Part shown: one piece after another, positions 1 through 64,000 of the stretch
Layout of the letters: the number at the start of each line of letters is the position of its first letter
Numbering within the stretch: the first letter of the stretch is position 1
From: Halorussus salilacus
Lineage (GTDB): Archaea > Halobacteriota > Halobacteria > Halobacteriales > Haladaptataceae
NCBI RefSeq assembly: GCF_024138125.1
Contig: NZ_CP099993.1
Coordinates: 1,922,001-1,986,000 of the forward strand
DNA: 64,000 bases
Direction of reading: 5' to 3'
Notes under the pieces: generated by a model
The model's input: only the letters and a program-made list of their open reading frames with translations
Told to the model about the DNA's origin: nothing
Databases searched by the model: none
Made by a program: the position numbers and the translations under genes

Positions 1-2
1 AC

Positions 3-404
3 CGCGGTGACTTAGAGTACGCCATCGACCACATCGAACACGGCCACTTCGGAGAAGGTCCCGAAACCCTCCACGAGAAGGCCTATCAGCTTATGCGGCT
101 CATCGCCGCCAATCATCCGTTTGTAGACGGAAACAAGCGCACAGCCCTCGCTACTACTGTCTATTTCTACTTCTGGAACGGATACGAACTGGAGTATCAA
201 GCGGAACTGGAAGCGATGCTTATTCTCATCTCGATTCGCGAAGACTTCATCAATCCCGAAACCGCGGTGGAGTACCTCGAGGGCATCGCCGAAGAGTTCG
301 AAATCGGGCACGTTCTGAACCTCTTTGAAGGTCTGGATTTACTTACGGAGGTCGCCGAGAACATGGGGAACGAGTCTGAGGAAGAGGATGGCCGGTCCCC
401 ATAG
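3..404 (+). CDS. Fic/Doc-family toxin, 5' end outside the window
   Basis: The reading frame is open from base 3, so the true start lies upstream of the window. About 30 codons precede the first internal ATG at 93. The motif HPFVDGNKRTA matches the Fic/Doc active-site signature, and the GNKR ending is typical of Doc (death-on-curing) proteins rather than the GNGR of AMP-transferring Fic enzymes. Known Doc proteins are toxins that inactivate a translation target by nucleotide or phosphate transfer and pair with a small antitoxin. The C-terminus is acidic, as usual for a halophile. A short ORF starts 3 bases after the stop codon and is the only visible partner. The usual upstream antitoxin position cannot be inspected here. 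Confidence 0.8.
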   Translation, partial: RGDLEYAIDHIEHGHFGEGPETLHEKAYQLMRLIAANHPFVDGNKRTALATTVYFYFWNGYELEYQAELEAMLILISIREDFINPETAVEYLEGIAEEFEIGHVLNLFEGLDLLTEVAENMGNESEEEDGRSP

Positions 405-407
405 TTT

Positions 408-632
408 ATGCCCGACAACCGAGTAGATAGGCTCACGATGAGTACCGATGACCTCGAAGTCTCGCCGGAGGGCCTCTCCCGCGAAGAACTACTGCACGCT
501 CTCAAGACCGGCGAGATCACGATTCAGGAGGTCCGAGAGAACGAAGCGCTCCGCCAGCAGGTCCGCCAGCTTATCGTGAAACGGGACATGGAAAAGCACC
601 GCGAAATCTACGACCGCCTTGCTGAGGTTTAG
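408..632 (+). CDS. small acidic protein following doc, possible partner
   Basis: This 74-residue frame starts 3 bases after the Doc stop codon and is probably co-transcribed with it. A second ATG at 438 would give 64 residues (MSTDDLEVSPEG...) and may be the real start. The C-terminal half (EELLHALKTGEITIQEV followed by a charged segment with LRQQVRQL) looks helical and could form a coiled coil or bind a partner. No family was recognised. Antitoxins usually precede doc, so calling this the antitoxin is inference from adjacency and size. It ends 28 bases from the convergent uvrB stop. Confidence 0.6.
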   Translation: MPDNRVDRLTMSTDDLEVSPEGLSREELLHALKTGEITIQEVRENEALRQQVRQLIVKRDMEKHREIYDRLAEV

Positions 633-659
633 TAACGCGGTCAGTTTCTCCTCCGTTTC

Positions 660-2723
<2,064 letters not shown>

Positions 2724-2748
2724 TGTGGAGCGAGGTAGGGATTCGAGC

Positions 2749-2756
2749 TACTAAAC
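2749..2756 (-). promoter_or_regulatory. TATA-like element of uvrB
   Basis: On the minus strand the sequence GTTTAGTAG lies 26-33 bases before the uvrB ATG, the usual spacing for a haloarchaeal TATA box serving a leaderless mRNA. It is supported by position and AT content only. Confidence 0.45.
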
Positions 2757-3017
2757 GGTCTCGTCGCGGGCTCAGTCGTTGAGTGTATACGGAAGGCGCG
2801 GGGCCTCGGCTACGACTCACCAGTGAACGTCGGACGAGACGTAAAAAGGGTCAGTCAAATCGCTGTGAGACCCAACCGACGAGGCGGCGGCCGAGTCTCG
2901 GACTGTGTGCGAGCGTCTCACCCTCAAAGGTGAGGGTTTTCTCGTTATTCCCAGCGTTCGCGTACCGCTTTCTCGCCCGAGGCGTATTCGCGGCATCCGC
3001 TGGCTTTCGGCTCATAC

Positions 3018-3046
3018 ATACACATGTCGTGTGTATTGTATATAAA
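3018..3046. promoter_or_regulatory. inverted repeat abutting a TATA-like sequence
   Basis: ATACACA at 3018-3024 and TGTGTAT at 3030-3036 form a perfect 7-bp inverted repeat with a 5-base spacer. The TATA-like TATATAAA follows at about 3039-3046. It sits just beyond the 3' end of the minus-strand membrane-protein gene. It could drive an antisense transcript into that gene or a leftward transcript into the gap. No gene start fits, so the role is open. Confidence 0.35.
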
Positions 3047-3071
3047 TGGTGGGATTGCAATCGGCCACATC

Positions 3072-3800
3072 TTAGAAAACTTGGGAAAGAACAGCCACCG
3101 CGAGAAGGCCAAAGTAAGAGCCATATCGGATACTTTTCGGAAGTTCACCAACCAACGCAGAAGCAACACCGAGCGAGAGAAAGACGACGGCAGAAATCAT
3201 CAGCAGAATAGTGAACGTGATGAGGACGGTGTTCCGGAAAATCGTCTTCCTATTGGATTTAATCCACCGTGCGTAACTGTCAATCATCGTATCGTGGACC
3301 GCTTTATCGGTCAAATCTTGATTTTTCGCAGTTCGTATATCGGTGCTCGAAACTCCCGCTTCGATACTGGAAGACGTGTACGTAACACCAGCGAGTGCGA
3401 TTGACCCAACGAGACATCCGATTCCGAGAGCGATATGCGGCGTGTAGAACTCCGCGATTTCATCAACCAATTCATATTGTACGGCAAACGAGAGTGCAGG
3501 GACGATAAGACCGAGTAGTATAGTATTGAATCGTAACGTCTTGGTTGCTTTCTGGTCTATCTCTCGAATCCAGTCCACCTGTCCTTCAACAGTCCTGTGA
3601 GCCTCCTCCTGCATCGTACGGTTTCTGTACCACGAATCAGGATAGTGTGGAGGCCTTGTGCTGGTAGCACCAACTCGTTCGAGAAGTTCCGAACTCCATT
3701 CCCTACGGCGTGTAGACACGTCATCGATTCGAATGCCATCTCTCTCGGTGTCTCCGTTCTCGGACTCCTCCGTATCCCTACGACTCTCGCTCCCTGCCAT
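3072..3800 (-). CDS. membrane protein with four predicted TM segments, AT-rich
   Basis: The 242-residue start MAGSESRRDT at 3800 is preferred over an upstream in-frame ATG at 3890, because the extra 30 residues are basic and cysteine-rich, unlike a halophile N-terminus. The first 90 residues are hydrophilic. Hydrophobic segments follow at about 91-112, 121-143, 190-213 and 225-242, arranged as two pairs with a charged loop between. The soluble N-terminal region and TM pairs resemble membrane effectors, but no catalytic motif is visible and no family was recognised. Base composition is clearly lower in GC than neighbouring genes, which suggests recent acquisition. Confidence 0.75.
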   Translation of the reverse strand: MAGSESRRDTEESENGDTERDGIRIDDVSTRRREWSSELLERVGATSTRPPHYPDSWYRNRTMQEEAHRTVEGQVDWIREIDQKATKTLRFNTILLGLIVPALSFAVQYELVDEIAEFYTPHIALGIGCLVGSIALAGVTYTSSSIEAGVSSTDIRTAKNQDLTDKAVHDTMIDSYARWIKSNRKTIFRNTVLITFTILLMISAVVFLSLGVASALVGELPKSIRYGSYFGLLAVAVLSQVF

Positions 3801-3900
3801 GATAAAAACGTGTTTATTTTCTAAGAATATGCAACGGAAAGTATTAAAACACGTCGAAAGCGTCTTGAAGGCGTTATTTCTGACCCGCAAACGAGATGGC

Positions 3901-4533
3901 TCAACACACCGGCTTCGGATTCACCCCCATTCCCTCCAACGTTTCCGTGTACTCGTCGTACGCCGCCTGAATCGCTCCGCTCGCGACCTCCAGCGCGCGC
4001 TCGTAGTCCTCGTCGCTCTCGCAGACCTCCGCCAGTAGCTCCGTACCGCGCTCGATCTGGCCCTCCAAGTCCCCGCCTAAATCGCGGAACACCTGCGCGG
4101 TCTGGGGGTCGGCCTGCCCGACGAAGAAGCCGACCATCTGGGCCTTGGACTTCTCGCTGGCGAGCGTGCGCCCGAGGAACCCACCGACGCGACCCGCGTC
4201 GTCCTCGATGCCGCGCAGGTACTCGTGGATGGCCGGAGTGTCGCTCGGTTCGTGGTCCGAATCGAGCTTCCCGACGACCTGCTCGTAGTGGTCGCGCTCC
4301 TGTGCGGCGAACTCGGCGAAAGCCTCGCGGACCGCCTCCGCGGCGTCCCCGTCGTCGGCCCACTTCTGGAACGTCTCGCTCGCGGCGTGTTCGGCCTCAG
4401 CGGCCGCGCGGAACACGGCGTCGGGGTCCATCTCGCCCTCGGTCTCGGCGTACAGCGACTTCGAGGAGCCGAGACGCGAGAGCGCGGTCTCGTTGTCGTC
4501 GCGGACTGCGTCGAGGAACTCGTCCGGGTTCAT
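3901..4533 (-). CDS. rubrerythrin/ferritin-like protein
   Basis: The protein is a 210-residue helical ferritin-like domain. Two ExxH motifs, EAEH at residues 46-49 and ERDH at 79-82, sit in consecutive helices as expected for a di-iron carboxylate centre. Such proteins handle peroxide or iron in the cytoplasm. A C-terminal rubredoxin domain with paired CxxC motifs is absent, since only one cysteine (the last residue) is present. Electron supply would therefore have to come from another protein. TATA-like CTTACAAA lies about 25-32 bases before the ATG, so the transcript is probably leaderless. A large hairpin repeat lies upstream of this promoter. Confidence 0.75.
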   Translation of the reverse strand: MNPDEFLDAVRDDNETALSRLGSSKSLYAETEGEMDPDAVFRAAAEAEHAASETFQKWADDGDAAEAVREAFAEFAAQERDHYEQVVGKLDSDHEPSDTPAIHEYLRGIEDDAGRVGGFLGRTLASEKSKAQMVGFFVGQADPQTAQVFRDLGGDLEGQIERGTELLAEVCESDEDYERALEVASGAIQAAYDEYTETLEGMGVNPKPVC

Positions 4534-4639
4534 GCGTGGGGGTACGTCGGGGGGCGGTTTGTAAGTAGCGACGGCGGCGAGAAAACAGCGGGACGTGTGC
4601 CGACGGAACCGCGTCCAGCATCGTCGCGAAGAATGGCTC

Positions 4640-4758
4640 GAAAGCCCCCGCTTGCTCGACTCCCGCGGCTCGCTGTGCGCTTCAGTCGCTCACGCCGTTC
4701 GCTCCTTCCAGTGCTTGCGTCGCCGGGGTTCGCCGAGCAAGCGGCCCCTTTCAGTCCC
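4640..4758 (-). repeat. modular hairpin repeat, copy A
   Basis: Read on the minus strand the element begins GGGACTGAAAG, then GGG, then the stem arm CCGCTTGCTCG. It ends with the exact partner CGAGCAAGCGG, then GGG, then CTTTC. GAAAG/CTTTC and the 11-bp arm pair perfectly around a symmetric GGG/GGG internal loop. Copies C and D have CCGCCCGCTCGCG and its exact complement in the same place, so both sides of the stem changed together. The centre is about 75 bases long. Orientation matches both flanking genes, and the element's 3' edge is 107 bases before the ferritin-like start codon. Confidence 0.7.
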
Positions 4759-4764
4759 GCCCGC

Positions 4765-4836
4765 GGTGGCTGGTGTCACCGGCTGTTTCCCGGTGGCTGG
4801 TGTCGCCGGGTGTTTCCGGTGGCTGGTGTCACCGGC
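4765..4836 (-). repeat. three 26-27 bp tandem repeats before element A
   Basis: Units begin at 4765, 4792 and 4818 (plus-strand GGTGGCTGGTGTCACCGG and close variants). On the minus strand they read CCGGTGACACCAGCCACC plus GGGAAACAG-type linkers and run directly into the GCGGGACTGAAAG edge of element A. A related array precedes element D at 44573-44640, so the two modules travel together. Confidence 0.65.
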
Positions 4837-4907
4837 CACGTCCGGCGGCCGGTCGGGGCTCCATCTCGGGGGTCTCGGTGCGACGCGAAAAGAACGTTGG
4901 ATGTGGT

Positions 4908-5774
4908 CTATTCGCCGCTTCCGGTCTCAATCGGGGCGTCCACGAGGTTGCCCCACTCGGTCCACGACCCGTCGTAGTTGACGGCGTCCTCGTAGCCCAG
5001 CAGTTCGTGGAGCGCGAACCACGCGACCGACGAGCGCTCGCCGATGCGGCAGTACGCGACCGTGGTTCCCTCGCCGTCGATGCCCTCCTCGGCGTAGAGC
5101 TCTTCGAGCTCGTCGCGGGTCTTGAAGGTGCCGTCGTCGTTCGTCACGGCGGCCCACGAGATGTTCTTCGCGCCCGGGATGTGGCCGCCGCGCTGGGCGG
5201 TCTCCTGAAGTCCCGGCGGGGCCAGCACCTCGCCGCTGTACTCCTCGGGCGAGCGGACGTCGACGAGCGGGACGCCGCGGTCGATGGCCTTCTCCACGTC
5301 GTCGCGGTACGCCCGGATGGACTCGCGGGGACCGCCCGCCTCGTAGCTCTGCTCGGAGAACTCCGGCACCTCGTCGGTGGTCGGGTAGTCGTTCTCGACC
5401 CAGTACTCGCGGCCGCCGTCGAGCAGGCGCACGTCGTCGTGGCCGTAGTACTTGAACTGCCAGTAGGCGTAGGCCGCGAACCAGTTGGAGTTGTCGCCGT
5501 ACAGCACGACCGTCGAGTCCTCGGTGATGCCGTGGCTCCCCAGCAGGTCCTCGAAGTCGTCCTTTTCGAGGATGTCGCGCTGGGTCTGGTCCTGCAGTTG
5601 GGTCTCCCAGTTGAAGCCGATGGCACCCGGCGCGTGGGCCTCGTCGTAGGCCTCGGTGTCTACGTCCACTTCCACGAGTCGGTACTCGGGGTCGTCGCTC
5701 TGGAACTCGTCGAGGTGGTCTTCGGCCCAGTCGGCGGAGACGACCACGTCGTTGGCGTACTCTGTGTCGCTCAT
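4908..5774 (-). CDS. thiosulfate/3-mercaptopyruvate sulfurtransferase (tandem rhodanese)
   Basis: The start MSDTEYANDV gives 288 residues. The longer frame to 5900 adds a stretch not seen in the family. The N-terminal rhodanese domain (about 1-135) lacks the catalytic cysteine and carries YGDNSN at 92-97. The C-terminal domain (about 150-285) has Cys242 in the loop CRIGERSS, the CRxGxR pattern of thiosulfate sulfurtransferases. The enzyme transfers sulfane sulfur to an acceptor such as cyanide or a protein thiol. A second tandem-rhodanese gene is divergently transcribed 230 bases away. Matching 22-bp repeats lie on each side of the shared upstream region, which suggests common regulation. Confidence 0.92.
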   Translation of the reverse strand: MSDTEYANDVVVSADWAEDHLDEFQSDDPEYRLVEVDVDTEAYDEAHAPGAIGFNWETQLQDQTQRDILEKDDFEDLLGSHGITEDSTVVLYGDNSNWFAAYAYWQFKYYGHDDVRLLDGGREYWVENDYPTTDEVPEFSEQSYEAGGPRESIRAYRDDVEKAIDRGVPLVDVRSPEEYSGEVLAPPGLQETAQRGGHIPGAKNISWAAVTNDDGTFKTRDELEELYAEEGIDGEGTTVAYCRIGERSSVAWFALHELLGYEDAVNYDGSWTEWGNLVDAPIETGSGE

Positions 5775-5843
5775 ACGCCATACCCTACGGTCCCCACACG
5801 TTATATCCTTGGCACTCAGGAAGGTTCCGCCATGTGTCGCCCC

Positions 5844-5865
5844 TTCCGGAAAGGATTGCCGGTGT
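5844..5865 (+). promoter_or_regulatory. operator candidate 1 between sulfurtransferases
   Basis: The 22-bp sequence starts TTCCGGAAAGGA and ends TTGCCGGTGT. It is matched at 19 of 22 positions by the copy at 5917-5938 and contains the palindrome TTCCGGAA. It lies 70 bases before the minus-strand sulfurtransferase start. Confidence 0.5.
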
Positions 5866-5916
5866 ACGAGCGGGTTCGGGTCTCCCGGCCGAGTCGGCAA
5901 GGTCCTGTCGGCCGAG

Positions 5917-5938
5917 TTCCGGAAATAACTGCCGGTGT
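5917..5938 (+). promoter_or_regulatory. operator candidate 2 between sulfurtransferases
   Basis: This is the second copy of the 22-bp repeat (TTCCGGAAATAA then CTGCCGGTGT), 73 bases from the first. It lies 67 bases before the plus-strand sulfurtransferase start. The near-equal distances to the two divergent genes are suggestive of a shared regulator. Confidence 0.5.
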
Positions 5939-6004
5939 CTGCGAGACGCCGCGAAACCTCCCGGAACCGGACACCTATACTGCCAGCGCCCCTACGCCGA
6001 GGTG

Positions 6005-6838
6005 ATGAACGAGAACGTCGTAGTGAGCGCCGAGTGGCTCGCCGAGCGCCTCGACGAGGTCCGCGTCGTCGACGTGCGCGAGGCGTGGGAGTACGACGGC
6101 ATCGGCCACGTTCCGGGAGCGGTCAACATCCCCTTCGAGGAGTTCCGGAGCGCGAGCGACGAGGAGAGCGCGGAACCACGTTCCGCGGAAACGTCGAGCG
6201 GGCAGGTCCCGCGAGACGCTGGCATGCTCCCGGGCGAACAGCGGTGGGCCGACCTGCTCGGCGACGCGGGTATCTCGGCCGACGACACCGTGGTCGCCTA
6301 CGACGACACCCACGGCGTGTTCGCCGCGCGCTTCCTCGTGACCGCCGAACTGTACGGCCACGAGGACCTCCGCCTGCTCGACGGCGACTACAGCTCGTGG
6401 ATGCGCGAGCGCGAGACCTCGACCGAGGCCCCGACCGTCGAGCCGACGACCTACGAGACCCGAGAGCCGACCGACTCGCCCCTCGTGGACCGCGAGCGCG
6501 TCGAGAGCGCCGTCGACGACCCCGACGCCGTCCTCGTGGACACCCGCGAGGACTGGGAGTTCGCGGAGGGTCACATCCCCGGCGCGGTCAATCTCGACTG
6601 GCGCGAACTGGTGGACGACGAGACCCGCGGCCTGAAACCGCGCGCGGAACTGGAGTCGATTCTGGAGTCCCACGCCATCATACCCGACAAGCGAATCGTC
6701 CTCTACTGCAACACCGCCCGGCGAATCAGCCACACCTACGTCGTGCTCTCGTGGCTGGGCTATCCGAATCTGGAGTTCTACGAGGGGAGCCTGACCGAGT
6801 GGGAGGACGCGGGCGGGGCCATCGAGACCGGGGAGTGA
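6005..6838 (+). CDS. second tandem-rhodanese sulfurtransferase
   Basis: The ATG at 6005 gives 277 residues beginning MNENVVVSAEWLAERLD, the normal rhodanese N-terminus. The inactive N-terminal domain spans about 1-135 and the active domain about 155-275, with Cys235 in CNTARR. The active loop differs from the CRIGER loop of the divergent paralogue, so acceptor or donor preference may differ. Residues about 52-70 (SDEESAEPRSAETSSGQ) form a low-complexity insert. Its DNA holds a perfect 8-bp hairpin with a 3-base loop at 6169-6187. The stop is 4 bases from the convergent permease stop. Confidence 0.9.
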   Translation: MNENVVVSAEWLAERLDEVRVVDVREAWEYDGIGHVPGAVNIPFEEFRSASDEESAEPRSAETSSGQVPRDAGMLPGEQRWADLLGDAGISADDTVVAYDDTHGVFAARFLVTAELYGHEDLRLLDGDYSSWMRERETSTEAPTVEPTTYETREPTDSPLVDRERVESAVDDPDAVLVDTREDWEFAEGHIPGAVNLDWRELVDDETRGLKPRAELESILESHAIIPDKRIVLYCNTARRISHTYVVLSWLGYPNLEFYEGSLTEWEDAGGAIETGE

Positions 6839-6841
6839 CGC

Positions 6842-7972
6842 CTATCGGCGCGTTTTCGACGGCTTCCCTTTCCCGGTAGTTTCGCCGTCCTCGCTCCCGG
6901 CGTCTCGCGCTTCGTGGTCTCCCCCGCTCCTTCCGCCGCCGTGGTCACCGCCGTTCGCGCCGTCGATTTCGCTTCCGTCTCCCTTCCCGTTACCGTTCAC
7001 CTCGGCGGCCAGCATGTCGGCGGCCTCCACGAGCAGCGCCACCACCAGCGGTCCCGCGATGAACCCCACCGGCCCGAGGCTGAGCAGGCCGCCCGTGAAG
7101 CCGACGAAGTAGAGGCTCCCCGGTAGCCCCGCGGTCTGGCGGGCGAGGCGCGTCCGGATGACCGCGTCGGGTAGCCAGCCGACGAGGACCGCGCCCAGCA
7201 CGCCCACGAGGACCGCGGCGGTCACGTCGCCCACGCTCACCTGATAGGCCGCCAGCGCGGCGACCAGCACCGACGGGCCGACGATGGGGAGGAACTGGAG
7301 GAACCCCGACAGCAACGCCAGCGTGACGAAGAGGTCGTAGCCCAGCAGCGAGAAGACCGGTAGCGCGACGAGGAAGGTGGCGAAGGCGGTCGCGGCCTGT
7401 AGCACGTAGATGGCGAACAGCGTCGCGCGGGTCCGCTCGTGGAACGCCGAGGCGACGGGCCGGTACTCGTGAGGGACCGGCGCGAGCAGGGCCTTGCGGG
7501 CCTGCTCGCGTCGCAACAGCAGTGCGAACACCACCAGCGCGAACAGCGTGACCTTGAGCGCGAGCACGGGTGCGGCGCGGGCGACCCGGAGCGCAACGTC
7601 CGTGAGGTTCTCGCGGAGGAACCCGGTCAGAATGCTCGCGTCGGCGCTGTAGACCATTCCGAGGACCTCGACCGTGACGCTGTCCGGGAAGTCCCGCAGA
7701 ACCGCCAGCAGTTCGGTCTGGCGTCGGTAGATGAGGAAGACGAACGAGGCGAACAGCGCGACGACGCCGACGAACGCGACCCCGGTCGCGGCGGCGCTGG
7801 CCCACCACGGGGGGATGCCGCGGTCGACCAGTTCCTCGTGGAGCGGCGTGAGGACGTACGCGACCGTGATGGCGAAGAAGACGGTACCGAGCACGTCGAA
7901 CAGCACCGCCGACGCGAGCAGACCCAGCGCCGCCAGTATCGCGGCCAACACCCGCTGTCGGTTCGCGGACAT
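6842..7972 (-). CDS. AI-2E family transporter (PerM/UPF0118)
   Basis: The start MSANRQRVLAAILAALG gives 376 residues, and the upstream extension is serine/arginine-rich and non-coding in style. The protein has several hydrophobic helices in the family order: a pair at the N-terminus with YVLTPLHEELVDRGIP between helices, a long extracytoplasmic segment, then PVFSLLGYDLFVTLALLSG, FLQFLPIVGPS and GPVGFIAGPLV. Members export small molecules or act in sodium/proton exchange. The substrate here is unknown. The C-terminus is a hydrophilic Gly/Asp/Lys-rich tail of about 45 residues, probably cytoplasmic. Confidence 0.85.
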   Translation of the reverse strand: MSANRQRVLAAILAALGLLASAVLFDVLGTVFFAITVAYVLTPLHEELVDRGIPPWWASAAATGVAFVGVVALFASFVFLIYRRQTELLAVLRDFPDSVTVEVLGMVYSADASILTGFLRENLTDVALRVARAAPVLALKVTLFALVVFALLLRREQARKALLAPVPHEYRPVASAFHERTRATLFAIYVLQAATAFATFLVALPVFSLLGYDLFVTLALLSGFLQFLPIVGPSVLVAALAAYQVSVGDVTAAVLVGVLGAVLVGWLPDAVIRTRLARQTAGLPGSLYFVGFTGGLLSLGPVGFIAGPLVVALLVEAADMLAAEVNGNGKGDGSEIDGANGGDHGGGRSGGDHEARDAGSEDGETTGKGKPSKTRR

Positions 7973-8054
7973 AGGCCGGGAATCGAACCCCGGGAGGAAA
8001 ATCCTTCGGACATCCCGCGGGTCCGACGCGACGCTCGGGGCCCAGCGGTCAGAC

Positions 8055-8094
8055 GTCGCGTGTCGGGCCGCCCCGGGGCGGCCCGACACGCGAC
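8055..8094. repeat. 40-bp perfect palindrome without loop
   Basis: GTCGCGTGTCGGGCCGCCCC is followed immediately by its exact reverse complement. It lies in the 208-base divergent region between the AI-2E permease and thiB start codons, about 83 bases before one and 87 before the other. It could be a cruciform, a bidirectional terminator or insulator, or a protein site. The arms are unrelated to the other hairpins in the window. Confidence 0.85.
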
Positions 8095-8180
8095 TGGGAA
8101 TCCCGCGAAGCGGTCGCTCGGGCAGGCCGCCGACGCCGACACCACGCCAATTAAGTATTACTGGATGCAACCACCGGGTA

Positions 8181-9359
8181 ATGGACCGACGAACATTCCT
8201 CAAGAGCGGAGCGGCGGGGGGCCTGCTCGGCCTCGCTGGCTGTCTCGGCAGCGACGACGCGGGCCAGCAGGACACCACCGAGGAGACGGCCGAAACCGCG
8301 ACCACCGAGGAGACGACGACGGAGGGGACCGAGACGACTGCGGAGGAGACCGACGAGGAGACGACCGAAGCCGACGAGGGCCTCAGCGGCACGCTGACGG
8401 TCGCCACCTACGGTTCGTTCGTGGACGCGCCGAGTTCCGCGCCCGGCCCGTGGCTCAAGGAGACCTTCGAGGAGCGCCATCCCGACGTGACCGTCGAGTG
8501 GGCGACGCCGGACAACGAGATGAACTACTACATCCAGCGCGCCCAGCAGGGCGTGGACATCGACGCCGACCTGTACGTGGGCATCAACGTCGACCACCTC
8601 ATCCGCATCGACGAACAGCTCGGCGACGGGGGACTGTTCGCATCGAGCGTCGACGCGCTGGAGCACTACGACCACGTCGAGGACGACCTCAAGTTCGACC
8701 CCCAGCAACGCGCGGTTCCCTACGACACGGGCTACATCAGCCTCGTCTACGACGGCACCGAGGTCGAGGACCCCGAGACGTTCGACGCGCTGACGACCGA
8801 CGAGTACGCGGGCGACCTCATCGTCCAGAACGCCCAGAGCGCCGCGACCGGACGGGCGTTCCTGCTGTGGACCATCCACAACCGCGGCGAGGAGAATTAC
8901 CTCGACTACTGGGAGCAGTTGGTCGACAACGACGTGCGCATCCTCGGGTCGTGGGACGACGCCTACACCGCGTGGGACGAGGGCGAGGCCCCGATGGTGG
9001 TCTCGTACTCGACCGACCAGGTGTACGCCAACCGCGAGGGGGCGGACCTCGACGAGCACCAGGTCTCGTTCCTCGACGGGCAGGGGTACGCCAACCCCGA
9101 GGGGATGGCGCGGTTCGCAGACGCGCCGAACCCCGAACTCGCCGAGGCGTTCATGGACTTCGTGCTCTCGGCGGAGGCCCAGGGCGAGATCGCGATGCGG
9201 AACGTCCAGTTCCCCGCGACCGACTGGGCCGAACTCAGCGAGGAGTTCGAGGAGTACGCCAAGGTGCCCGACGACCCCGTGACGTTCACCTACGAGGAGC
9301 TACAGGGCAACGTCGACGAGTGGGTCGATACGTGGGCGCGCCAGATCGCGGGCAAGTGA
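8181..9359 (+). CDS. thiB: thiamine ABC transporter substrate-binding lipoprotein
   Basis: The start is the ATG of MDRRTFLKSG, which opens a Tat signal with twin Arg at 3-4 and lipobox LAGC (Cys21). The mature protein would be lipid-anchored outside the membrane. After an acidic Thr/Glu linker (about 25-70) comes a family-1 solute-binding domain. Features shared with bacterial ThiB include TVATYGSFVDAP near the start, YDTGYISLVYD, GRAFLLWTIH, GSWDDAYTAW and VVSYSTD. The 392-residue length fits ThiB plus the linker. The permease and ATPase genes follow directly. Thiamine is the most likely ligand, with thiamine phosphates possible. Confidence 0.88.
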   Translation: MDRRTFLKSGAAGGLLGLAGCLGSDDAGQQDTTEETAETATTEETTTEGTETTAEETDEETTEADEGLSGTLTVATYGSFVDAPSSAPGPWLKETFEERHPDVTVEWATPDNEMNYYIQRAQQGVDIDADLYVGINVDHLIRIDEQLGDGGLFASSVDALEHYDHVEDDLKFDPQQRAVPYDTGYISLVYDGTEVEDPETFDALTTDEYAGDLIVQNAQSAATGRAFLLWTIHNRGEENYLDYWEQLVDNDVRILGSWDDAYTAWDEGEAPMVVSYSTDQVYANREGADLDEHQVSFLDGQGYANPEGMARFADAPNPELAEAFMDFVLSAEAQGEIAMRNVQFPATDWAELSEEFEEYAKVPDDPVTFTYEELQGNVDEWVDTWARQIAGK

Positions 9360-9366
9360 CCCGGCC

Positions 9367-11154
9367 GTGACCCGAGACGGGGCCCTCGCGCTCGGCGAGG
9401 CGGTCGGCGAGCGTCTCGAACGCCGCGCGTTGGCGGTCCTCGGGGTCGCGACCGCGCTCGTCCTCGCGGTCCTGTTCTACTACCCTGTCCTCACCGTCTT
9501 CGCCGACGCGCTCCGAACCGGCGGCGAGTGGACCCTCGGCGTGGTTCGGGCGGTGTTCACCGACCCCTTCTACTTCGGCGTGCTCGCGCCGCTGTTCGAG
9601 GGCGACCTCGCCGGGGTCGGCGAGGTCGCCGAGTCCACGCCGCTGGGACTGTTCGGGTTCACCGCGTATCAGGCCGCGCTCTCGACTGTCGCCAGCGTCC
9701 TGCTCGGCCTGCCCGGGGCCTACGTCCTCTCGCGCTACGAGTTCCCGGGCAGGCGGACGATTCGGTCGCTCACCATCGTCCCGTTCGTCCTCCCCTCCAT
9801 CATGGTCGCCATCGGCTTCTACGCGTTCTTCGGGACGAACGGCCTGTTCAACGACCTGCTCGCCGTGCTGGGAATCGGCCGCGTCACCGTGCTGGGGACC
9901 CTCGAAGCCATCGTGGTCGCCCACGCCTTCTACAACGCACCCCTCGTCGCGCGCGTCACGACCGCGGCGTGGGAGAGCGTCGACGCCCGGACGGTCGAGA
10001 CCGCCCGGAGCCTCGGCGCGAACCCCTACCGGGCGTTTGTGGACGTGCTCGCGCCCCAGCTCCTGCCCGCGGTCCTCACGGGCGCGCTCCTGACCTTCGT
10101 GTTCACGTTCATGTCGTTTCCCATCGTGCTCGCGCTCGGTGGCTTCGAGCTCGCCACCGTGGAGGTGTGGATATACGCGCTGGTCCAGCAGCTCGACTAC
10201 GCCGAGGCCGCCACGCTCGCGGTCGTCGAGACCGCGATATCGCTCGGGCTGACCTACGCCTACCTCCGGTACGAGGCCCGGCAGGCGGGCGGCCGCGCGG
10301 CGAACCCCCCCGCCCGCAAGCGCCTGCTCCCCGACGACTTCTCCCCGTTCGCGGCCCTCGAACGAGCGGGCGTCGTCGCCTACGCGCTCGTGGTCGCGGT
10401 CGTCTTCCTCGGCCCCCTCCTCAGTATGGTCACCGAGAGCCTCACCGGCCCGCAGGGGTTCACGCTCCGGTACTACGAGTTCCTCGTCGAGCGACAGGCC
10501 ACCGGCGCGGACTTCCAGACCAAACCCGGCGTGGCGGTCCGAAACTCCCTGCTGTTCGGCGCGGCCACCCTGCTCGTCGCGCTCCCGATGGGCGTCACCA
10601 TCTCGGTGCTCACGACCCGGGGCCGCCGGGGGAGCAAGCTCGCCGACGCCGCGGCGATGGCCCCGCTCGCGGTCAGCGGCGTGGTCGTCGGTCTCGGGAT
10701 GTTGCGAGGGCTGGTCTTCGGCGTCGAACTCTGGGGCCACCGAATTCAGGTCGCGGGCACCAGCGCCATCGTCGCGGCCCACGCGGTCGCGGCCTACCCC
10801 TTCGTCGTCCGGAACGTCTCGCCCCTGCTCGCGAGCGTCGACCGCTCGATGGTCGAGTCGGCGCGCGCGCTCGGCGCGACCCGGGTGCGCGCCCTGCTCG
10901 ACGTGGAACTCCCGCTGGTCGCGTCGGGCGTGGCGGCGGGCGCGGCGTTCGCGTTCGCCATCAGCATCGGCGAGTTCGATTCGACGGTGATTTTGGCGAC
11001 CGGAAGCTCTAGCTACACGATGCCGGTCGCCGTCGAGCGCTACATCGGAAATCGCACCCTCGGCCCGGCCACCGCGATGGGCACGGTCCTGCTCGCGGTG
11101 ACCAGCCTCAGTTTCGTCGTCATCGACCGCCTCGGGGGGAGGTGGGAGGCGTGA
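9367..11154 (+). CDS. thiP: thiamine ABC transporter permease (fused dimer)
   Basis: The 595-residue protein starts at GTG 7 bases after the thiB stop. It contains two tandem permease domains, each ending in an EAA-type coupling motif: ETARSLGANPYRAFVDVLAP in the first half and ESARALGATRVRALLDVELP in the second. This two-in-one layout is typical of ThiP and iron permeases. About twelve hydrophobic helices are visible. The segment near residues 78-90 (EGDLAGVGEVAES) is encoded by a perfect 12-bp hairpin at 9601-9630 and looks like a small insert in an external loop. The last codons and stop belong to a duplicated junction sequence shared with the thiQ start. Confidence 0.88.
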   Translation: MTRDGALALGEAVGERLERRALAVLGVATALVLAVLFYYPVLTVFADALRTGGEWTLGVVRAVFTDPFYFGVLAPLFEGDLAGVGEVAESTPLGLFGFTAYQAALSTVASVLLGLPGAYVLSRYEFPGRRTIRSLTIVPFVLPSIMVAIGFYAFFGTNGLFNDLLAVLGIGRVTVLGTLEAIVVAHAFYNAPLVARVTTAAWESVDARTVETARSLGANPYRAFVDVLAPQLLPAVLTGALLTFVFTFMSFPIVLALGGFELATVEVWIYALVQQLDYAEAATLAVVETAISLGLTYAYLRYEARQAGGRAANPPARKRLLPDDFSPFAALERAGVVAYALVVAVVFLGPLLSMVTESLTGPQGFTLRYYEFLVERQATGADFQTKPGVAVRNSLLFGAATLLVALPMGVTISVLTTRGRRGSKLADAAAMAPLAVSGVVVGLGMLRGLVFGVELWGHRIQVAGTSAIVAAHAVAAYPFVVRNVSPLLASVDRSMVESARALGATRVRALLDVELPLVASGVAAGAAFAFAISIGEFDSTVILATGSSSYTMPVAVERYIGNRTLGPATAMGTVLLAVTSLSFVVIDRLGGRWEA

Positions 11155-11354
11155 GACGGTCGACCTGTTCGACCGTCGAAGGCCTCCGGAGAATGGGAGG
11201 CGTGAGACGGTCGACCTGTTCGACCGTCGAAGGCCTCCGGAGAATGGGAGGCCTCCGGGCCTCCCACCGGGAGCCCCGGAGGCCTCCAGAAAGAGGAGGC
11301 GTGAGGCGCTCGCCCTGCGAGCGCCTCACGCCCCCGAGGAGGTGGGAGGCGTGA
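11139..11354 (+). repeat. expanded thiP-thiQ junction with tandem repeats and hairpin
   Basis: The 16-bp sequence GAGGTGGGAGGCGTGA occurs at 11139-11154, where its TGA is the thiP stop. It recurs exactly 200 bases later at 11339-11354, where its GTG is the thiQ start. Between them lie two exact 51-bp tandem units (11143-11193 and 11194-11244), each with a cggtcga/tcgaccg inverted repeat. A perfect 16-bp hairpin with loop CCT follows at 11298-11332. The simplest reading is that an ancestral overlapping GTGA junction was split by a 200-bp expansion. Both genes remain intact. Confidence 0.85.
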
Positions 11355-12406
11355 CCGACCTCCACCTCTCGGGGGTTTCGAAGTCCTTCGGCGGCGTCAC
11401 CGCGCTCCGGGACGTGAGCCTCGACATCGAGGACGGCGAGTTCTTCACGCTGGTCGGTCCCTCGGGGTGTGGCAAGACCACGACCCTCCGGGCAATCGCG
11501 GGCTTCGAGACCCTCGACAGGGGGTCGGTCGGGTTCGGCGACCGCGAGATGTCGGGAGTCGCGCCCGAGGACCGCGACGTGGGCGTCGTGTTCCAGACCT
11601 ACGCGCTGTTCCCGCACATGACCGTCGCGGAGAACGTCGCCTACGGCCTGCGGTTCCGCGACCCGCCCGAGGGGAAGACGCGAGACGAGCGCGTGGCCGA
11701 ACTCCTCGAACTGGTCGACCTCGAAGGATTCGGCGAGCGCGACCCCGACGAACTCTCGGGCGGCCAGCGCCAGCGCGTCGCGCTGGCGCGGGCGCTCGCG
11801 CCGGGCCCGGCGGTCCTCCTGCTCGACGAACCCATGAGCGCGCTCGACGCCCGACTCCGCCAGCGCCTCCGGACGCAGGTCAAGGCCATCCAGTCGGAGT
11901 TGGACATCACCACCGTCTACGTCACCCACGACCAGGAGGAGGCGCTGGCGGTGAGCGACCGCGTGGCGGTGATGAACGACGGCCGAATCGAGCAGGTCGG
12001 CGCACCCGAGGCGGTGTACCGGCGGCCCGCGACCCGGTTCGTCGCGGAGTTCCTCGGCGACAACAACGTCTTCGAGGGCGAGGCCCGCGACGGCGGGGTG
12101 TGGGTCGCCGGGACCCGCTTCGACGTGGCGGGACTCGACGCGCCCGAGGGCGCGTCGGTCACGTTCTCGGTCCGGCCCGAGGACCTCCGTCGCGCAACCC
12201 CCCGCAACGCCGTCGAGGCGACCGTCGAGGCGGTCGAGTTCCTCGGCGAGTCGTTCCGCGTGCATCTGGACTGGGAGGGTCGCGAGGTGGCCCTCCGAAT
12301 TCCGGAGCGTCCCGACGAGGACGTTCTCCGGGTGGGGTTCGACCCCGAGGACGCCCACGTCGTCGGCGTCGAGCGCGCCGAGCGCGCGCTCGACGCGTCC
12401 CGGTAG
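11351..12406 (+). CDS. thiQ: thiamine ABC transporter ATP-binding protein
   Basis: The GTG at 11351 (protein MTDLHLSGVSKSFGG) is chosen because the homologous junction copy ends in the same GTGA. An in-frame GTG at 11342 would add three residues. The 351-residue protein has Walker A GPSGCGKTT, Q-loop VFQTYALFPHMTV, signature LSGGQRQRVALARAL, Walker B LLLDEPMSALD and H-loop YVTHDQEEAL. A C-terminal TOBE-like regulatory domain (about 235-350) follows, as in spermidine- and iron-type ATPases. It energises ThiBP. The long insertion upstream may affect coupling of its translation to thiP. Confidence 0.88.
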   Translation: MTDLHLSGVSKSFGGVTALRDVSLDIEDGEFFTLVGPSGCGKTTTLRAIAGFETLDRGSVGFGDREMSGVAPEDRDVGVVFQTYALFPHMTVAENVAYGLRFRDPPEGKTRDERVAELLELVDLEGFGERDPDELSGGQRQRVALARALAPGPAVLLLDEPMSALDARLRQRLRTQVKAIQSELDITTVYVTHDQEEALAVSDRVAVMNDGRIEQVGAPEAVYRRPATRFVAEFLGDNNVFEGEARDGGVWVAGTRFDVAGLDAPEGASVTFSVRPEDLRRATPRNAVEATVEAVEFLGESFRVHLDWEGREVALRIPERPDEDVLRVGFDPEDAHVVGVERAERALDASR

Positions 12407-12445
12407 CGGCGGCTTGGCCCCTCGGCCCGGCGTTCTTCTCGGAAC

Positions 12446-14800
12446 TCAGTCCCGGTCGCGCCAGAACCGCTCCAGACCGAGCGAGAGCATGTCGGGGCTG
12501 ACGGGCTGGAACTCCTCGCGCTCGCTCTCGGGGAGGTATCCGCGGACGCTGTCCCACGACTCGCGGGCGTATCTCGAATCCACGAGGACGCGGACCCCGA
12601 CCTCTTCGGGCCCGCGGATCACCCGCCCGAGGGCCTGTCTCGCCTTCCGGACCGCCGGGACGGTCAGCGCGTACTCGAACCCGTCTCCGAACGCGCGGTC
12701 GTAGGCGGTCCGAACCGCTTTCGTCCGGGGGCTCGCGGTGTTGATGATGGGGACGCCACACACCACCGCGGCACGGAGCCTGTCGCCCTCGTAGTCGACC
12801 CCCTCGGTGAGGGTGCCCCGGAGGCTGGTCACGAGGACCTTCGACCCGCCGCCGAAGAACTCGGCCTTGAGGTCCTCGGTGGCGTCGTCGGCGCTGCTCT
12901 CGTCCAACAGGACCGGCTTCTCCACCCGGGGGTTCTCCCGGAGGCGCTCGGCGGCCCACTCGGCCTCGGCGTAGTTGGGCATCCCCACGAGGACGTTGCC
13001 GGGCGTCTCGGTCGCTACCTCGCGTAGCGCGTCGGCGTACATCCGCCTCGTCTGTGACTCCTCGTCCGGCCCGCCCCGATTCTCGTAGGTGAATTTGGGC
13101 GCATCGACCGCGAAGCTCTCGCGGTTGTCCCCCGGGAAGTTCAGGCCGTAGGTCCGCTCGACCACGGGGCGTCCCTCCTCGCGTTCGAGGTGATTGAGAC
13201 CCGTCACCTCCTCGAACACGTCCAGCGGTTCGAGGGTCGCGCTCATCAGTATCCCGCCGCCGAACTCCCCCAACTGCTCGCCGATGGCGTCGCTGGGCAC
13301 GCAGTTCTGCATCGCGAACCGGGCGTTGTAGGCCCGCCGCCACGAGTCGCGGGGCTCTTTCTCGTTCCACGTCCGTTCGAGCACGATTTCGCGGAAGTAG
13401 CGTTCGTGGTCGTTGCGGTACCACTCGCCCAGCACGCGGCCCGCCGCGGGGGCCGCGCGCTCTTTCTCCTCGTCTTCGGCCTCGTTCAGGATGCGGGCGA
13501 CGACCGCGCCCACGGCTTCGGCGCGCACCCAGACGCCGTCGTGGTACCCCCTGCCCGCCGCCCACTCGGATATCTCGTCCTCCTGGGGCTGGGTCGGCGG
13601 ACGAAGGGGAATCTCGTCGTCGGGGAGGTCGGCGAGGGCCGACTTCCAGCCCCGGTGCTCGCGTTCGAGGTGGGCGGTGACCCGCCGGTCGAGTTCCTCT
13701 CGGAGGTCCCGGACGAACTCGCGGGTCTCTTCGAGTTCGGTGAGGCTCACGTCGCTGTCTCCGAGTTCCCCGCGAACGAGGTCGGCGTCGGCAGTGGTCT
13801 GGCCCTCCTTTCCCTCGAACTTCAGCGGCTGGATGACCTGACTGAGTTCCGACTCGGCGTCCCGAAGCGTCTTGTCGGCCACCGCGTCGCTCACGAGGTC
13901 CCGGACCCGCGGTTCGAGCATGTGGGCCTCGTCGCAGACCACGAACGTCGAGTCGTCGAGCAGGGCCCCCGTGAAGGTCCCGGCCGTCACGGGGTCGAAC
14001 GCGTGATAATAATTTCCGACCACGACCTCGGCGTGACCCAGAATCGCGCCCATCATCGAGTGGGGGCAGGTGCCGTGCTGGACCGACAGCGCGACCAGTT
14101 GCTCGGGGTCGATGAGTCCCATCCCGTCGAAGTCGAACGGCACCGCCTCCACGGCGTCGCCGTCGTCGGGCACGTCTTCGAGGAACTGGGCGTAGAACGG
14201 GCAGTACTCCAGATTGTCGTACTCGGGCATCTCCGGCGGGTAGGGGGTCGGCTCGTCGGCGGTTTCGAGGAACCGCGCGGCGGCCCGGCCCTGCGAGCCG
14301 GAGTCGGCCAGCCCGGTCTGCTGGCTCCGGGCGCGCGAGACGAGGTTCTGGGCGGTCGTCGAACCGCCCTCGCCCGTAATCGCCCGGGTGTCCTCGCGGA
14401 GGGTCTCACACCGCTCGTAGACGTTGCCGTCGTCGATTCCGCCCGCGTTCTCGCGGTTGTAGGGACACACGTCGGCCTTCCCCACGAGGGTCAGGCCCGT
14501 GACGGGGGTCCAGTCGTCGGGGAGGGTCGCGTTGACGGTCCGGAGGTCCTGTTCGAACTGCCGGAGCTGTTGCTTGACGCTGGTGAGCACGACCACGCGC
14601 TCGAAGTCGCTGTCGGGGTCCCGGACGAGGTCGACGCCCGCGGTCAGCGCCAGCATGGTCTTGCCGGTGCCGCAGGCTCCCTCGACGACGGTGAAGCCGC
14701 CGTCGCGGGCGGTCTCGATGGCGGTCTCGATGCCGTCGACCTGCTCGTCGTAGGGGTCGTCGTGGCCGAAGATGTCGCGCCACGAATCGTCGGAGGTCAC
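12446..14800 (-). CDS. XPD/Rad3-like Fe-S DNA helicase
   Basis: The GTG at 14800 (protein MTSDDSWRDIFGHDDPYDEQ) gives 784 residues. The longer frame crosses a neighbouring gene and is arginine-rich. Superfamily 2 helicase motifs are present: Walker A EGACGTGKT near residue 40, the DEAH box VVCDEAHML, and motif VI QALGRVIRG near the C-terminus. Cysteines in VCPYNRE, YERCETL, EYCPFYAQF and GTCPHSMM are spaced like the four ligands of the XPD/FancJ/DinG [4Fe-4S] domain. A role in repair or replication 5'-3' unwinding is inferred from the family. It lies 71 bases downstream of the co-oriented dehydrogenase. Confidence 0.88.
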   Translation of the reverse strand: MTSDDSWRDIFGHDDPYDEQVDGIETAIETARDGGFTVVEGACGTGKTMLALTAGVDLVRDPDSDFERVVVLTSVKQQLRQFEQDLRTVNATLPDDWTPVTGLTLVGKADVCPYNRENAGGIDDGNVYERCETLREDTRAITGEGGSTTAQNLVSRARSQQTGLADSGSQGRAAARFLETADEPTPYPPEMPEYDNLEYCPFYAQFLEDVPDDGDAVEAVPFDFDGMGLIDPEQLVALSVQHGTCPHSMMGAILGHAEVVVGNYYHAFDPVTAGTFTGALLDDSTFVVCDEAHMLEPRVRDLVSDAVADKTLRDAESELSQVIQPLKFEGKEGQTTADADLVRGELGDSDVSLTELEETREFVRDLREELDRRVTAHLEREHRGWKSALADLPDDEIPLRPPTQPQEDEISEWAAGRGYHDGVWVRAEAVGAVVARILNEAEDEEKERAAPAAGRVLGEWYRNDHERYFREIVLERTWNEKEPRDSWRRAYNARFAMQNCVPSDAIGEQLGEFGGGILMSATLEPLDVFEEVTGLNHLEREEGRPVVERTYGLNFPGDNRESFAVDAPKFTYENRGGPDEESQTRRMYADALREVATETPGNVLVGMPNYAEAEWAAERLRENPRVEKPVLLDESSADDATEDLKAEFFGGGSKVLVTSLRGTLTEGVDYEGDRLRAAVVCGVPIINTASPRTKAVRTAYDRAFGDGFEYALTVPAVRKARQALGRVIRGPEEVGVRVLVDSRYARESWDSVRGYLPESEREEFQPVSPDMLSLGLERFWRDRD

Positions 14801-14871
14801 TGGCGCGGGGTTGGTCGGCTTCGGCTTTGAACGTTTGGATGCGATGAGAGGGTCGAATCGGACGCGAGCGC

Positions 14872-16131
<1,260 letters not shown>

Positions 16132-16563
16132 ATGAAATTTAGCCGCCGGTCCCTGCTCGGCCTCTCCGCGACGACGCTGGTGCCGATAACCGCAGGATGC
16201 TCGGGTCTGCGGGCGGGGTCGAACGACGACGCGGAATCGAACGCGGCCGGAGGGCGGGGTGCCGCCGACGTCAACGTCCACAACCTCCACGACGAGACCA
16301 TCGGCGTCTCGATTCGCGCCGAGCGCACCGAGTCCGACTCGGATTCGGACGAGACGGTTCCGATAGACCAGACTGTGGAACTCGACCCCGCGGAGACACA
16401 CACGATTCACAACAAGGTACTGTACGGTTCGGAGTACGACATCTCGGTCGGCCTCGAAGAGGGGTACGACGAAGAAGCGACGTGGACCCCCGAGAGCGGG
16501 GGCGGACTCCACCTGCTCTACGACGGGTCGGACAACGTCGTGTTCGCCGACGAGTTCGCCTGA
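16132..16563 (+). CDS. small Tat-exported lipoprotein, unknown function
   Basis: The 143-residue protein opens with MKFSRRSLLGLSATT, a Tat signal with twin Arg at 5-6, and a lipobox TAGC (Cys23). It is therefore predicted to be anchored outside the cell. An acidic linker of about 25 residues precedes a beta-rich domain (VNVHNLHDETIGVSIRAER ... GGGLHLLYDGSDNVVFADEF). The domain has the alternating pattern of a small Ig-like or carboxypeptidase-regulatory-like fold, but no family is certain. It is convergent with the exported cysteine-protease-like gene, stop to stop 27 bases apart. Confidence 0.7.
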   Translation: MKFSRRSLLGLSATTLVPITAGCSGLRAGSNDDAESNAAGGRGAADVNVHNLHDETIGVSIRAERTESDSDSDETVPIDQTVELDPAETHTIHNKVLYGSEYDISVGLEEGYDEEATWTPESGGGLHLLYDGSDNVVFADEFA

Positions 16564-16590
16564 ACCGTCGGTCCGCGAGCAGACCGACGG

Positions 16591-17790
16591 TTACTGGACC
16601 GTCACTTCCGTGACGCAGGCGTCCCCCCACGAGCCGTGAGTGACGAGGTCCGGGCTGGTGGCGTAGGTGTTGTAGACCTTGTAGTACATGTTGCTACAGA
16701 AGGTTCCGCACGACTCCTCCCGGTAACCGACGACGCAGACCGAATGTCCCTCGCCCTTGTCCGTGTAGGGTCCGTTCTCCATGTTGAGCATGCAGGGATC
16801 GTCGTTCGATATCGCGCTCTTGACGTTCCCTTTGAATCCGGAGTGAACGTTGTTGGCGTTGTAGGAGTTCGACCCGTGGGAGTAGTCCTCTATCCCCGGC
16901 GGAATGTCCTTCCAGTAGGTACAGATGTCACAGAGGTCGCCCTCTCCGGTACCCATCTGGATGTGCAGGCGGTCGATGAGCGCCTCCCGGTCCTCGTCGT
17001 CGGTGTCGTCCAAGCCCTCGTGGTACCCGAGGACGATGGAGGCCGCGACCGGGATGCAACCGTCCCACTCGTCCCAACTGTCGCGTCCGGTTCCGATGTC
17101 GGTCTCGTCGGCCCCGCCACCGTCCTGCTCGGTCCAGTTCGGAACGCCGGACACCTCATCGTCCGTGCTACCTGACCAGTCCTCGTCGTCCTCCTGGTCC
17201 TTGTCGCTACTGGAGGCTCCGTCCTCGGTGGGCATCAGACTCGCGATGTCTGCCACGGGTCCGGCGCGATTCGGTCTCCCGCTTCGGAGGTCGACGGCCC
17301 CGACGTCTGTCGATTCGACGAGGAACTCGACGCCGCCGCGGTACAGAAACCGACCGGTCAGGGATTTACTGCTGGCGGGAGTCTTTCGCTTCGCTTCGGT
17401 CAGTTTCCGCTGTGGGGCCTCGCTTCCGCCGTATCCGAGTACCGCTCGCTCGGTCTGGCGGGCGCTCACGTTGATGTATCCGACGTCCTCGCCCCGGTTC
17501 TCGATGGGGAATATCCACGACCGGGGCGCGTGCTTCGTCGTTCCGCCGTCTTCGACCCTGGTGTAGAACAGTTCCGGCGACTTGACGCCCTCCGCGCTCC
17601 ACCGTCCGAACTCGTCCCTCTGTCCGATATCCCCCACGGCCGACCGGGCGATTTTCCGGGCCGTGCTCTTGTCCACGGGTGCGTCGCGTTTCGTGGCCGC
17701 AGTTCCGAGTGACGAGAGCGCCGCTCCCGCGAGTCCCGTCGCTCCGATACTCTTCAACACCGTTCGTCTGTTTGTATGATTATCTATCAT
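16591..17790 (-). CDS. Tat-exported C39/papain-like cysteine peptidase candidate
   Basis: The 399-residue protein starts with a Tat signal (NRRTVLKSIGATGLAGAALSSLG). The N-terminal part (about 40-200) resembles a propeptide-like region with FLYRGGVEFLVES. A catalytic-type domain begins at WDGCIPVAASIVLGYH, where Cys heads a helix as in C39-like and papain-like peptidases. GHSVCVVGY supplies the His, and YKVYNTYAT gives an Asn nearby. Several more cysteines (DLCDICTYW, CGTFCSN) could form disulfides outside the cell. An acidic low-complexity linker (SSSDKDQEDDEDWSGSTDDE) separates the halves. Processing of other exported proteins is plausible but inferred. Confidence 0.7.
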   Translation of the reverse strand: MIDNHTNRRTVLKSIGATGLAGAALSSLGTAATKRDAPVDKSTARKIARSAVGDIGQRDEFGRWSAEGVKSPELFYTRVEDGGTTKHAPRSWIFPIENRGEDVGYINVSARQTERAVLGYGGSEAPQRKLTEAKRKTPASSKSLTGRFLYRGGVEFLVESTDVGAVDLRSGRPNRAGPVADIASLMPTEDGASSSDKDQEDDEDWSGSTDDEVSGVPNWTEQDGGGADETDIGTGRDSWDEWDGCIPVAASIVLGYHEGLDDTDDEDREALIDRLHIQMGTGEGDLCDICTYWKDIPPGIEDYSHGSNSYNANNVHSGFKGNVKSAISNDDPCMLNMENGPYTDKGEGHSVCVVGYREESCGTFCSNMYYKVYNTYATSPDLVTHGSWGDACVTEVTVQ

Positions 17791-17928
17791 ACAGAACCGA
17801 TATGTAGATACAGTAACTTAAAATTACTTACTAGATTAGGGATGATATTATTAACTCTTCGTCGAGTGCAACCCGCCCGACCGGGCCCGTTCCCGACCGA
17901 AGAAGCCAACATCTTTCCCGCCGGACTG

Positions 17929-17942
17929 ACTAACCGGTTAGT
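17929..17942. promoter_or_regulatory. 14-bp palindrome abutting tetR start, likely operator
   Basis: ACTAACCGGTTAGT is a perfect palindrome whose last base directly precedes the tetR ATG at 17943. In a leaderless-type gene this places it over the transcription start. TetR proteins bind such palindromes and commonly repress their own gene, so autoregulation of the tetR-MFS operon is a strong inference. Confidence 0.7.
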
Positions 17943-18566
17943 ATGAACGCGACGGAGGACACCGGCGACGAGCCAGACACCCGGACCGACATCATGGAGG
18001 CGACGTACGCCGCGCTCTGCAAGCACGGCTACGCTGGCCTCACGATGCAGGCCATCGCCGACGAGTTCGACAAGACGAAGGCCGTCCTCCACTACCACTA
18101 CGACACCAAGGAGGACCTGCTGGTCGCGTTCCTCGACTACCTGCTCGACCGTTTTCTCGACACCGTCGACATCGACGCCATCGACGACCCCGAACAGCGC
18201 CTCGTGGCGCTCGTCGACGCCCTCCTGCTCGGGACTCACGAGTCGCGCTCGGAGACCGACCACTGGGAGTACCACACCGCGCTACTCGAAGTTCGCGCAC
18301 AGGCCCCCCACGACGACGCCTTCCGCGAGCAACTCACCACCAACTACCGGTTCGTCGAGGACGCCGCGGCCGCCATCATCGAGGAGGGAATCGAGCGCGG
18401 GGTCTTCCGCGAGGTCGACCCCGCGCGCACCGCGACGTGGTTGCTCGCGACCGTCAACGGCGCGCGACTCCACCAGGTCACGCTCGACGCCGACGTTGCC
18501 GAGGACGTTCGCGAGGCCGTGGTCGAGGACTGGGTCGCGTGGCTCCGGAGGCCCGATACCGAATGA
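17943..18566 (+). CDS. TetR/AcrR-family repressor
   Basis: The 207-residue protein has the N-terminal helix-turn-helix of the family (DIMEATYAALCKHGYAGLTM ... KAVLHYHYDTKEDLL) at about residues 15-60 and a C-terminal ligand-binding helical domain. It overlaps the MFS gene by ATGA, which indicates an operon and translational coupling. Regulators of this type usually sense a compound exported by the adjacent pump. The palindrome immediately before the start is the likely operator. Confidence 0.92.
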   Translation: MNATEDTGDEPDTRTDIMEATYAALCKHGYAGLTMQAIADEFDKTKAVLHYHYDTKEDLLVAFLDYLLDRFLDTVDIDAIDDPEQRLVALVDALLLGTHESRSETDHWEYHTALLEVRAQAPHDDAFREQLTTNYRFVEDAAAAIIEEGIERGVFREVDPARTATWLLATVNGARLHQVTLDADVAEDVREAVVEDWVAWLRRPDTE

Positions 18567-19825
18567 GTCGGCTGGTCGGCGGCGACGACCCGAGCGTGCG
18601 GTACGTCGTCGGAAGTCTCGTCGCGGGCGTGTTCCTCGGCGGACTCGGCGGCGGGGTCGCGTTCCCGACCATCCCCTCGCTCGGGAACATCCTCGGTCTC
18701 TCGTCGCTGTTCGTCGGGCTCATCCTCTCGATAAACCGGTTCACTCGACTCCTGATGAACACGCCCGCGGGCCAGATACTCGACACGATGGGGACCCGCA
18801 GGCCGATGATCGCGGGCTTCTTCGTCCAAGGGTTCGTCCCCTTCGGGTACGTCCTCGCGCTGAACCCCGGGCCGATTCCGCTCGACAGCGGCACCATCTT
18901 CTTCCTCTCGCGGGCGTGCTGGGGCTTCGGGTCGGCGTTCGTCTTCGTCGGCGCGTTCAGCACCATCACCCACATCACGACGCCCGACAACCGGGGCAAG
19001 TGGGTCGGCTACATGCGCGGCGGCCAGAGCCTCGGGTTCCCAATGGGGCTGGTGGTCGGCGGCATCGTGACCGACGCGTTCGGCTACACCGAGGCGTTCC
19101 TGGTCGCGGGGGTCGCGGGCCTGTTCGCCGCGGTGGTCGCGGTGGCCGTCCTCCCCGACATCAACGCCGACGTGGAGACGACCAGCAGTCTCCGCCAGCT
19201 CCCCGCCATCGTCGGGGCCGACGTCCGCATCTTCACGGTCGGAGCCATCAACTTCGTCGTGCGCTTTCTGTTCGCGGGCGTCCTGCTCTCGACCATCGTG
19301 CTCTACGCCGAGGAGTTCGGCATCGGCATCGGGAGCCTCTCGGGCGTCGGCGCGAGCGGCCTCGTAATGGCCGTGAGCGTCGCGGGGTCGAGCCTGACCA
19401 CCCTGCTCGTGGGCCGGTACTCCGACCGCCTCTCGAACCGGGCCGCGCTCACCCTGCCCGCGCTGACCGTCTTCGCCGCCGGGTTCGCCCTGCTCGCGCT
19501 CTACCCCACGCTCGAAGCGACGCTCGTCGGAGTCGCGCTCGTCGGCATCGGCGTCGGCGGGACGAACCCGCCCCTGCTCGCGTACCTCGGGGACATCAGC
19601 CCCGCCGACGACGTGGGGAAGCTCGGGGGCGTCTACAACGTCTTCGGCGACCTCGGGTCGACGCTCGGCCCGCTGGTCGCGCTCCCGTTCGCCGAACTGT
19701 TCGGCTTTCAGGTGGAGTATCTGGCCTGCGTCGCGCTCGTGGGGGTGGCTGGCCTGCTCGCCGCGAGAACGCTGTACGGCGATAGTTCGACGACCCGGGC
19801 CGTGGGCGCGCACGCAGACGACTGA
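18563..19825 (+). CDS. MFS efflux transporter
   Basis: The ATG at 18563 overlaps the tetR stop (ATGA), fixing the start of MSRLVGGDDPSVRYVV and giving 420 residues. About twelve hydrophobic helices are visible. The first loop has LDTMGTRRPMI, a version of the MFS motif A (GxxxDrxGrR), and the second half repeats it as GRYSDRLSNRAAL. Pairing with a TetR regulator suggests export of a toxic or signalling compound. The substrate is unknown. A perfect 11-bp hairpin (19871-19895) follows the stop and may end transcription. Confidence 0.9.
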   Translation: MSRLVGGDDPSVRYVVGSLVAGVFLGGLGGGVAFPTIPSLGNILGLSSLFVGLILSINRFTRLLMNTPAGQILDTMGTRRPMIAGFFVQGFVPFGYVLALNPGPIPLDSGTIFFLSRACWGFGSAFVFVGAFSTITHITTPDNRGKWVGYMRGGQSLGFPMGLVVGGIVTDAFGYTEAFLVAGVAGLFAAVVAVAVLPDINADVETTSSLRQLPAIVGADVRIFTVGAINFVVRFLFAGVLLSTIVLYAEEFGIGIGSLSGVGASGLVMAVSVAGSSLTTLLVGRYSDRLSNRAALTLPALTVFAAGFALLALYPTLEATLVGVALVGIGVGGTNPPLLAYLGDISPADDVGKLGGVYNVFGDLGSTLGPLVALPFAELFGFQVEYLACVALVGVAGLLAARTLYGDSSTTRAVGAHADD

Positions 19826-19870
19826 GCAGGACCTGTCTCTAAGAGAACTCCAACGTCGTCGGCGCGCGCT

Positions 19871-19895
19871 GGCGCGACGCCCGCGGCGTCGCGCC
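19871..19895. repeat. perfect 11-bp hairpin after MFS gene
   Basis: GGCGCGACGCC, loop CGC, then GGCGTCGCGCC. It lies 46 bases past the MFS stop and is a possible transcript end, although no T-run follows. Confidence 0.6.
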
Positions 19896-20002
19896 CTCAT
19901 GCGCGAGGGATGAGGACCGCAGACTGCGAGCAGAGCGAGCAGTCGAGGACCGCAATCGGTTGGGGAGGGTGTGGCCCGCGGTCGCGGTGCGGTTTCGGGA
20001 GG

Positions 20003-20064
20003 ACCGAAAGGGGCCGCCCGGTCGCGGTCACGCGAGCGAAGCGAGTGTGACCTCGGGGGCTTTC
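20003..20064 (+). repeat. modular hairpin repeat, copy B (short form)
   Basis: The copy begins ACCGAAAG, GGG, CCG and ends CGG, GGG, CTTTC, so the outer GAAAG/CTTTC pair and the GGG/GGG loop of the family are kept. The inner stem differs: GGTCAC/GTGACC around gcgagcgaagcga. The preceding 110 bases contain another hairpin (GACTGCGAGC/GCGAGCAGTC) and may be part of the same unit. It ends 46 bases before the next start codon, in the same orientation. Confidence 0.55.
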
Positions 20065-20109
20065 TGAGTAGTCCTTACTCTTTTTACACTCGCCGCCAAA
20101 GCGGAGTCT

Positions 20110-20538
20110 ATGGTCTCTCACGGCGATTTTGTCCCTGATGACTCGAAGTGCATCCGAGTCATCTATGACAAAGAGAATTCCCCGATAAGGGTATTACTTT
20201 ATGAAGACTGGTATAACCGTCTAAAACCACTCTACGTCCATCTCGAAAAGATTTCTGCTTGTGTATCTATCGATGATATCCCGGATTATATTGAAACACA
20301 TTTCGAGTGGGTTTCCCAATTATTCGTCGAGATTAGTGCTTATGGGTGGCAAGTCTCATTTGGAATATTTGACCTAATCTACCGACTAATAATGGGATTG
20401 GTCATTCGATGGGCAAAAGGACAAATTAGCCTTGGAAAGTTCACTTACAGAGCAGTTGGTCATTCTGGGAAATCGCGAACTGGGATGGCCCCTACTGGTG
20501 GTGGAACACAGCTCTTAGAACTACCTGTCGAAGGATAA
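20110..20538 (+). CDS. AT-rich orphan protein
   Basis: The 142-residue protein shows no family I recognise. The middle (about residues 75-105, SQLFVEISAYGWQVSFGIFD and LIYRLIMGLVIRWA) is hydrophobic enough for one membrane segment or an amphipathic hairpin. Its GC content and codon use (many A/T third positions) are clearly unlike the neighbours, suggesting recent acquisition. A TATA-like CTTTTTACACT is 20-30 bases before the ATG. Hairpin element B lies immediately upstream. The coding status rests on the intact frame and promoter only. Confidence 0.5.
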   Translation: MVSHGDFVPDDSKCIRVIYDKENSPIRVLLYEDWYNRLKPLYVHLEKISACVSIDDIPDYIETHFEWVSQLFVEISAYGWQVSFGIFDLIYRLIMGLVIRWAKGQISLGKFTYRAVGHSGKSRTGMAPTGGGTQLLELPVEG

Positions 20539-20578
20539 GATATCGGATATTTGTAATAGTCCCAAAGCGGGAGCAGAG

Positions 20579-21877
20579 CTATCTACACCACTCCGACAAC
20601 TCCTTTAGCTCCGCCACCACCGCCGAAATCCCCTCCGCGTCCAGCACCCCGCGCTCGGTAATCACGCCCGAAACGCACTCGCTGGGCGTCACGTCGAAGG
20701 TCGGGCTCAGCACCGACACGTCCGCTTCACCCTCGTACACCTCCCCCGAATCGCCTTCCTCCAGATGCACCGCGTCGTCGGTCCGGACCTTGTCCGTGGC
20801 CGCCACGGCGTAGACCGCGACCCCCTCCCGCGGGGCCGCGAGCGCGGCCCCGCGGGTGCCGGTCTTGTTCACGACGCGGCCGTCGGGCAGTACCGCGTCG
20901 GCACCCACCACCACGGCGTCCACGTCCTCGGTCGCCAGTACGTGGGCCACCGCGGCGTCGGTGTGGAGGGTCGCGTCCGGGCCGTTTTCGAGGCTCGCGA
21001 GTTCCTCGGCGACTCCCACGCCCTCCCGCGCCGGGCGCGACTCGGCGACGAAGACCCGGCTCGCTGAATCGAGCGCGTTGAGGACGGTGCCCGACCGCGA
21101 GAGAGTGAGGACCGTGGCGTCCCGAATCTCGTCGGCGGCGTTTTCAGCGGCTTCCTCGTCGGCGCGAAACGCTCGCTCGATTCCCTCGCGGGCCGCCCGC
21201 TCGACCGCCGCGGGAGTCTGCTCATCGCTGGAATCGGCCATCGCGCGGTTCACGCGGTTTCCGACGGCCGCCATGCTCGGTCGGGCGTCGAGGAGTCGCT
21301 CGGCGATTGCGGCGAGCGCCGACCAGTCGCCGGTCTCTCGGACCGCGAAGCTCCCGGCCCGGTCGCGCAGGACTTCGAGCGCGCGCACCGAGACGTACGC
21401 CGAGCCGTGGTCCGAATCCTCTGCGACCGCCTCGATGGTGGGCGCGACCCGCGAGTAGGCGGCCCAGAGGTTCGGGACCGTCTCGCGCCGGAGCATCTCG
21501 GTCGGGTGGACCCACTCGAACTCGGTCGTCTCCCGGTTCGTCTCGACGTTTCTGTCCTCGCAGTCGAAGAGGTAGGGGGAGACGACCCACCGCACCCCGA
21601 GGTCCTCGTCGCCGGGCGATTCCCGGCTTTTCGAGGCGGTCCCCGCCTCGCTGTCGGTGAACTCGAAGGCGACGCCCTTCCGGGCGAGTTCGCAGGCCGA
21701 CAGCAGGCCCGTCTCCTCGGCGACCTCCTCGCGGGCCGCTTCGTCGGGAGCACCCTCGGCGTGGCCCGCGACCCCGCCCCACAGCCCCGAGTAGGAGCCG
21801 ACCGCCTCCGAGCGCTTCAGCAGCAGGACCTCCCCGCGGTTCCGGAGGAAGCAGGTGACGACGTGGGTCTCGTCCAT
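20579..21877 (-). CDS. Nudix domain fused to eIF2B/R15P-isomerase-like domain
   Basis: The start MDETHVVTCFLRNRG gives 432 residues. The extension to 22153 is arginine-rich and rejected. Residues about 1-145 are a Nudix fold. Its box (GHAEGAPDEAAREEVAEETG) keeps the EExG end but has Gly and Glu where the consensus has Glu and Arg, so activity may be altered. Residues about 160-432 match the eIF2B-alpha/ribose-1,5-bisphosphate isomerase family (VVVGADAVLPDGRVVNKTGT, SPTFDVTPSE). In archaea that family includes the AMP-salvage isomerase and related proteins. A nucleotide- or sugar-phosphate role is more likely than translation initiation. Perfect hairpins of 8 and 14 bp lie inside the gene at 21632-21650 and 20827-20856. 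Confidence 0.85.
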   Translation of the reverse strand: MDETHVVTCFLRNRGEVLLLKRSEAVGSYSGLWGGVAGHAEGAPDEAAREEVAEETGLLSACELARKGVAFEFTDSEAGTASKSRESPGDEDLGVRWVVSPYLFDCEDRNVETNRETTEFEWVHPTEMLRRETVPNLWAAYSRVAPTIEAVAEDSDHGSAYVSVRALEVLRDRAGSFAVRETGDWSALAAIAERLLDARPSMAAVGNRVNRAMADSSDEQTPAAVERAAREGIERAFRADEEAAENAADEIRDATVLTLSRSGTVLNALDSASRVFVAESRPAREGVGVAEELASLENGPDATLHTDAAVAHVLATEDVDAVVVGADAVLPDGRVVNKTGTRGAALAAPREGVAVYAVAATDKVRTDDAVHLEEGDSGEVYEGEADVSVLSPTFDVTPSECVSGVITERGVLDAEGISAVVAELKELSEWCR

Positions 21878-21968
21878 GCTCGACTCGTGGGTCGCGACCG
21901 GCTTGAAATTGCGGGACGACTCGACTCGGCTCGACGCGACCGCGGTCCCCGCGGTCGCGTCGGTCGGG

Positions 21969-23678
21969 CTACGACGCCGCGAGTTCCTGCCCGACGGCCT
22001 CGCTCGCGGTTGTCTCGTTCGTGGCGGTCTCGTTCGCTTCGACTTCGATGGTCGCAGAATCCGCCGCGTCGTCCGTTTCGGTCGCCGTCTCGGTCGCCGT
22101 CCCGGCGTCGTCTCCCGCGGTCTCGTTCGGCTCGGCTTCGGCCGCCGAGACATCCACGTCGGTCCGGACCTCCGACAGCTCTTCGACGGTCGGCGCGTTG
22201 GTGATGGTCACCGTCGTCCCCTCGACTTCGACGTGGAACGCGTCGGCGAACTCGCCGCCCGGGACGCGGTAGGTGTTCGGCCCGACCTCCTCGGCTCCCC
22301 AGTAGTCGAGGACCTGCCGGTAGCCCTCGACGAACTGCCGGGCGTCCTGCGGGGAGTCCCACGCCAGCCGCCAGACGTACCCGAGTTCGTCGTCGTCGTT
22401 CCGGTAGGCGTGGAGCCGGTCGCCGTCCCAGCCGGTCGAGTAGTTCGACTGGTAGCTCAGCGGGTCGAAATCGCCGACTTCGCCCGTCTCGTTGAAGTTG
22501 AGCCAGTCGACGGTCGGGACGATCTCGGTCCGGCCCTGACTGTCGTAGTAGGGGTAGACGAACATCGACATCAGCGCCGACTCGCCCAGTTCGGCGTAGC
22601 CGGGCCGGTCCCGCGGGTTCACGCGCGTCCACTCGTCGGTGGCCGCGTCGTCGAGGCTGACGTTCGTCGGCGAGTCGGTCCCGTACTTCTCGGGGTGGAT
22701 GACCTGCTCGGTCGACTCGGGCGGGTCCTCGTAGAGGGCGTCGACCGCGTCCCAGCCCCCGACGTTACGGACGAACTGCACGAACCGCGGGCCGTCGCTG
22801 TACGGCTGGAAGTTGAGGAAGTACACCCCCATGTTGGCGAGGTCGCCCGAGGGTCCGGCGGGCGCGTCGAGACACTCCCACTCCTCGCTGCAGCGTTGCT
22901 CGTAGAGCGATTCGGTGTAGCTCGCGTCGCCCTCGACCAGTCCGTTCCGGGCGTTGGCGTCGTCGCGCAGGCGCGGGCTGAGGTGGTCGCCCGAGAGATT
23001 GTGCGTCCGGTCCTGCCACGCGTGGACGAGTTCGTGTGCGAGCGTCAGTTCGCCGATTCGGAGGTCGTCGGCGCTCTCGGCCACGACGACTATCTCGTCG
23101 GCCTCGGGGCTGTAGAAGCCGAGGACGCTCCCCCCGGCGTTCTGGTTCTGGACCTCGATGGCGTCGGTGCCCTCGCCCACGAGGAACATCGCCTCGAACT
23201 TCGCGTTGTCGAAGGTCCGGAGTTCGGGCGTGACCTCGCCGAAGAACTGGCGTTCGCGGAGTTCGTCGCGGCTGATGACCGACACCGGCACCGACCCCTC
23301 GAACTCGATGCACCTGACCGCCTCGACCCTGGCGGTCGTCCGGGCGACGACCGCCTCCAGTTCGTCGTCGCTCAGCCCGCCGCTCTCGTTCACGTCGAGC
23401 GACTCGTCGTACCAGTAGCCGTCCTCCCACCCGATAGCGTCCTCGTCGGGGTCCGAGCCGTCTGACGGCGGCTCGGCGGCGCACGCCGACTCGGCGGCTT
23501 GCTCGCCTCCCTGTGCGGTCGCTCCCCCGGCGTCGTGCGCGGTGGCTCCGCCCTGTGCCGCGGTGGCGACCGCAGACTCGTCTGCGGTCGCCTGTGCGCC
23601 CATCGCCCCCGCGACCCCCGACGCGGCCACGACGACGACCAGCAGTATCGCTATTTTCTCTCTGCGTGTTGTTACCAC
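21969..23678 (-). CDS. exported HExxH surface protein (Hvo_1808-like)
   Basis: The GTG at 23678 starts a clean signal sequence (MVTTRREKIAILLVVVVAAS). An ATG at 23708 would prepend ten residues. The 569-residue protein has an acidic N-terminal linker, then a globular region with HELVHAWQD, an HExxH zinc-metalloprotease signature. A downstream acidic helix (NGLVEGDASYTESLYE) could give the third ligand. The C-terminus is a Thr/Glu/Ala-rich stretch of about 70 residues typical of surface-exposed haloarchaeal linkers. No clear C-terminal anchor is visible. The family name is from recall and should be treated as likely rather than proven. Confidence 0.75.
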   Translation of the reverse strand: MVTTRREKIAILLVVVVAASGVAGAMGAQATADESAVATAAQGGATAHDAGGATAQGGEQAAESACAAEPPSDGSDPDEDAIGWEDGYWYDESLDVNESGGLSDDELEAVVARTTARVEAVRCIEFEGSVPVSVISRDELRERQFFGEVTPELRTFDNAKFEAMFLVGEGTDAIEVQNQNAGGSVLGFYSPEADEIVVVAESADDLRIGELTLAHELVHAWQDRTHNLSGDHLSPRLRDDANARNGLVEGDASYTESLYEQRCSEEWECLDAPAGPSGDLANMGVYFLNFQPYSDGPRFVQFVRNVGGWDAVDALYEDPPESTEQVIHPEKYGTDSPTNVSLDDAATDEWTRVNPRDRPGYAELGESALMSMFVYPYYDSQGRTEIVPTVDWLNFNETGEVGDFDPLSYQSNYSTGWDGDRLHAYRNDDDELGYVWRLAWDSPQDARQFVEGYRQVLDYWGAEEVGPNTYRVPGGEFADAFHVEVEGTTVTITNAPTVEELSEVRTDVDVSAAEAEPNETAGDDAGTATETATETDDAADSATIEVEANETATNETTASEAVGQELAAS

Positions 23679-23717
23679 AGTTCTTCCCCGTCGGCACCAC
23701 CACGGCATCCGGGAAAA

Positions 23718-23753
23718 GTACACCGTCCGTGGCGGGAGTACACCGTCCGTGGG
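23718..23753. promoter_or_regulatory. two 16-bp direct repeats spaced by 20 bp
   Basis: AGTACACCGTCCGTGG occurs exactly at 23718-23733 and 23738-23753. The 20-bp period places both copies on the same DNA face. They lie just upstream of the HExxH gene start (40 bases from the GTG) and in the divergent region shared with the Tat-exported gene at 23942, so they are candidate operators. Confidence 0.45.
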
Positions 23754-23760
23754 AGGCCCC

Positions 23761-23800
23761 GCGCCTCTGGGGGTCGCGCTCGCGCGACCCCCAGAGGCGC
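23761..23800. repeat. perfect 18-bp hairpin between divergent genes
   Basis: GCGCCTCTGGGGGTCGCG, loop CTCG, then the exact complement. It lies between the divergent starts at 23678 and 23942. Confidence 0.75.
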
Positions 23801-23941
23801 GCCGGACCTCTCGACCCGCGTCTGACGGGGACCGAGACGCCTCAGCTCCCCGACGATAATCCCTGCCTATCAGGTCGTTTCCGGTCGTTGACGGCCCAAT
23901 AACAAAGCGCGAACCCGCCGTCTTCCGGGCCGGATACAGCC

Positions 23942-24472
23942 ATGACACGAAGGAGTTCGGACGACGACACGTTCAGTATCGACCGGCGCGACGTGCTGAA
24001 GCTGACCGGCGCGGCCGTGGTCGGCGCGGGTGCGTTCGCCGGGTCGGCGAGCGCCTCCAGCACCCAGTTCATCGGGTGCACGCAGGTCTGCACCGGCACC
24101 GACGGCGACCACGTCGTCGTCTCGACCGACGACGGCTACGAGTGCCGACTGCTCGACAAGAGCGACGAGGAGCAGGCGACCGAGCGCGACGACCTCGCGT
24201 TCGCCGCGGAGGTGTACGCGTGCTACCAGACCGACGAGGGCGAGGCCATCGTGGGCGTCCTCCACCGCGACGCCGACGCAGGCGGCGAGGACACCGCGGT
24301 CGCCGGGTTCTGTCTCAATCCGAACGACTGCGCGAGCCAGTACTACGAGTCGGCCGAGGAGGTCCTCTCGGGACTCGACTGCGACGCCTACGACGAGATT
24401 CGGCCCGAGTGCGTCGGGTGGGTGTACGACGAGGCCGGAGAGGAGTACCCCGAAGACGAAGAGAGCGACTGA
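23942..24472 (+). CDS. Tat-exported cysteine-containing protein, unknown
   Basis: The 176-residue protein has a Tat signal (DRRDVLKLTGAAVVGAGAFA) ending in ASAS, so it is probably secreted without a lipid anchor. The mature part has about eight cysteines (IGCTQVC, YECRLL, VYACYQ, GFCLNPNDC, GLDCDAY, PECVGW) that could form disulfides, and a very acidic tail. No family was recognised. A metal-binding or redox role is possible but not shown. A perfect 17-bp hairpin lies 54 bases past the stop. Confidence 0.7.
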   Translation: MTRRSSDDDTFSIDRRDVLKLTGAAVVGAGAFAGSASASSTQFIGCTQVCTGTDGDHVVVSTDDGYECRLLDKSDEEQATERDDLAFAAEVYACYQTDEGEAIVGVLHRDADAGGEDTAVAGFCLNPNDCASQYYESAEEVLSGLDCDAYDEIRPECVGWVYDEAGEEYPEDEESD

Positions 24473-24525
24473 ACCGCGGGCCAGCGTTCGAACGCGACGC
24501 TCGGACTCGACGTTCGAACGCGACC

Positions 24526-24561
24526 GGCCGGTGAGCGCTCGCGTGCGAGCGCTCACCGGCC
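24526..24561. repeat. perfect 17-bp hairpin before cofE
   Basis: GGCCGGTGAGCGCTCGC, loop GT, then its exact complement. It sits between the exported-protein gene and cofE. It is preceded by two copies of GTTCGAACGCGAC. It may terminate the upstream transcript. Confidence 0.7.
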
Positions 24562-24634
24562 GAGAGTTGCCGTTGCCGAGTAGGCCTTGCCCGTTTCGGA
24601 CGGGTTTTTATCCGCGACGCGCCAACGACCCGAC

Positions 24635-25402
24635 ATGGACGTGTTCGCGGTTCCGGGACTCCCCGAAGTCCGGCCGGGCGACGACCTCGCGGCGCTGGTC
24701 GAGCAGCGGGCCGACCTCCGCGACGACGACGTGGTGGTCGTCGCGAGTACCGTCGTCTCGAAGGCCGAGGGTCGACTCGCCGACCTCGACGACTTCCCGC
24801 CGAGTCCCCGCGCGAGGGAGATCGCGGCCCGACTCGAAGACCTCTCGGGCGAGCAGAAGGACCCCCGATTCGCGCAGGCGGTGCTGGAGGAGAGCACCGA
24901 GATCATCATGGAGGCCCCGTTCCTGCTCACCGCCACTCGGTTCGGCCACGTCGGCGTCAACGCGGGCATCGACCGGTCGAACGTCGGCGACGGCGACCAC
25001 GACCTCCTGCTCCTGCCCGAACGCCCGAGCGAGAGCGCCGACCGAATCCGGTCGGCGCTCTCGACGGACTCGGCGGTGGTCGTCAGCGACACCTGCGGGC
25101 GGCCCTTCCGGCACGGCCAGCGCGGGGTCGCGCTCGGGTGGGCGGGCATCCCGGCCTCGCGGGACTGGCGCGGCGAGCGCGACCGCGACGGCCACGAACT
25201 CGAAGTCACGGTCGAGTCGGTGGTCGACGAACTCGCCTCGACAGCGAACCTCGTGACCGGCGAGGGCGACGACGGCCTCCCGGTCGCGGTGGTCCGGGAC
25301 TGGGACTTTGGCGACCACGAGGGGAGCGAGAACCTCTTTCGCGACGTGGAGGGCGACTTCGTCCGGCAGGCCCTCAGGGGGTGGGAGTTTGCGCGGGATT
25401 GA
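24635..25402 (+). CDS. cofE: coenzyme F420-0:L-glutamate ligase
   Basis: CofE adds gamma-linked glutamates to F420-0 with GTP. The ATG at 24635 gives 255 residues (MDVFAVPGLPEVRPGDDL). Family landmarks include DDDVVVVASTVVSKAEG near residue 35, TRFGHVGVNAGIDRSNV near 110 and VVSDTCGRPFRHGQRGVALG near 150. The segment around residues 133-144 (SESADRIRSALS) is encoded by a perfect 13-bp hairpin at 25031-25062. The gene overlaps mer by 14 bases, pairing cofactor synthesis with an F420-using enzyme. Haloarchaea are known to contain F420. Confidence 0.93.
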   Translation: MDVFAVPGLPEVRPGDDLAALVEQRADLRDDDVVVVASTVVSKAEGRLADLDDFPPSPRAREIAARLEDLSGEQKDPRFAQAVLEESTEIIMEAPFLLTATRFGHVGVNAGIDRSNVGDGDHDLLLLPERPSESADRIRSALSTDSAVVVSDTCGRPFRHGQRGVALGWAGIPASRDWRGERDRDGHELEVTVESVVDELASTANLVTGEGDDGLPVAVVRDWDFGDHEGSENLFRDVEGDFVRQALRGWEFARD

Positions 25403-26405
25403 GATAACCCCCGAACACCCGGTCGAGGAACTGGTCGAGCTGGGGACCACGGCGGAGCAGGAGGGCTTCGACACCGTGTTCGCGAGCTGTCACTACAACA
25501 ACCGCGACCCCTTCATCGCGCTCGACCGCATCGCGGCCGCCACCGACGAGGTCCGGGTCGGGCCGGGCGTCGCCAACCCCTACGAGACCCACCCCGCGAC
25601 GCTGGCCTCGCGGGTCGCCACTCTCGACGAGGCCAGCGGGGGCCGGGCGGTCTGCGGCCTCGGCGCGGGCGACCGCTCGACGCTCGCCAATCTGGGCTAC
25701 GACCGCGACCGACCCCTCCGGCGCGTGCTGGAGGCGATGAAGGTCTCCCAGCGGCTCTGGGCGGGCGAGCGCGTCGACCACGACGGCACCTTCCGAGCGA
25801 CGGACGCGGGCCTGAACTACGAGGTCGGGGCGTCCTCGGACGCCCCGACCTCGGACTCCGAAAGCCCCATCCCCGTCTACGTCGGCGCGCAGGGCCCGCA
25901 CATGATCCGGATGGCCGCCAAGCACGCCGACGGCGTGCTGGTCAACGCCGCCCACCCGAAGGACTTCGAGTGGGCCGAGACGCAGGTCGAGACGGGCCTC
26001 GCCGAGCGCCCCGACGAGCGAGGGGCGTTCGACTTCGCGGCGTTCGCCAGCGTCAGCGTCGCCGACGAGGCGGAGGCGGCCCGCGAGGCCGCCCGACCCC
26101 CGGTCGCGTTCATCGTCGGCGGGGCGGCCCCGCCGGTGCTGGAGAGACACGGCATCGACCGCGAGCGCGCCGAGGCCATCGGCGACGCCATCGAGTCGGG
26201 CGAGTTCTCGGCGGCGTTCGAGGCGGTCACGCCCGAGATGATAGACGCGTTCTGCATCGCCGGAACGGTCGAGACGGTCGCCGACAGGATAGCCGCGGTG
26301 CTAGAGTTCGCCGATAGCTTCGTGGCGGGGTCGCCGCTCGGCCCCGACCCGAGAGAAGCGATCAGCCTTGCTGGGGCGGCCTGCGACCGAGCGACTCGGG
26401 AGTGA
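25389..26405 (+). CDS. mer: F420-dependent methylenetetrahydromethanopterin reductase homolog
   Basis: The luciferase-like F420 enzyme shows EGFDTVFASCHYNNRDPF, GPGVANPYETHP, GLGAGDRSTLANLGYDR and PVYVGAQGP. No ATG or GTG fits. TTG at 25389 gives MRGIEITPEHPVEELVELG, which matches the family N-terminus and 338-residue length, so I choose it. GGGGGTGG lies upstream and may act as a ribosome-binding site. In haloarchaea the enzyme probably acts on a folate or pterin C1 carrier rather than in methanogenesis. An insert near residues 146-158 (GASSDAPTSDSES) is encoded by a perfect 12-bp hairpin at 25824-25849. The 3' end overlaps the convergent small membrane gene by 44 bases. Confidence 0.87.
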   Translation: MRGIEITPEHPVEELVELGTTAEQEGFDTVFASCHYNNRDPFIALDRIAAATDEVRVGPGVANPYETHPATLASRVATLDEASGGRAVCGLGAGDRSTLANLGYDRDRPLRRVLEAMKVSQRLWAGERVDHDGTFRATDAGLNYEVGASSDAPTSDSESPIPVYVGAQGPHMIRMAAKHADGVLVNAAHPKDFEWAETQVETGLAERPDERGAFDFAAFASVSVADEAEAAREAARPPVAFIVGGAAPPVLERHGIDRERAEAIGDAIESGEFSAAFEAVTPEMIDAFCIAGTVETVADRIAAVLEFADSFVAGSPLGPDPREAISLAGAACDRATRE

Positions 26406-26607
26406 CGTAGTCGACCGCCGCGCCAGCCGCGAGGTAGGCCATCACGAGCGACGACCCGGCGACGAACAGGAACCCGAACAGCATCAACAGCGCCGACAGC
26501 GGACTGCTCAGCGCCACCTCGCTGAAGTAGCCGACCATGTCGACGACGTTCTGGATGATACTCACCATGTCCGAGAGTGCGCGTTGGGGGTACTTGTTTT
26601 CTGCCAT
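26362..26607 (-). CDS. small membrane protein
   Basis: The 81-residue protein has a hydrophilic start and a long hydrophobic stretch at about 35-65 (SALLMLFGFLFVAGSSLVM), enough for one or two membrane helices. The tail TPESLGRRPPQQG is polar. Its 3' end overlaps the mer 3' end by 44 bases on the opposite strand. It lies 25 bases from the regulator gene on the same strand and may be cotranscribed with it. No family is certain. Confidence 0.65.
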   Translation of the reverse strand: MAENKYPQRALSDMVSIIQNVVDMVGYFSEVALSSPLSALLMLFGFLFVAGSSLVMAYLAAGAAVDYVTPESLGRRPPQQG

Positions 26608-26632
26608 CCGCGAGCGACCGCGTCGCTCGACC

Positions 26633-27457
26633 CTACCCCGTGAGCGTCGCCGGGCCCGCGTACCGGACGAACTTCGTCGCGGTGTCGAACTCGATGAGTC
26701 CGGTCTCGGCCAGCGCCGGGAGATACCGGTGATAGAGTTGGAGCGTCGTGCGCTCGGGGTCGCTCGGAAACGAGTTTCGCGGGTCCTGTGCCAGCATGGT
26801 CGCGAGCTCGTCGAGCGAACAGTCGCCGCACGCCGCGACCGCTTCGAGGGTCGCCCACTGGCGGGTGAGGCTCCGTTCGCTGGTGCGCGACCGGAGGAGT
26901 TCCGGTCCCCCGAAGTCGTCGTCGGACCGCGAGCGACCTGCGGGTCGCTCGCGGTCGGACTTCCTGGACCGGGAGCTATCCGCGGGCTCCGTGGTCCCAG
27001 CGCTATCGGCAGACTCCGATTCCAGCGAGGAGTCGACCACGCGCGTCGTGTGGAGTTGCGCGACCGCGGTCGCGAATCCGCCCACGCCGCCGATGAGCGA
27101 CAGCACCGCGACGAGGAAGATCGGCTCGACTATCGCGGTCCCCTCGAAGTGTTTGTGCAGGAGAACGAACCCAGCGATGCTCGTGAGCGAGACGATGCCG
27201 CCGACCGTCCACCAGAGGGTGCGCCAGAGCTCCTCGGTGGTGAAATCCTCCGTCGCCAGCCAGTAGGCACCGTACATCAGCGTCGCGGGGAGCGCGAGCG
27301 TGAGGCCGTACTCGACCAGCATCCACACCGGCGGCGAGTAGGCGTCGGTCATGAGCCTGAGGCCCGCGACCGCGCCGAGCGCGAGCGCGAGCGAGGCGAG
27401 CAGGAGCGTCGGGATTTCGACCGAGTGTCGCTCCTCGCGGTCCGATGACGTGTACAT
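26633..27457 (-). CDS. membrane-anchored winged-helix regulator (DUF7344-type)
   Basis: The 274-residue protein has four hydrophobic segments in the first 140 residues, a polar linker (about 145-185), then a C-terminal wHTH-like domain (RQWATLEAVAACGDCSLDEL ... LYHRYLPALAETGLIEFD). This C-terminal type is common in haloarchaeal regulators labelled DUF7344. The name is from recall. A clear GGAGG lies 8 bases before the ATG, unlike most genes here. The linker SDRERPAGRSRSDD is encoded by a perfect 14-bp hairpin at 26925-26956. A signal-responsive membrane transcription factor is the likely role. Confidence 0.75.
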   Translation of the reverse strand: MYTSSDREERHSVEIPTLLLASLALALGAVAGLRLMTDAYSPPVWMLVEYGLTLALPATLMYGAYWLATEDFTTEELWRTLWWTVGGIVSLTSIAGFVLLHKHFEGTAIVEPIFLVAVLSLIGGVGGFATAVAQLHTTRVVDSSLESESADSAGTTEPADSSRSRKSDRERPAGRSRSDDDFGGPELLRSRTSERSLTRQWATLEAVAACGDCSLDELATMLAQDPRNSFPSDPERTTLQLYHRYLPALAETGLIEFDTATKFVRYAGPATLTG

Positions 27458-27700
27458 TGAACTATCCTCCGAGAATGATGCCTATAATTCTGTCCCCTCT
27501 CAAGATGGCGAGAGGTGTGCGTTCGCCGCCGAGGGGGCCGTCTCGACCCCTGACCGGTCGCGCGGGCTCGCGAACCCACCGCGATTCGCCCGTCGCGTCG
27601 CCTCCGTGCGGAGACGCCGCTCCCGAGCGCCGCCCGGACGCCGCTGTCCGCCCGGGACGCCTCCGCTACGCTTACCACGGGGGGCTCCGTAGACTCGGCC

Positions 27701-28009
27701 GTGACAGAGGACGCATCGCTCGACGCCTTCGCCTCCGGGGAGCGGGACGACGAGACCGGCGACCCCGAGACGGGCGTTTCGGGGGACGATTCCACAGCGG
27801 ACCACGCGGAGACCGATTCCACAGCGGACCACGCGGCGACCGATTCGGCGGCCTCGGCCGCCGAATCGGTCGAACCCGCGAGCTCGACCTTCGCGTGGTC
27901 GCCCGAGGGCGGCGAGTGCGCCAACTGCGGCGCGTCGGTCGAGCGACGGTGGCGTGCCGACGGCCAGAAGGACGGCGGGCTGGTCTGTGCCGACTGCAAG
28001 GAGTGGTGA
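27701..28009 (+). CDS. haloarchaeal zinc-ribbon protein (DUF7573-type)
   Basis: The GTG start gives 102 residues: MTEDASLDAFASGE, a long acidic linker, and a C-terminal Cys pair set (CANCGAS ... CADCKEW) that should bind one zinc. The linker contains two exact-length 27-bp DNA repeats (27788-27841) encoding DSTADHAET and DSTADHAAT. The start and end patterns fit a haloarchaea-specific family of unknown function. The family number is from recall. Confidence 0.75.
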   Translation: MTEDASLDAFASGERDDETGDPETGVSGDDSTADHAETDSTADHAATDSAASAAESVEPASSTFAWSPEGGECANCGASVERRWRADGQKDGGLVCADCKEW

Positions 28010-28419
28010 CCGGCGCGGAGCGATAGACGCGACGCGCGGGCTTTCCTATCGAACGATCCGCCGAGAGCGATGCGGCTAGTACAAGCCAGTATAATACAGT
28101 ACAAAGCAGTACTACCAGTACAAAACAGTACTACCAGTACAAAACAGTACTACCAGTACAAAACAGTACTACCAGTACAAAACAGTAGGAAACGGTTGGA
28201 CGCAGTGGGGAACAGTAGCTCCTTGTCCGGTCGTCGGCTCTCGGGAGACCCGAGAACCGACGGCTTCGCGGTTCGCTCCACGCCGAAGCCCAGAGCGAAC
28301 CCCCCGCTCGGGACAAAAGTTTCAAAGGTGGGGGAGTAAGGTAGTGCCAACAGGCGCACGCGCTCGGCGGCCCAGACGGCCGCCGACTTTCTCGCCCTCC
28401 CGCGCCGACACAGCAACCC
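28010..28419. other. gene-free gap with iteron-like array before moxR
   Basis: The 410-base gap contains the AT-rich 19-bp array at 28107-28182. A 13-bp hairpin with one mismatch lies at 28233-28261 (GTCGGCTCTCGGG/CCCGAGAACCGAC). A stretch with AAAGTTTCAAAGG lies near 28316 and a GC-rich leader precedes moxR. No ORF with acidic composition was found. Confidence 0.5.
28107..28182. repeat. 19-bp iteron-like tandem array
   Basis: Four exact copies of CAGTACTACCAGTACAAAA begin at 28107, 28126, 28145 and 28164. Degenerate AGTACAA-type units lie just upstream (from about 28078), and a truncated fifth starts at 28183. Each unit contains GTACT-acc-AGTAC, and neighbouring units create AGTAC-aaaaca-GTACT, so the array is a series of nested inverted repeats. 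It stands out as AT-rich in GC-rich surroundings. It lies about 240 bases before moxR. Confidence 0.85.
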
Positions 28420-29403
28420 ATGACGGAAGCCAATCAGAACCCGAAACCGCGGCCGACCGACGAGTCGCCCGAGCCCCTCTCGATAGACGAGACGGCGGCG
28501 CTCGCCGCCAGCGTCGTGGAGAACGTCGAACGGGTCATCGTGGGCCACCACGACGTGACCGAGCACATCGTGACCACCATCCTCGCTCGCGGGCACCTCC
28601 TGCTCGACGACGTGCCGGGCGTCGGCAAGACCATGCTCGCCCGGTCGCTGGCTCGCTCCATCGATTGTGAGTTCAGCCGGGTCCAGTTCACCCCCGACCT
28701 CCTCCCGACCGACGTGACCGGGGTGAACGTCTTCGACGAGCGCACCCGCGAGTTCGAGTTCCGGCCCGGGCCGGTGTTCGGCAACGTGGTGCTGGCCGAC
28801 GAGATAAATCGAGCGCCCCCCAAGACCCAGTCGGCCCTGCTCGAAGCCATGGAGGAGGCACAGGTCACCGTCGACGGCGAGACCCGCGAACTCGACCAGC
28901 CGTTCGTCGTCATCGCGACCCAGAACGACGTGGAGGCCGACCGGACCTACGACCTGCCCATCGCCGAGGTCGACCGGTTCACCAAGCGCCTCACGCTCGG
29001 CTACCCCTCTCCCGACGAGGAGTCGGAGGTCCTCCGACGCGTGACGGGCCGCCACCCCATCGAGGACCTCGACCCCGTGGCGACCGGCGAGGCGGTCCGA
29101 CGCGCCCGCGAGGCGGTCGCGCGCGTGACCGCCGAGGACCCCGTCCGGGAGTACGTCACCCGGCTCGCAAACTACACCCGCGACGAGGCCGACCTCGGGG
29201 TCAGCCCCCGCGGGTCCATCGCGCTCCTCCGGGCGGCGCAGGCCCGCGCGGCGCTCGACGGCCGCGACTACGTCGTCCCCGACGACGTGCAGGTCGAGGC
29301 CGAACCGGTGCTGGCCCACCGGGTCCGGACCGGCGCGGAGACCGGCGGCCGGACCGGTGCCGAACTGATCCGCGAGGCGGTCGAGACCGTTCCGGTGAAG
29401 TGA
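28420..29403 (+). CDS. MoxR-family AAA+ ATPase
   Basis: The 327-residue protein has Walker A DDVPGVGKTMLARS near residue 66, Walker B VVLADEINRAPPKTQSALLEAMEE near 125, sensor 1 VIATQND, and the C-terminal lid domain with SPRGSIALLRAAQARA. MoxR ATPases work as chaperones that activate or insert metal or cofactor into partners, often with DUF58 and transglutaminase or VWA proteins. Exactly those partners follow in one operon (2-base gap, then GTGA overlap). The 19-bp array upstream may regulate the set. Confidence 0.93.
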   Translation: MTEANQNPKPRPTDESPEPLSIDETAALAASVVENVERVIVGHHDVTEHIVTTILARGHLLLDDVPGVGKTMLARSLARSIDCEFSRVQFTPDLLPTDVTGVNVFDERTREFEFRPGPVFGNVVLADEINRAPPKTQSALLEAMEEAQVTVDGETRELDQPFVVIATQNDVEADRTYDLPIAEVDRFTKRLTLGYPSPDEESEVLRRVTGRHPIEDLDPVATGEAVRRAREAVARVTAEDPVREYVTRLANYTRDEADLGVSPRGSIALLRAAQARAALDGRDYVVPDDVQVEAEPVLAHRVRTGAETGGRTGAELIREAVETVPVK

Positions 29404-29404
29404 G

Positions 29405-30526
29405 ATGCTGACGCGACGCGGATGGGCGCTCGCGGTCGCCGTCGCGGCCGCGCTGGCGATGGCGACGTGGTTCGGCGCGCGCTCGCTGAACGCCGTGGTC
29501 GCCCCGGCGCTGGTCGCGCTCGCGGCGGGGGGCGTCCAGCTGTGGCGCACCCCCCGGCCCGACCTCCGCATCGAGACGCCCGACTACGGGTTCGCGGGCG
29601 AGACCGCGACCGTCTCGCTCGACTTCGACGCGGCGACGCCGCTGGCCGGGACGGTCCGCATCTGGACCGACGACGGCCTCCGGGTCGCCGAAGACCGGGT
29701 CGAGACGACCGTCGCCGCCGACCCGATAGACTTCGAGGTCGAGCTTCGCGACCGCGGCGTCCGGTCGGTCGAGCGGGTCGAGGTGGTCGCGACCGACGTG
29801 TTCGGCCTCGTGCGTTCGCGCTACCGGTACCTCCACCGGTCCGAAGTCGTGGTCTTCCCGAGGGTCCGTCGGCTCCGCGACGCCGGGGAGCTCGCGGCGC
29901 TCCACCGCGAGTTCGGTCTCGGCGGCCGCGAGCGGTTCGACTCGCTGCGGGAGTACGCCCGGGGCGACCCGCTCCGGGACGTTCACTGGAAGTCGAGCGC
30001 CAAGCGTGCCGACGCCGACCTCGTGGTGATGGAGTTCGAGGCCGACGAGCGACGCCGCCGGGTCGAACTCCTCGCGGAGGCCGACCCCGGCCGGGCCGAC
30101 GACGTGGCCGAGGCGGCCGCGAGCGTCGCGGCCTTCCTGCTCGACGCGGGGCTGGCGGTCGGGCTGACCGTCCCCGACGACCGGGTCGAACCCGGCGCGG
30201 GACCCGACCACCGGACCGACCTGTTCGCGGCGCTCGCCCGGACCTCGGCGGGGAGCGTCGGCGGCTCGCGCCGCGAGCGCGCCGACGCGGTCGTGACGGG
30301 ACCGGCCGACGCCGACGCGGTCCGGGTCTCGGTCGGCGACCGGACCGTGACGTTCGACCGACTGGTCGGCGACGCGCCGGGCGGGGCCGTCTCCGCGGAG
30401 ACGGCCCCGCCCGGCCGGGGTTCCGCCGGTCGGAGCGGTCGCGATGGCGGGGGAGGTCGCGCTGGCGGGGGAGGTCGCGCTGGCGGGGACGATTCCGCCG
30501 GTCGAAACGGGGGTGAGCGCGCGTGA
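29405..30526 (+). CDS. DUF58 domain protein
   Basis: The 373-residue protein starts 2 bases after moxR. Two hydrophobic helices occupy the first 45 residues. A beta-rich region follows, then the DUF58 signature YARGDPLRDVHWKSSAKR near residue 190. The family often carries a VWA-like fold and partners with MoxR. The C-terminus is a Gly/Arg/Asp tail (from about 320). It is encoded by a 38-bp perfect palindrome at 30377-30414 and then two to three 18-bp repeats (GGGGGAGGTCGCGCTGGC). The stop overlaps the next start as GTGA. Confidence 0.9.
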   Translation: MLTRRGWALAVAVAAALAMATWFGARSLNAVVAPALVALAAGGVQLWRTPRPDLRIETPDYGFAGETATVSLDFDAATPLAGTVRIWTDDGLRVAEDRVETTVAADPIDFEVELRDRGVRSVERVEVVATDVFGLVRSRYRYLHRSEVVVFPRVRRLRDAGELAALHREFGLGGRERFDSLREYARGDPLRDVHWKSSAKRADADLVVMEFEADERRRRVELLAEADPGRADDVAEAAASVAAFLLDAGLAVGLTVPDDRVEPGAGPDHRTDLFAALARTSAGSVGGSRRERADAVVTGPADADAVRVSVGDRTVTFDRLVGDAPGGAVSAETAPPGRGSAGRSGRDGGGGRAGGGGRAGGDDSAGRNGGERA

Positions 30527-32808
30527 GCGCCCCGACCGACGCGTCGGTCGGGCGCGCACTCGACCTCGGGGACGCGAGCGTCCCCTACCACCGGCTCGCG
30601 GTGGGATCGACCGCGGTGCTGATGGCGACCTACCTCGGCGTGCTATACCACGTCACCGACGTGGTGGGCGGGACGACCGCCCTGCTAGCGCTGGTCGCCG
30701 GGACCCTGTTGGCGGGGGCGCTGGTGGCCCGCCGCCTCCGGCCGTTGCAAGCGGGGCTCCTCGGCGGCGGCCTGCTGGCGGTCGGTCTGGTGGCGTACTA
30801 CCTCGCGGTGCCCAGCGCCTACGTCGCGGCCGGGTCGGTCGGCAAGGTGGTCGCCGACAACGTCGCGCTCCTGACCGGCCTGTCGGTCCTCCGGATGACC
30901 GAGGTCGGCGCGTGGGCGCTCGGCGTCGCGCCCGGACTGGCGTTCGGGCCGTGGTACCTCGTCCTGCGTCGGCGCTACGCGCTGGCGGTCGCCGCTGGCG
31001 GGGCCGCGCTCGGCTTCTTCGTCCTCACGGGCGACGCCGGGAGCTTCGCCACCCTCGTCGGGTCGCTCGCTGGCGCGGCGACCCTCGGGTTCGGGACGCT
31101 GGCGCGCCGCGGCGGGACGCCAGCGCAGGCCGACACCGTCGCGGTCGTGCTGGTGGCGATGGTGGTCGTCTCCTCGACGGTCAGCGTCGTCCCGGGCGGC
31201 GCGGCGAGTCCCGTCCTCCCCGGCGGGTCCGGCGGGTCGACGCCGACCGTCGAGGCGAGCGCGGTCACCAACGACGACCGGACCGACATCGTGGGGGCGA
31301 TTCGGCTCTCGCCCGAGGTCCGATTCAGGGTCGAGGCCGACGAGTCGCGCTACTGGCGGGTCGGGGCGTACGACCGCTACGACGGCGGCGGCTGGATTCG
31401 GACGGGCGAAGTCGAGGAGTACGGCCCGCAGGGGTCACCCCCCGGCGAGACCGAGACGGTCACCCAGACCGTCACGGTCGAGACCGATTCCTTCGACGCG
31501 ATGCCCGCGGCCTACAGGCCGACCGAACTCGTCGAGGGCGACGAGTCGAACACCCGCGTCACCGCGGAGGGGTCGTTCGACCCCGTGGGCACGCTCCGGG
31601 ACGGCGAGCGCTACGCGGTCGTCAGCCGGACGCCCGACCCCGACGCCGAGGACCTCGAAACGGCCGGGACCGACTATCCCACCGAGGTCGAACAGCGCTA
31701 CCTCCAACTGCCCGATTCCTCCGAGGACCGCATCCGCGAGCGCACCGACGAGATAACCGCCGACGCCGAGACGCCCCACGCGAAGGCGGTCGCCGTCGAG
31801 GACTGGCTGGAGTCGAACAAGGGGTACTCGCTGTCGGTCGACCGGCCCGAGGGCGACGTCGCCGAGGAGTTCATCTTCGAGATGGACGAGGGCTACTGCA
31901 CCTACTACGCCACCTCGATGGTCGCGATGCTCCGGTCGCAGGGCGTCCCCGCGCGGTACGCGGTCGGCTACACCCCCGGCCAGCGGGTCGCCGAGGACGA
32001 GTGGGTCGTCCGGGGCCTCGATTCCCACGCGTGGGTCGAGGTGTACTTCCCGGACGTGGGGTGGGTCGAGTTCGACCCCACCCCGGCCGAGCCCCGCGAG
32101 CGCGCCGAGTCGGCCGAACTCGAAGGTGCCCGCGAGAGCGACGCCTCCGACGTGGACACCGACGAGAGTGCTGAGGGGACGTGGACGACGACCGAAACCC
32201 CGACGACCGCGACCCCGACGACGACCGAGTCGGGGACCGATTCGGACGGCGAGACGACGGCGACCGCGACCGACCCGGACACCGGCGACCGCGGCGGGAC
32301 GGCCCCCGACCGCGACGACCTGCTCGACCCCGAAGACGGCGCGACGACGGGGACGACGACGGCGACGACGGGGACGACGCCGACCGCGAGCGGGCCGACC
32401 GACGACGAGGGCGTCGGCGTCCCGATGGAACCGCCCTCGCGCGAGGGGGCCGCGCTCGCCGCGCTGGTCGCGGTCGGACTCGCGGCGGCCGCCCGCCGGA
32501 CGGGCCTGCTCGCGCGGGTCCGCCGGACGGTCTGGCTCTACTGGCAACCCCGCGAGGACCCCGAGACCGACGTTTCCCGGGCGTTCGACCGACTGGAGCA
32601 CGCGCTCGGTCGGGAACGCCGCGAGCGACGCCCGGGCGAGACCCCCCGGGAGTACCTCGCGGCGATGGGCGACCTCGACGACCGGGTCGAGCGGGTCGGC
32701 CGCCTCCACGAGCGCGTCCGGTACGCGGGCGAGCGCGACGCCGACCTCGCCGACGAGGCGGTGGCGCTCGTGAACGAACTGATTCGGGAACGCCGTCCCC
32801 TCGGGTAG
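30523..32808 (+). CDS. membrane transglutaminase-like protein (TgpA-type)
   Basis: The GTG at 30523 overlaps the DUF58 stop. Of 761 residues, about the first 220 contain seven or so membrane helices. An external region follows with the transglutaminase triad: Cys in EGYCTYYATSMVAMLRSQGV, His in SHAWVEVYFPDVGW, Asp in VEFDPTPAE. A long Thr/Asp linker precedes a last helix (AALAALVAVGLAAAAR) and a cytoplasmic DUF4129-like helical end (FDRLEHALGRERRERRPGE). With MoxR and DUF58 it forms the classic trio. Peptide crosslinking or cleavage at the cell surface is likely, with substrate unknown. Confidence 0.9.
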   Translation: MSAPTDASVGRALDLGDASVPYHRLAVGSTAVLMATYLGVLYHVTDVVGGTTALLALVAGTLLAGALVARRLRPLQAGLLGGGLLAVGLVAYYLAVPSAYVAAGSVGKVVADNVALLTGLSVLRMTEVGAWALGVAPGLAFGPWYLVLRRRYALAVAAGGAALGFFVLTGDAGSFATLVGSLAGAATLGFGTLARRGGTPAQADTVAVVLVAMVVVSSTVSVVPGGAASPVLPGGSGGSTPTVEASAVTNDDRTDIVGAIRLSPEVRFRVEADESRYWRVGAYDRYDGGGWIRTGEVEEYGPQGSPPGETETVTQTVTVETDSFDAMPAAYRPTELVEGDESNTRVTAEGSFDPVGTLRDGERYAVVSRTPDPDAEDLETAGTDYPTEVEQRYLQLPDSSEDRIRERTDEITADAETPHAKAVAVEDWLESNKGYSLSVDRPEGDVAEEFIFEMDEGYCTYYATSMVAMLRSQGVPARYAVGYTPGQRVAEDEWVVRGLDSHAWVEVYFPDVGWVEFDPTPAEPRERAESAELEGARESDASDVDTDESAEGTWTTTETPTTATPTTTESGTDSDGETTATATDPDTGDRGGTAPDRDDLLDPEDGATTGTTTATTGTTPTASGPTDDEGVGVPMEPPSREGAALAALVAVGLAAAARRTGLLARVRRTVWLYWQPREDPETDVSRAFDRLEHALGRERRERRPGETPREYLAAMGDLDDRVERVGRLHERVRYAGERDADLADEAVALVNELIRERRPLG

Positions 32809-32852
32809 TCCCCGGGTCGCTTGTCGCCGCCGCGTGACCTCGCGGAAAATAG

Positions 32853-33239
<387 letters not shown>

Positions 33240-33297
33240 CCGCTCGCGCGGTTCGCCGACGTTTCAGGGAGAGCGAGTGGCGACGCTTTCGGCGTTT

Positions 33298-33675
33298 CTA
33301 GAAGGGCGCGTCCGGTCCCTCGGACCGCGACTCGCTCTCGCTTTCGTCCCCGCCGTCGGACCGTGCGAACTCGCCGTCCCACTCGTTCAGACCGCCAGCC
33401 ATGCTCTCGACCCGGGCGTCGTCCGGGACGCCCTCGTAGGAGGCGATGAGTCGGGCGGCCTGCACGCTCGATTTGCCGTGGGGACAGACCGTGACGACGC
33501 GCTCCGCGCCGTCGAGGCGCTCTATCTCGTCGGCGAGCGCGTGGAAGGGGATGTTCTCGCTGTCGGGGATGTGGCCCCGGTCGAACTGCGCCTCGGGGCG
33601 GATGTCCACGACCCGAACGTCGCACCCCGTTTCGAGCAACTCGCGGACCTCCTCGGGGGAGATTTCTGCGTCCAT
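33298..33675 (-). CDS. single-domain rhodanese
   Basis: The 125-residue protein has one rhodanese domain: VRVVDIRPEAQFDRGHIPDS, then the active loop CPHGKSS with the catalytic Cys near residue 65, then AARLIASYEGV and MAGGLNEWDGEF. It may transfer sulfur or be a thiol-based regulator. The C-terminal tail is Ser/Glu-rich. It is a third sulfurtransferase-type gene in the window but unlinked to the tandem pair. Confidence 0.9.
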   Translation of the reverse strand: MDAEISPEEVRELLETGCDVRVVDIRPEAQFDRGHIPDSENIPFHALADEIERLDGAERVVTVCPHGKSSVQAARLIASYEGVPDDARVESMAGGLNEWDGEFARSDGGDESESESRSEGPDAPF

Positions 33676-33835
33676 CGTCTCCCCGTTGTGGGTCGGACCG
33701 AATAAGCCCCGCGGTGGCGGGGGCGGTACGCTCCGCTTACCGCCGGGGGAGCCCTCTCACCGGCGTGGCGGGTCCCGGCCACCTGCCGAACAGGTGACCA
33801 AAAACCGCAAGTAACGGCGTCCCGTTGGTGAGCGT

Positions 33836-34135
33836 ATGTGGGGTTCCCGGAGAAGCCGGGGAAACGACTCGGTCGAGTGCATCGCGTGCGGTCTCTCGCT
33901 CAGTCGGTCGGACGCCCGGGAGTACGACAAGGAGGGAGACCGCTGGGAACGGAAAGGCAAGGAGTTCGAGCACCTCTGCAAGGAGTGTCACGACGACCTC
34001 TGTCACCAACCGCGGAACGAACTGGAGGGACTGCTCGTCGATATCGAGGCCGGGAGACTCGACGAACGGGAGTTCCTCGACCGCTACGCCCGGGCGGTCG
34101 AGGAGCGTTACGGCCCGCTGGACTACGAGCGGTGA
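33836..34135 (+). CDS. small zinc-finger protein (DUF7562-type)
   Basis: The 99-residue protein has two CxxC pairs (ECIACGLSL and HLCKECHDD) that should bind one zinc, with a helical C-terminus (LDEREFLDRYARAVEERYG). It is haloarchaea-specific by recall, with unknown function. The last codons (DYER-stop) form the first of three 25-bp tandem repeats that continue past the stop and run into a perfect hairpin. Confidence 0.75.
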   Translation: MWGSRRSRGNDSVECIACGLSLSRSDAREYDKEGDRWERKGKEFEHLCKECHDDLCHQPRNELEGLLVDIEAGRLDEREFLDRYARAVEERYGPLDYER

Positions 34136-34212
34136 GCGCCCGTTGAACTACGAAGGGCGAGCGCCCGCCGACCCACGAGCGGTGAGCGCCCGCCGAGCGG
34201 CGGGCGCTCACC
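34122..34212 (+). repeat. triplicated gene end plus hairpin
   Basis: Three 25-bp units begin at 34122, 34147 and 34172 (consensus actacgagcggtgagcgccc plus gccga). The first contains the last codons and TGA of the zinc-finger gene. The third is the left part of a perfect 14-bp hairpin (GGTGAGCGCCCGCC, loop GAGC, complement at 34199-34212). The layout parallels the thiP end. Confidence 0.8.
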
Positions 34213-34301
34213 GCCGTTCCGGCGTCGCGGCGTTTCGGGGCGTCGCCGCTCGTGTTCCGCGCTCCGATACTCCTAACTACTCGTCGCCGTAATCGTTCGG
34301 T

Positions 34302-35612
34302 ATGACGAGCGACGCGCAGGCCGAGGCCGGAACCGCGGAGGGACAGGGCCCGGTCGAGATTTCGCCGGAACTCGCCGAGCGACTCGACGAACACCGCAAG
34401 GAGCTGTTCGAGAAGTTCGAGATTCGCGACGAGTTCCCCCAGTCGGTGCTCACCGAGGCCGAGAAACGGACCGAGGACGTTCAGGAGGACATCCGCGAGG
34501 AGGTCGAGGAGCGCCGGGACCTCCGGGAGATGACCACTTGGACCACCGACCCCATCGACGCACAGGACTTCGACGACGCCCTCTCGGTCGAGGAGCGCGA
34601 CGACGAGTACGTCCTCTGGGTCCACATCGCCGACGTGACCCACTACGTTGACCCCGAGTCGAACATGTGGGCCGAGGCGGTCGAGCGGGCCAACACCGTC
34701 TACCTGCCCGCCTACACCATCCACATGTTGCCGCCGGTCCTCGCGGAGACGGTCTGCTCGCTCGTGCCCAACGAGGACCGTCTGGCTCACACCGTCGAGA
34801 TGCACCTCGACAAGGAGCATCTGGGCTACGAGTCCATCGACATCTACAAGTCGGTCATCCGCAGCGACGCCCGCCTGACCTACACCGAGGCCGAGCGCCT
34901 GCTCGACGAACCCGAGACCGCCGCCGACCTGCTGGAGGACCCCGAGGTCGACCTCGCGGAGAAGACCGAACTCGTCTGGGAACTCGCAGACCGGATGCAC
35001 GAACAGCGCAAGGAGGACGGCAGTCTCGTCCTCAACCCCCGGCGGGACCGCGCCCACACCATCATCGAGGAGTGCATGCTCAAGGCCAACAAGGCCGTGA
35101 CCCACCAGCTGATGTGGGACCGGGGCGTCGAGGCGATGTACCGGGTCCACCCCCAGCCCAGTCCCGACGAGTGGGGCGAGGCGCTGCGGGAGATTCAGGA
35201 ACTCGACGGCGTCTCCATCCCGGGCGAGGCGTGGGACGACCCCCGGAAGGCGGTCAACGCCACCCTCGAAGAGGCCCCCGCCCGCCAGCTCGACAAGATC
35301 CAGTGGGCGGTGATGAAGGTGATGCCGCGCGCGAAGTACATGAACGACCCCTTCGGCGGCCACCACGCGCTGAACTTCGAGATATACGGCCACTTCACCA
35401 GCCCCATCCGTCGCCTGTCGGACCTCATCAACCACTGGATCGTCTACACCAACGACGTTCCGGAGGACCTCGTGGCGCTCTGCGACCGCGCGAGCGACAA
35501 GCAGGCCGACGCCGAGGCGTGCGAGCGCGAGTACAAGCAGTTCCTCGAAGAGGTGGGACTCGACCCCAACGCGGTCAACAACCGCGGCATCGAAGTGGTC
35601 GAGGAGGACTGA
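34302..35612 (+). CDS. RNB-domain ribonuclease (RNase II/R family)
   Basis: The 436-residue protein has the RNB catalytic motif TTWTTDPIDAQDFDDALSV near residue 80, whose aspartates bind magnesium for 3'-5' exonucleolysis. Later blocks HNVTHYVDP-like (VHIADVTHYVDPES), VNEDRLAHTVEMHL, and YGHFTSPIRRLSDLINHW near residue 365 complete the fold. Cold-shock and S1 RNA-binding domains of bacterial RNase R are not apparent. Such short forms are known from haloarchaea, where RNase R-like enzymes act instead of an exosome-only system. A perfect 16-bp hairpin follows the stop. Confidence 0.9.
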   Translation: MTSDAQAEAGTAEGQGPVEISPELAERLDEHRKELFEKFEIRDEFPQSVLTEAEKRTEDVQEDIREEVEERRDLREMTTWTTDPIDAQDFDDALSVEERDDEYVLWVHIADVTHYVDPESNMWAEAVERANTVYLPAYTIHMLPPVLAETVCSLVPNEDRLAHTVEMHLDKEHLGYESIDIYKSVIRSDARLTYTEAERLLDEPETAADLLEDPEVDLAEKTELVWELADRMHEQRKEDGSLVLNPRRDRAHTIIEECMLKANKAVTHQLMWDRGVEAMYRVHPQPSPDEWGEALREIQELDGVSIPGEAWDDPRKAVNATLEEAPARQLDKIQWAVMKVMPRAKYMNDPFGGHHALNFEIYGHFTSPIRRLSDLINHWIVYTNDVPEDLVALCDRASDKQADAEACEREYKQFLEEVGLDPNAVNNRGIEVVEED

Positions 35613-35615
35613 GAC

Positions 35616-35650
35616 CTCGGCCGCGTGCGACGCGGTCGCACGCGGCCGAG
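35616..35650. repeat. perfect 16-bp hairpin after RNB gene
   Basis: CTCGGCCGCGTGCGAC, loop GCG, exact complement. It starts 3 bases past the stop codon, a position that fits a transcript terminator or 3'-end stabiliser. Confidence 0.75.
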
Positions 35651-35807
35651 AACAGCCGCGGAACCCGGAACCGCACGACACCCGAACTCGATTGCGTGTT
35701 ATCTCCGACTGTTCGGGGTTAGAGTGCGAAAGCATTGCCGTTCCTCGGTGGTTCGGTTACGACTCTCCTACTCGCCCGAGTTCTAACCTCGAAAGAGTAG
35801 TCGGAAA

Positions 35808-35815
35808 TTTTATAA
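35808..35815 (+). promoter_or_regulatory. TATA-like element of sensor kinase gene
   Basis: TTTTATAA lies 24-31 bases before the ATG at 35839, the usual position for a leaderless haloarchaeal transcript. Confidence 0.55.
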
Positions 35816-35838
35816 TCGGCAACCAGTGTTTACACGTC

Positions 35839-37788
35839 ATGGCATCCCCTCACAAGCGCGTACTCCTCGTGGACGACGAACCGGGGGTCGCCGACCTCGC
35901 GGCCGAGTATCTCGAACGCATCGCCGACGACATGTCGGTCCGGACCGCGACGGCTGCCCCCGACGGACTCGAACTCGTCGGCGACGAGGAGTTCGACTGC
36001 GTCGTCTCCGACTACAACATGCCGGAGATGAACGGGCTGGAGTTTCTAGAGGCGGTCCGTGACGGGTACCCCTCGCTCCCGTTCATCCTCTACACCGGCA
36101 AAGGGAGCGAGGAGATCGCGAGCGAGGCCATCTCGGCGGGCGTGACCGAGTACCTCCAGAAGGAAACCGGAACTGACCACTACGAAGTGCTGGCAAACCG
36201 CATCGAAAACGCCATCTCGGAGAACCGCGCGCGGGTCGAGTTGCGCGAGACGGGCAACAAGATCGAGGCGCTTCACGACACCGCGGCGCGCGCGGCGACC
36301 TGCACCGACCGAACGCCGCTCTGTCAGCTCGCGGTGGCCGCTGCGGAGGAGATTCTGGCGTTCGACATCTGCGACCTCAGCCTGTGTGAGAACTCCCAGC
36401 TCGTCCCGAAGGCCGTCTCGAAGGGCGTCCCGACCGACGGATACTACCGCTCGACGCCGGTCGACGCCGACGACAGTCTGGCCGCTAAGGCGTACCTCGC
36501 CGGAGAGACCATCCGCATCGACGACCTCCGGAGCCACGGGGTCGCCCCGGCCGAGTCCGACTACCGGTCGGCGCTGACCGTCCCGCTCGACGACCACGGC
36601 GTCTTCCAGGCGGTCTCGCGCGACGTGAACGGGTTCGACGACCGCGACCGCGAGCTGGCCGAACTCCTGTTGGCCCACGTCTCGGCCGCGCTCGACCGCA
36701 TCGAGTCCGAAGAACAGCTCCGGTCGGAGCGCGACCGGTTCGCCGCGCTCTTCCGCAACATCCCCCACGCCATCGGCGTGGGCAAGTTCGAGGAAGACGC
36801 CCCCGTTATCCGGGATGCCAACCCCACGTTCGAGGAGGTCTTCGGCTGGAGCATCGACGAACTCTCGGGCGAATCCATCGACGACTTCATCATCCCTGAC
36901 GACGAGCGGGCGGCGGCCGAGGCCGAGCGAATCAACAACCGGATGCGCGAGGGCGACCACGTCTCGGCCGAGGAGGTCCGTCGGATCACCGCCGACGGGC
37001 CGCGCGATTTCCTGTTGCACACGGTCCGCGCGCCGAGCGACGACACGGACGGCTTCGTCATCTACACCGACATCACCGAGCAGAAGCGCCGCGAACGCGA
37101 ACTCCAGCGACAGAACGAGCGACTCGACGAGTTCGGTAGCGTCCTGAGCCACGACCTCCGGAATCCGCTCGAAGTGGCCGACGGCAACGCGCGACTGCTC
37201 GCCGAGGAGTGCGACCACGACTCGATCACCGCGATTCGGAACGCCCTCGCCCGAATCGACGAGCGGGTCGAGGAGGCGCTCGAACTCGCCGAGCAGGGAC
37301 GGACCGTGCGCGAGCCCTCCGCGGTGTCGGTCCCCACGGTCGTCGAGGAGGCGTGGACGATGGTCGAGACGGGCGAGGCGACGCTTCGCACCCGCGACCT
37401 CCCCGGGGAGGTCGCGGGCGACCGCTCGCGGCTCAGGCGGCTGTTCGAGAACCTGTTCCGGAACTCGGTCGAACACGGGTCTGGGACCGCCGAGCCCGAC
37501 CCCGAAACCGAATCCGGCCCCGACTCCGGGGACTCGGCGACCTCCATCTCGGTCACGGTCGGGTCGCTCGACCGCGGCGGCGTCTACGTCGAGGACGACG
37601 GCGAGGGGGTCGAGGGCGACCACGAGCGACTGTTCGAGCGCGGGTTCACGACCCGCGAGGAGGGCACGGGACTGGGCCTCCGCATCGTCGAGGACATCGC
37701 CCACGCCCACGGCTGGTCGGTCCGGGCCGCCGACGGCGACGAGGGCGGCCTCCGGATAGAGATCGAGTTCCGGAGCGTCGACGCCTGA
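35839..37788 (+). CDS. receiver-GAF-PAS hybrid histidine kinase
   Basis: The 649-residue protein begins MASPHKRVLLVDDEPG. The receiver domain (about 1-120) has the phosphoacceptor Asp in CVVSDYNMPEMNGLEFL and Lys in LYTGKG. A GAF-like domain follows (about 155-290), then PAS (about 300-415). The HisKA segment has FGSVLSHDLRNPLEV, and the HATPase has NLFRNSVEHGSG, VEDDGEGVE and GTGLGLRIVEDIAHAHGW. No membrane segment is evident, so it is probably cytoplasmic. Receiver-first kinases of this type are common in haloarchaea. The signal is unknown. Confidence 0.92.
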   Translation: MASPHKRVLLVDDEPGVADLAAEYLERIADDMSVRTATAAPDGLELVGDEEFDCVVSDYNMPEMNGLEFLEAVRDGYPSLPFILYTGKGSEEIASEAISAGVTEYLQKETGTDHYEVLANRIENAISENRARVELRETGNKIEALHDTAARAATCTDRTPLCQLAVAAAEEILAFDICDLSLCENSQLVPKAVSKGVPTDGYYRSTPVDADDSLAAKAYLAGETIRIDDLRSHGVAPAESDYRSALTVPLDDHGVFQAVSRDVNGFDDRDRELAELLLAHVSAALDRIESEEQLRSERDRFAALFRNIPHAIGVGKFEEDAPVIRDANPTFEEVFGWSIDELSGESIDDFIIPDDERAAAEAERINNRMREGDHVSAEEVRRITADGPRDFLLHTVRAPSDDTDGFVIYTDITEQKRRERELQRQNERLDEFGSVLSHDLRNPLEVADGNARLLAEECDHDSITAIRNALARIDERVEEALELAEQGRTVREPSAVSVPTVVEEAWTMVETGEATLRTRDLPGEVAGDRSRLRRLFENLFRNSVEHGSGTAEPDPETESGPDSGDSATSISVTVGSLDRGGVYVEDDGEGVEGDHERLFERGFTTREEGTGLGLRIVEDIAHAHGWSVRAADGDEGGLRIEIEFRSVDA

Positions 37789-37834
37789 GCCCACCGAGCG
37801 TGAGATTCACCACCGCTCGCCGCCAAGGCCGTCC

Positions 37835-38464
37835 ATGGCCGACTTCCCGGACCCTGACTCCCGTCTCGTCCTCGAACCGGACTGCGCGCGGTGTCCCGCG
37901 CTGGTCGAGTCCCGCGAGCGCATCGCGTGGGGCAACGGCGACCCCGACGCCGACGTGGTGGTGGTCGGCGAAGCGCCCGCCTTCGGAAATCCCGACGCTG
38001 AGACGTGGCGCGGCGGCAACCGGACCGGGATGGCCTACACCTCCCGCCACTCGGGTCGGGCGGTGCGGGACCTGTTCGCCGACGCCGGATTCGCCGACGC
38101 CTGTTACTTCACGAACGCGGTGAAGTGCTTCCCCGCCGATGGCGACGACCCCGAGACGAACCGCGAACCCACTGCCGAGGAGCGCGCGAACTGCCGGGGT
38201 CACCTCCGGACCGAGATCGAACGGGTCGACCCCGCGGTGGTGGCGACCACCGGCACGCACGCGACGCTGGCGGTGTTGGGGGAGGACGCGCTTTCCGGCG
38301 GCTTCCTCGACTCGGTGCTCGAACCGGTCGAGTCGGCCGAGTTCGACGCCGTGGTCCTGCCGCTGGTCCACCCCTCCTACCAGAACGTCTGGCTTCCCCG
38401 TCTCGGATACGCCCGCGAGGAGTACGTCGCCGCGATTCGCTCGCGAATCGCGGCGCTGGTGTGA
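37835..38464 (+). CDS. Fe-S uracil-DNA glycosylase-like protein
   Basis: The 209-residue protein resembles family 4/5 uracil-DNA glycosylases. It has cysteines in DCARCPALVE, NAVKCFPAD and RANCRGHL that fit a [4Fe-4S] site. Motif A is GEAPAFGNPDAETW rather than the classical GEAPGxxED, and PLVHPSYQN near the end gives the substrate-binding loop with His. Differences in motif A suggest a diverged subgroup. A canonical relative lies at 44954. Base-excision of uracil or a related lesion is the expected role. Confidence 0.85.
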   Translation: MADFPDPDSRLVLEPDCARCPALVESRERIAWGNGDPDADVVVVGEAPAFGNPDAETWRGGNRTGMAYTSRHSGRAVRDLFADAGFADACYFTNAVKCFPADGDDPETNREPTAEERANCRGHLRTEIERVDPAVVATTGTHATLAVLGEDALSGGFLDSVLEPVESAEFDAVVLPLVHPSYQNVWLPRLGYAREEYVAAIRSRIAALV

Positions 38465-38498
38465 GCCCTTTTGTGTTTGCGGGTCGAATTCGGGAGCG

Positions 38499-39146
38499 AT
38501 GAGCATCGTCGCGGAGTTCAGCACCCCCGCGGAGGCGTTCGCGCTCGGCGAGGCGCTCGCCGAGCATCCCGGGATACGAGTCGAACTGGAGAAGGTGGTT
38601 CCGACCCGCAAGGAGGTGCTCCCGTTCTTCTGGGCGTGGGGCGGCGACCTCGACGCGTTCGAGGAGACGGTCCGTGACCAGTCAATCGTCGCGGAACTGG
38701 AGGTCGTCGACACCATCGACGACCAGCGGCTCTACCGCGTCGAGTGGACGCGGGTACTGAACGACCTCGGACGCATCCTCCGGCGGGCCGACGCCACCGT
38801 GCTGGAGGCCAGCGGTCGAGACGACACCTGGCGGTTCGAGCTCCGGTTCGCCTCCCACGACGAGGTCCGCGGGTTCCAGACCGCCTGCATCGACCACGAC
38901 ATCTCGCTGGACCTCGAACGCCTCCACTCGCTGACCGAACTCGACGCCGAGGGCAAGTACGACCTCACGCCCGAACAGCGCGAGGCGCTACTGACCGCGC
39001 TCGAAGAGGGCTACTTCGAGGAGCCGCGCGGGATAACCCTCGAAGAGCTCGCCGACGAACTCGGGCTCTCCTCGACCGCGGTCTCGGGCCGGATGCGACG
39101 CGCCCACGCGAAACTTGTTACGAGAACACTCGTCACAGATTTCTGA
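38499..39146 (+). CDS. bacterio-opsin-activator-type HTH regulator
   Basis: The 215-residue protein begins MSIVAEFSTPAEAFALG. The N-terminal sensor-like domain includes LPFFWAWGGDLDAFEE. The C-terminal HTH-10 domain (LTPEQREALLTALEEGYFEE and ITLEELADELGLSSTAVSG) is the Bat family DNA-binding fold. A paralogue of the same length and layout is at 59100. Targets are unknown. It starts 34 bases after the glycosylase gene. Confidence 0.9.
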   Translation: MSIVAEFSTPAEAFALGEALAEHPGIRVELEKVVPTRKEVLPFFWAWGGDLDAFEETVRDQSIVAELEVVDTIDDQRLYRVEWTRVLNDLGRILRRADATVLEASGRDDTWRFELRFASHDEVRGFQTACIDHDISLDLERLHSLTELDAEGKYDLTPEQREALLTALEEGYFEEPRGITLEELADELGLSSTAVSGRMRRAHAKLVTRTLVTDF

Positions 39147-39263
39147 TTCTATAATAAAGGGCCTGAATACTACACCCCAAGGTCCAACACTCGACCGCCG
39201 AGTTATACTGTAGTGGTCGTCGAACCCGGTCGCTCGGGTGTTCGGCGAATCAGAGGTGTGACA

Positions 39264-39569
39264 ATGGTTGTCGACACGAGCAATACACGGACCGACATCG
39301 GTACAGCAGAGCACCCGCCGGACGCCGAACGACGCGTCGGCGAGGGGGACCAACTCGGACGGGCGGTCGTCGCGACGGTGGCGGAGGCGCACGGCCGTGA
39401 CCCGATGGAGATACCGCCCTTGCACGACACGGTCGACCTCGACGCGCTGGAGACGCTGTTCGGCTCCCAGTACGACGGCACGCCCCGGACGGGCGGTCGC
39501 GTCGCGTTCGTCCACGGCGAGTGCGAGGTCGTGGTCGAACCGGGGGTCGTCCGGGCGTATCGGGGCTGA
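39264..39569 (+). CDS. HalOD1-type output domain protein
   Basis: The ATG at 39264 gives 101 residues. The core LGRAVVATVAEAHGRDPMEI, PPLHDTVDLDALETLF and GGRVAFVHGECEVVVEPG matches the HalOD1 family, predicted output modules of haloarchaeal signalling. No DNA-binding motif is visible. It stands alone between the HTH regulator and the convergent Nudix gene. Confidence 0.85.
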   Translation: MVVDTSNTRTDIGTAEHPPDAERRVGEGDQLGRAVVATVAEAHGRDPMEIPPLHDTVDLDALETLFGSQYDGTPRTGGRVAFVHGECEVVVEPGVVRAYRG

Positions 39570-39595
39570 GTCGGCGAGTCGGACTCGTCGACCGA

Positions 39596-40126
39596 CTACA
39601 GCAGTCCCTCGGCTTCGGCCAGCAGTAGCGCCTCGATGGTCGCGTCGTTGGCGGGGTCGGCGCGCGCGGCCGCCAGCGCCTCCTCGACCGGGAGCGACCG
39701 GACCGACAGGAACTCGTTGTCGTCGAGGTCGGGCTCGACGGGGGACAGTCCCTCGGCGAAGACGATACCGCGCTCGTGGCGGAGGACGCCGGTCGAGCAG
39801 TGGAAGTCCTCCAGCAGGCTGACACCGGCGGGCTCGAACCCGGTCTCCTCGCGGAGCTCTCGGGCCCCCGCGGCGGTGTAGGACTCGCCGTCTTCCACGA
39901 TGCCCGCGGGGCACTCCAGACACGTCTCGCGGATGGTCGGCCGGTACTGTTCGACGAAGACGACCCGGCCGTCGGCCACGGCCACGACGACCACCGCGGG
40001 CGGTAGCTCCGCCCAGTAGTACTTCTTGGTCGAGCCGTCGGGCTGTTCGACGAGGTCGTAGCCGCCGGTGTACCAGCCGGTCTCGTACTCCGCGACCGAT
40101 TCGATGACGCGCCAGTCGTCGCTCAT
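39596..40126 (-). CDS. Nudix hydrolase (ADP-ribose pyrophosphatase-like)
   Basis: The 176-residue protein has a complete Nudix box, GIVEDGESYTAAGARELREE followed by TGF, which binds the metal. Surrounding residues (VFVEQYRPTIRETCLECPAG, and ECPAG before the box) are typical of ADP-ribose pyrophosphatases. In contrast to the fused Nudix at 20579, all consensus positions are intact. Cleavage of ADP-ribose or other nucleoside diphosphate derivatives is likely. Confidence 0.9.
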   Translation of the reverse strand: MSDDWRVIESVAEYETGWYTGGYDLVEQPDGSTKKYYWAELPPAVVVVAVADGRVVFVEQYRPTIRETCLECPAGIVEDGESYTAAGARELREETGFEPAGVSLLEDFHCSTGVLRHERGIVFAEGLSPVEPDLDDNEFLSVRSLPVEEALAAARADPANDATIEALLLAEAEGLL

Positions 40127-40548
40127 GTCCGGGTCGTCGGCCCCTGCGCGCTAAAGGGTGGCTATCGCTTTTCGGATTCCGCAGTCACCGTGAATCCCGG
40201 ATTTCTACAGCCCACCGCGAATCTCGAATCCAAGCGGTCAACCGTGGACCGCCCGGAAAATCAGCCGACAGGGTGGGACTGAAAGGGGCCGCCCGCTCGC
40301 GTGCAGTTCAGTCGCCTCCGACAGCCCTATTCGCGGCGGGCGTTGCGGAGAGCCGCGAATATCTGTCGGAGCGACCGCGAGCGGGCGGGGGCTTTCTGGG
40401 TGTTAGTCGTTGCGTCTGCTCCAACGGTTGGTAGCGAGCGGGCGGGGGCTTTCGGGGCGTTCTCGCTCTCTGAACCGTTTGCTCGGCCTAATCGAACACG
40501 CCATCTCCGAGCGACTTTTCACCCGGACGCTCCTATCGCTCTCCACCA
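40127..40548. other. gene-free gap holding repeat element C
   Basis: The gap contains one degenerate upstream unit (CCCGGAAAATCAGCCGACAG, about 40252-40271), element C (40281-40396) and a duplicated right arm (to about 40457). A promoter-like CGACTTTTCACC lies about 30-40 bases before tsr3. ORFs inside the repeat are by-products of its sequence. Confidence 0.6.
40275..40457 (+). repeat. modular hairpin repeat, copy C
   Basis: The edge GGGACT GAAAG GGG leads to arm CCGCCCGCTCGCG at 40289-40301. This pairs exactly with CGCGAGCGGGCGG before GGG CTTTC, ending at 40396. Inside are nested arms CTCCGACAG/CTGTCGGAG and ATTCGCGGC/GCCGCGAAT. A second copy of the right arm (GAGCGGGCGGGGGCTTTC) follows at about 40436-40453. 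About 130 bases are identical to copy D except for two substitutions, both at positions outside the helices. It points toward tsr3. Confidence 0.85.
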
Positions 40549-41061
40549 GTGAACCTCCACGTCCGGTACGAGGGCGACGACGACCCCGACAAGTGCACCG
40601 CGCGCAAACTCGCGCGGTTCGACCTCGCGCAACTCCACCGCACTGCCCGGGAGACGCCCTACGGTATCGTGCTCAACCCCCACGCCGAGCGGGCGCTCTC
40701 GCCCGCCGACCGCGCCGAGACGGACAATCTCGTCGCGCTCGACTGCTCGTGGGAGACCGCCGAGCGCGCGCTGTTCGAGATGCCGGGCGTCCACCGCGCG
40801 CTCCCCTTTCTGGTGGCGGCCAACCCCGTCAACTACGGTAAGCCCTTCCGGCTGAACACGGTCGAGGCATTCGCCGCCGCGCTGGTGATTCTCGGCGAGC
40901 GCGAGCGGGCCGAGCGAATCCTCTCGAAGTTCAACTGGGGCGAGACCTTTCTGGAACTCAACGCCGAACCCCTCCGGCGGTATGCCGACTGCGAGGACTC
41001 GACCGAGGTCGTCGCGGTCCAGCAGGAGTACCTCGACGCCGGGAACGCCGAGGCCGAGTAG
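40549..41061 (+). CDS. tsr3: rRNA aminocarboxypropyltransferase Tsr3 (DUF367)
   Basis: The GTG start gives 170 residues. Tsr3 transfers the aminocarboxypropyl group of SAM to a small-subunit rRNA pseudouridine derivative. Family motifs [37 protein letters not shown] and [15 protein letters not shown] near residue 90, and [11 protein letters not shown] are all present. The L40e gene follows after a hairpin region, so two ribosome-related genes are adjacent but probably separately transcribed. Confidence 0.92.
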
Positions 41062-41088
41062 TCGCCGAAGGCCGCGACCGAGACACGT

Positions 41089-41182
41089 CCAATCGCGGGG
41101 GTCAGCCGACCAATCGCGGGGGTCAGCCGAGCCCGCGAGTCGGGCGGGCGGCGGGCGGGCCCGCCCGCCGCCCGCTCGACTC
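41089..41182. repeat. 21-bp tandem pair and long GC hairpin after tsr3
   Basis: Two exact 21-bp units (ccaatcgcgggggtcagccg plus a) at 41089-41109 and 41110-41130 are followed by a palindrome at 41137-41182. Its central 32 bp (41144-41175) is perfect and loop-free. One mismatch separates an outer 6-bp arm GAGTCG/CGACTC. It probably isolates tsr3 from the L40e promoter. Confidence 0.8.
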
Positions 41183-41189
41183 TGCAAGG

Positions 41190-41196
41190 TTTAAAT
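41190..41196 (+). promoter_or_regulatory. TATA box of L40e gene
   Basis: GGTTTAAATG places TTTAAA 25-30 bases before the L40e ATG at 41220, immediately after the hairpin, fitting a leaderless transcript. Confidence 0.7.
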
Positions 41197-41219
41197 GCGG
41201 CGACGGCCAACCCCTCCGT

Positions 41220-41369
41220 ATGGCCAGCTTCGACAAAGCGGAAGCGCGAACCCTCGACAAGATGATCTGCATGCGCTGCAACGCTCGCAACCCGAAGGGC
41301 GCGGACAACTGCCGGAAGTGCGGCTACGGCAAGCTCCGACCCAAGAGCAAGGAACCCCGGAACGCGTAA
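41220..41369 (+). CDS. rpl40e: large-subunit ribosomal protein L40e
   Basis: The 49-residue protein is complete and begins [20 protein letters not shown]. Cys17, Cys20, Cys31 and Cys34 form the zinc site (CMRCNAR ... CRKCGYG), and the tail is basic ([11 protein letters not shown]). Basic charge and length are standard for archaeal L40e, which in eukaryotes is made as a ubiquitin fusion. It has its own TATA box. No other ribosomal protein genes are nearby. Confidence 0.95.
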
Positions 41370-41431
41370 TTCGCTCGCGTTCTCGGCTCCCCGCGGGATA
41401 GTTACTTCTTTCTCGACCGTAACGCGAGCGT

Positions 41432-41947
41432 ATGGACGATTCCGACAGCGACGTCTCGGACCCGCGAATCGCCGCCGAGAACGAGATGGAGTGGACGACC
41501 ACCGAGCGCGGCGACACCGAATTCCGGCGCAAGCAGTTGGGCCGGGCGACCGGGGGCGAGAAACTGGGCTGTAGCCTCTACGAACTGCCGCCCGGCAAGC
41601 GGTCGTGGCCCTATCACTTCCACACCGGCAACGAGGAGGCCGTCTACGTCCTCTCGGGCGAGGGCGTCGTCCGGACGCCCGACGGCGAGACCGAACTCGC
41701 GCCGGGCACCTACGCCTCGTTTCCGGTGGGCGAGGAGGGCGCTCACCGGATTCGCAACACCGGCGACGAACCGCTCCGGTATCTCGCGGTCTCGACCATG
41801 AACGACCCCGACGTGACGGGCTATCCCGACTCGGGGAAACTCGGGGTGTTCGTCGGAGCGCCGCCGGGCGGCCGAAGCGACGAGCGGATGCTCTCGGGCT
41901 ACTTCCGCGAGGACGACGCGGTCGAGTACTGGGAGGGCGAGGAGTGA
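41432..41947 (+). CDS. cupin domain protein
   Basis: The 171-residue protein has the two cupin motifs: YHFHTGNEEAVYVLSGEG (metal ligands in HxH and E) and the second block PGTYASFPVGEEGAHRIRN with a His. A C-terminal extension (GAPPGGRSDERMLSGYFRED) follows the barrel. Single-domain cupins of this kind include sugar-binding and dioxygenase-like proteins. The specific reaction cannot be assigned. Confidence 0.88.
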   Translation: MDDSDSDVSDPRIAAENEMEWTTTERGDTEFRRKQLGRATGGEKLGCSLYELPPGKRSWPYHFHTGNEEAVYVLSGEGVVRTPDGETELAPGTYASFPVGEEGAHRIRNTGDEPLRYLAVSTMNDPDVTGYPDSGKLGVFVGAPPGGRSDERMLSGYFREDDAVEYWEGEE

Positions 41948-41996
41948 GACCTGCTGGTAGCCAAATCGTTATCCGCTCCAATCACCGAGGTCGGGC

Positions 41997-43025
41997 ATGG
42001 ACCTCTCGCTCGTCGACCTCTCACCGGTCCCGGACGACGGCACCGCGACCGACGCCTACGCGAACACGGTCGAGACCGCGCGGCGGGCCGAACGGCTCGG
42101 CTACTCGCGGTTCTGGGTGGCCGAACACCACGGCATGGCCGACACCCTCGCGGGCACGACCCCCGAGGTGTTGCTCGGCCACCTCGCGGCCGAGACCGAC
42201 GCGATTCGCCTCGGGTCGGGGGCGGTCCTGCTCAACCACTACAGCCCGTTCAAGGTCGCCGAGGAGTTCGGTGCGCTGGACGCGCTCGCGCCCGGTCGCG
42301 TCGACGCCGGACTCGGGCGGGCCAACGGCTCGCCCGCGGCCGACCGCGCGCTCGGGACCGAGCGCCACGTCCAGAACCCCGACGAGGACCACCGCGAGAA
42401 GATCGAGGCGGTGGTGAACCACCTCTACGACGAGTACCCCGACGACCACCCCTACGCCGACCTGCAGATACCGCGCTCGGACGGAGAACCGCCCGTGCCG
42501 TGGGTCCTCGGGTCGAGTCCGTCCAGCGCGGCCGTCGCGGCCGAGCTCGGCCTGCCCTACTGCTTCGCGGCGTTCATCCGGCCGCAGTTCGCGGTCCACG
42601 CCTTCGAGGAGTACCGCGAGCGCTTCGAGCCCTCGCGACTGGCTGGCGGTACCGACGAACCGCAGGGGATGGTCGCGGTCAACGCGGTCTGCGCCGAGAC
42701 AGACGAGGAGGCGGCGAGGCTCCGGGCGGTGGCCGAGGCGTCGTACCGCCGGATGCAACGCGGCGAGGTCGGCACTCGGCCGTCGGTCGAGGAGGCTATC
42801 GACGAACTCGGGGGCGTTCCCGACCCGACGCCCGCCGCGCTCGATTCCGACGAGTGGCCGCGGGCGATATCCGGGAGCCCGGAGACGCTCTCGGGGCTGT
42901 TGGAACAGCTCGCCGACCGCGTCGGCGTCGAGGAGGTGATGATCCAGCAGGTCGTCGCCGACCACGAGGACACGCTCCGCTCGCACGAACTGCTGGCCGA
43001 GGCCGTCGGACTCGCGCCTCGCTGA
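41997..43025 (+). CDS. LLM-class flavin-dependent oxidoreductase
   Basis: The 342-residue protein is a luciferase-like monooxygenase-type barrel of the single-component group (MDLSLVDLSPVPDDG, RFWVAEHHGMADTL, IRLGSGAVLLNHYSPFKVAE, PWVLGSSPSSAAVAAELGL). It resembles bacterial YhbW/MsnO8 proteins. FMN or F420 could be the cofactor. F420 is plausible given cofE in the window. The start follows the cupin gene by 49 bases on the same strand. Confidence 0.9.
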   Translation: MDLSLVDLSPVPDDGTATDAYANTVETARRAERLGYSRFWVAEHHGMADTLAGTTPEVLLGHLAAETDAIRLGSGAVLLNHYSPFKVAEEFGALDALAPGRVDAGLGRANGSPAADRALGTERHVQNPDEDHREKIEAVVNHLYDEYPDDHPYADLQIPRSDGEPPVPWVLGSSPSSAAVAAELGLPYCFAAFIRPQFAVHAFEEYRERFEPSRLAGGTDEPQGMVAVNAVCAETDEEAARLRAVAEASYRRMQRGEVGTRPSVEEAIDELGGVPDPTPAALDSDEWPRAISGSPETLSGLLEQLADRVGVEEVMIQQVVADHEDTLRSHELLAEAVGLAPR

Positions 43026-43035
43026 GCCCGGGTTC

Positions 43036-43692
43036 TCACTCCTCGGGGTACTTCGGTTCGCGGCGCTCGGCGCGCTCCAAGGCGCGCTCTATCACCTCGC
43101 GAACGTCCCCCTGAAATTCGTCGCCGTGCCCGGCGTACATGCGCTCGACACCGTGAGACTCCGTCTCACGAGCCGCCGAGCTTCGCTCGGCAACGCCCTC
43201 GGGGAGCCTGTCGAGAATCTCGCGGATGCTCTCTATCTCGCGCTCGCGGGACTGACCCGCCATGTCGGTCCGGCCGAAGCTCCCGTCGTCGAACGCGCCG
43301 TCGCTGTAGACGACCACGTCGCCGCTGAAGATGGTCGACTCGGAGACGAACGCGAGGTGGTCGTCGGCGTGGCCCGGCGAGTAGACGGCCTCGAAGGTCT
43401 CGTCGCCGATCTGCACCTCGTCGCCGTCGGCGAGGGCGCGGGTCCGGCGCGGGTGGTCGTCGTAGCACAGCAGTTCGGGGTCGAAGGCGTCGAGGACCGA
43501 ATCGAGTTGCCCGACGTGGTCGCGGTGCTGGTGGGTCAGCACAACCGCGTCGAGGTCCTCGACGCGGTTCCGAATCGCGTCCACCACGCCCGGCATGCTC
43601 CCGGCGTCGACCAGCACGGTCCGGTCGCCGACCGCGAGGTAGGCGTTGCAGGTGAACGTCGCGGCGTCGGCGGTGACGTTGTGGACTTGCAC
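43036..43692 (-). CDS. MBL-fold metallohydrolase
   Basis: The GTG at 43692 (MQVHNVTADAATFTCNAYLA) gives 218 residues. The longer frame is hydrophobic antisense of a neighbour. The zinc motif THQHRDH (HxHxDH) is near residue 58, and GHADDHLAF and SGDVV supply further ligands, as in glyoxalase II-like enzymes. Residues about 174-188 (AERSSAARETESHGV) look like an insert between two GV-ER copies. It is encoded by two perfect 7-bp hairpins (about 43153-43191). The catalytic core is intact. Confidence 0.88.
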   Translation of the reverse strand: MQVHNVTADAATFTCNAYLAVGDRTVLVDAGSMPGVVDAIRNRVEDLDAVVLTHQHRDHVGQLDSVLDAFDPELLCYDDHPRRTRALADGDEVQIGDETFEAVYSPGHADDHLAFVSESTIFSGDVVVYSDGAFDDGSFGRTDMAGQSREREIESIREILDRLPEGVAERSSAARETESHGVERMYAGHGDEFQGDVREVIERALERAERREPKYPEE

Positions 43693-43776
43693 GCCGGGTT
43701 GTTTCACCCCTCCTCTCAAAAGCCTGACGGGCGGGCGGGGGACTTTAGTGGACCAAGGCCATAGTATCAGGTAGCC

Positions 43777-43965
43777 ATGGGATTTGGGAGCTACGACGAG
43801 TCCGAACAGGACAACCAGGAGTACGACGCCGACCTCGACGACGACACCGGCGTCTCCACCGAGGAGAACTCCCACGAAGGTTCTGTAGACTTCGAAATTG
43901 GCGCGTCGAACGACGAACTCCTCGACCGGCTGAAGGACATCAAGGACGACGAGAACGAAGCCTGA
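43777..43965 (+). CDS. small acidic haloarchaeal protein (DUF5786)
   Basis: The 62-residue protein MGFGSYDESEQDNQEYDADL is extremely acidic, with a C-terminal helix (SNDELLDRLKDIKDDEN). The N-terminal MGFGSYDESEQ pattern is characteristic of a haloarchaeal family of unknown function, named from recall. It ends one base before the DUF99 start, so the two are likely cotranscribed. Confidence 0.85.
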   Translation: MGFGSYDESEQDNQEYDADLDDDTGVSTEENSHEGSVDFEIGASNDELLDRLKDIKDDENEA

Positions 43966-43966
43966 C

Positions 43967-44524
43967 GTGAAACCCGGCGTTCGAGCGCTGGGCGTCGCCG
44001 AATCCTACCGCGGACCGACGAGTACGCTCGGCGGTGCGGTTGCCCGTGCGAGCAGGGTCGTGGACGGCTTCGCCTACGAGACCTGCACCGTCGGCGGTCT
44101 GGACGCCACCGACGCAATCGCCGACCTCTTCGATTCGCTCGACCGCGAGGACGTGAGATACGTCTTCGTCGCGGGCATCGCGCTGGCGTGGTACAACGTC
44201 GTGGACCTGCGACGACTCCACCGGCATATCGGCCGCCCGGTCGTCTCGGTCACCTTCGAGGAGAGTCCGGGCCTGCGAGACGCCCTCGCCGCCGAGTTCG
44301 AGGGCGAGGAACTGGACCGACGAACCGAAATCTTCGACCGCCAGCCACCCCGCGAGCGACTGCGAGTCAACGACCAGACCGTCTTCGTGCGCTCGGTGGG
44401 TCTCGACCGGAGCGAGGCCCGGGACGCCGTGCGCGCGTTCACGCCCGAGGGCGGGCGACCCGAACCGCTCCGGGTCGCCCGCCTCGCGGCCCGCGCCGCC
44501 GACGACTTTCGACGCGAGGAGTGA
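43967..44524 (+). CDS. DUF99 family protein
   Basis: The GTG start one base after the DUF5786 stop gives 185 residues. The family core is clear: VRALGVAESYRG, FAYETCTVGGLDATDAI, VRYVFVAGIALAWYNVVDL and RPVVSVTFEES. DUF99 proteins have an endonuclease V-like fold in archaea, but activity is not established. The operon with DUF5786 is inferred from spacing. Confidence 0.9.
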   Translation: MKPGVRALGVAESYRGPTSTLGGAVARASRVVDGFAYETCTVGGLDATDAIADLFDSLDREDVRYVFVAGIALAWYNVVDLRRLHRHIGRPVVSVTFEESPGLRDALAAEFEGEELDRRTEIFDRQPPRERLRVNDQTVFVRSVGLDRSEARDAVRAFTPEGGRPEPLRVARLAARAADDFRREE

Positions 44525-44572
44525 CCGCCCGAGCGCGCGAACCGGCAGGCGAACCGACCGGCGGGAAACGGT

Positions 44573-44640
44573 CGGTGAGCCATCCACCAGTAGCGCCCGG
44601 TGAGCCATCCGCCGGAAAACGCCCGGTGACACATCCTCTG
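44573..44640 (+). repeat. three 25-26 bp tandem repeats before element D
   Basis: Units start at 44573, 44598 and 44624 (CGGTGAGCCATCC, CGGTGAGCCATCC, CGGTGACACATCC with variable linkers such as GCCGGAAAACGCC). They run straight into GGGGCGGGACTGAAAG. Compared on the same strand they resemble the array next to element A (CCGGTGACACCAGCCACCGG). Confidence 0.65.
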
Positions 44641-44644
44641 GGGC

Positions 44645-44820
44645 GGGACTGAAAGGGGCCGCCCGCTCGCGTGCAGTTCAGTCGTCTCCGACAGCTCTAT
44701 TCGCGGCGGGCGTTGCGGAGAGCCGCGAATATCTGTCGGAGCGACCGCGAGCGGGCGGGGGCTTTCTGGGTGTTCCCGGTTTTGAAGGCTGTCGTTAGTA
44801 GTGAGCGGGCGGGGGCTTTC
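44645..44820 (+). repeat. modular hairpin repeat, copy D
   Basis: GGGACT GAAAG GGG CCGCCCGCTCGCG opens the element, and CGCGAGCGGGCGG GGG CTTTC closes it at 44766. The nested arms match copy C. Substitutions relative to C are C-to-T at about 44685 (a bulge beside CTCCGACAG) and at about 44696 (an internal loop). A second right arm, GAGCGGGCGGGGGCTTTC, follows at 44803-44820. It points toward the glycosylase gene, which starts 134 bases on. Confidence 0.85.
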
Positions 44821-44953
44821 GAGGACGAATTCACGGTGACTTCTGTTCCGTCTCGTAACGAAGAGTCGGAAACTTCCAGCTAATTTACTCCCGGAGAACA
44901 CCCGACGATTCGTAGCCGCCGATTCTTAATACCCCCACCCCGTGGCCCCACGC

Positions 44954-45547
44954 ATGGGAGACATGGACGGCCTCGAAGTCACCGAGTGCGCGCGCTGTCC
45001 CGAACTCGTCGAGAGCCGAAGCCGAATCGTCAACGGCACGGGTCCCGCCGACGCCGACATGCTGTTCGTCGGTGAGGGACCGGGCGAGCAGGAGGACGCC
45101 GAGGGCGAGCCGTTCGTCGGCCGCAGCGGGTCCATCCTCGACGACAAACTCCGCGAGAAGGGACTGGTCCGCGCCGACGTGCGCATCACCAACTGCGTGC
45201 GGTGTCGGCCTCCCGGGAACCGCGACCCCACCGGCGAGGAACTGGAGCACTGCCGGGGGTACCTCGAAACCGAGATCGAACTCGTGGACCCCGACGTGGT
45301 CGTCACCCTCGGGAAGGTGCCCAGCGAGCACCTGCTCGGCAGGGACGTGGCGGTCACGAACGAAGCGGGGTCGGTCGAGCGCGCGACCCTCGGGGGCAGC
45401 GAGCGCGACGTGCTGGTCTGCGTCCACCCGGCCGCGACCCTCTACGACCGGAGCCAGGAGGAGACGTTCGACGCCGCCATCGAGACGGCGGCGACGATGG
45501 CGGGCGAGGGCGGGTCGGGCGGCCAGTCGCAACTGGGCGACTTCTGA
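44954..45547 (+). CDS. family 4 uracil-DNA glycosylase
   Basis: The ATG at 44954 (MGDMDGLEVTECARCPELVE) is preferred. An in-frame GTG lies at 44942 and an ATG at 44963. The 197-residue protein has motif A GEGPGEQEDAEGEPFVGRSG, close to the family 4 consensus. Cysteines in ECARC and TNCVRC, with EHCRGYL, form the [4Fe-4S] cluster site. HPAATLYDRS is the C-terminal substrate motif. It removes uracil arising from cytosine deamination, a real burden in GC-rich genomes. TATA-like TTCTTAATA is about 25 bases upstream. Confidence 0.93.
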   Translation: MGDMDGLEVTECARCPELVESRSRIVNGTGPADADMLFVGEGPGEQEDAEGEPFVGRSGSILDDKLREKGLVRADVRITNCVRCRPPGNRDPTGEELEHCRGYLETEIELVDPDVVVTLGKVPSEHLLGRDVAVTNEAGSVERATLGGSERDVLVCVHPAATLYDRSQEETFDAAIETAATMAGEGGSGGQSQLGDF

Positions 45548-45578
45548 AGACCGCGAGAACGGGGACGGGGAACTAGGG

Positions 45579-46508
45579 TTACTTCGCCAGCGACTCGGCC
45601 ATCCGCTGGGGGAAGCCCTTGAGGAGCTCGATGATGCCCATCGGGTTCTCGTCGGCGCGGATGTACGAGCGCACGCGCTGGCTGAACATCTCGACCGAGA
45701 TGATCAGCGTCAGGATGACGAGGATGGTCGCCATCATGTTGGTGTACTCGAACAGCCGCTGCTGGGTCGAGAGCACCTGCCCGAGCCCGCCGCCGCCGAT
45801 GATGCCGAGCGCGACCGCGATTCGGACGTTGATCTCGAAGATGTACAGCGTCCAGGCGATGAACGGCGTGTGGACCTGCGAGAGCATCCCGAAGGTGATG
45901 ACCTGCAGGCGGTTCGCCCCGGTCGTCTCGATGGCCTCGATGGGGCCGTCCTCGACCTCCTCGAGCTCGTCGGTGTAGAGGCGACCGAGGTTACCGATGG
46001 TGTCGGTCGCGATGGCCATCGTGGCCGTGAACGGCGAGACGCCGCCCAGCGGCACGTAGATGAGCGCCCACACCAGCGCCGGGATGGCGCGGATGGCCGA
46101 CATGGCCCCGCGGAAGATGAAGTTGAACGGGAAGGGGGTCACCCGACCCGACCCGAGGACGCCGAACAGCAGCGCGAGCGGGAAGCCGAGGATGGTCCCG
46201 GCAAAGCCCATCGCGAGGGTGATACCCGCCTGCTGGAAGAGGTTCCGCTCCTGAATGAAGTCCCAGTACTGGTTCACGTCGAGCACCGGCACCCCGTTGA
46301 CCGTGGTCTGGGGGAAGTACTGGTCGAGCGCGTCGATGAACTGGGGACCGTAGTGGAGTATCTCGGCGACCGAGAACTCGACGCGGACCAGCGCCTGATA
46401 GAACAGCGCCATCACGACGACGAAGAGGACCAGACTGACGGTGACCCGGACCCGGCGCTTGCGCCGGATGGTGTCGTAGCGGTCCTTGACCTGTTGGGAG
46501 GCGTCCAT
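45579..46508 (-). CDS. phnE: phosphonate-type ABC transporter permease
   Basis: The 309-residue protein has a cytoplasmic N-terminus and about six membrane helices. The permease signature in SAIRAIPALVWALIYV and the EAA-like loop EAIETTGANRLQVITFGML are typical of PhnE. Its ATG overlaps the phnC stop by one base (TGATG). It forms the membrane channel of the phnDCE importer. No C-P lyase or phosphonatase gene lies nearby, so the substrate could also be phosphite, phosphate or another oxyanion. Confidence 0.92.
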   Translation of the reverse strand: MDASQQVKDRYDTIRRKRRVRVTVSLVLFVVVMALFYQALVRVEFSVAEILHYGPQFIDALDQYFPQTTVNGVPVLDVNQYWDFIQERNLFQQAGITLAMGFAGTILGFPLALLFGVLGSGRVTPFPFNFIFRGAMSAIRAIPALVWALIYVPLGGVSPFTATMAIATDTIGNLGRLYTDELEEVEDGPIEAIETTGANRLQVITFGMLSQVHTPFIAWTLYIFEINVRIAVALGIIGGGGLGQVLSTQQRLFEYTNMMATILVILTLIISVEMFSQRVRSYIRADENPMGIIELLKGFPQRMAESLAK

Positions 46509-47314
46509 CAGCCCATCACCTCGTCGGTGGCGTCAGCCGCGTCACTCGCGCTCGCTTCGCCCCCGAAGTCGTCCTCGTCGGCGGTCAGCTGGTCGATGTC
46601 GACGGTCTCGTAGATGTCGTCGATGACGTCGAGCGAGAAGTCCTCGGCGTAGCCGTCGAACACCTTCTGACCGTCCTTCAGACCGATGAACCGCTGGCCG
46701 AACTGCCGCGCGAGGTTGACCTGGTGGAGGCTGACCATGGTCGTCAGGTTCCGGTCCTGAGTCGCCGCCAGCAGATATCCCATCACCTTCTGGGAGCTTC
46801 CGGGGTCGAGGCTCGCGACCGGTTCGTCGGCCAGTAGCGTGTTCGGTTCCTGGACGAGTGCGCGTGCGATGCCGACCCGCTGTTGCTGGCCGCCGCTCAT
46901 CTGTCGGGCGCGCTGGCGCGCCTCGTCGAGCAGTCCGACGGTTTCGAGCGCGTCCAGCGCGCGGTACTTGTCCTCGCGGTCGTTGAGTTGGAAGACGCTC
47001 CGGAGGAACGACGTCCGCTGTAGGGACCCCGTGAGCGAGTTCGCGTACGCGCTCATCTGTCCGATGATGTTGTGTTGCTGGAAGATCATCGCGGTGTCCG
47101 GCTGCGGCTCGGTGATCTCGGTCTCGTCTATCGTGATCGTTCCCTCGGTCGGCTTCGTCAGTCCGTTCATGCACCTCAGTAGGGTAGATTTCCCCGACCC
47201 AGAGGCACCCAACACGACGACGAACTCCCCTTGGGGAATCTCGAAGCTGACGTCGTCGAGCGCCTGGGTGGCCCCGAACCGTTTACTCAACCCCTTAACG
47301 CTGATATAAGCCAT
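46508..47314 (-). CDS. phnC: phosphonate-type ABC transporter ATPase
   Basis: The 268-residue protein has Walker A GASGSGKSTLLRCMNGL, the signature MSGGQQQRVGIARAL, Walker B TLLADEPVASLDP and H-loop VSLHQVNLA. These, with the PTEGTITIDE segment, match PhnC. It follows phnD by 52 bases and overlaps phnE, so the order is phnD-phnC-phnE in one operon. The C-terminus (about 240-268) is an acidic tail. Confidence 0.93.
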   Translation of the reverse strand: MAYISVKGLSKRFGATQALDDVSFEIPQGEFVVVLGASGSGKSTLLRCMNGLTKPTEGTITIDETEITEPQPDTAMIFQQHNIIGQMSAYANSLTGSLQRTSFLRSVFQLNDREDKYRALDALETVGLLDEARQRARQMSGGQQQRVGIARALVQEPNTLLADEPVASLDPGSSQKVMGYLLAATQDRNLTTMVSLHQVNLARQFGQRFIGLKDGQKVFDGYAEDFSLDVIDDIYETVDIDQLTADEDDFGGEASASDAADATDEVMG

Positions 47315-47366
47315 TGGTTGTATTTGTCTGCTAGCCCGTAAGAATCGTTTGGATTGGAGTGGACGC

Positions 47367-48341
47367 TCAGGCGTCGGCGATGTCGGCGAATTCGAGCCCG
47401 AGTTCGTCCATCACGTTCTCTATCGGTTCGTAGTCGTCGACCGACCCCTCGACGAGGCCGGTGAACCACAGCGGTTCCTCGGCGTCGGGGTCGACGATGT
47501 CGTCTTCCTCGACTTCGAGCAGTGCCGTCTCGATGTCCTCCTTGAGCGAACTGTCCCAGTTGCTCCGGGAGACGATGGGCGCGCGCGGAATCGGGTCGGA
47601 CTCCGCGAGCAGGACGAGCTCGTCGTCCTCCTCACCGACGCCGTCAGCCTCCGCGGAGACCTCCATGAACTGGTCGGAGAACTGGTCCTCCGGGACGTAC
47701 GGCGCGGAGACGAACGCGCCCGTCCCGGCGGCGTGGACATCGTCGCGCTCCATCATCGTGTTCAGCGCGGTGTCGTGGTCGGAGTGCTCGGTCTCGAAGT
47801 TCTCGGGGTTGCCGTCGGGCGCGCTCCCGGTGTCCAGACCCGCCTGACTGAGCATGTACAGCGGGAACAGGCTCCCGCTCACCGACAGTCGGCCGCTGAG
47901 ACCGATGACCTGGTCCTCGATGTCCGAGAGCTCCTCGATGCCGCTATCGGGCGTCGTCGTGATGAGCGAGAAGTATCGCTCGGCACCGTAGGCGACGCGA
48001 ATCCCGACGATGTCCATCTGATCGGGTGCGGCGATGACGCCGCTCGGCGAGATGTCGGCCAGTTCCGCTTGGTCGTTGCGGATCGCCTCGACCGTTGCGG
48101 TATAGCTGTCTGCCTCGGTCGCCTCGATGGTCGCGTCGGTCTCCTCTTCGAGGTAATCGAACAGCGGCTGGTACTGCTCCTGCATGTCGACCGAGCCCTC
48201 GGCCGGATTCAGGACCATCCGTACCTCTTCGTCACCGCTACTTCCGCCACCGGTGATGTCGCCGATACAACCCGCCGTGCCAGTTATCCCGACCGCTCCA
48301 GCGGCGGCCGCGGACTTCAGGAATCTGCGTCGATTTGCCAT
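47367..48341 (-). CDS. phnD: phosphonate-type substrate-binding lipoprotein
   Basis: The ATG at 48341 starts MANRRRFLKSAAAAGAVG, a Tat signal followed by lipobox TAGC (Cys24). The longer frame has no signal. The 324-residue protein has the PhnD/SsuA-like periplasmic-binding pattern: VRMVLNPAEGSVDMQEQYQP, IRNDQAELADISPSGVIAA, FVSAPYVPEDQF and an Asp-rich end. It is lipid-anchored outside the cell and delivers the ligand to PhnCE. TATA-like sequences occur about 33 and 57 bases upstream. Phosphonate is the family-level guess. Confidence 0.9.
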   Translation of the reverse strand: MANRRRFLKSAAAAGAVGITGTAGCIGDITGGGSSGDEEVRMVLNPAEGSVDMQEQYQPLFDYLEEETDATIEATEADSYTATVEAIRNDQAELADISPSGVIAAPDQMDIVGIRVAYGAERYFSLITTTPDSGIEELSDIEDQVIGLSGRLSVSGSLFPLYMLSQAGLDTGSAPDGNPENFETEHSDHDTALNTMMERDDVHAAGTGAFVSAPYVPEDQFSDQFMEVSAEADGVGEEDDELVLLAESDPIPRAPIVSRSNWDSSLKEDIETALLEVEEDDIVDPDAEEPLWFTGLVEGSVDDYEPIENVMDELGLEFADIADA

Positions 48342-48635
48342 GACCGAATCGTCTGTAGAATCAGACAGGTAGTGGTTAAAACTTCCTATTTTTTCTATAT
48401 ATGTGTCGAGATTTGCCACGGTTCGCTAACGGTAGGTTCATACTCTTCGCCTAACGCGGTTGTCGTTCAGACACGGGCTTGCGTTGAGCGTGCTCCCACT
48501 CGCCGGTCTTGACGCGAGCGTCGTCGGTGGCGCTCTCGCTTGCCGGGGTCACGAGAACCGTGGAAAAACGGGACGGGCCGACGCGGGACCGACCGTAGTC
48601 GTCTGTCTCCGCTCGTCGATGGCCGTGAGACGCGA

Positions 48636-50729
48636 TTAGCTGTACGCGCCCCACACGGAGAAGTCGGCCGTGTTGAGATTTGACGTGTACAGCAACTCGG
48701 CGGTATCGACGTTGTTGTCGTCGTCGAGCACGCGGTCCTCGTTCAGGCGGAGGTCGGTGCCGATGGCGGCCGCGAGGTCGTTGAAGTTGCGACGCGTGTC
48801 GGGTGCGAGCTTGCCCCAGCCAGCGCCCATGAGGACGACCGAGCCCCCGTTGTCGATGTAATCGGTCAGCGCGTCGACCTCCTCGGCCGTGTAGCACGAC
48901 CGGGGTGCGGTGACGATGACGGCGCGGGCCGTCGACAGCGCGTTGTCGCCCGAGGTCGTCAGGTCGTTGATCTGCTCGAACGCGATGCCCTGTCCTTCGA
49001 GGTAGCGCTGGTAGTTGACCGCGTCCTCGTTCGACAGCGCGTACCCCTCGCCGAACTGGCCGTGGCCGCCTTCGATGAGTATCTGGCCCGACTTCTCCGA
49101 GAGGGAGTCGATGAGGTTCGTCAGGAAGACCTCGTGTTGGTAGTCGCTCGCGTCGTCGTGGTAGCCCTCGTCGATGGGCAGTCCGCCGACGAGCGCGGTG
49201 CGGTTGGCCGAGTCGACGCCGACGAGGGGAATGTCGCTGTAGTCGACGCCGCCTTCGAGTTCCTGGTAGGCCGTCTCCTCGGCGAACACCGGCACGCGCG
49301 AGGCGGAGATGGCACCGCTGTCGGTACGGACGCTGGAGGCGTGGGGCACGAAGACCTCCTCGACCGCATCGTCGCGAACCTCGGAGGTGTTCTCCGGGTC
49401 GCTGTCCTGCCAGACGCGGAGCCCGGCGTCACGGGCGTCGCGCTCGGCCTGCCAGAGCTCGTCGTGCTTCGAGAGGTTCGAACCGTACACGCGGGCGTAG
49501 CCCTTCTCCACGATGTCCTTGTTGTACAGCGTGTCGATGGTCCCGTCGCCGTCCTGATCGTAGTGAATGTACGCCAGCAGGCGGCCGAACGGGTCCCAGA
49601 CGTCCTCTGCGGGGTCGATCTCGACCTCGACCGTCTCGCCGTCGAGTTCGCCTTTGGCGTAGTCGGAGGCCTCCTCGCCCCAGTCCGCGAGGTACTTGTC
49701 GTCCTCGATTCCCTCCCAGCCTTCGACCTCCTCGTACTTGCTGTTGCGCTTGGTCTCGGCCGTGTCGAAGCCGAGCGTTCGGATCTCGGCTTCCGAGCCG
49801 TCGGGGAACTCCACGTCCACTGTGTCGCCGTCCGTCACGTCGGTGACGGTCGCCTCGTAGCGCACGCCAGCGTCGAAGCCGATACCGGCCCGGTCGGCGA
49901 ACAGGTCGAACTCGCTGACGTTGAACTCGTGGGTCAGGATGTCGTAATCGCCGTCCACGTTGCTGGAGCCGTCGTTGACGTCGTCGTCGTTGAATCGGTA
50001 GGCGAGGTCGAGATACTCGGCGACGTCGTTGAGGTTCTGGGTCTCGTCGTTGTCGTCGTAGTCCGACTGGTCGTGGAGGTAGAGCGCGCCTCCGTCGCTC
50101 ACGAAGTCGGCGAGGTCCGAGAGCTCGCTCGAACTGAACGCGTCGCCGGGCGAGGTGATGACCACGCCGTCGGCGTCCGAGAGGTCGCTGGACAGCGACG
50201 TGGTGGCGTTCACGGTGTAGCCGTTGTCTTCGGCGTAGCTCTCGAACTTCGAGCACGACGAGAGGTCGTAGTACTGGCCGTGCCCCTCGTCCCACAGTAC
50301 GGTTCCCGACCCGCCCATCTCGGCGTCCCAGGCGTTCAGCACGAGCTCCTCGTTGCCGTAGTCGAAATCGATCTGGCTGTCTTCGAGCATGATAGCACCG
50401 AACCCGTAGACGCCATCGTCGACCGAGACCAGCGGAATCGACGTGTCATCGTCGTAGATGTAGGCGTCGCCGTTGCCGTCGTCGTCGACGTTCTCGGCGG
50501 ATGGCTCGGCCCACACCGCGACGACCGACTCGTCGGTGAGCGCCTCGTAGTCGGGGGCTACCTGACTCGCGCTGGAGTAGAACTCCACCTTGGGGATGGT
50601 GTCGACCCCGCCGCAGTCGGAGCCTGCGGCCGCGAGCGCGGTGCCCATCAGTTGCACGTCCGTACTCGTCGTCGCGCCGCCACCGACGGCGGTAGCGGTC
50701 AGTAGTTTGAGGAAGTTGCGTCGTTGCAT
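48636..50729 (-). CDS. Tat-exported nuclease: thermonuclease domain between two DUF4350-like domains
   Basis: The start MQRRNFLKLLTATAVGGGAT (697 residues) opens a Tat-like signal without lipobox. The frame extends further upstream but crosses hisH. Residues about 140-280 and 545-690 are two related Rossmann-like domains, each starting with a HGQ motif (LWDEGHGQYY at 145-153 and LIEGGHGQFG at 550-559), as in DUF4350. Residues about 290-440 are a staphylococcal-nuclease domain: TDVTDGDTVDVEF, IRTLGFDTAET and DPFGRLLAYI keep the catalytic Asp, Arg, Glu and second Arg. It should cut DNA or RNA outside the cell, perhaps for nutrient supply or biofilm turnover. Calcium-like DGDG at about 393 is also visible. 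Confidence 0.85.
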   Translation of the reverse strand: MQRRNFLKLLTATAVGGGATTSTDVQLMGTALAAAGSDCGGVDTIPKVEFYSSASQVAPDYEALTDESVVAVWAEPSAENVDDDGNGDAYIYDDDTSIPLVSVDDGVYGFGAIMLEDSQIDFDYGNEELVLNAWDAEMGGSGTVLWDEGHGQYYDLSSCSKFESYAEDNGYTVNATTSLSSDLSDADGVVITSPGDAFSSSELSDLADFVSDGGALYLHDQSDYDDNDETQNLNDVAEYLDLAYRFNDDDVNDGSSNVDGDYDILTHEFNVSEFDLFADRAGIGFDAGVRYEATVTDVTDGDTVDVEFPDGSEAEIRTLGFDTAETKRNSKYEEVEGWEGIEDDKYLADWGEEASDYAKGELDGETVEVEIDPAEDVWDPFGRLLAYIHYDQDGDGTIDTLYNKDIVEKGYARVYGSNLSKHDELWQAERDARDAGLRVWQDSDPENTSEVRDDAVEEVFVPHASSVRTDSGAISASRVPVFAEETAYQELEGGVDYSDIPLVGVDSANRTALVGGLPIDEGYHDDASDYQHEVFLTNLIDSLSEKSGQILIEGGHGQFGEGYALSNEDAVNYQRYLEGQGIAFEQINDLTTSGDNALSTARAVIVTAPRSCYTAEEVDALTDYIDNGGSVVLMGAGWGKLAPDTRRNFNDLAAAIGTDLRLNEDRVLDDDNNVDTAELLYTSNLNTADFSVWGAYS

Positions 50730-50765
50730 TGCAACTGATTTTCGGATATAGAGGCTATTAAATTT

Positions 50766-50783
50766 AATTATTATAGAATAATT
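50766..50783. promoter_or_regulatory. inverted repeat upstream of exported nuclease gene
   Basis: AATTATT, spacer ATAG, AATAATT is perfect. It lies 37-54 bases before the nuclease start, just upstream of a TATA-like TTTAATAG, and so is a candidate operator or activator site. Confidence 0.45.
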
Positions 50784-50921
50784 GGAATCATGATGGAATA
50801 CGTTAACAATGCTGTTGTACATTCTCAAAGGATGTGGAATATACTCTCGATTCGCACGCCGAGTTCGGACGCCCAGTGCCGCGAAGGAAAGGCACTTGAC
50901 CGAACCGCCCGACGTTCCGAT

Positions 50922-51602
50922 ATGGAGAGTCAGCAGACGAGTCAGCCCGAGCGCGAGGGCGTAGCGTCCGTGGTTGTCGTGGATTACGGCCTCGGGAATC
51001 TCCGGAGCGTGACGCGCGGGCTCGAACGAGCGGGAGCGAGCGTCGAGGTCAGCGACGACCCCGAGGCGTTCGCCGACGCCGACGGCGTGGTACTCCCCGG
51101 CGTCGGAGCGTTCCGCGAGGGCGTCGAGAACGCCGGACCGTACCGGGAGGCCCTGCTCGACGTGGCCGAGGACGGGACGCCCGTCTTCGGCATCTGTCTC
51201 GGCATGCAGATGCTGCTCACGACGAGCGAGGAGGCCGACCGCGCGGGCGACGCTGGCACGCGGGCGGGCGAGGTGCGCGGCCTCGACTTCGTTCCGGGGA
51301 CTAACGTCCGATTCGACGAGGGTCAGAAGGTCCCGCACATGGGGTGGAACCGACTGTCGGTCAAGCGCGACCACCCTCTCGTTGAGGGCGTCGACGGCGA
51401 GTACGCGTACTTCGTCCACTCCTACTACGCGGTCCCCGACGACGAGGACGCGGTCGTCGCGACCGCCGACTACGGCGTCGAGTTCCCCGCGGTCGTCGCC
51501 GACGAGACCGGCACCGTCTTCGGCACCCAGTTCCACCCTGAGAAGAGCGGCGAGACCGGACTTCGAATCCTGCGGAACTTCGTGGAACTCTCCGCCGAGT
51601 AG
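50922..51602 (+). CDS. hisH: imidazole glycerol phosphate synthase glutaminase subunit
   Basis: HisH releases ammonia from glutamine for HisF in histidine synthesis. The ATG at 50922 gives 226 residues with VVVDYGLGNLRSVTRGL, the nucleophile loop VFGICLGMQMLL (Cys near residue 90), and the His-Glu pair in GTQFHPEKSGETGLRIL. All triad residues are present. The other his genes are not in the window, so the pathway is dispersed in this genome. It is divergent from the exported nuclease gene. Confidence 0.95.
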   Translation: MESQQTSQPEREGVASVVVVDYGLGNLRSVTRGLERAGASVEVSDDPEAFADADGVVLPGVGAFREGVENAGPYREALLDVAEDGTPVFGICLGMQMLLTTSEEADRAGDAGTRAGEVRGLDFVPGTNVRFDEGQKVPHMGWNRLSVKRDHPLVEGVDGEYAYFVHSYYAVPDDEDAVVATADYGVEFPAVVADETGTVFGTQFHPEKSGETGLRILRNFVELSAE

Positions 51603-51918
51603 TCCGGGCCGTCCTCGGGACGCCGAGGCGGCGTCCACTGACGGCTCTCGCCGAGTGCGTGACGAATCCCGGTCTTCGCTGGGCCCCAGACCGGGCCGCT
51701 ATCGCAGACTCGTTTCGTCAGACTCGTTCGTTGCGTCTCTCGATGATCGCGAACCTCCGAGAGAGAACGACTGCACCCGTCGTTCTCCGAACTGGATGGG
51801 ATTCGTAACTGCATACTTATATATCGTCTTGGATATGTTCTTTATGCTAGGACATTACTTATACTATGTAGAAAACTTTTAGGGTATAGGGGGGACTAAT
51901 ACAATCTGGCACCACGCC

Positions 51919-52389
51919 ATGATTGATATGAACTCACGATCACTCGGAGTCCTTCTCGGATTCGTCGTACTCGGAATCGCTCTCACCGGCGGCGTTGCCG
52001 CCGCTGATGCACCGATAACGCAGGACGGGCCGATAACGCAGGACGGGCCGATAACGCAGGATGCACCGATTACGCAGGACCGGCCGATAACGCAGGACGA
52101 GCCGATTACACAGGACGGGCCGATAACGCAGGACGAGCCGATTACACAGGACGGGCCGATAACGCAGGATGCACCGATTACGCAGGACCGGCCGATAACG
52201 CAGGACGAGCCGATTACACAGGACGGACCGATAACGCAGGGCGCACCGATTACGCAGGACCGGCCGATAACGCAGGACGAGCCGATTACACAGGACGGAC
52301 CGATAACGCAGGGCGCACCGATTACGCAGGACCGGCCGATCACGCAGGACGGACCGATAACGCAGGGCGCACCGATAACGCAGCACTGA
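51919..52389 (+). CDS. secreted hexapeptide-repeat protein, 21 PITQ units
   Basis: The 156-residue protein starts MIDMNSRSLGVLLGFVVLGI (an ATG at 51928 is also possible). It has a hydrophobic signal sequence ending near GGVAAADA. The rest is 21 consecutive PITQ units, almost all six residues long (PITQDG, PITQDA, PITQDR, PITQDE, PITQGA), ending PITQH. Units form a super-repeat of four (A, R, E, G). The DNA is made of 18-bp units with few substitutions, mostly silent or in the sixth codon. No family is recognised. A secreted fibrous or beta-solenoid-like surface polymer is one possibility. TATA-like CTTATACTA lies about 55 bases upstream. Confidence 0.75.
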   Translation: MIDMNSRSLGVLLGFVVLGIALTGGVAAADAPITQDGPITQDGPITQDAPITQDRPITQDEPITQDGPITQDEPITQDGPITQDAPITQDRPITQDEPITQDGPITQGAPITQDRPITQDEPITQDGPITQGAPITQDRPITQDGPITQGAPITQH

Positions 52390-52492
52390 TCGGTCGCGCA
52401 GGGTACCGCCCGCTCGACACGCTCTTCGTATTTCGAGACGATTCCCAAGACGTCTCCGCCGACCCGCCGACTCGGTTACCGACCCTCCGCTC

Positions 52493-52840
52493 TCAGAGAA
52501 AGTCCCGCACGTCGGAGTACCACATGTCGTGGTCGTCGACCGCACCGATGCGCTCGGCGATGGCGACCGCGATGACGTGCCAGCAGAGGTCGGTCGGGTC
52601 CGCGGGGTCGAGGTTGTACTCGCTGTCCCGACAGCCACAGCCCTCGCCCTCGACCACGTACTCGTCGTCGTGGCCCACGACGACCGTGAAGTCCCGGTAC
52701 TCCTTGACCCGACCCTCCGAGACGGCCTCGATGGCCTGCGCACCGCGGTCGTCGTGGACCGAGAGGATGCGTTCTGTGATCTCGGGGGTGAGCCGCCCCG
52801 CCTCCGCGAGGTCGGTCTGCCACCGCTCGACGTCGTTCAC
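52493..52840 (-). CDS. SWIM zinc-finger protein
   Basis: The GTG at 52840 (MNDVERWQTDLAEAG) gives 115 residues. The SWIM motif is CGCRDSEYNLDP ... DLCWHVIAVAIAERIG, i.e. CxC followed by CxH, which binds zinc and contacts DNA or protein. The upstream frame is arginine- and serine-rich and excluded. Stand-alone SWIM proteins occur throughout haloarchaea. Their partner is unknown, though SWIM domains elsewhere pair with recombinases. Confidence 0.85.
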   Translation of the reverse strand: MNDVERWQTDLAEAGRLTPEITERILSVHDDRGAQAIEAVSEGRVKEYRDFTVVVGHDDEYVVEGEGCGCRDSEYNLDPADPTDLCWHVIAVAIAERIGAVDDHDMWYSDVRDFL

Positions 52841-53768
52841 GGGGACCGCCCCCCGCGGCGTGTCGAGCGGTCGCCGTTGGTACCGTCGGCCGGGAACACG
52901 GACGAGGGGTTTGCAGGGTGGGCCTAAACAGGTTCCGGTGTCGTACGTCGGTGCGACCGGTCGTCTCCGCCGCGATGCTGGTCGTGTCGCTCTCGTGACG
53001 GTAGCGACTGCCGGTACCGAGGAGACCGCACAGCACCCCGACCGCACCGCGCCCCCGGACCTCCCCGCGTGCACGAGTCGGTCGCGCCCTCTGGCGCGAC
53101 CGACCCGCGCGGCGCGTCCCGCGGCCGGTCGGGCCGCGCGAAATCGGCAGGAGTCGAGCCCACCGACACGAGAGTTCAAATACGAGAGCGCGGCCAATCC
53201 TGTTCGGACGCTTCGTGCGGTTGCGGGCAGATAGTCGGCGAGTCAGTCGGCAGTGTCGAACTGGTGTCGGGGCCGCCCGCATCGCGGGCGGCCCAGACGC
53301 CCCTACCCCGTAACCGCCAGTCCGACTACCCCGAGAGGGCTGAGCCCCCCAATAGCGACGCAACCGTCTCGTCTCCCGAATCGAACCGGGGTATCGCACA
53401 CCCGGACGAAACACGGGACAGCGCGCCCCAGGCGCGCGCACCAGCTCCCGTCCCACGAACGAGACGATTTCGGGCCGCCGAGCGGCCCGAAATCGCCGAG
53501 CGAATGGCTCCTTTTGGTGTCTTCGTGAGCCAAGCGAACGAAGTCGTTCGAACGTCTAAGCGAACGAAGTCGTTCGAACGGCTCGCCGTTCGTGACACCA
53601 GAAATCTCCGAGTTTCGGGTAGCTCGCTGGAGCTTCGCTCCCTCAGTGCGAATTTTCGGGAGGGTTCGCCAGCAGAGGCGACCGCGATGCGGTCGCCTCT
53701 GTGCACACCCGACGAAGAAAAAAGCTGGAACCGCTTCGCTTTTCGCCGCGGAGTCCCGACTCCGGGGT
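52841..53768. other. 928-base gene-free stretch rich in perfect hairpins
   Basis: Perfect inverted repeats lie at 53078-53103 (11 bp, loop CTCT), 53270-53294 (11 bp, loop ATC), 53421-53437 (7 bp), 53466-53494 (13 bp, loop CGA) and 53674-53700 (12 bp, loop GAT). A complex structure at about 53514-53607 has two copies of AAGCGAACGAAGTCGTTCGA inside outer arms GGTGTC/GACACC. Stem sequences differ from one another. Open frames here are Arg/Pro/Ser-rich and unlike halophile proteins. No RNA gene was recognised. The trm1 promoter must lie at the right end. Confidence 0.6.
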
Positions 53769-54878
53769 ATGCACGTCAGCGAGGGCCGGGTCGAGGTCGA
53801 GGTCCCCGAGCAGGGCGGGGAGGGAATCGGCGACGAGGTGTTCTTCAACCCCGTGCAGGAACTCAACCGCGACCTCACGGTGGCGACCCTGCGGGCCTAC
53901 GGCGACCGCGAACCCCGGGCGGAATCGTACCTCGACGCGATGGCCGCGAGCGGGATTCGGGGCGTCCGCGCCGCGGCCGAGGGCTGGGACGTCACCCTCG
54001 CCGACATCGACGCCGAGGCCGTCGAGCTGTGCAGACGGAATCTGGAGCGCAACGGACTCGACGCCGAGGTCGCCCATCGCGACGCCAACGCGCTCATGCA
54101 CGAGTCGGTGTTCGACGTGGTGGACATCGACCCGTTCGGGACGCCGATACCCTTCGTCGACGCCGCGTTCGCGAACACCCGCGATCTGGTCTGTGTCACC
54201 GCGACCGACACCGCGCCCCTCTGTGGCGCGCACTTCCACAGCGGCGTCCGGAAGTACGGCGCGATACCGCGCAACACCGACTACCACACCGAGATGGGCG
54301 TCCGCATCCTGCTCTCGGCGATGGCCCGGACCGCGGCCCGGTACGACGCGGGCGTGACGCCGATTCTGACCCACGCGACCAACCACTACGTCCGGACCTA
54401 CCTCGAACTCGACCACAGCGCGAGCGACGCCAACGCCGCGATAGAGGAACTGGGCCACGTCTATCACTGCGAGGACTGCCTCTACCGCGAGCACGACGAG
54501 GGTCTCGTCGCCGACCCCCTCGACTCGTGTCCCGAGTGCGCGAGCGAGCGCGTGCTGACCGCGGGACCGCTGTGGCTCGGTCCCGCCCACGACGCCGACT
54601 TCGTGGCCGAGGTCCGCGAGGAGGTGGACGACGAGATGGGCACGGCGACCCGCGCGAGACGCCTGCTCGACGCGCTCGAAGCCGAACTCCACGAGCCGAC
54701 CCACTACGACCAGCACCGCCTCTGCAAGGAGTGGACCCGGTCGGCCTCGGGCATGGACGAGTTCCTCGACCGACTCCGAGACGCCGGGTTCGAGGCGTCG
54801 CGCGCCCATTACGGCGGAACGACGTTCAAGACGCCCGCGACCGTGTCGGAGATACGCGAGGCGACCCGCGCGGAGTAG
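53769..54878 (+). CDS. trm1: tRNA (guanine26-N2)-dimethyltransferase
   Basis: Trm1 methylates G26 in tRNA using SAM. The ATG at 53769 gives 369 residues with [33 protein letters not shown], the SAM-binding region [16 protein letters not shown], catalytic-type motif [17 protein letters not shown] and a zinc-like Cys set ([10 protein letters not shown] ... DSCPECASE). The upstream frame to 53592 is non-coding-like. Length and motifs fit archaeal Trm1. Confidence 0.95.
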
Positions 54879-54943
54879 CTCCCGGGCGTCGCCCCCGACT
54901 CTCCGACCGAAGTGCCAATGAATATTTGTATCCGGTAAGCGAA

Positions 54944-56194
54944 ATGAGTCGCGTGTCCAGTCGACTCGGAACCGCCGCGAGCGTCGGCCGGTCGGTGCTT
55001 GAGGAGGCAAGCGACCAACAGGTGACCTTCCTCGCTGCGAGCATCGCCTACTACGCGTTCGTCTCGCTAATTCCCGCGCTTCTGCTGGCGTTCGTCGTCG
55101 TCTCGTTCGTCGCGGGCGACGCGCTCGCCGAGCAGGTGGTCACGCGGGCCTCGGGGCTGTTGACCGCGACGGGCGAGGAGCAGTTGCGGGAGTTCATCCT
55201 CGACCCGGAGGGCCGGGGCGGCGTGACGGCCATCGGGGCGGTCGTGCTGGCGTGGAGTACGCTCAAGGTGTTCCGCGGGATGGACCAAGCGTTCTCGGAC
55301 ATCTACGCGACCGCCGACGACCCCTCCATCGTCGACCAACTCACGGACGGTCTCGTCGTGCTGACCGCCATCGGGGCCGCGGTCGTGGTCCTCGTGCTGG
55401 CGGGCGCGGTCACCGCGCTGTTCCCCGACTTCCCCTTCGTCGGCGTCGTGACCACGGTGATCCAGCTCGCGGCGCTGGTCCCCGTCTTCCTCCCGCTGTA
55501 CGTCGTCTTCCCCGACGCCGGGGTGTCGATTCGCGAGGCGCTCCCCGGCGCGGTCGTGGCGACGGTCGGGTGGTCGGTCCTGCAGGTGGTCTTCCGCGTC
55601 TACGCCCAGTTCAGCTCGACCGGCCCGTCCCAGTTCCTCGGCACCGCGCTGTTGCTGGTGACGTGGCTCTACTTCGGTAGCATCGTCCTGCTGTTGGGCG
55701 CGGTCGTGAACACGGTGCTCGCCGACCGAGGGAGCTACGCCGCCCGCACGACCGAATCCGAGCCCACCCGAGTCGAACGGAAACAGGAACTACTCTCCCG
55801 ATACATGACCGACGACGAATCCGCTCCCGACATCGTGGAACTCCGCGAGGAACTCCGGGAGCTGCGAGCAGACGTAGAATCGTTCGAGGAGGACATCGAA
55901 TCGCGCACCGTCGAGAAGCCCGAGGTCGAGTCGGAACTCAAGCGGTACGTCCGCAGGCGGATGCGGCGGGGACGCGCCCGCGGCTGGGGCCCGTACCTCG
56001 TCCTGCTGTACGGGACCGCGATGACGCTCGGCGCGTTCTTCTGGCTACGGGGCGGGTGGGCCATCGCCGCGATGGTCGTGGTCTGGCTCTCGACGCTCGG
56101 TCTCTACGTCCTGATGGTGCTGACGGGGTTCGGCGTCAGCGCGCTGGGGATTCCCGGTCGAATCAGCGACCGAATCGGCGACCTCCGGTCGTAG
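54944..56194 (+). CDS. YihY/BrkB-family membrane protein
   Basis: The ATG at 54944 gives 416 residues. Six membrane helices in the first 270 residues carry the family landmarks SIAYYAFVSLIPALLL, STLKVFRGMDQAFSDIYA, GASVSIREALPGAVVATVGW-like (VSIREALPGAVVATVGWSVL) and FRVYAQFSS. A charged helical region (about 285-350) likely forms a coiled coil, followed by two more helices near the C-terminus, a haloarchaeal extension. The family is not RNase BN, although sometimes so labelled. Function is unknown. Confidence 0.9.
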   Translation: MSRVSSRLGTAASVGRSVLEEASDQQVTFLAASIAYYAFVSLIPALLLAFVVVSFVAGDALAEQVVTRASGLLTATGEEQLREFILDPEGRGGVTAIGAVVLAWSTLKVFRGMDQAFSDIYATADDPSIVDQLTDGLVVLTAIGAAVVVLVLAGAVTALFPDFPFVGVVTTVIQLAALVPVFLPLYVVFPDAGVSIREALPGAVVATVGWSVLQVVFRVYAQFSSTGPSQFLGTALLLVTWLYFGSIVLLLGAVVNTVLADRGSYAARTTESEPTRVERKQELLSRYMTDDESAPDIVELREELRELRADVESFEEDIESRTVEKPEVESELKRYVRRRMRRGRARGWGPYLVLLYGTAMTLGAFFWLRGGWAIAAMVVVWLSTLGLYVLMVLTGFGVSALGIPGRISDRIGDLRS

Positions 56195-56228
56195 GCTATA
56201 ACTCCCTCCCCCGACGACGTGAGCGCGA

Positions 56229-57056
56229 ATGAGTGACCGAAGCCTCGGCGTGGTGGAGACGCTCGCCGAGACGTTGCCCCCGGTCGTCCGGGAGGCGTTC
56301 ACCGTGGTGACCCAGCTCGGCGACGCGTGGTTCCTCATCGTCGTCGCCGCACTGCTCTACTGGTTCGGCGACCGCGAACGCGGCGCGTTCGCGGTCGCGA
56401 CCGTCCTCGGCGCGCTCGCGCTGACGGTGACGCTGAAGGGGGCGTTCGCGCTCCCCCGCCCGCCAGCGGAACTACACGTCGCGTACACCGACAGCTACGG
56501 CTTCCCGAGCGGGCACGCCATCGCCTCGACAACCCTCTGGGGACTGCTCGCGCTCGTGGTCGAGCGCGGCACTCGAACCCAACGCGGGGCGGTCGCCGCG
56601 CTCGCGATACTCGCGGTCACCTCGGCGCGGGTCATCATCGGCGTCCACTACGTCGTGGACGTTCTCGCGGGCATCGCGGTCGGACTGACCTACCTCGGAG
56701 TCCTCGTGCGCGCGACCCGCTGGGACCCCACCCGGGCGTTCGCGGTCGTGGCCGGAATCTCGCTCGCGGGGCTCGCGACCGCGGGGTTCACCGCCGACTC
56801 GGTCGCGTCGGTCGCGGGCGTCGGCGGTGCCGCCGCGACGTGGCTTGCGCTCGACGCGCCCCCGCGCGGGCGAGTGAGCGCCGCGAGCGCGCTCGCGGCG
56901 CTCGCGGCGCTGGGTGCGGTCGGGTACGCCGGGAACGAACTCGCCCTGCCGCTCGTCGGCGTGTTCGGCCTGAATCTGGTCGTCCCCGCGGGAATCCTCT
57001 TGGTCCCGCTGGTGGTCGAACGCGCGAGAAAAACCCGGTCGGCGTCGCCGACCTAG
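56229..57056 (+). CDS. PAP2-family membrane phosphatase
   Basis: The 275-residue protein has the three phosphatase motifs: KGAFALPRP (KxxxxxxRP), YGFPSGHAIAS (PSGH) and ARVIIGVHYVVD (SR-x5-H-x3-D form with Ala for Ser). Multiple membrane helices place the active site on the outer face. The role is hydrolysis of lipid phosphates such as polyprenyl or phosphatidate substrates. A 34-base gap separates it from the BrkB gene on the same strand. Confidence 0.9.
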   Translation: MSDRSLGVVETLAETLPPVVREAFTVVTQLGDAWFLIVVAALLYWFGDRERGAFAVATVLGALALTVTLKGAFALPRPPAELHVAYTDSYGFPSGHAIASTTLWGLLALVVERGTRTQRGAVAALAILAVTSARVIIGVHYVVDVLAGIAVGLTYLGVLVRATRWDPTRAFAVVAGISLAGLATAGFTADSVASVAGVGGAAATWLALDAPPRGRVSAASALAALAALGAVGYAGNELALPLVGVFGLNLVVPAGILLVPLVVERARKTRSASPT

Positions 57057-57077
57057 AAGCGCTCGAACGCCGGTCGC

Positions 57078-58460
57078 TCAGAACTTCTCGAGGTACTTCG
57101 CCTTCTCCCACGATGAGACGTGGGTCTTGTAGTCGGCGAAGTCGGCGCGCTTGGCTTCGAGGAACTTCTCGGTGACGTGGTCGCCCAGCGCCTCGGTGAC
57201 GACCTCGTCGCCCTCCAGCGCGTCGAGGGCCTCGCCGAGACTGCCGGGGAGCGTGGTGATGCCGTACTCCTCGCGCTTCTCGTCGTCGAACTCGTAGATG
57301 TCCTCGCGGACGGGGTCGCCGGGGTCGGCGTCGTTCTCGATGCCGTCGAGTCCGGCCTTGATGACCACCGCCAGCGCGAGGTAGGGATTGCACGACGGGT
57401 CGGGGCTCCGGATCTCGAACCGGGAGCTCGCGCCCGCGGCGTCGGGGACCCGGAGGAGCGCCGACCGGTTCACGTCGCTCCACGCGACGTACACCGGGGC
57501 CTCGTAGCCCGGAACGAGGCGCTTGTAGGAGTTGACGGTGGGGTTGGTGACCGCGGTGAACGCCTCGGCGTGGTCGAGGACGCCGCCCATGAACTTGTAG
57601 GCGACCTCGCTGAGGTTGAACTCGTCGTCCTCGTCGGCGAAGGCGTTACCCTCCTCGTCGAAGAGGCTGATGTGGCTGTGCATGCCCGACCCGTTTATCT
57701 CACCGATGGGCTTGGGCATGAACGTGGCGTGGATGTCGTTCTGCTCGGCCACGGCGCGCACGACCGCGCGGAACGTCGAGATGTTGTCGGCCGCGGTGAG
57801 CGCGTCGTCGTACTTGAAGTTGATCTCGTGCTGGCCGTCGGCGACCTCGTGGTGGCTGGCCTCGACCTCGAAGCCCATCTGTTCGAGCGTGAAGATTATC
57901 TCCCTGCGCACGTCGCTCGCGAGGTCCTTGGGCGCGAGGTCGAAGTAGCCGCCCGAGTCGTGGGGTTTGGTGGTCGCGCGCCCCTCTTCGTCCTTCTCGA
58001 ACAGGAAGAACTCGGGTTCGGGACCGATGGAGACGGTGTAGCCCATCTCTTCGGCCTCCGCGAGCACGCTCTTGAGCACCTGGCGGGGGCCGCCCGCGAA
58101 CGGGGTCCCGTCGGTGTTGACCACGTCGCAGATGAGCCGAGCGCTCGCGGTGTCGCCGTTCGAGCGCCACGGCAGGACCGCGAACGTCTCGGGGTCGGGT
58201 TCGAGACGCATGTCGCTCTCCTGTATCCTGACGAACCCCTCGATGCTGGAGCCGTCGAACCAGATTCCCTCCTCGAAGGCCTTCTCGACCTGCGAGGCGG
58301 GGACGCTGACGTTCTTGACGGTCCCGGTGATGTCCGTGAACTGGAGGCGCACGAAGTCGACGTTCTCGGCCTCGATGCGGTCGAGTACGTCCTGTTCGGC
58401 TTCGGTCAGTCCCGATTCCTTGCTGGCGGCGATTTGTCCATCCGTCATCTTTGTCGTCAT
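57078..58460 (-). CDS. glnA: glutamine synthetase (type I)
   Basis: GlnA makes glutamine from glutamate, ammonia and ATP. The 460-residue protein has the N-terminal [37 protein letters not shown], the ATP-binding [16 protein letters not shown] and the glutamate region [17 protein letters not shown]. The Tyr adenylylation site of some bacterial enzymes is not expected in archaea. A second in-frame ATG at 58448 could also be used. A TATA-like TATTAAAA lies 20-27 bases upstream. An Lrp regulator is divergently transcribed 113 bases away, a pairing known from other haloarchaea. Confidence 0.97.
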
Positions 58461-58479
58461 TCTCCACCACTACGTCCAC

Positions 58480-58487
58480 TATTAAAA
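58480..58487 (-). promoter_or_regulatory. TATA-like element of glnA
   Basis: Minus-strand TTTTAATA is 20-27 bases before the ATG at 58460. The divergent lrp TATA-like TTCTAAAG is at 58543-58550, so the two promoters share about 55 bases in which an Lrp dimer could act. Confidence 0.5.
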
Positions 58488-58573
58488 CGCTATTGGTCTG
58501 CGCAATTCTGAGTTTAGCGAGTAAAAATGGATATTCGTAAAGTTCTAAAGGCGGGGTCCCGTTCGTGAACGTA

Positions 58574-59032
58574 ATGACGTACGAAAATCTCGACGCGAAG
58601 TTGGTGAACGCACTATTGGGCGACGGTCGGGCCAGTCTCCGGAGCCTCGCGGAGGACCTCGACGTCTCGGTCACCACCGTCTCGAACCACCTCAAGGACC
58701 TCGAATCACAGGGCGTCATCGAGGGCTACACGCCGAAGATCGACTACGACGAACTCGGCTACGACGTGACCGCCATCATCCAGCTCAAGGTCGAGGGCGA
58801 CGCCCTCCCCGACGTGACCGACAGCCTCCGCGGCCACGACCAGATGATCAGCGTCTACGAGGTGACCGGCGACTACGACATCATCGCGGTCGGGAAGTTC
58901 TCGGACACCGACGGGATGAACCGCCAGATCAAGACCCTGCTCAACGACCCCGACATCAAGGAGTCGAACACCAGCGTGGTGCTGAACGCCGCGAGCGAAC
59001 ACGAGCAGTTCGAACTCGACATCGAGAGCTGA
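58574..59032 (+). CDS. lrp: Lrp/AsnC-family regulator divergent to glnA
   Basis: The ATG at 58574 ([18 protein letters not shown]) is favoured over the GTG at 58565, since it sits 24-31 bases from TTCTAAAG. The 152-residue protein has the N-terminal wHTH ([20 protein letters not shown]) and the C-terminal RAM effector domain ([34 protein letters not shown]). Such regulators sense amino acids. Control of glnA is a strong inference from arrangement and from known haloarchaeal precedent. Confidence 0.93.
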
Positions 59033-59099
59033 ATCGCCGCCGAACCTGTTTGATATGTTACCGACAGGCTTTCAAACAATCGAGAGAAGATAGCTCTTA

Positions 59100-59756
59100 A
59101 TGAGTCTCATCGCCGAATTCTCCCTCCGGTCGTCCGATTTGATACTGACGACGGCCCTCGATGCCGCCCCCGGTACGACCGTCGAACTCGAACAGCAGAT
59201 GGCGACCCGCTCGGACGCGCCGGTCGTCCTCTTCTGGGCGTTCGGCGGGGAGTTCGACCGACTGGAGGACGGACTGAGACGCGACGCGACCGTCCGGGAC
59301 AGCACCGTCATCGAGGAACTGGGCGAGAAGGTGCTCTACCGCGCACGCCTCGAATCCGACGAACTCGTCGCGATCTATCCCTACTACCAGCGACTCGGGG
59401 CCGCGCCGCTCGCGGCGACCGGGACCCACGAGGGATGGCAGCGCCGGGTCCGGTTTCCCGACCGCGAGTCGGTCATCGAGATGCGCCAGTTCTGCGCCGA
59501 CAGCGGCGTCGAGTTCCGACTCCACCGGCTGTACACGCCGGGCGACGCCGAGTTCGAAGACGAGTTCGGGCTGAGCCCCGAACAGCGCGAGGCCCTGACG
59601 GTGGCCCAGCGGGCGGGCTACTTCGACGTACCGCGGGCGGTATCGCTCGACGAGCTCGGCGAGCAGCTCGACATCAGCGGCCAGTCGGCCTCCGAGCGAC
59701 TCCGGCGCGGCGTCTCGAAGCTCGTCACCAACACTCTCCTCAGCGACTTCTCCTGA
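59100..59756 (+). CDS. bacterio-opsin-activator-type HTH regulator (paralogue)
   Basis: The 218-residue protein MSLIAEFSLRSSDLILTT has the same layout as the gene at 38499: an N-terminal sensor-like domain with FWAFGGEFDRLED and a C-terminal HTH-10 (LSPEQREALTVAQRAGYFDV, SLDELGEQLDISGQSASE). The two share clear similarity at both ends (AEFS, SPEQREAL/TPEQREAL). Target genes are unknown. It lies between lrp and the convergent thermosome gene. Confidence 0.9.
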   Translation: MSLIAEFSLRSSDLILTTALDAAPGTTVELEQQMATRSDAPVVLFWAFGGEFDRLEDGLRRDATVRDSTVIEELGEKVLYRARLESDELVAIYPYYQRLGAAPLAATGTHEGWQRRVRFPDRESVIEMRQFCADSGVEFRLHRLYTPGDAEFEDEFGLSPEQREALTVAQRAGYFDVPRAVSLDELGEQLDISGQSASERLRRGVSKLVTNTLLSDFS

Positions 59757-59940
59757 CGTTTTCTCGGCGACTCCGCCCGACGCTCGCGGGGTCGGGTGAC
59801 CGGCGACTCCCGGTACGGACTCGGAGAAGCAGGAACTCGAAAAATCTCTGCGGTGTCGGACGACCGCAATCGATTCGGCGCGGAGGCCGGGCGATGGCGC
59901 GGGGTCGATAGGGGCTACGCGAGGTGGCAGTCGGCCTGCG

Positions 59941-61632
59941 TCACATCGCGCCGCCCATACCGCCCATACCGCCCATGCCGCCCATGCCGCCGCCCATTCC
60001 GCCAGCGCCGCCGGGCGCGCCGCCGTCGCCGCCGTCGTCGCCGTCGACCTGACCGCCCTTCAGGTCGCCCGCGGCGATGACGTCGTCGATGCGAAGCAGC
60101 ATGACGGCCGCCTCGGTGGCCGACTCGATGGCCTGAGTCTTGACGCGGAGGGGCTCGACGACGCCGTCTTCCTCCATGTCGACGATGTCGCCGGTGTAGG
60201 CGTCGAGGCCGGAGCCGAAGTTACCGGCGTCGTGCTGACTGCGGAGGTCGACGAGGCTGTCGATGGGGTCGAGGCCCGCGTTCTCCGCGAGGGTGCGCGG
60301 GATGACTTCGAGGGTGTCGGCGAAGGCCTCGACCGCGAGCTGTTCGCGGCCGCCGACCGAGTCGGCGTAGTTGCGGAGTTCGAGCGCGAGCTCGGTCTCG
60401 GGCGCGCCGCCGCCGGGGACGACCTTGCCGTCCTCCAGCGTGACGCGGACCACGCCGAGGGAGTCCTCGATGGCGCGCTCGACCTCGTCGACGACGTGCT
60501 CGGTGCCGCCGCGCAGGACGAGCGTGACCGACTTGGCCTCCTCGACGTCCTCGACGAAGATGCGCTGGTCGCCGCCGACGTCCTTCTGGGCGACGCTCCC
60601 GGCGAAGCCGAGGTCGTCCTCCTCGATGTCCTCGACGTTGCTCACGAGGCTCGCGCCGGTCGCGCGGGCGAGCTTGTCGAGGTCGTCGGACTTGGCGCGC
60701 CGGACCGCGATGATGCCCTCCTCGGCGAGGAAGTGCTGGGCCATGTCGTCGATGCCGCCGTCGACGAACACCACGTCGGCACCCACGTCGACGAGCTCGT
60801 CGACCATCTCGCGGAGCTGCTCTTCCTCCTGGTCGAGGAACTGCTGAAGCTGGTCGGGGTCGGTGACGTTGACCTCGGCGTCGATCTCGGTCTCCTTGAC
60901 TTCGAGGGCCGAATCGACCAGAGCGACGGTGGCGTCCTCGACGAAGTAGGGCATGTTCTCGTGGACGCGCTCTTTGTCCACGATGACGCCCTCGACGAGT
61001 TCGGACTCGTCGATGGAGCCGCCGACGACCGTCTCGACCTTGACGTTGTCGGTGTCGATGCCCTCCTCGTCGGCAACGCTCTGGACGCCGCGGACGACGA
61101 GTTCGGCGAGGTAGTCCTTGGCGTTCTCCGCGCCCTTGCCGGTCATCGCGGTCGCGGCGATCTTCTGGAGGTACTCGGTGTCGTCGGCGTCCACGTCGAT
61201 GGCCTTCTCTTCGAGGATGCGCTTTGCCTCCTCGGCGGCCTGTCGGTACCCCTGCGCGAGGGTGGTGGCGTGGATGTCCTGTTCGAGCAGCTCCTCGGCC
61301 TTCTCGAGGAGTTCACCCGCGACCACGACCGCGGAGGTCGTGCCGTCGCCGACCTCGTTCTCCTGTGTCTCGGAGACCTCGACGATCATGTTGGCCGCCG
61401 GGTGCTCGATGTCCATCTCCTTGAGGATGGTGACGCCGTCGTTCGTGACGACGACCTCGCCCGTCGAATCGACGAGCATCTTGTCCATCCCCTTGGGACC
61501 GAGCGTGGTCCGGACGGCCTCGGCGACGGCCGTCCCGGCGGTGATGTTCATCGACTGGGCGTCCTTGCCCTGTGTGCGCTGGCTGTCCTCGGAAAGTACG
61601 ATCATCGGCTGATTGCCCATTCGCTGTGCCAT
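59941..61632 (-). CDS. thermosome subunit (group II chaperonin)
   Basis: The 563-residue protein folds other proteins in an ATP-driven double ring. The ATG at 61632 is preceded by AGGTGA with a 2-base gap, a Shine-Dalgarno sequence. A GTG at 61638 is the only other option. Landmarks are [49 protein letters not shown], and [19 protein letters not shown]. The C-terminus is the Gly-Met-rich tail ([16 protein letters not shown]) that projects into the cavity. Haloarchaea usually have two or three subunit genes. Which paralogue this is cannot be told. Confidence 0.97.
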
Positions 61633-61658
61633 AGTCACCTGATAGATTGATTGCCATT

Positions 61659-61668
61659 CTATATAAAT
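61659..61668 (-). promoter_or_regulatory. TATA box of thermosome gene
   Basis: Minus-strand ATTTATATAG is 27-36 bases before the ATG. With the AGGTGA site this predicts a very short leader. The gene is expected to be highly and heat-inducibly expressed. Confidence 0.7.
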
Positions 61669-61797
61669 GTTGCCCTACCAGATGCGGTATCGGCCGCAGG
61701 AGGCCGGAAACGTGATATGGTATTCCTTAACACGGACGGGTTTATAAGAAACCGGACGTGCCGGTTCGGACCGGACGTGCGGTTCGAACCGGGCCTG

Positions 61798-61828
61798 CGG
61801 GTTCGAGCGCGACTCGCGCTCGAACCCG
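61798..61828. repeat. perfect 14-bp hairpin between thermosome and KH genes
   Basis: CGGGTTCGAGCGCG, loop ACT, exact complement. It lies between the KH-domain gene stop and the thermosome promoter on the same strand, where it could separate the two transcripts. Confidence 0.7.
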
Positions 61829-61918
61829 CGGCCACTCGGTGACGCACCCGGAGAGAACGCTACCCATCCGGAAAATCACTCCCGAGGCGCGTCCTCGGAA
61901 TCCGACGAGGGTTCCCAC

Positions 61919-62467
61919 CTACCCCGTGAACCGGTGGAACTCCATCCCCTGATGTTTCATCTCGTTGCGCTTGCGTTCGAGGAACGAGTACACCGACCCG
62001 TGGGGCGCGCCGTCGAGTATCATCTCCGCGGCGCTGCGGACCGCGTCGACCTGCGGCGGCTGGCCGATTATCCCGAGGGTCGTCCCGTAGATGACCACGC
62101 TCGCGCCGGTCAGTTCCTCCATGAGCTGGCGGGTCCGGCCGTTCTCGCCGATGAGACGCCCCTTTTGGCGTTCGAGGTCGTTCTTGTTCCGGGCGGCGGC
62201 GTCGATGTCGACCACGTCGAACATCATCATGTCGTCGTCGAGCAGGGCGAGGGCCTCCTCGGGCGCGAACCCGCGGCCGATGGCCTTCACGATTTCCGGG
62301 CCCTTGAGCCCGAGGATGGGGTCGCCGGTCTTCTCGACCTCCACCGAGCCGTTCTCGGAGTCGATGTCGAGTCGGACCTCCGCGCGACTCTCGATCTCGC
62401 GCATCGTCTCACCTCCTTCGCCGATGAGAACGCCGATTCGGTCCTGCGGAATCTTCACATGTTGCAT
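61919..62467 (-). CDS. KH-domain RNA-binding protein (Dim2/Pno1-like)
   Basis: The 182-residue protein has two KH-like repeats: QHVKIPQDRIGVLIGEGGET near the start and RLIGENGRTRQLMEELTGAS near residue 102, with IYGTTLGIIGQPPQVDAVR. This is the archaeal Pno1/Dim2 arrangement, implicated in small-subunit rRNA 3'-end maturation. The tail (VYSFLERKRNEMKHQGMEF) is family-typical. TATA-like CTTAAAAC is about 25-33 bases upstream, and degenerate hairpin element E lies just behind it. Confidence 0.9.
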   Translation of the reverse strand: MQHVKIPQDRIGVLIGEGGETMREIESRAEVRLDIDSENGSVEVEKTGDPILGLKGPEIVKAIGRGFAPEEALALLDDDMMMFDVVDIDAAARNKNDLERQKGRLIGENGRTRQLMEELTGASVVIYGTTLGIIGQPPQVDAVRSAAEMILDGAPHGSVYSFLERKRNEMKHQGMEFHRFTG

Positions 62468-62570
62468 GACTACTCCTAGTCACTGGGGGTGTTTTAAGGC
62501 TTTGTCCGCGATGTTCCGGCCTCGTGGATTCGACCGTCTCGGATATCTGTTCGAGAGAGACGACGACCTC

Positions 62571-62601
62571 GAAAGCCCTCGCACGCTCGCCCTTTCAGTC
62601 C
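62571..62601 (-). repeat. modular hairpin repeat, copy E (minimal)
   Basis: On the minus strand it reads GGACTGAAAGGGCGAG then CGTGCGAGGGCTTTC. The GGACTGAAAG and GGGCTTTC edges and GAAAG/CTTTC pairing are kept, but the long inner stem is missing. It is a degenerate or solo version of the family, oriented toward the KH-protein gene and 104 bases from its start. Confidence 0.4.
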
Positions 62602-62670
62602 GCTAGGGCGGTGGTTTCGGCCGCCCGACGCGAACCCACGGGTCGGTCGCTCTGCACGAACCCCCGACAG

Positions 62671-63894
62671 TCAGCCGAACAGATTCGTTCCCTCGGGTCG
62701 CGCTCGCGCGCTTTCGTCCTGAGTAAGCCGGTACGGCTCCAGTTCGGCGTCGAGGTCGCCCAGCGCGGCCCGTCGCTCCTGATGGGCGTCGAGGAAGTCG
62801 GCGATTCGCTCGGCGGCGTAGGCCTTGAGTTCGCCGCTGAGGAGGTCGCCCGCCCGGTACTCCTCGGCGAGTCGTTCGAGGGTCGCGTCGTCGTCCTCGA
62901 AGAAGAACGCGAGGTACTGATAGGCGACGTCGACCTCTGGGTCGCCGCCGTGTTCGCGGTGGGCGTCGAGGTCAGCCCGACCGCCAGAGTAGGCGTGGGT
63001 CCGGACCTTCCGTGCGACCGTCTCGCGGCCGTCGGTGAGTTCGATGGCTGGCGTGTCGGTCGAACTGCTCATCTTCCCCGGGCCGTCGAGGGTGGGGAGG
63101 AACTTGCTCAGCAGGGCCGCGGGCTTGGTCACGTCGACGGCCTCCTTGCCCGCCACGTCGCGAGCGAGTCGGACGTGTGGGTCCTGGTCGACCGCGATGG
63201 GGACGAGGCTGGCGTGTCGGCCGTGGACCAGTTGGGGCAACAGGAGGTGGGCGATCTGGACCGCGGGGTAGAACGACAGGCCGACGTTGTCGGGTCGGCC
63301 GTAGGTCGCCTCCATCGCCGACTGGGTGACGTGGTCGGCGAACCGGACCGCGAGGGGGTAGACCACGTCGGCGTCGGCGGTGTCCACGACGATTCGCGTT
63401 CGGTCGGGGTCGAACCCCACCGCCAGCAAGTCTCTGAGGTTCTCTCGCGCGTACTCGCCGATTTCCGCGAGCGTGAGGTCCTTCGCGAAGTGCTTCTCGT
63501 CGTCCGACAGGGGGACGTAGACGTGCGCGCCGGTGCGGTCCTGCAGGTACTTCGCGAAGTAGAAGGGCATGACGTGGCCGAGGTGCATCGGCCCCGAGGG
63601 GCCGATGCCCGTCACGAGCGAGACGGTCTCGCCGCGGTCGGCCGCGGCGAGGAACCGGTCGACGTCCCGGCCCGCGTAGAACACCCGCCGCCGGACCAGC
63701 GGGTGAACCGGGTCGGGAAAGCGGGCTCTCTGGTCGTCCGTCAGTTCCGCCGCGCCGAAGCGGTCGAGGAGTTCGCGGTAGTCTACCTCTCCCTCGACGG
63801 CGTAGGGGGTGACGGTGGAGTCGGCGTCGGTCGTGGCGTGGTCGGTCGTGGTGTGGTCAGTCGTGGTGTCGTCGGTCGTCGTATCGTCTGGCAT
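62671..63894 (-). CDS. trpS: tryptophan--tRNA ligase
   Basis: The 407-residue class I synthetase has the HIGH-type motif GIGPSGPMHLGHVMPFYFA (about residues 95-113), DDEKHFAKDLTL, VDQDPHVRLARDVA and the KMSSS loop (GPGKMSSSTDTP). It charges tRNA-Trp. The N-terminus before TPYAVEGEVDY is a repetitive Thr/Asp stretch (PDDTTTDDTTTDHTTTDH), probably a variable disordered tail. An internal start is not obvious. Archaea may encode more than one TrpRS, so it need not be the only copy. Confidence 0.93.
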   Translation of the reverse strand: MPDDTTTDDTTTDHTTTDHATTDADSTVTPYAVEGEVDYRELLDRFGAAELTDDQRARFPDPVHPLVRRRVFYAGRDVDRFLAAADRGETVSLVTGIGPSGPMHLGHVMPFYFAKYLQDRTGAHVYVPLSDDEKHFAKDLTLAEIGEYARENLRDLLAVGFDPDRTRIVVDTADADVVYPLAVRFADHVTQSAMEATYGRPDNVGLSFYPAVQIAHLLLPQLVHGRHASLVPIAVDQDPHVRLARDVAGKEAVDVTKPAALLSKFLPTLDGPGKMSSSTDTPAIELTDGRETVARKVRTHAYSGGRADLDAHREHGGDPEVDVAYQYLAFFFEDDDATLERLAEEYRAGDLLSGELKAYAAERIADFLDAHQERRAALGDLDAELEPYRLTQDESARARPEGTNLFG

Positions 63895-64000
63895 GTGTGA
63901 TGGATTCCGGTCGCTGTCGCTCGAAGGTCGATTCGCGAGGAGAAGCGAGTGAGCGTCGCCACCTCCGAGCGGCGGTGAGGCCGTCGCGCGGCGGTTACGA
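63895..64000. other. window edge upstream of trpS
   Basis: The last 106 bases hold the region upstream of trpS. A clear TATA element was not seen, and no other feature is supported. Confidence 0.4.

Follow-up and report, generated by a model that had tools for sequence, protein, structure and literature searches.

Secreted low-complexity tandem-repeat proteins are a known kind of protein and are usually hard to distinguish from neutral minisatellites. Mucin-like Thr/Pro-rich proteins and the O-glycosylated stalks of S-layer proteins are exported and carry Pro/Thr-rich tandem repeats in variable number. In haloarchaeal S-layer proteins, Thr-rich regions bear O-linked disaccharides (PMC2913515), and haloarchaeal O-glycosylation was described as almost wholly unknown in a 2010 review (PMC2913515). 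Left-handed beta-helix proteins such as gamma carbonic anhydrase and LpxA/GlmU, as well as beta-solenoid ice-binding proteins, have a hexapeptide period with Ile at a fixed position. Secreted repeat peptide precursors of the yeast alpha-factor type consist of a signal peptide followed by near-identical tandem units.

The 64-kb stretch of Halorussus salilacus DNA analysed here (the window) contains a gene that shares features with all of these systems. Its product, built of units that begin with the tripeptide P-I-T (PIT), resembles the mucin-like and stalk proteins in its Pro/Thr-rich tandem repeats of variable number, in its export as judged from the signal peptide and in its probably extended shape. 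Unlike these, the mature part consists entirely of repeats, without an anchor or globular domain, and the PIT proteins keep one exact Ile-bearing tripeptide; their O-glycosylation is putative. No match above cut-off was obtained for the PIT protein in Pfam, NCBIfam, the PDB searched by sequence, or Rfam, and a literature search with the repeat sequences yielded no matching paper. This agreed with the earlier note on this DNA, which knew of no characterised family with a PITQ repeat. The Pfam family LED_rpt (PF20854) showed a weak low-complexity repeat similarity (E 0.00032), but its score of 21 bits falls short of the curated cut-off of 59, and the PIT protein is not a member. As far as checked, there is no precedent for the exact tripeptide code combined with variable spacing and a private cis-element.

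The gene and its upstream element

The ORF at 51919..52389 on the + strand was confirmed, with 156 codons. Orthologs align from MNTR, corresponding to the ATG at 51928, and in seven of eight orthologs 44-45 bp separate this ATG from a conserved upstream element. Both observations favour ATG 51928 over 51919 as the likely true start (Table 1).

Table 1. Positions of the PIT gene, its parts and its conserved neighbours in the window.
Feature	Position	Strand	Remarks
Conserved upstream element TAGAAAACTTTTAG	51869..51882	+	BRE/TATA-like, near-palindromic; 45 bp ahead of start codon
Signal-peptide coding region (MNSRSLGVLLGFVVLGIALTGGVAAA)	51928..52005	+	Kept in 8 species; start inferred from orthologs
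Mature part: DA, then 21 PIT units	52006..52386	+	
Stop codon TGA	52387..52389	+	Neither anchor nor extra domain beyond
hisH (imidazole glycerol phosphate synthase subunit)	50919..51602	+	Conserved upstream neighbour by synteny; outside PIT function
SWIM-type zinc-finger-like gene	52493..53197	-	Conserved convergent downstream neighbour; name read from sequence, without profile match

The array of 18-bp units at 52012-52383 was by far the top-scoring array of the window in Tandem Repeats Finder, with a score of 471, or 527 with a 36-bp unit. It encodes 21 PIT units with a period of exactly six residues. The earlier note had described a protein made almost entirely of PITQDx hexapeptides. The number of 21 units stood, with PITQDx accounting for 17 of them, PITQGA for three and PITQH for the final one. 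Along the units, the sixth residue runs in the order G G A R E G E G A R E G A R E G A R G A, so that the proposed four-unit G-A-R-E blocks were recovered in imperfect order. The DNA repeats had been called nearly clean, which did not hold: the units share 80-85% mutual identity, with many differences at third positions. Recent 72-bp blocks are present within the array. The mature protein has about 127 residues, about 13.6 kDa and a net charge of about -18; it ends in ...APITQH and contains no Cys.

The upstream element appears to resemble a BRE/TATA promoter. Pair identity among the eight orthologs was 0.91 in the element versus 0.33 in its flanks. Six Halorussus genomes each contained a single occurrence of its 12-base core, GAAAA[C/G]TTTTAG, invariably ahead of the PIT gene, and the remaining twelve Halorussus genomes had none. 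The element of genomes G007 and G010 differs from this core by one base. Uniqueness and conservation of the element suggest an additional gene-specific role. An inverted repeat, TGGC-ACCAC-GCCA, was observed at 51907-51919, directly ahead of the start codon. Similar stems with altered bases were present in G003, G007, G009 and G010 and were not clear in G002, G011 and G015.

Constraint on signal peptide and PIT triad

Judged by eye, the signal peptide MNSRSLGVLLGFVVLGIALTGGVAAA has a positive start, a hydrophobic core and an AxA end, with neither a twin arginine nor a lipobox cysteine. The N-terminal pattern M-N-x-x-x-x-G-[IV]-L-[LV]-G-F is present in the signal peptides of the PIT-repeat family. 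Across eight species, pN was 0.143 and pS 0.390 (pN/pS 0.37), and pN was below pS in 27 of the 28 species pairs. The signal peptide is under selective constraint on the + strand. Neither a lipobox Cys nor a C-terminal anchor of the haloarchaeal lipoprotein or PGF-CTERM/S-layer type was found in the window protein. We infer from these sequence features that the PIT protein is exported via Sec and unanchored; the signal peptide thus backs the claim of a secreted protein.

In the relatives, PIT spacings of four, five and six residues are mixed within one protein (PITG, PITQS, PITQDV). Uniform spacing was restricted to the window copy and one more type-A copy (G011). The linkers, one to three residues long, comprised 39 different sequences, and Gln and Asp were frequently missing. 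With only P-I-T kept, it is this tripeptide, and not the hexapeptide assumed in the earlier note, that forms the conserved unit. At the hisH-SWIM locus, unit number ranged from 8 to 21 across species, each represented by one genome; the expected variation in copy number was thus seen at species level. All changes in repeat length comprised whole codons, and no frame-disrupting copy-number change was found.

PIT triads were compared pairwise within genes, using 157 triads from 12 genes and allowing one mismatch in three residues. Codon positions 1-2 differed at 0.0047 per site and position 3 at 0.441, so that third positions changed about 90 times as often. The count is slightly biased to conservation, as triads with two changes go unrecognised. 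In the linkers, codon positions 1-2 showed 0.12-0.55 differences per site. The Ile codons of the triads were ATT (68), ATC (65) and ATA (22), with no ATG in any of the 12 genes. Since homogenisation of repeats would even out third positions too, this pattern points to strong selection on the + strand peptide at PIT. Selection acts on the motif, not on the hexapeptide or a fold, and PIT is probably the functional element of a surface or secreted protein family that has not been described before.

The array could be a minisatellite by-product, with a frame open by chance and a protein that is not selected. Such an origin would account for the tandem 18-bp units and the recent blocks of 72 bp, for patchy presence and atypical codon use, and for the decay of the G012 and G005 copies. 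The third-position excess in the PIT codons, the constraint on the signal peptide, the conserved cis-element and the presence of two syntenic loci (see below) all go beyond slippage alone, which makes a neutral minisatellite very unlikely. Codon use itself is unlike that of the neighbours, with ATC for 1 of 21 Ile in the window gene versus 96 of 117 in neighbouring genes; this speaks against a structural protein or polymer made in very large amounts.

The antisense strand was also considered, on which (C/A)VIG repeats like the hexapeptides of left-handed beta-helices would be encoded. In the window this frame runs uninterrupted over 51879-52448, in the register in which third codon positions of the two strands are paired. 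Against this, the antisense frame contains stops in 5 of 12 genes (A_G010, A_G007, A_G002, B_G003 and B_G002), and the conserved signal peptide and cis-element lie on the + strand. GTC was used for none of 155 antisense Val codons versus 169 of 254 in neighbouring genes, an absence to be expected if the + strand excludes ATG. An antisense product is almost certainly the wrong reading; judged by these patterns, the + strand is the coding strand.

Predicted structure and proposed role

For the window protein, AlphaFold2 predicted a beta-solenoid with 21 three-residue strands (best model pLDDT 80.5, pTM 0.67). The repeats would then fold as a solenoid or fibre with three hexapeptides per turn and a regular Thr face, in keeping with the perfect regularity of the window copy. 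However, pLDDT across the five models spread over 80.5, 65, 57, 47 and 46, and a Foldseek search of the model against the PDB returned nothing at E <= 0.001 (best prob 0.51). AlphaFold2 is known to yield confident, unrealistic beta-solenoids for near-perfect repeats (PMC11795689). In the H. litoreus ortholog, with spacings of 4-6 and modelled with four relatives, only the signal-peptide helix was predicted, without strands (pTM 0.16). Unlike left-handed beta-helix proteins, the PIT relatives interrupt the period with 4- and 5-residue units, and a solenoid is quite unlikely. The structure prediction proposed in the earlier note gave a solenoid for the regular window protein and left the irregular ortholog unstructured. 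The suggestion that regular spacing forms a fibre or a surface that binds ice or minerals found no support, as the spacing is mixed and the irregular ortholog has no predicted regular structure. In our view, the PIT family is probably extended or disordered.

Cleavage by proteases into short PIT peptides, acting as signals or halocin-like antimicrobials, was weighed as another possibility. The signal peptide, the absent anchor, the many near-identical units and their variable copy number would suit a peptide precursor, as would the C-termini, which are almost always PIT plus one residue. Unlike precursors of the yeast alpha-factor type, the PIT proteins have no conserved processing site: an invariant cleavage residue between units is absent, and the linkers vary in length and sequence. 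Processing genes are not nearby. The conserved neighbours are housekeeping genes, and none of the linked genes encodes a protease, a transporter or an immunity function. We consider a peptide precursor unlikely.

Our preferred reading, held tentatively and at slightly less than even confidence, is a Sec-exported, unanchored, acidic and extended or disordered chain that displays many copies of PIT and works by multivalency. PIT motifs on short flexible spacers of one to three residues would form the multivalent display, with the cell surface or the surrounding brine as the site of action. Each PIT would be the target of a modifying enzyme or of a partner protein that reads P-I-T. The leading candidate is O-glycosylation of Thr, which would produce a small, mucin-like coat polymer. 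Copy number would correspond to valency and could change quickly through in-frame duplication of units.

By analogy with the S-layer proteins, the Thr of PIT is perhaps O-glycosylated. The PIT proteins contain no N-glycosylation sequon, so that only O-linkage to Thr would be possible. Plain O-glycosylation alone is insufficient to explain the fixed Ile, since mucin-like linkers keep no single exact tripeptide; the fixed Ile slightly favours a specific reader. No partner gene was identified. A bolder and rather doubtful proposal is that P-I-T is a dedicated envelope recognition or modification site of Halorussus, read by a novel enzyme or receptor, with the PIT proteins as minimal multivalent ligands. 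If true, the P-I-T system would bring to light either a sequon for O-glycosylation in archaea or a code of linear motifs outside the cell. The relatives provide an internal contrast, with one tripeptide frozen at protein level and its surroundings free, and PIT is a concrete candidate motif for binding or modification outside the archaeal cell. If this reading is right, the enzyme could conveniently be sought with this natural substrate and its 21 identical sites.

Distribution, synteny and related copies

Intact orthologs between hisH and the SWIM-type gene were present in 7 of 18 Halorussus species genomes (G000, G002, G003, G007, G009, G011 and G015). An eighth ortholog, in H. amylolyticus (G010), adjoins the SWIM-type gene, with hisH located elsewhere. 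The conserved order is the upstream ORF, read from its sequence as hisH, the codirectional PIT gene, the convergent SWIM-type gene, trm1, a YihY-like gene, a PAP2-like gene and glnA; the last four names are sequence readings. A second syntenic site comprises genes for an enoyl-CoA hydratase and a small zinc-binding-like protein, the PIT gene and an amidohydrolase gene. Paralogs at this site were found in five genomes (G002, G003, G015, G017 and G004), the one in G004 with few and altered triads. The gene is absent from about half of the species, which implies that any role is dispensable. The resolution of the hisH tree was too low to tell gain from loss behind this patchy distribution. The hisH gene of G007 matched in two separate pieces (L086 and L088, G007:C4:403900-404637), suggestive of an insertion, a frameshift or an error in the sequence.

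The hisH-SWIM copies in G012 and G005 are decayed and have lost the upstream element along with the signal peptide. The G012 copy (L046 and L115, G012:C1:2038379-2038609) retains many intact PIT units without a recognisable signal peptide or upstream element. Either it has recently become a pseudogene, or it encodes a PIT protein that is retained in the cell.

The haloarchaeal search suggested in the earlier note placed the family essentially within Halorussus. Beyond this genus, the class-wide search of 391 genomes detected unrelated repeats only. The family-wide search of 28 genomes added a single relative, short and degenerate, from a sister genus (G019, L113). No PIT-repeat match was found in the viral contigs searched. 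Matches in the contig search came from Halorussus (H. litoreus, H. amylolyticus and H. ruber), a haloarchaeal MAG and the bacterium Tepidimonas charontis. In the latter, seven CCCATCACCCACGACCGT units (PITHDR) at L063:3100-3300 abut the start of an acyl-CoA dehydrogenase gene directly downstream; this array was judged to be probably coincidental and was rejected as a relative.

Several minor observations concern the paralogs and the remainder of the window. A near-perfect 19-bp tandem repeat, CAGTACAAAACAGTACTAC, is present at 28097-28187 of the window in 4.8 copies. In two species, paralogs that share the signal peptide adjoin the PIT gene (L026:6769-7092 and L027:4548-4967). They carry a C-terminal GCCCCEWR[FY]xPxL motif with four consecutive Cys, once after four PIT units in L026 and twice in L027. 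The class search with this motif gave three weak matches only, none of them in the Halorussus sample. Paralogs at the second locus (L025:4690-5052, L034:4505-4885 and L023:5125-5510) share a terminal C-x-x-L-T-[DQ]-P-x-C motif. In L023 this motif is truncated by a stop codon, and its remnant is still legible downstream.
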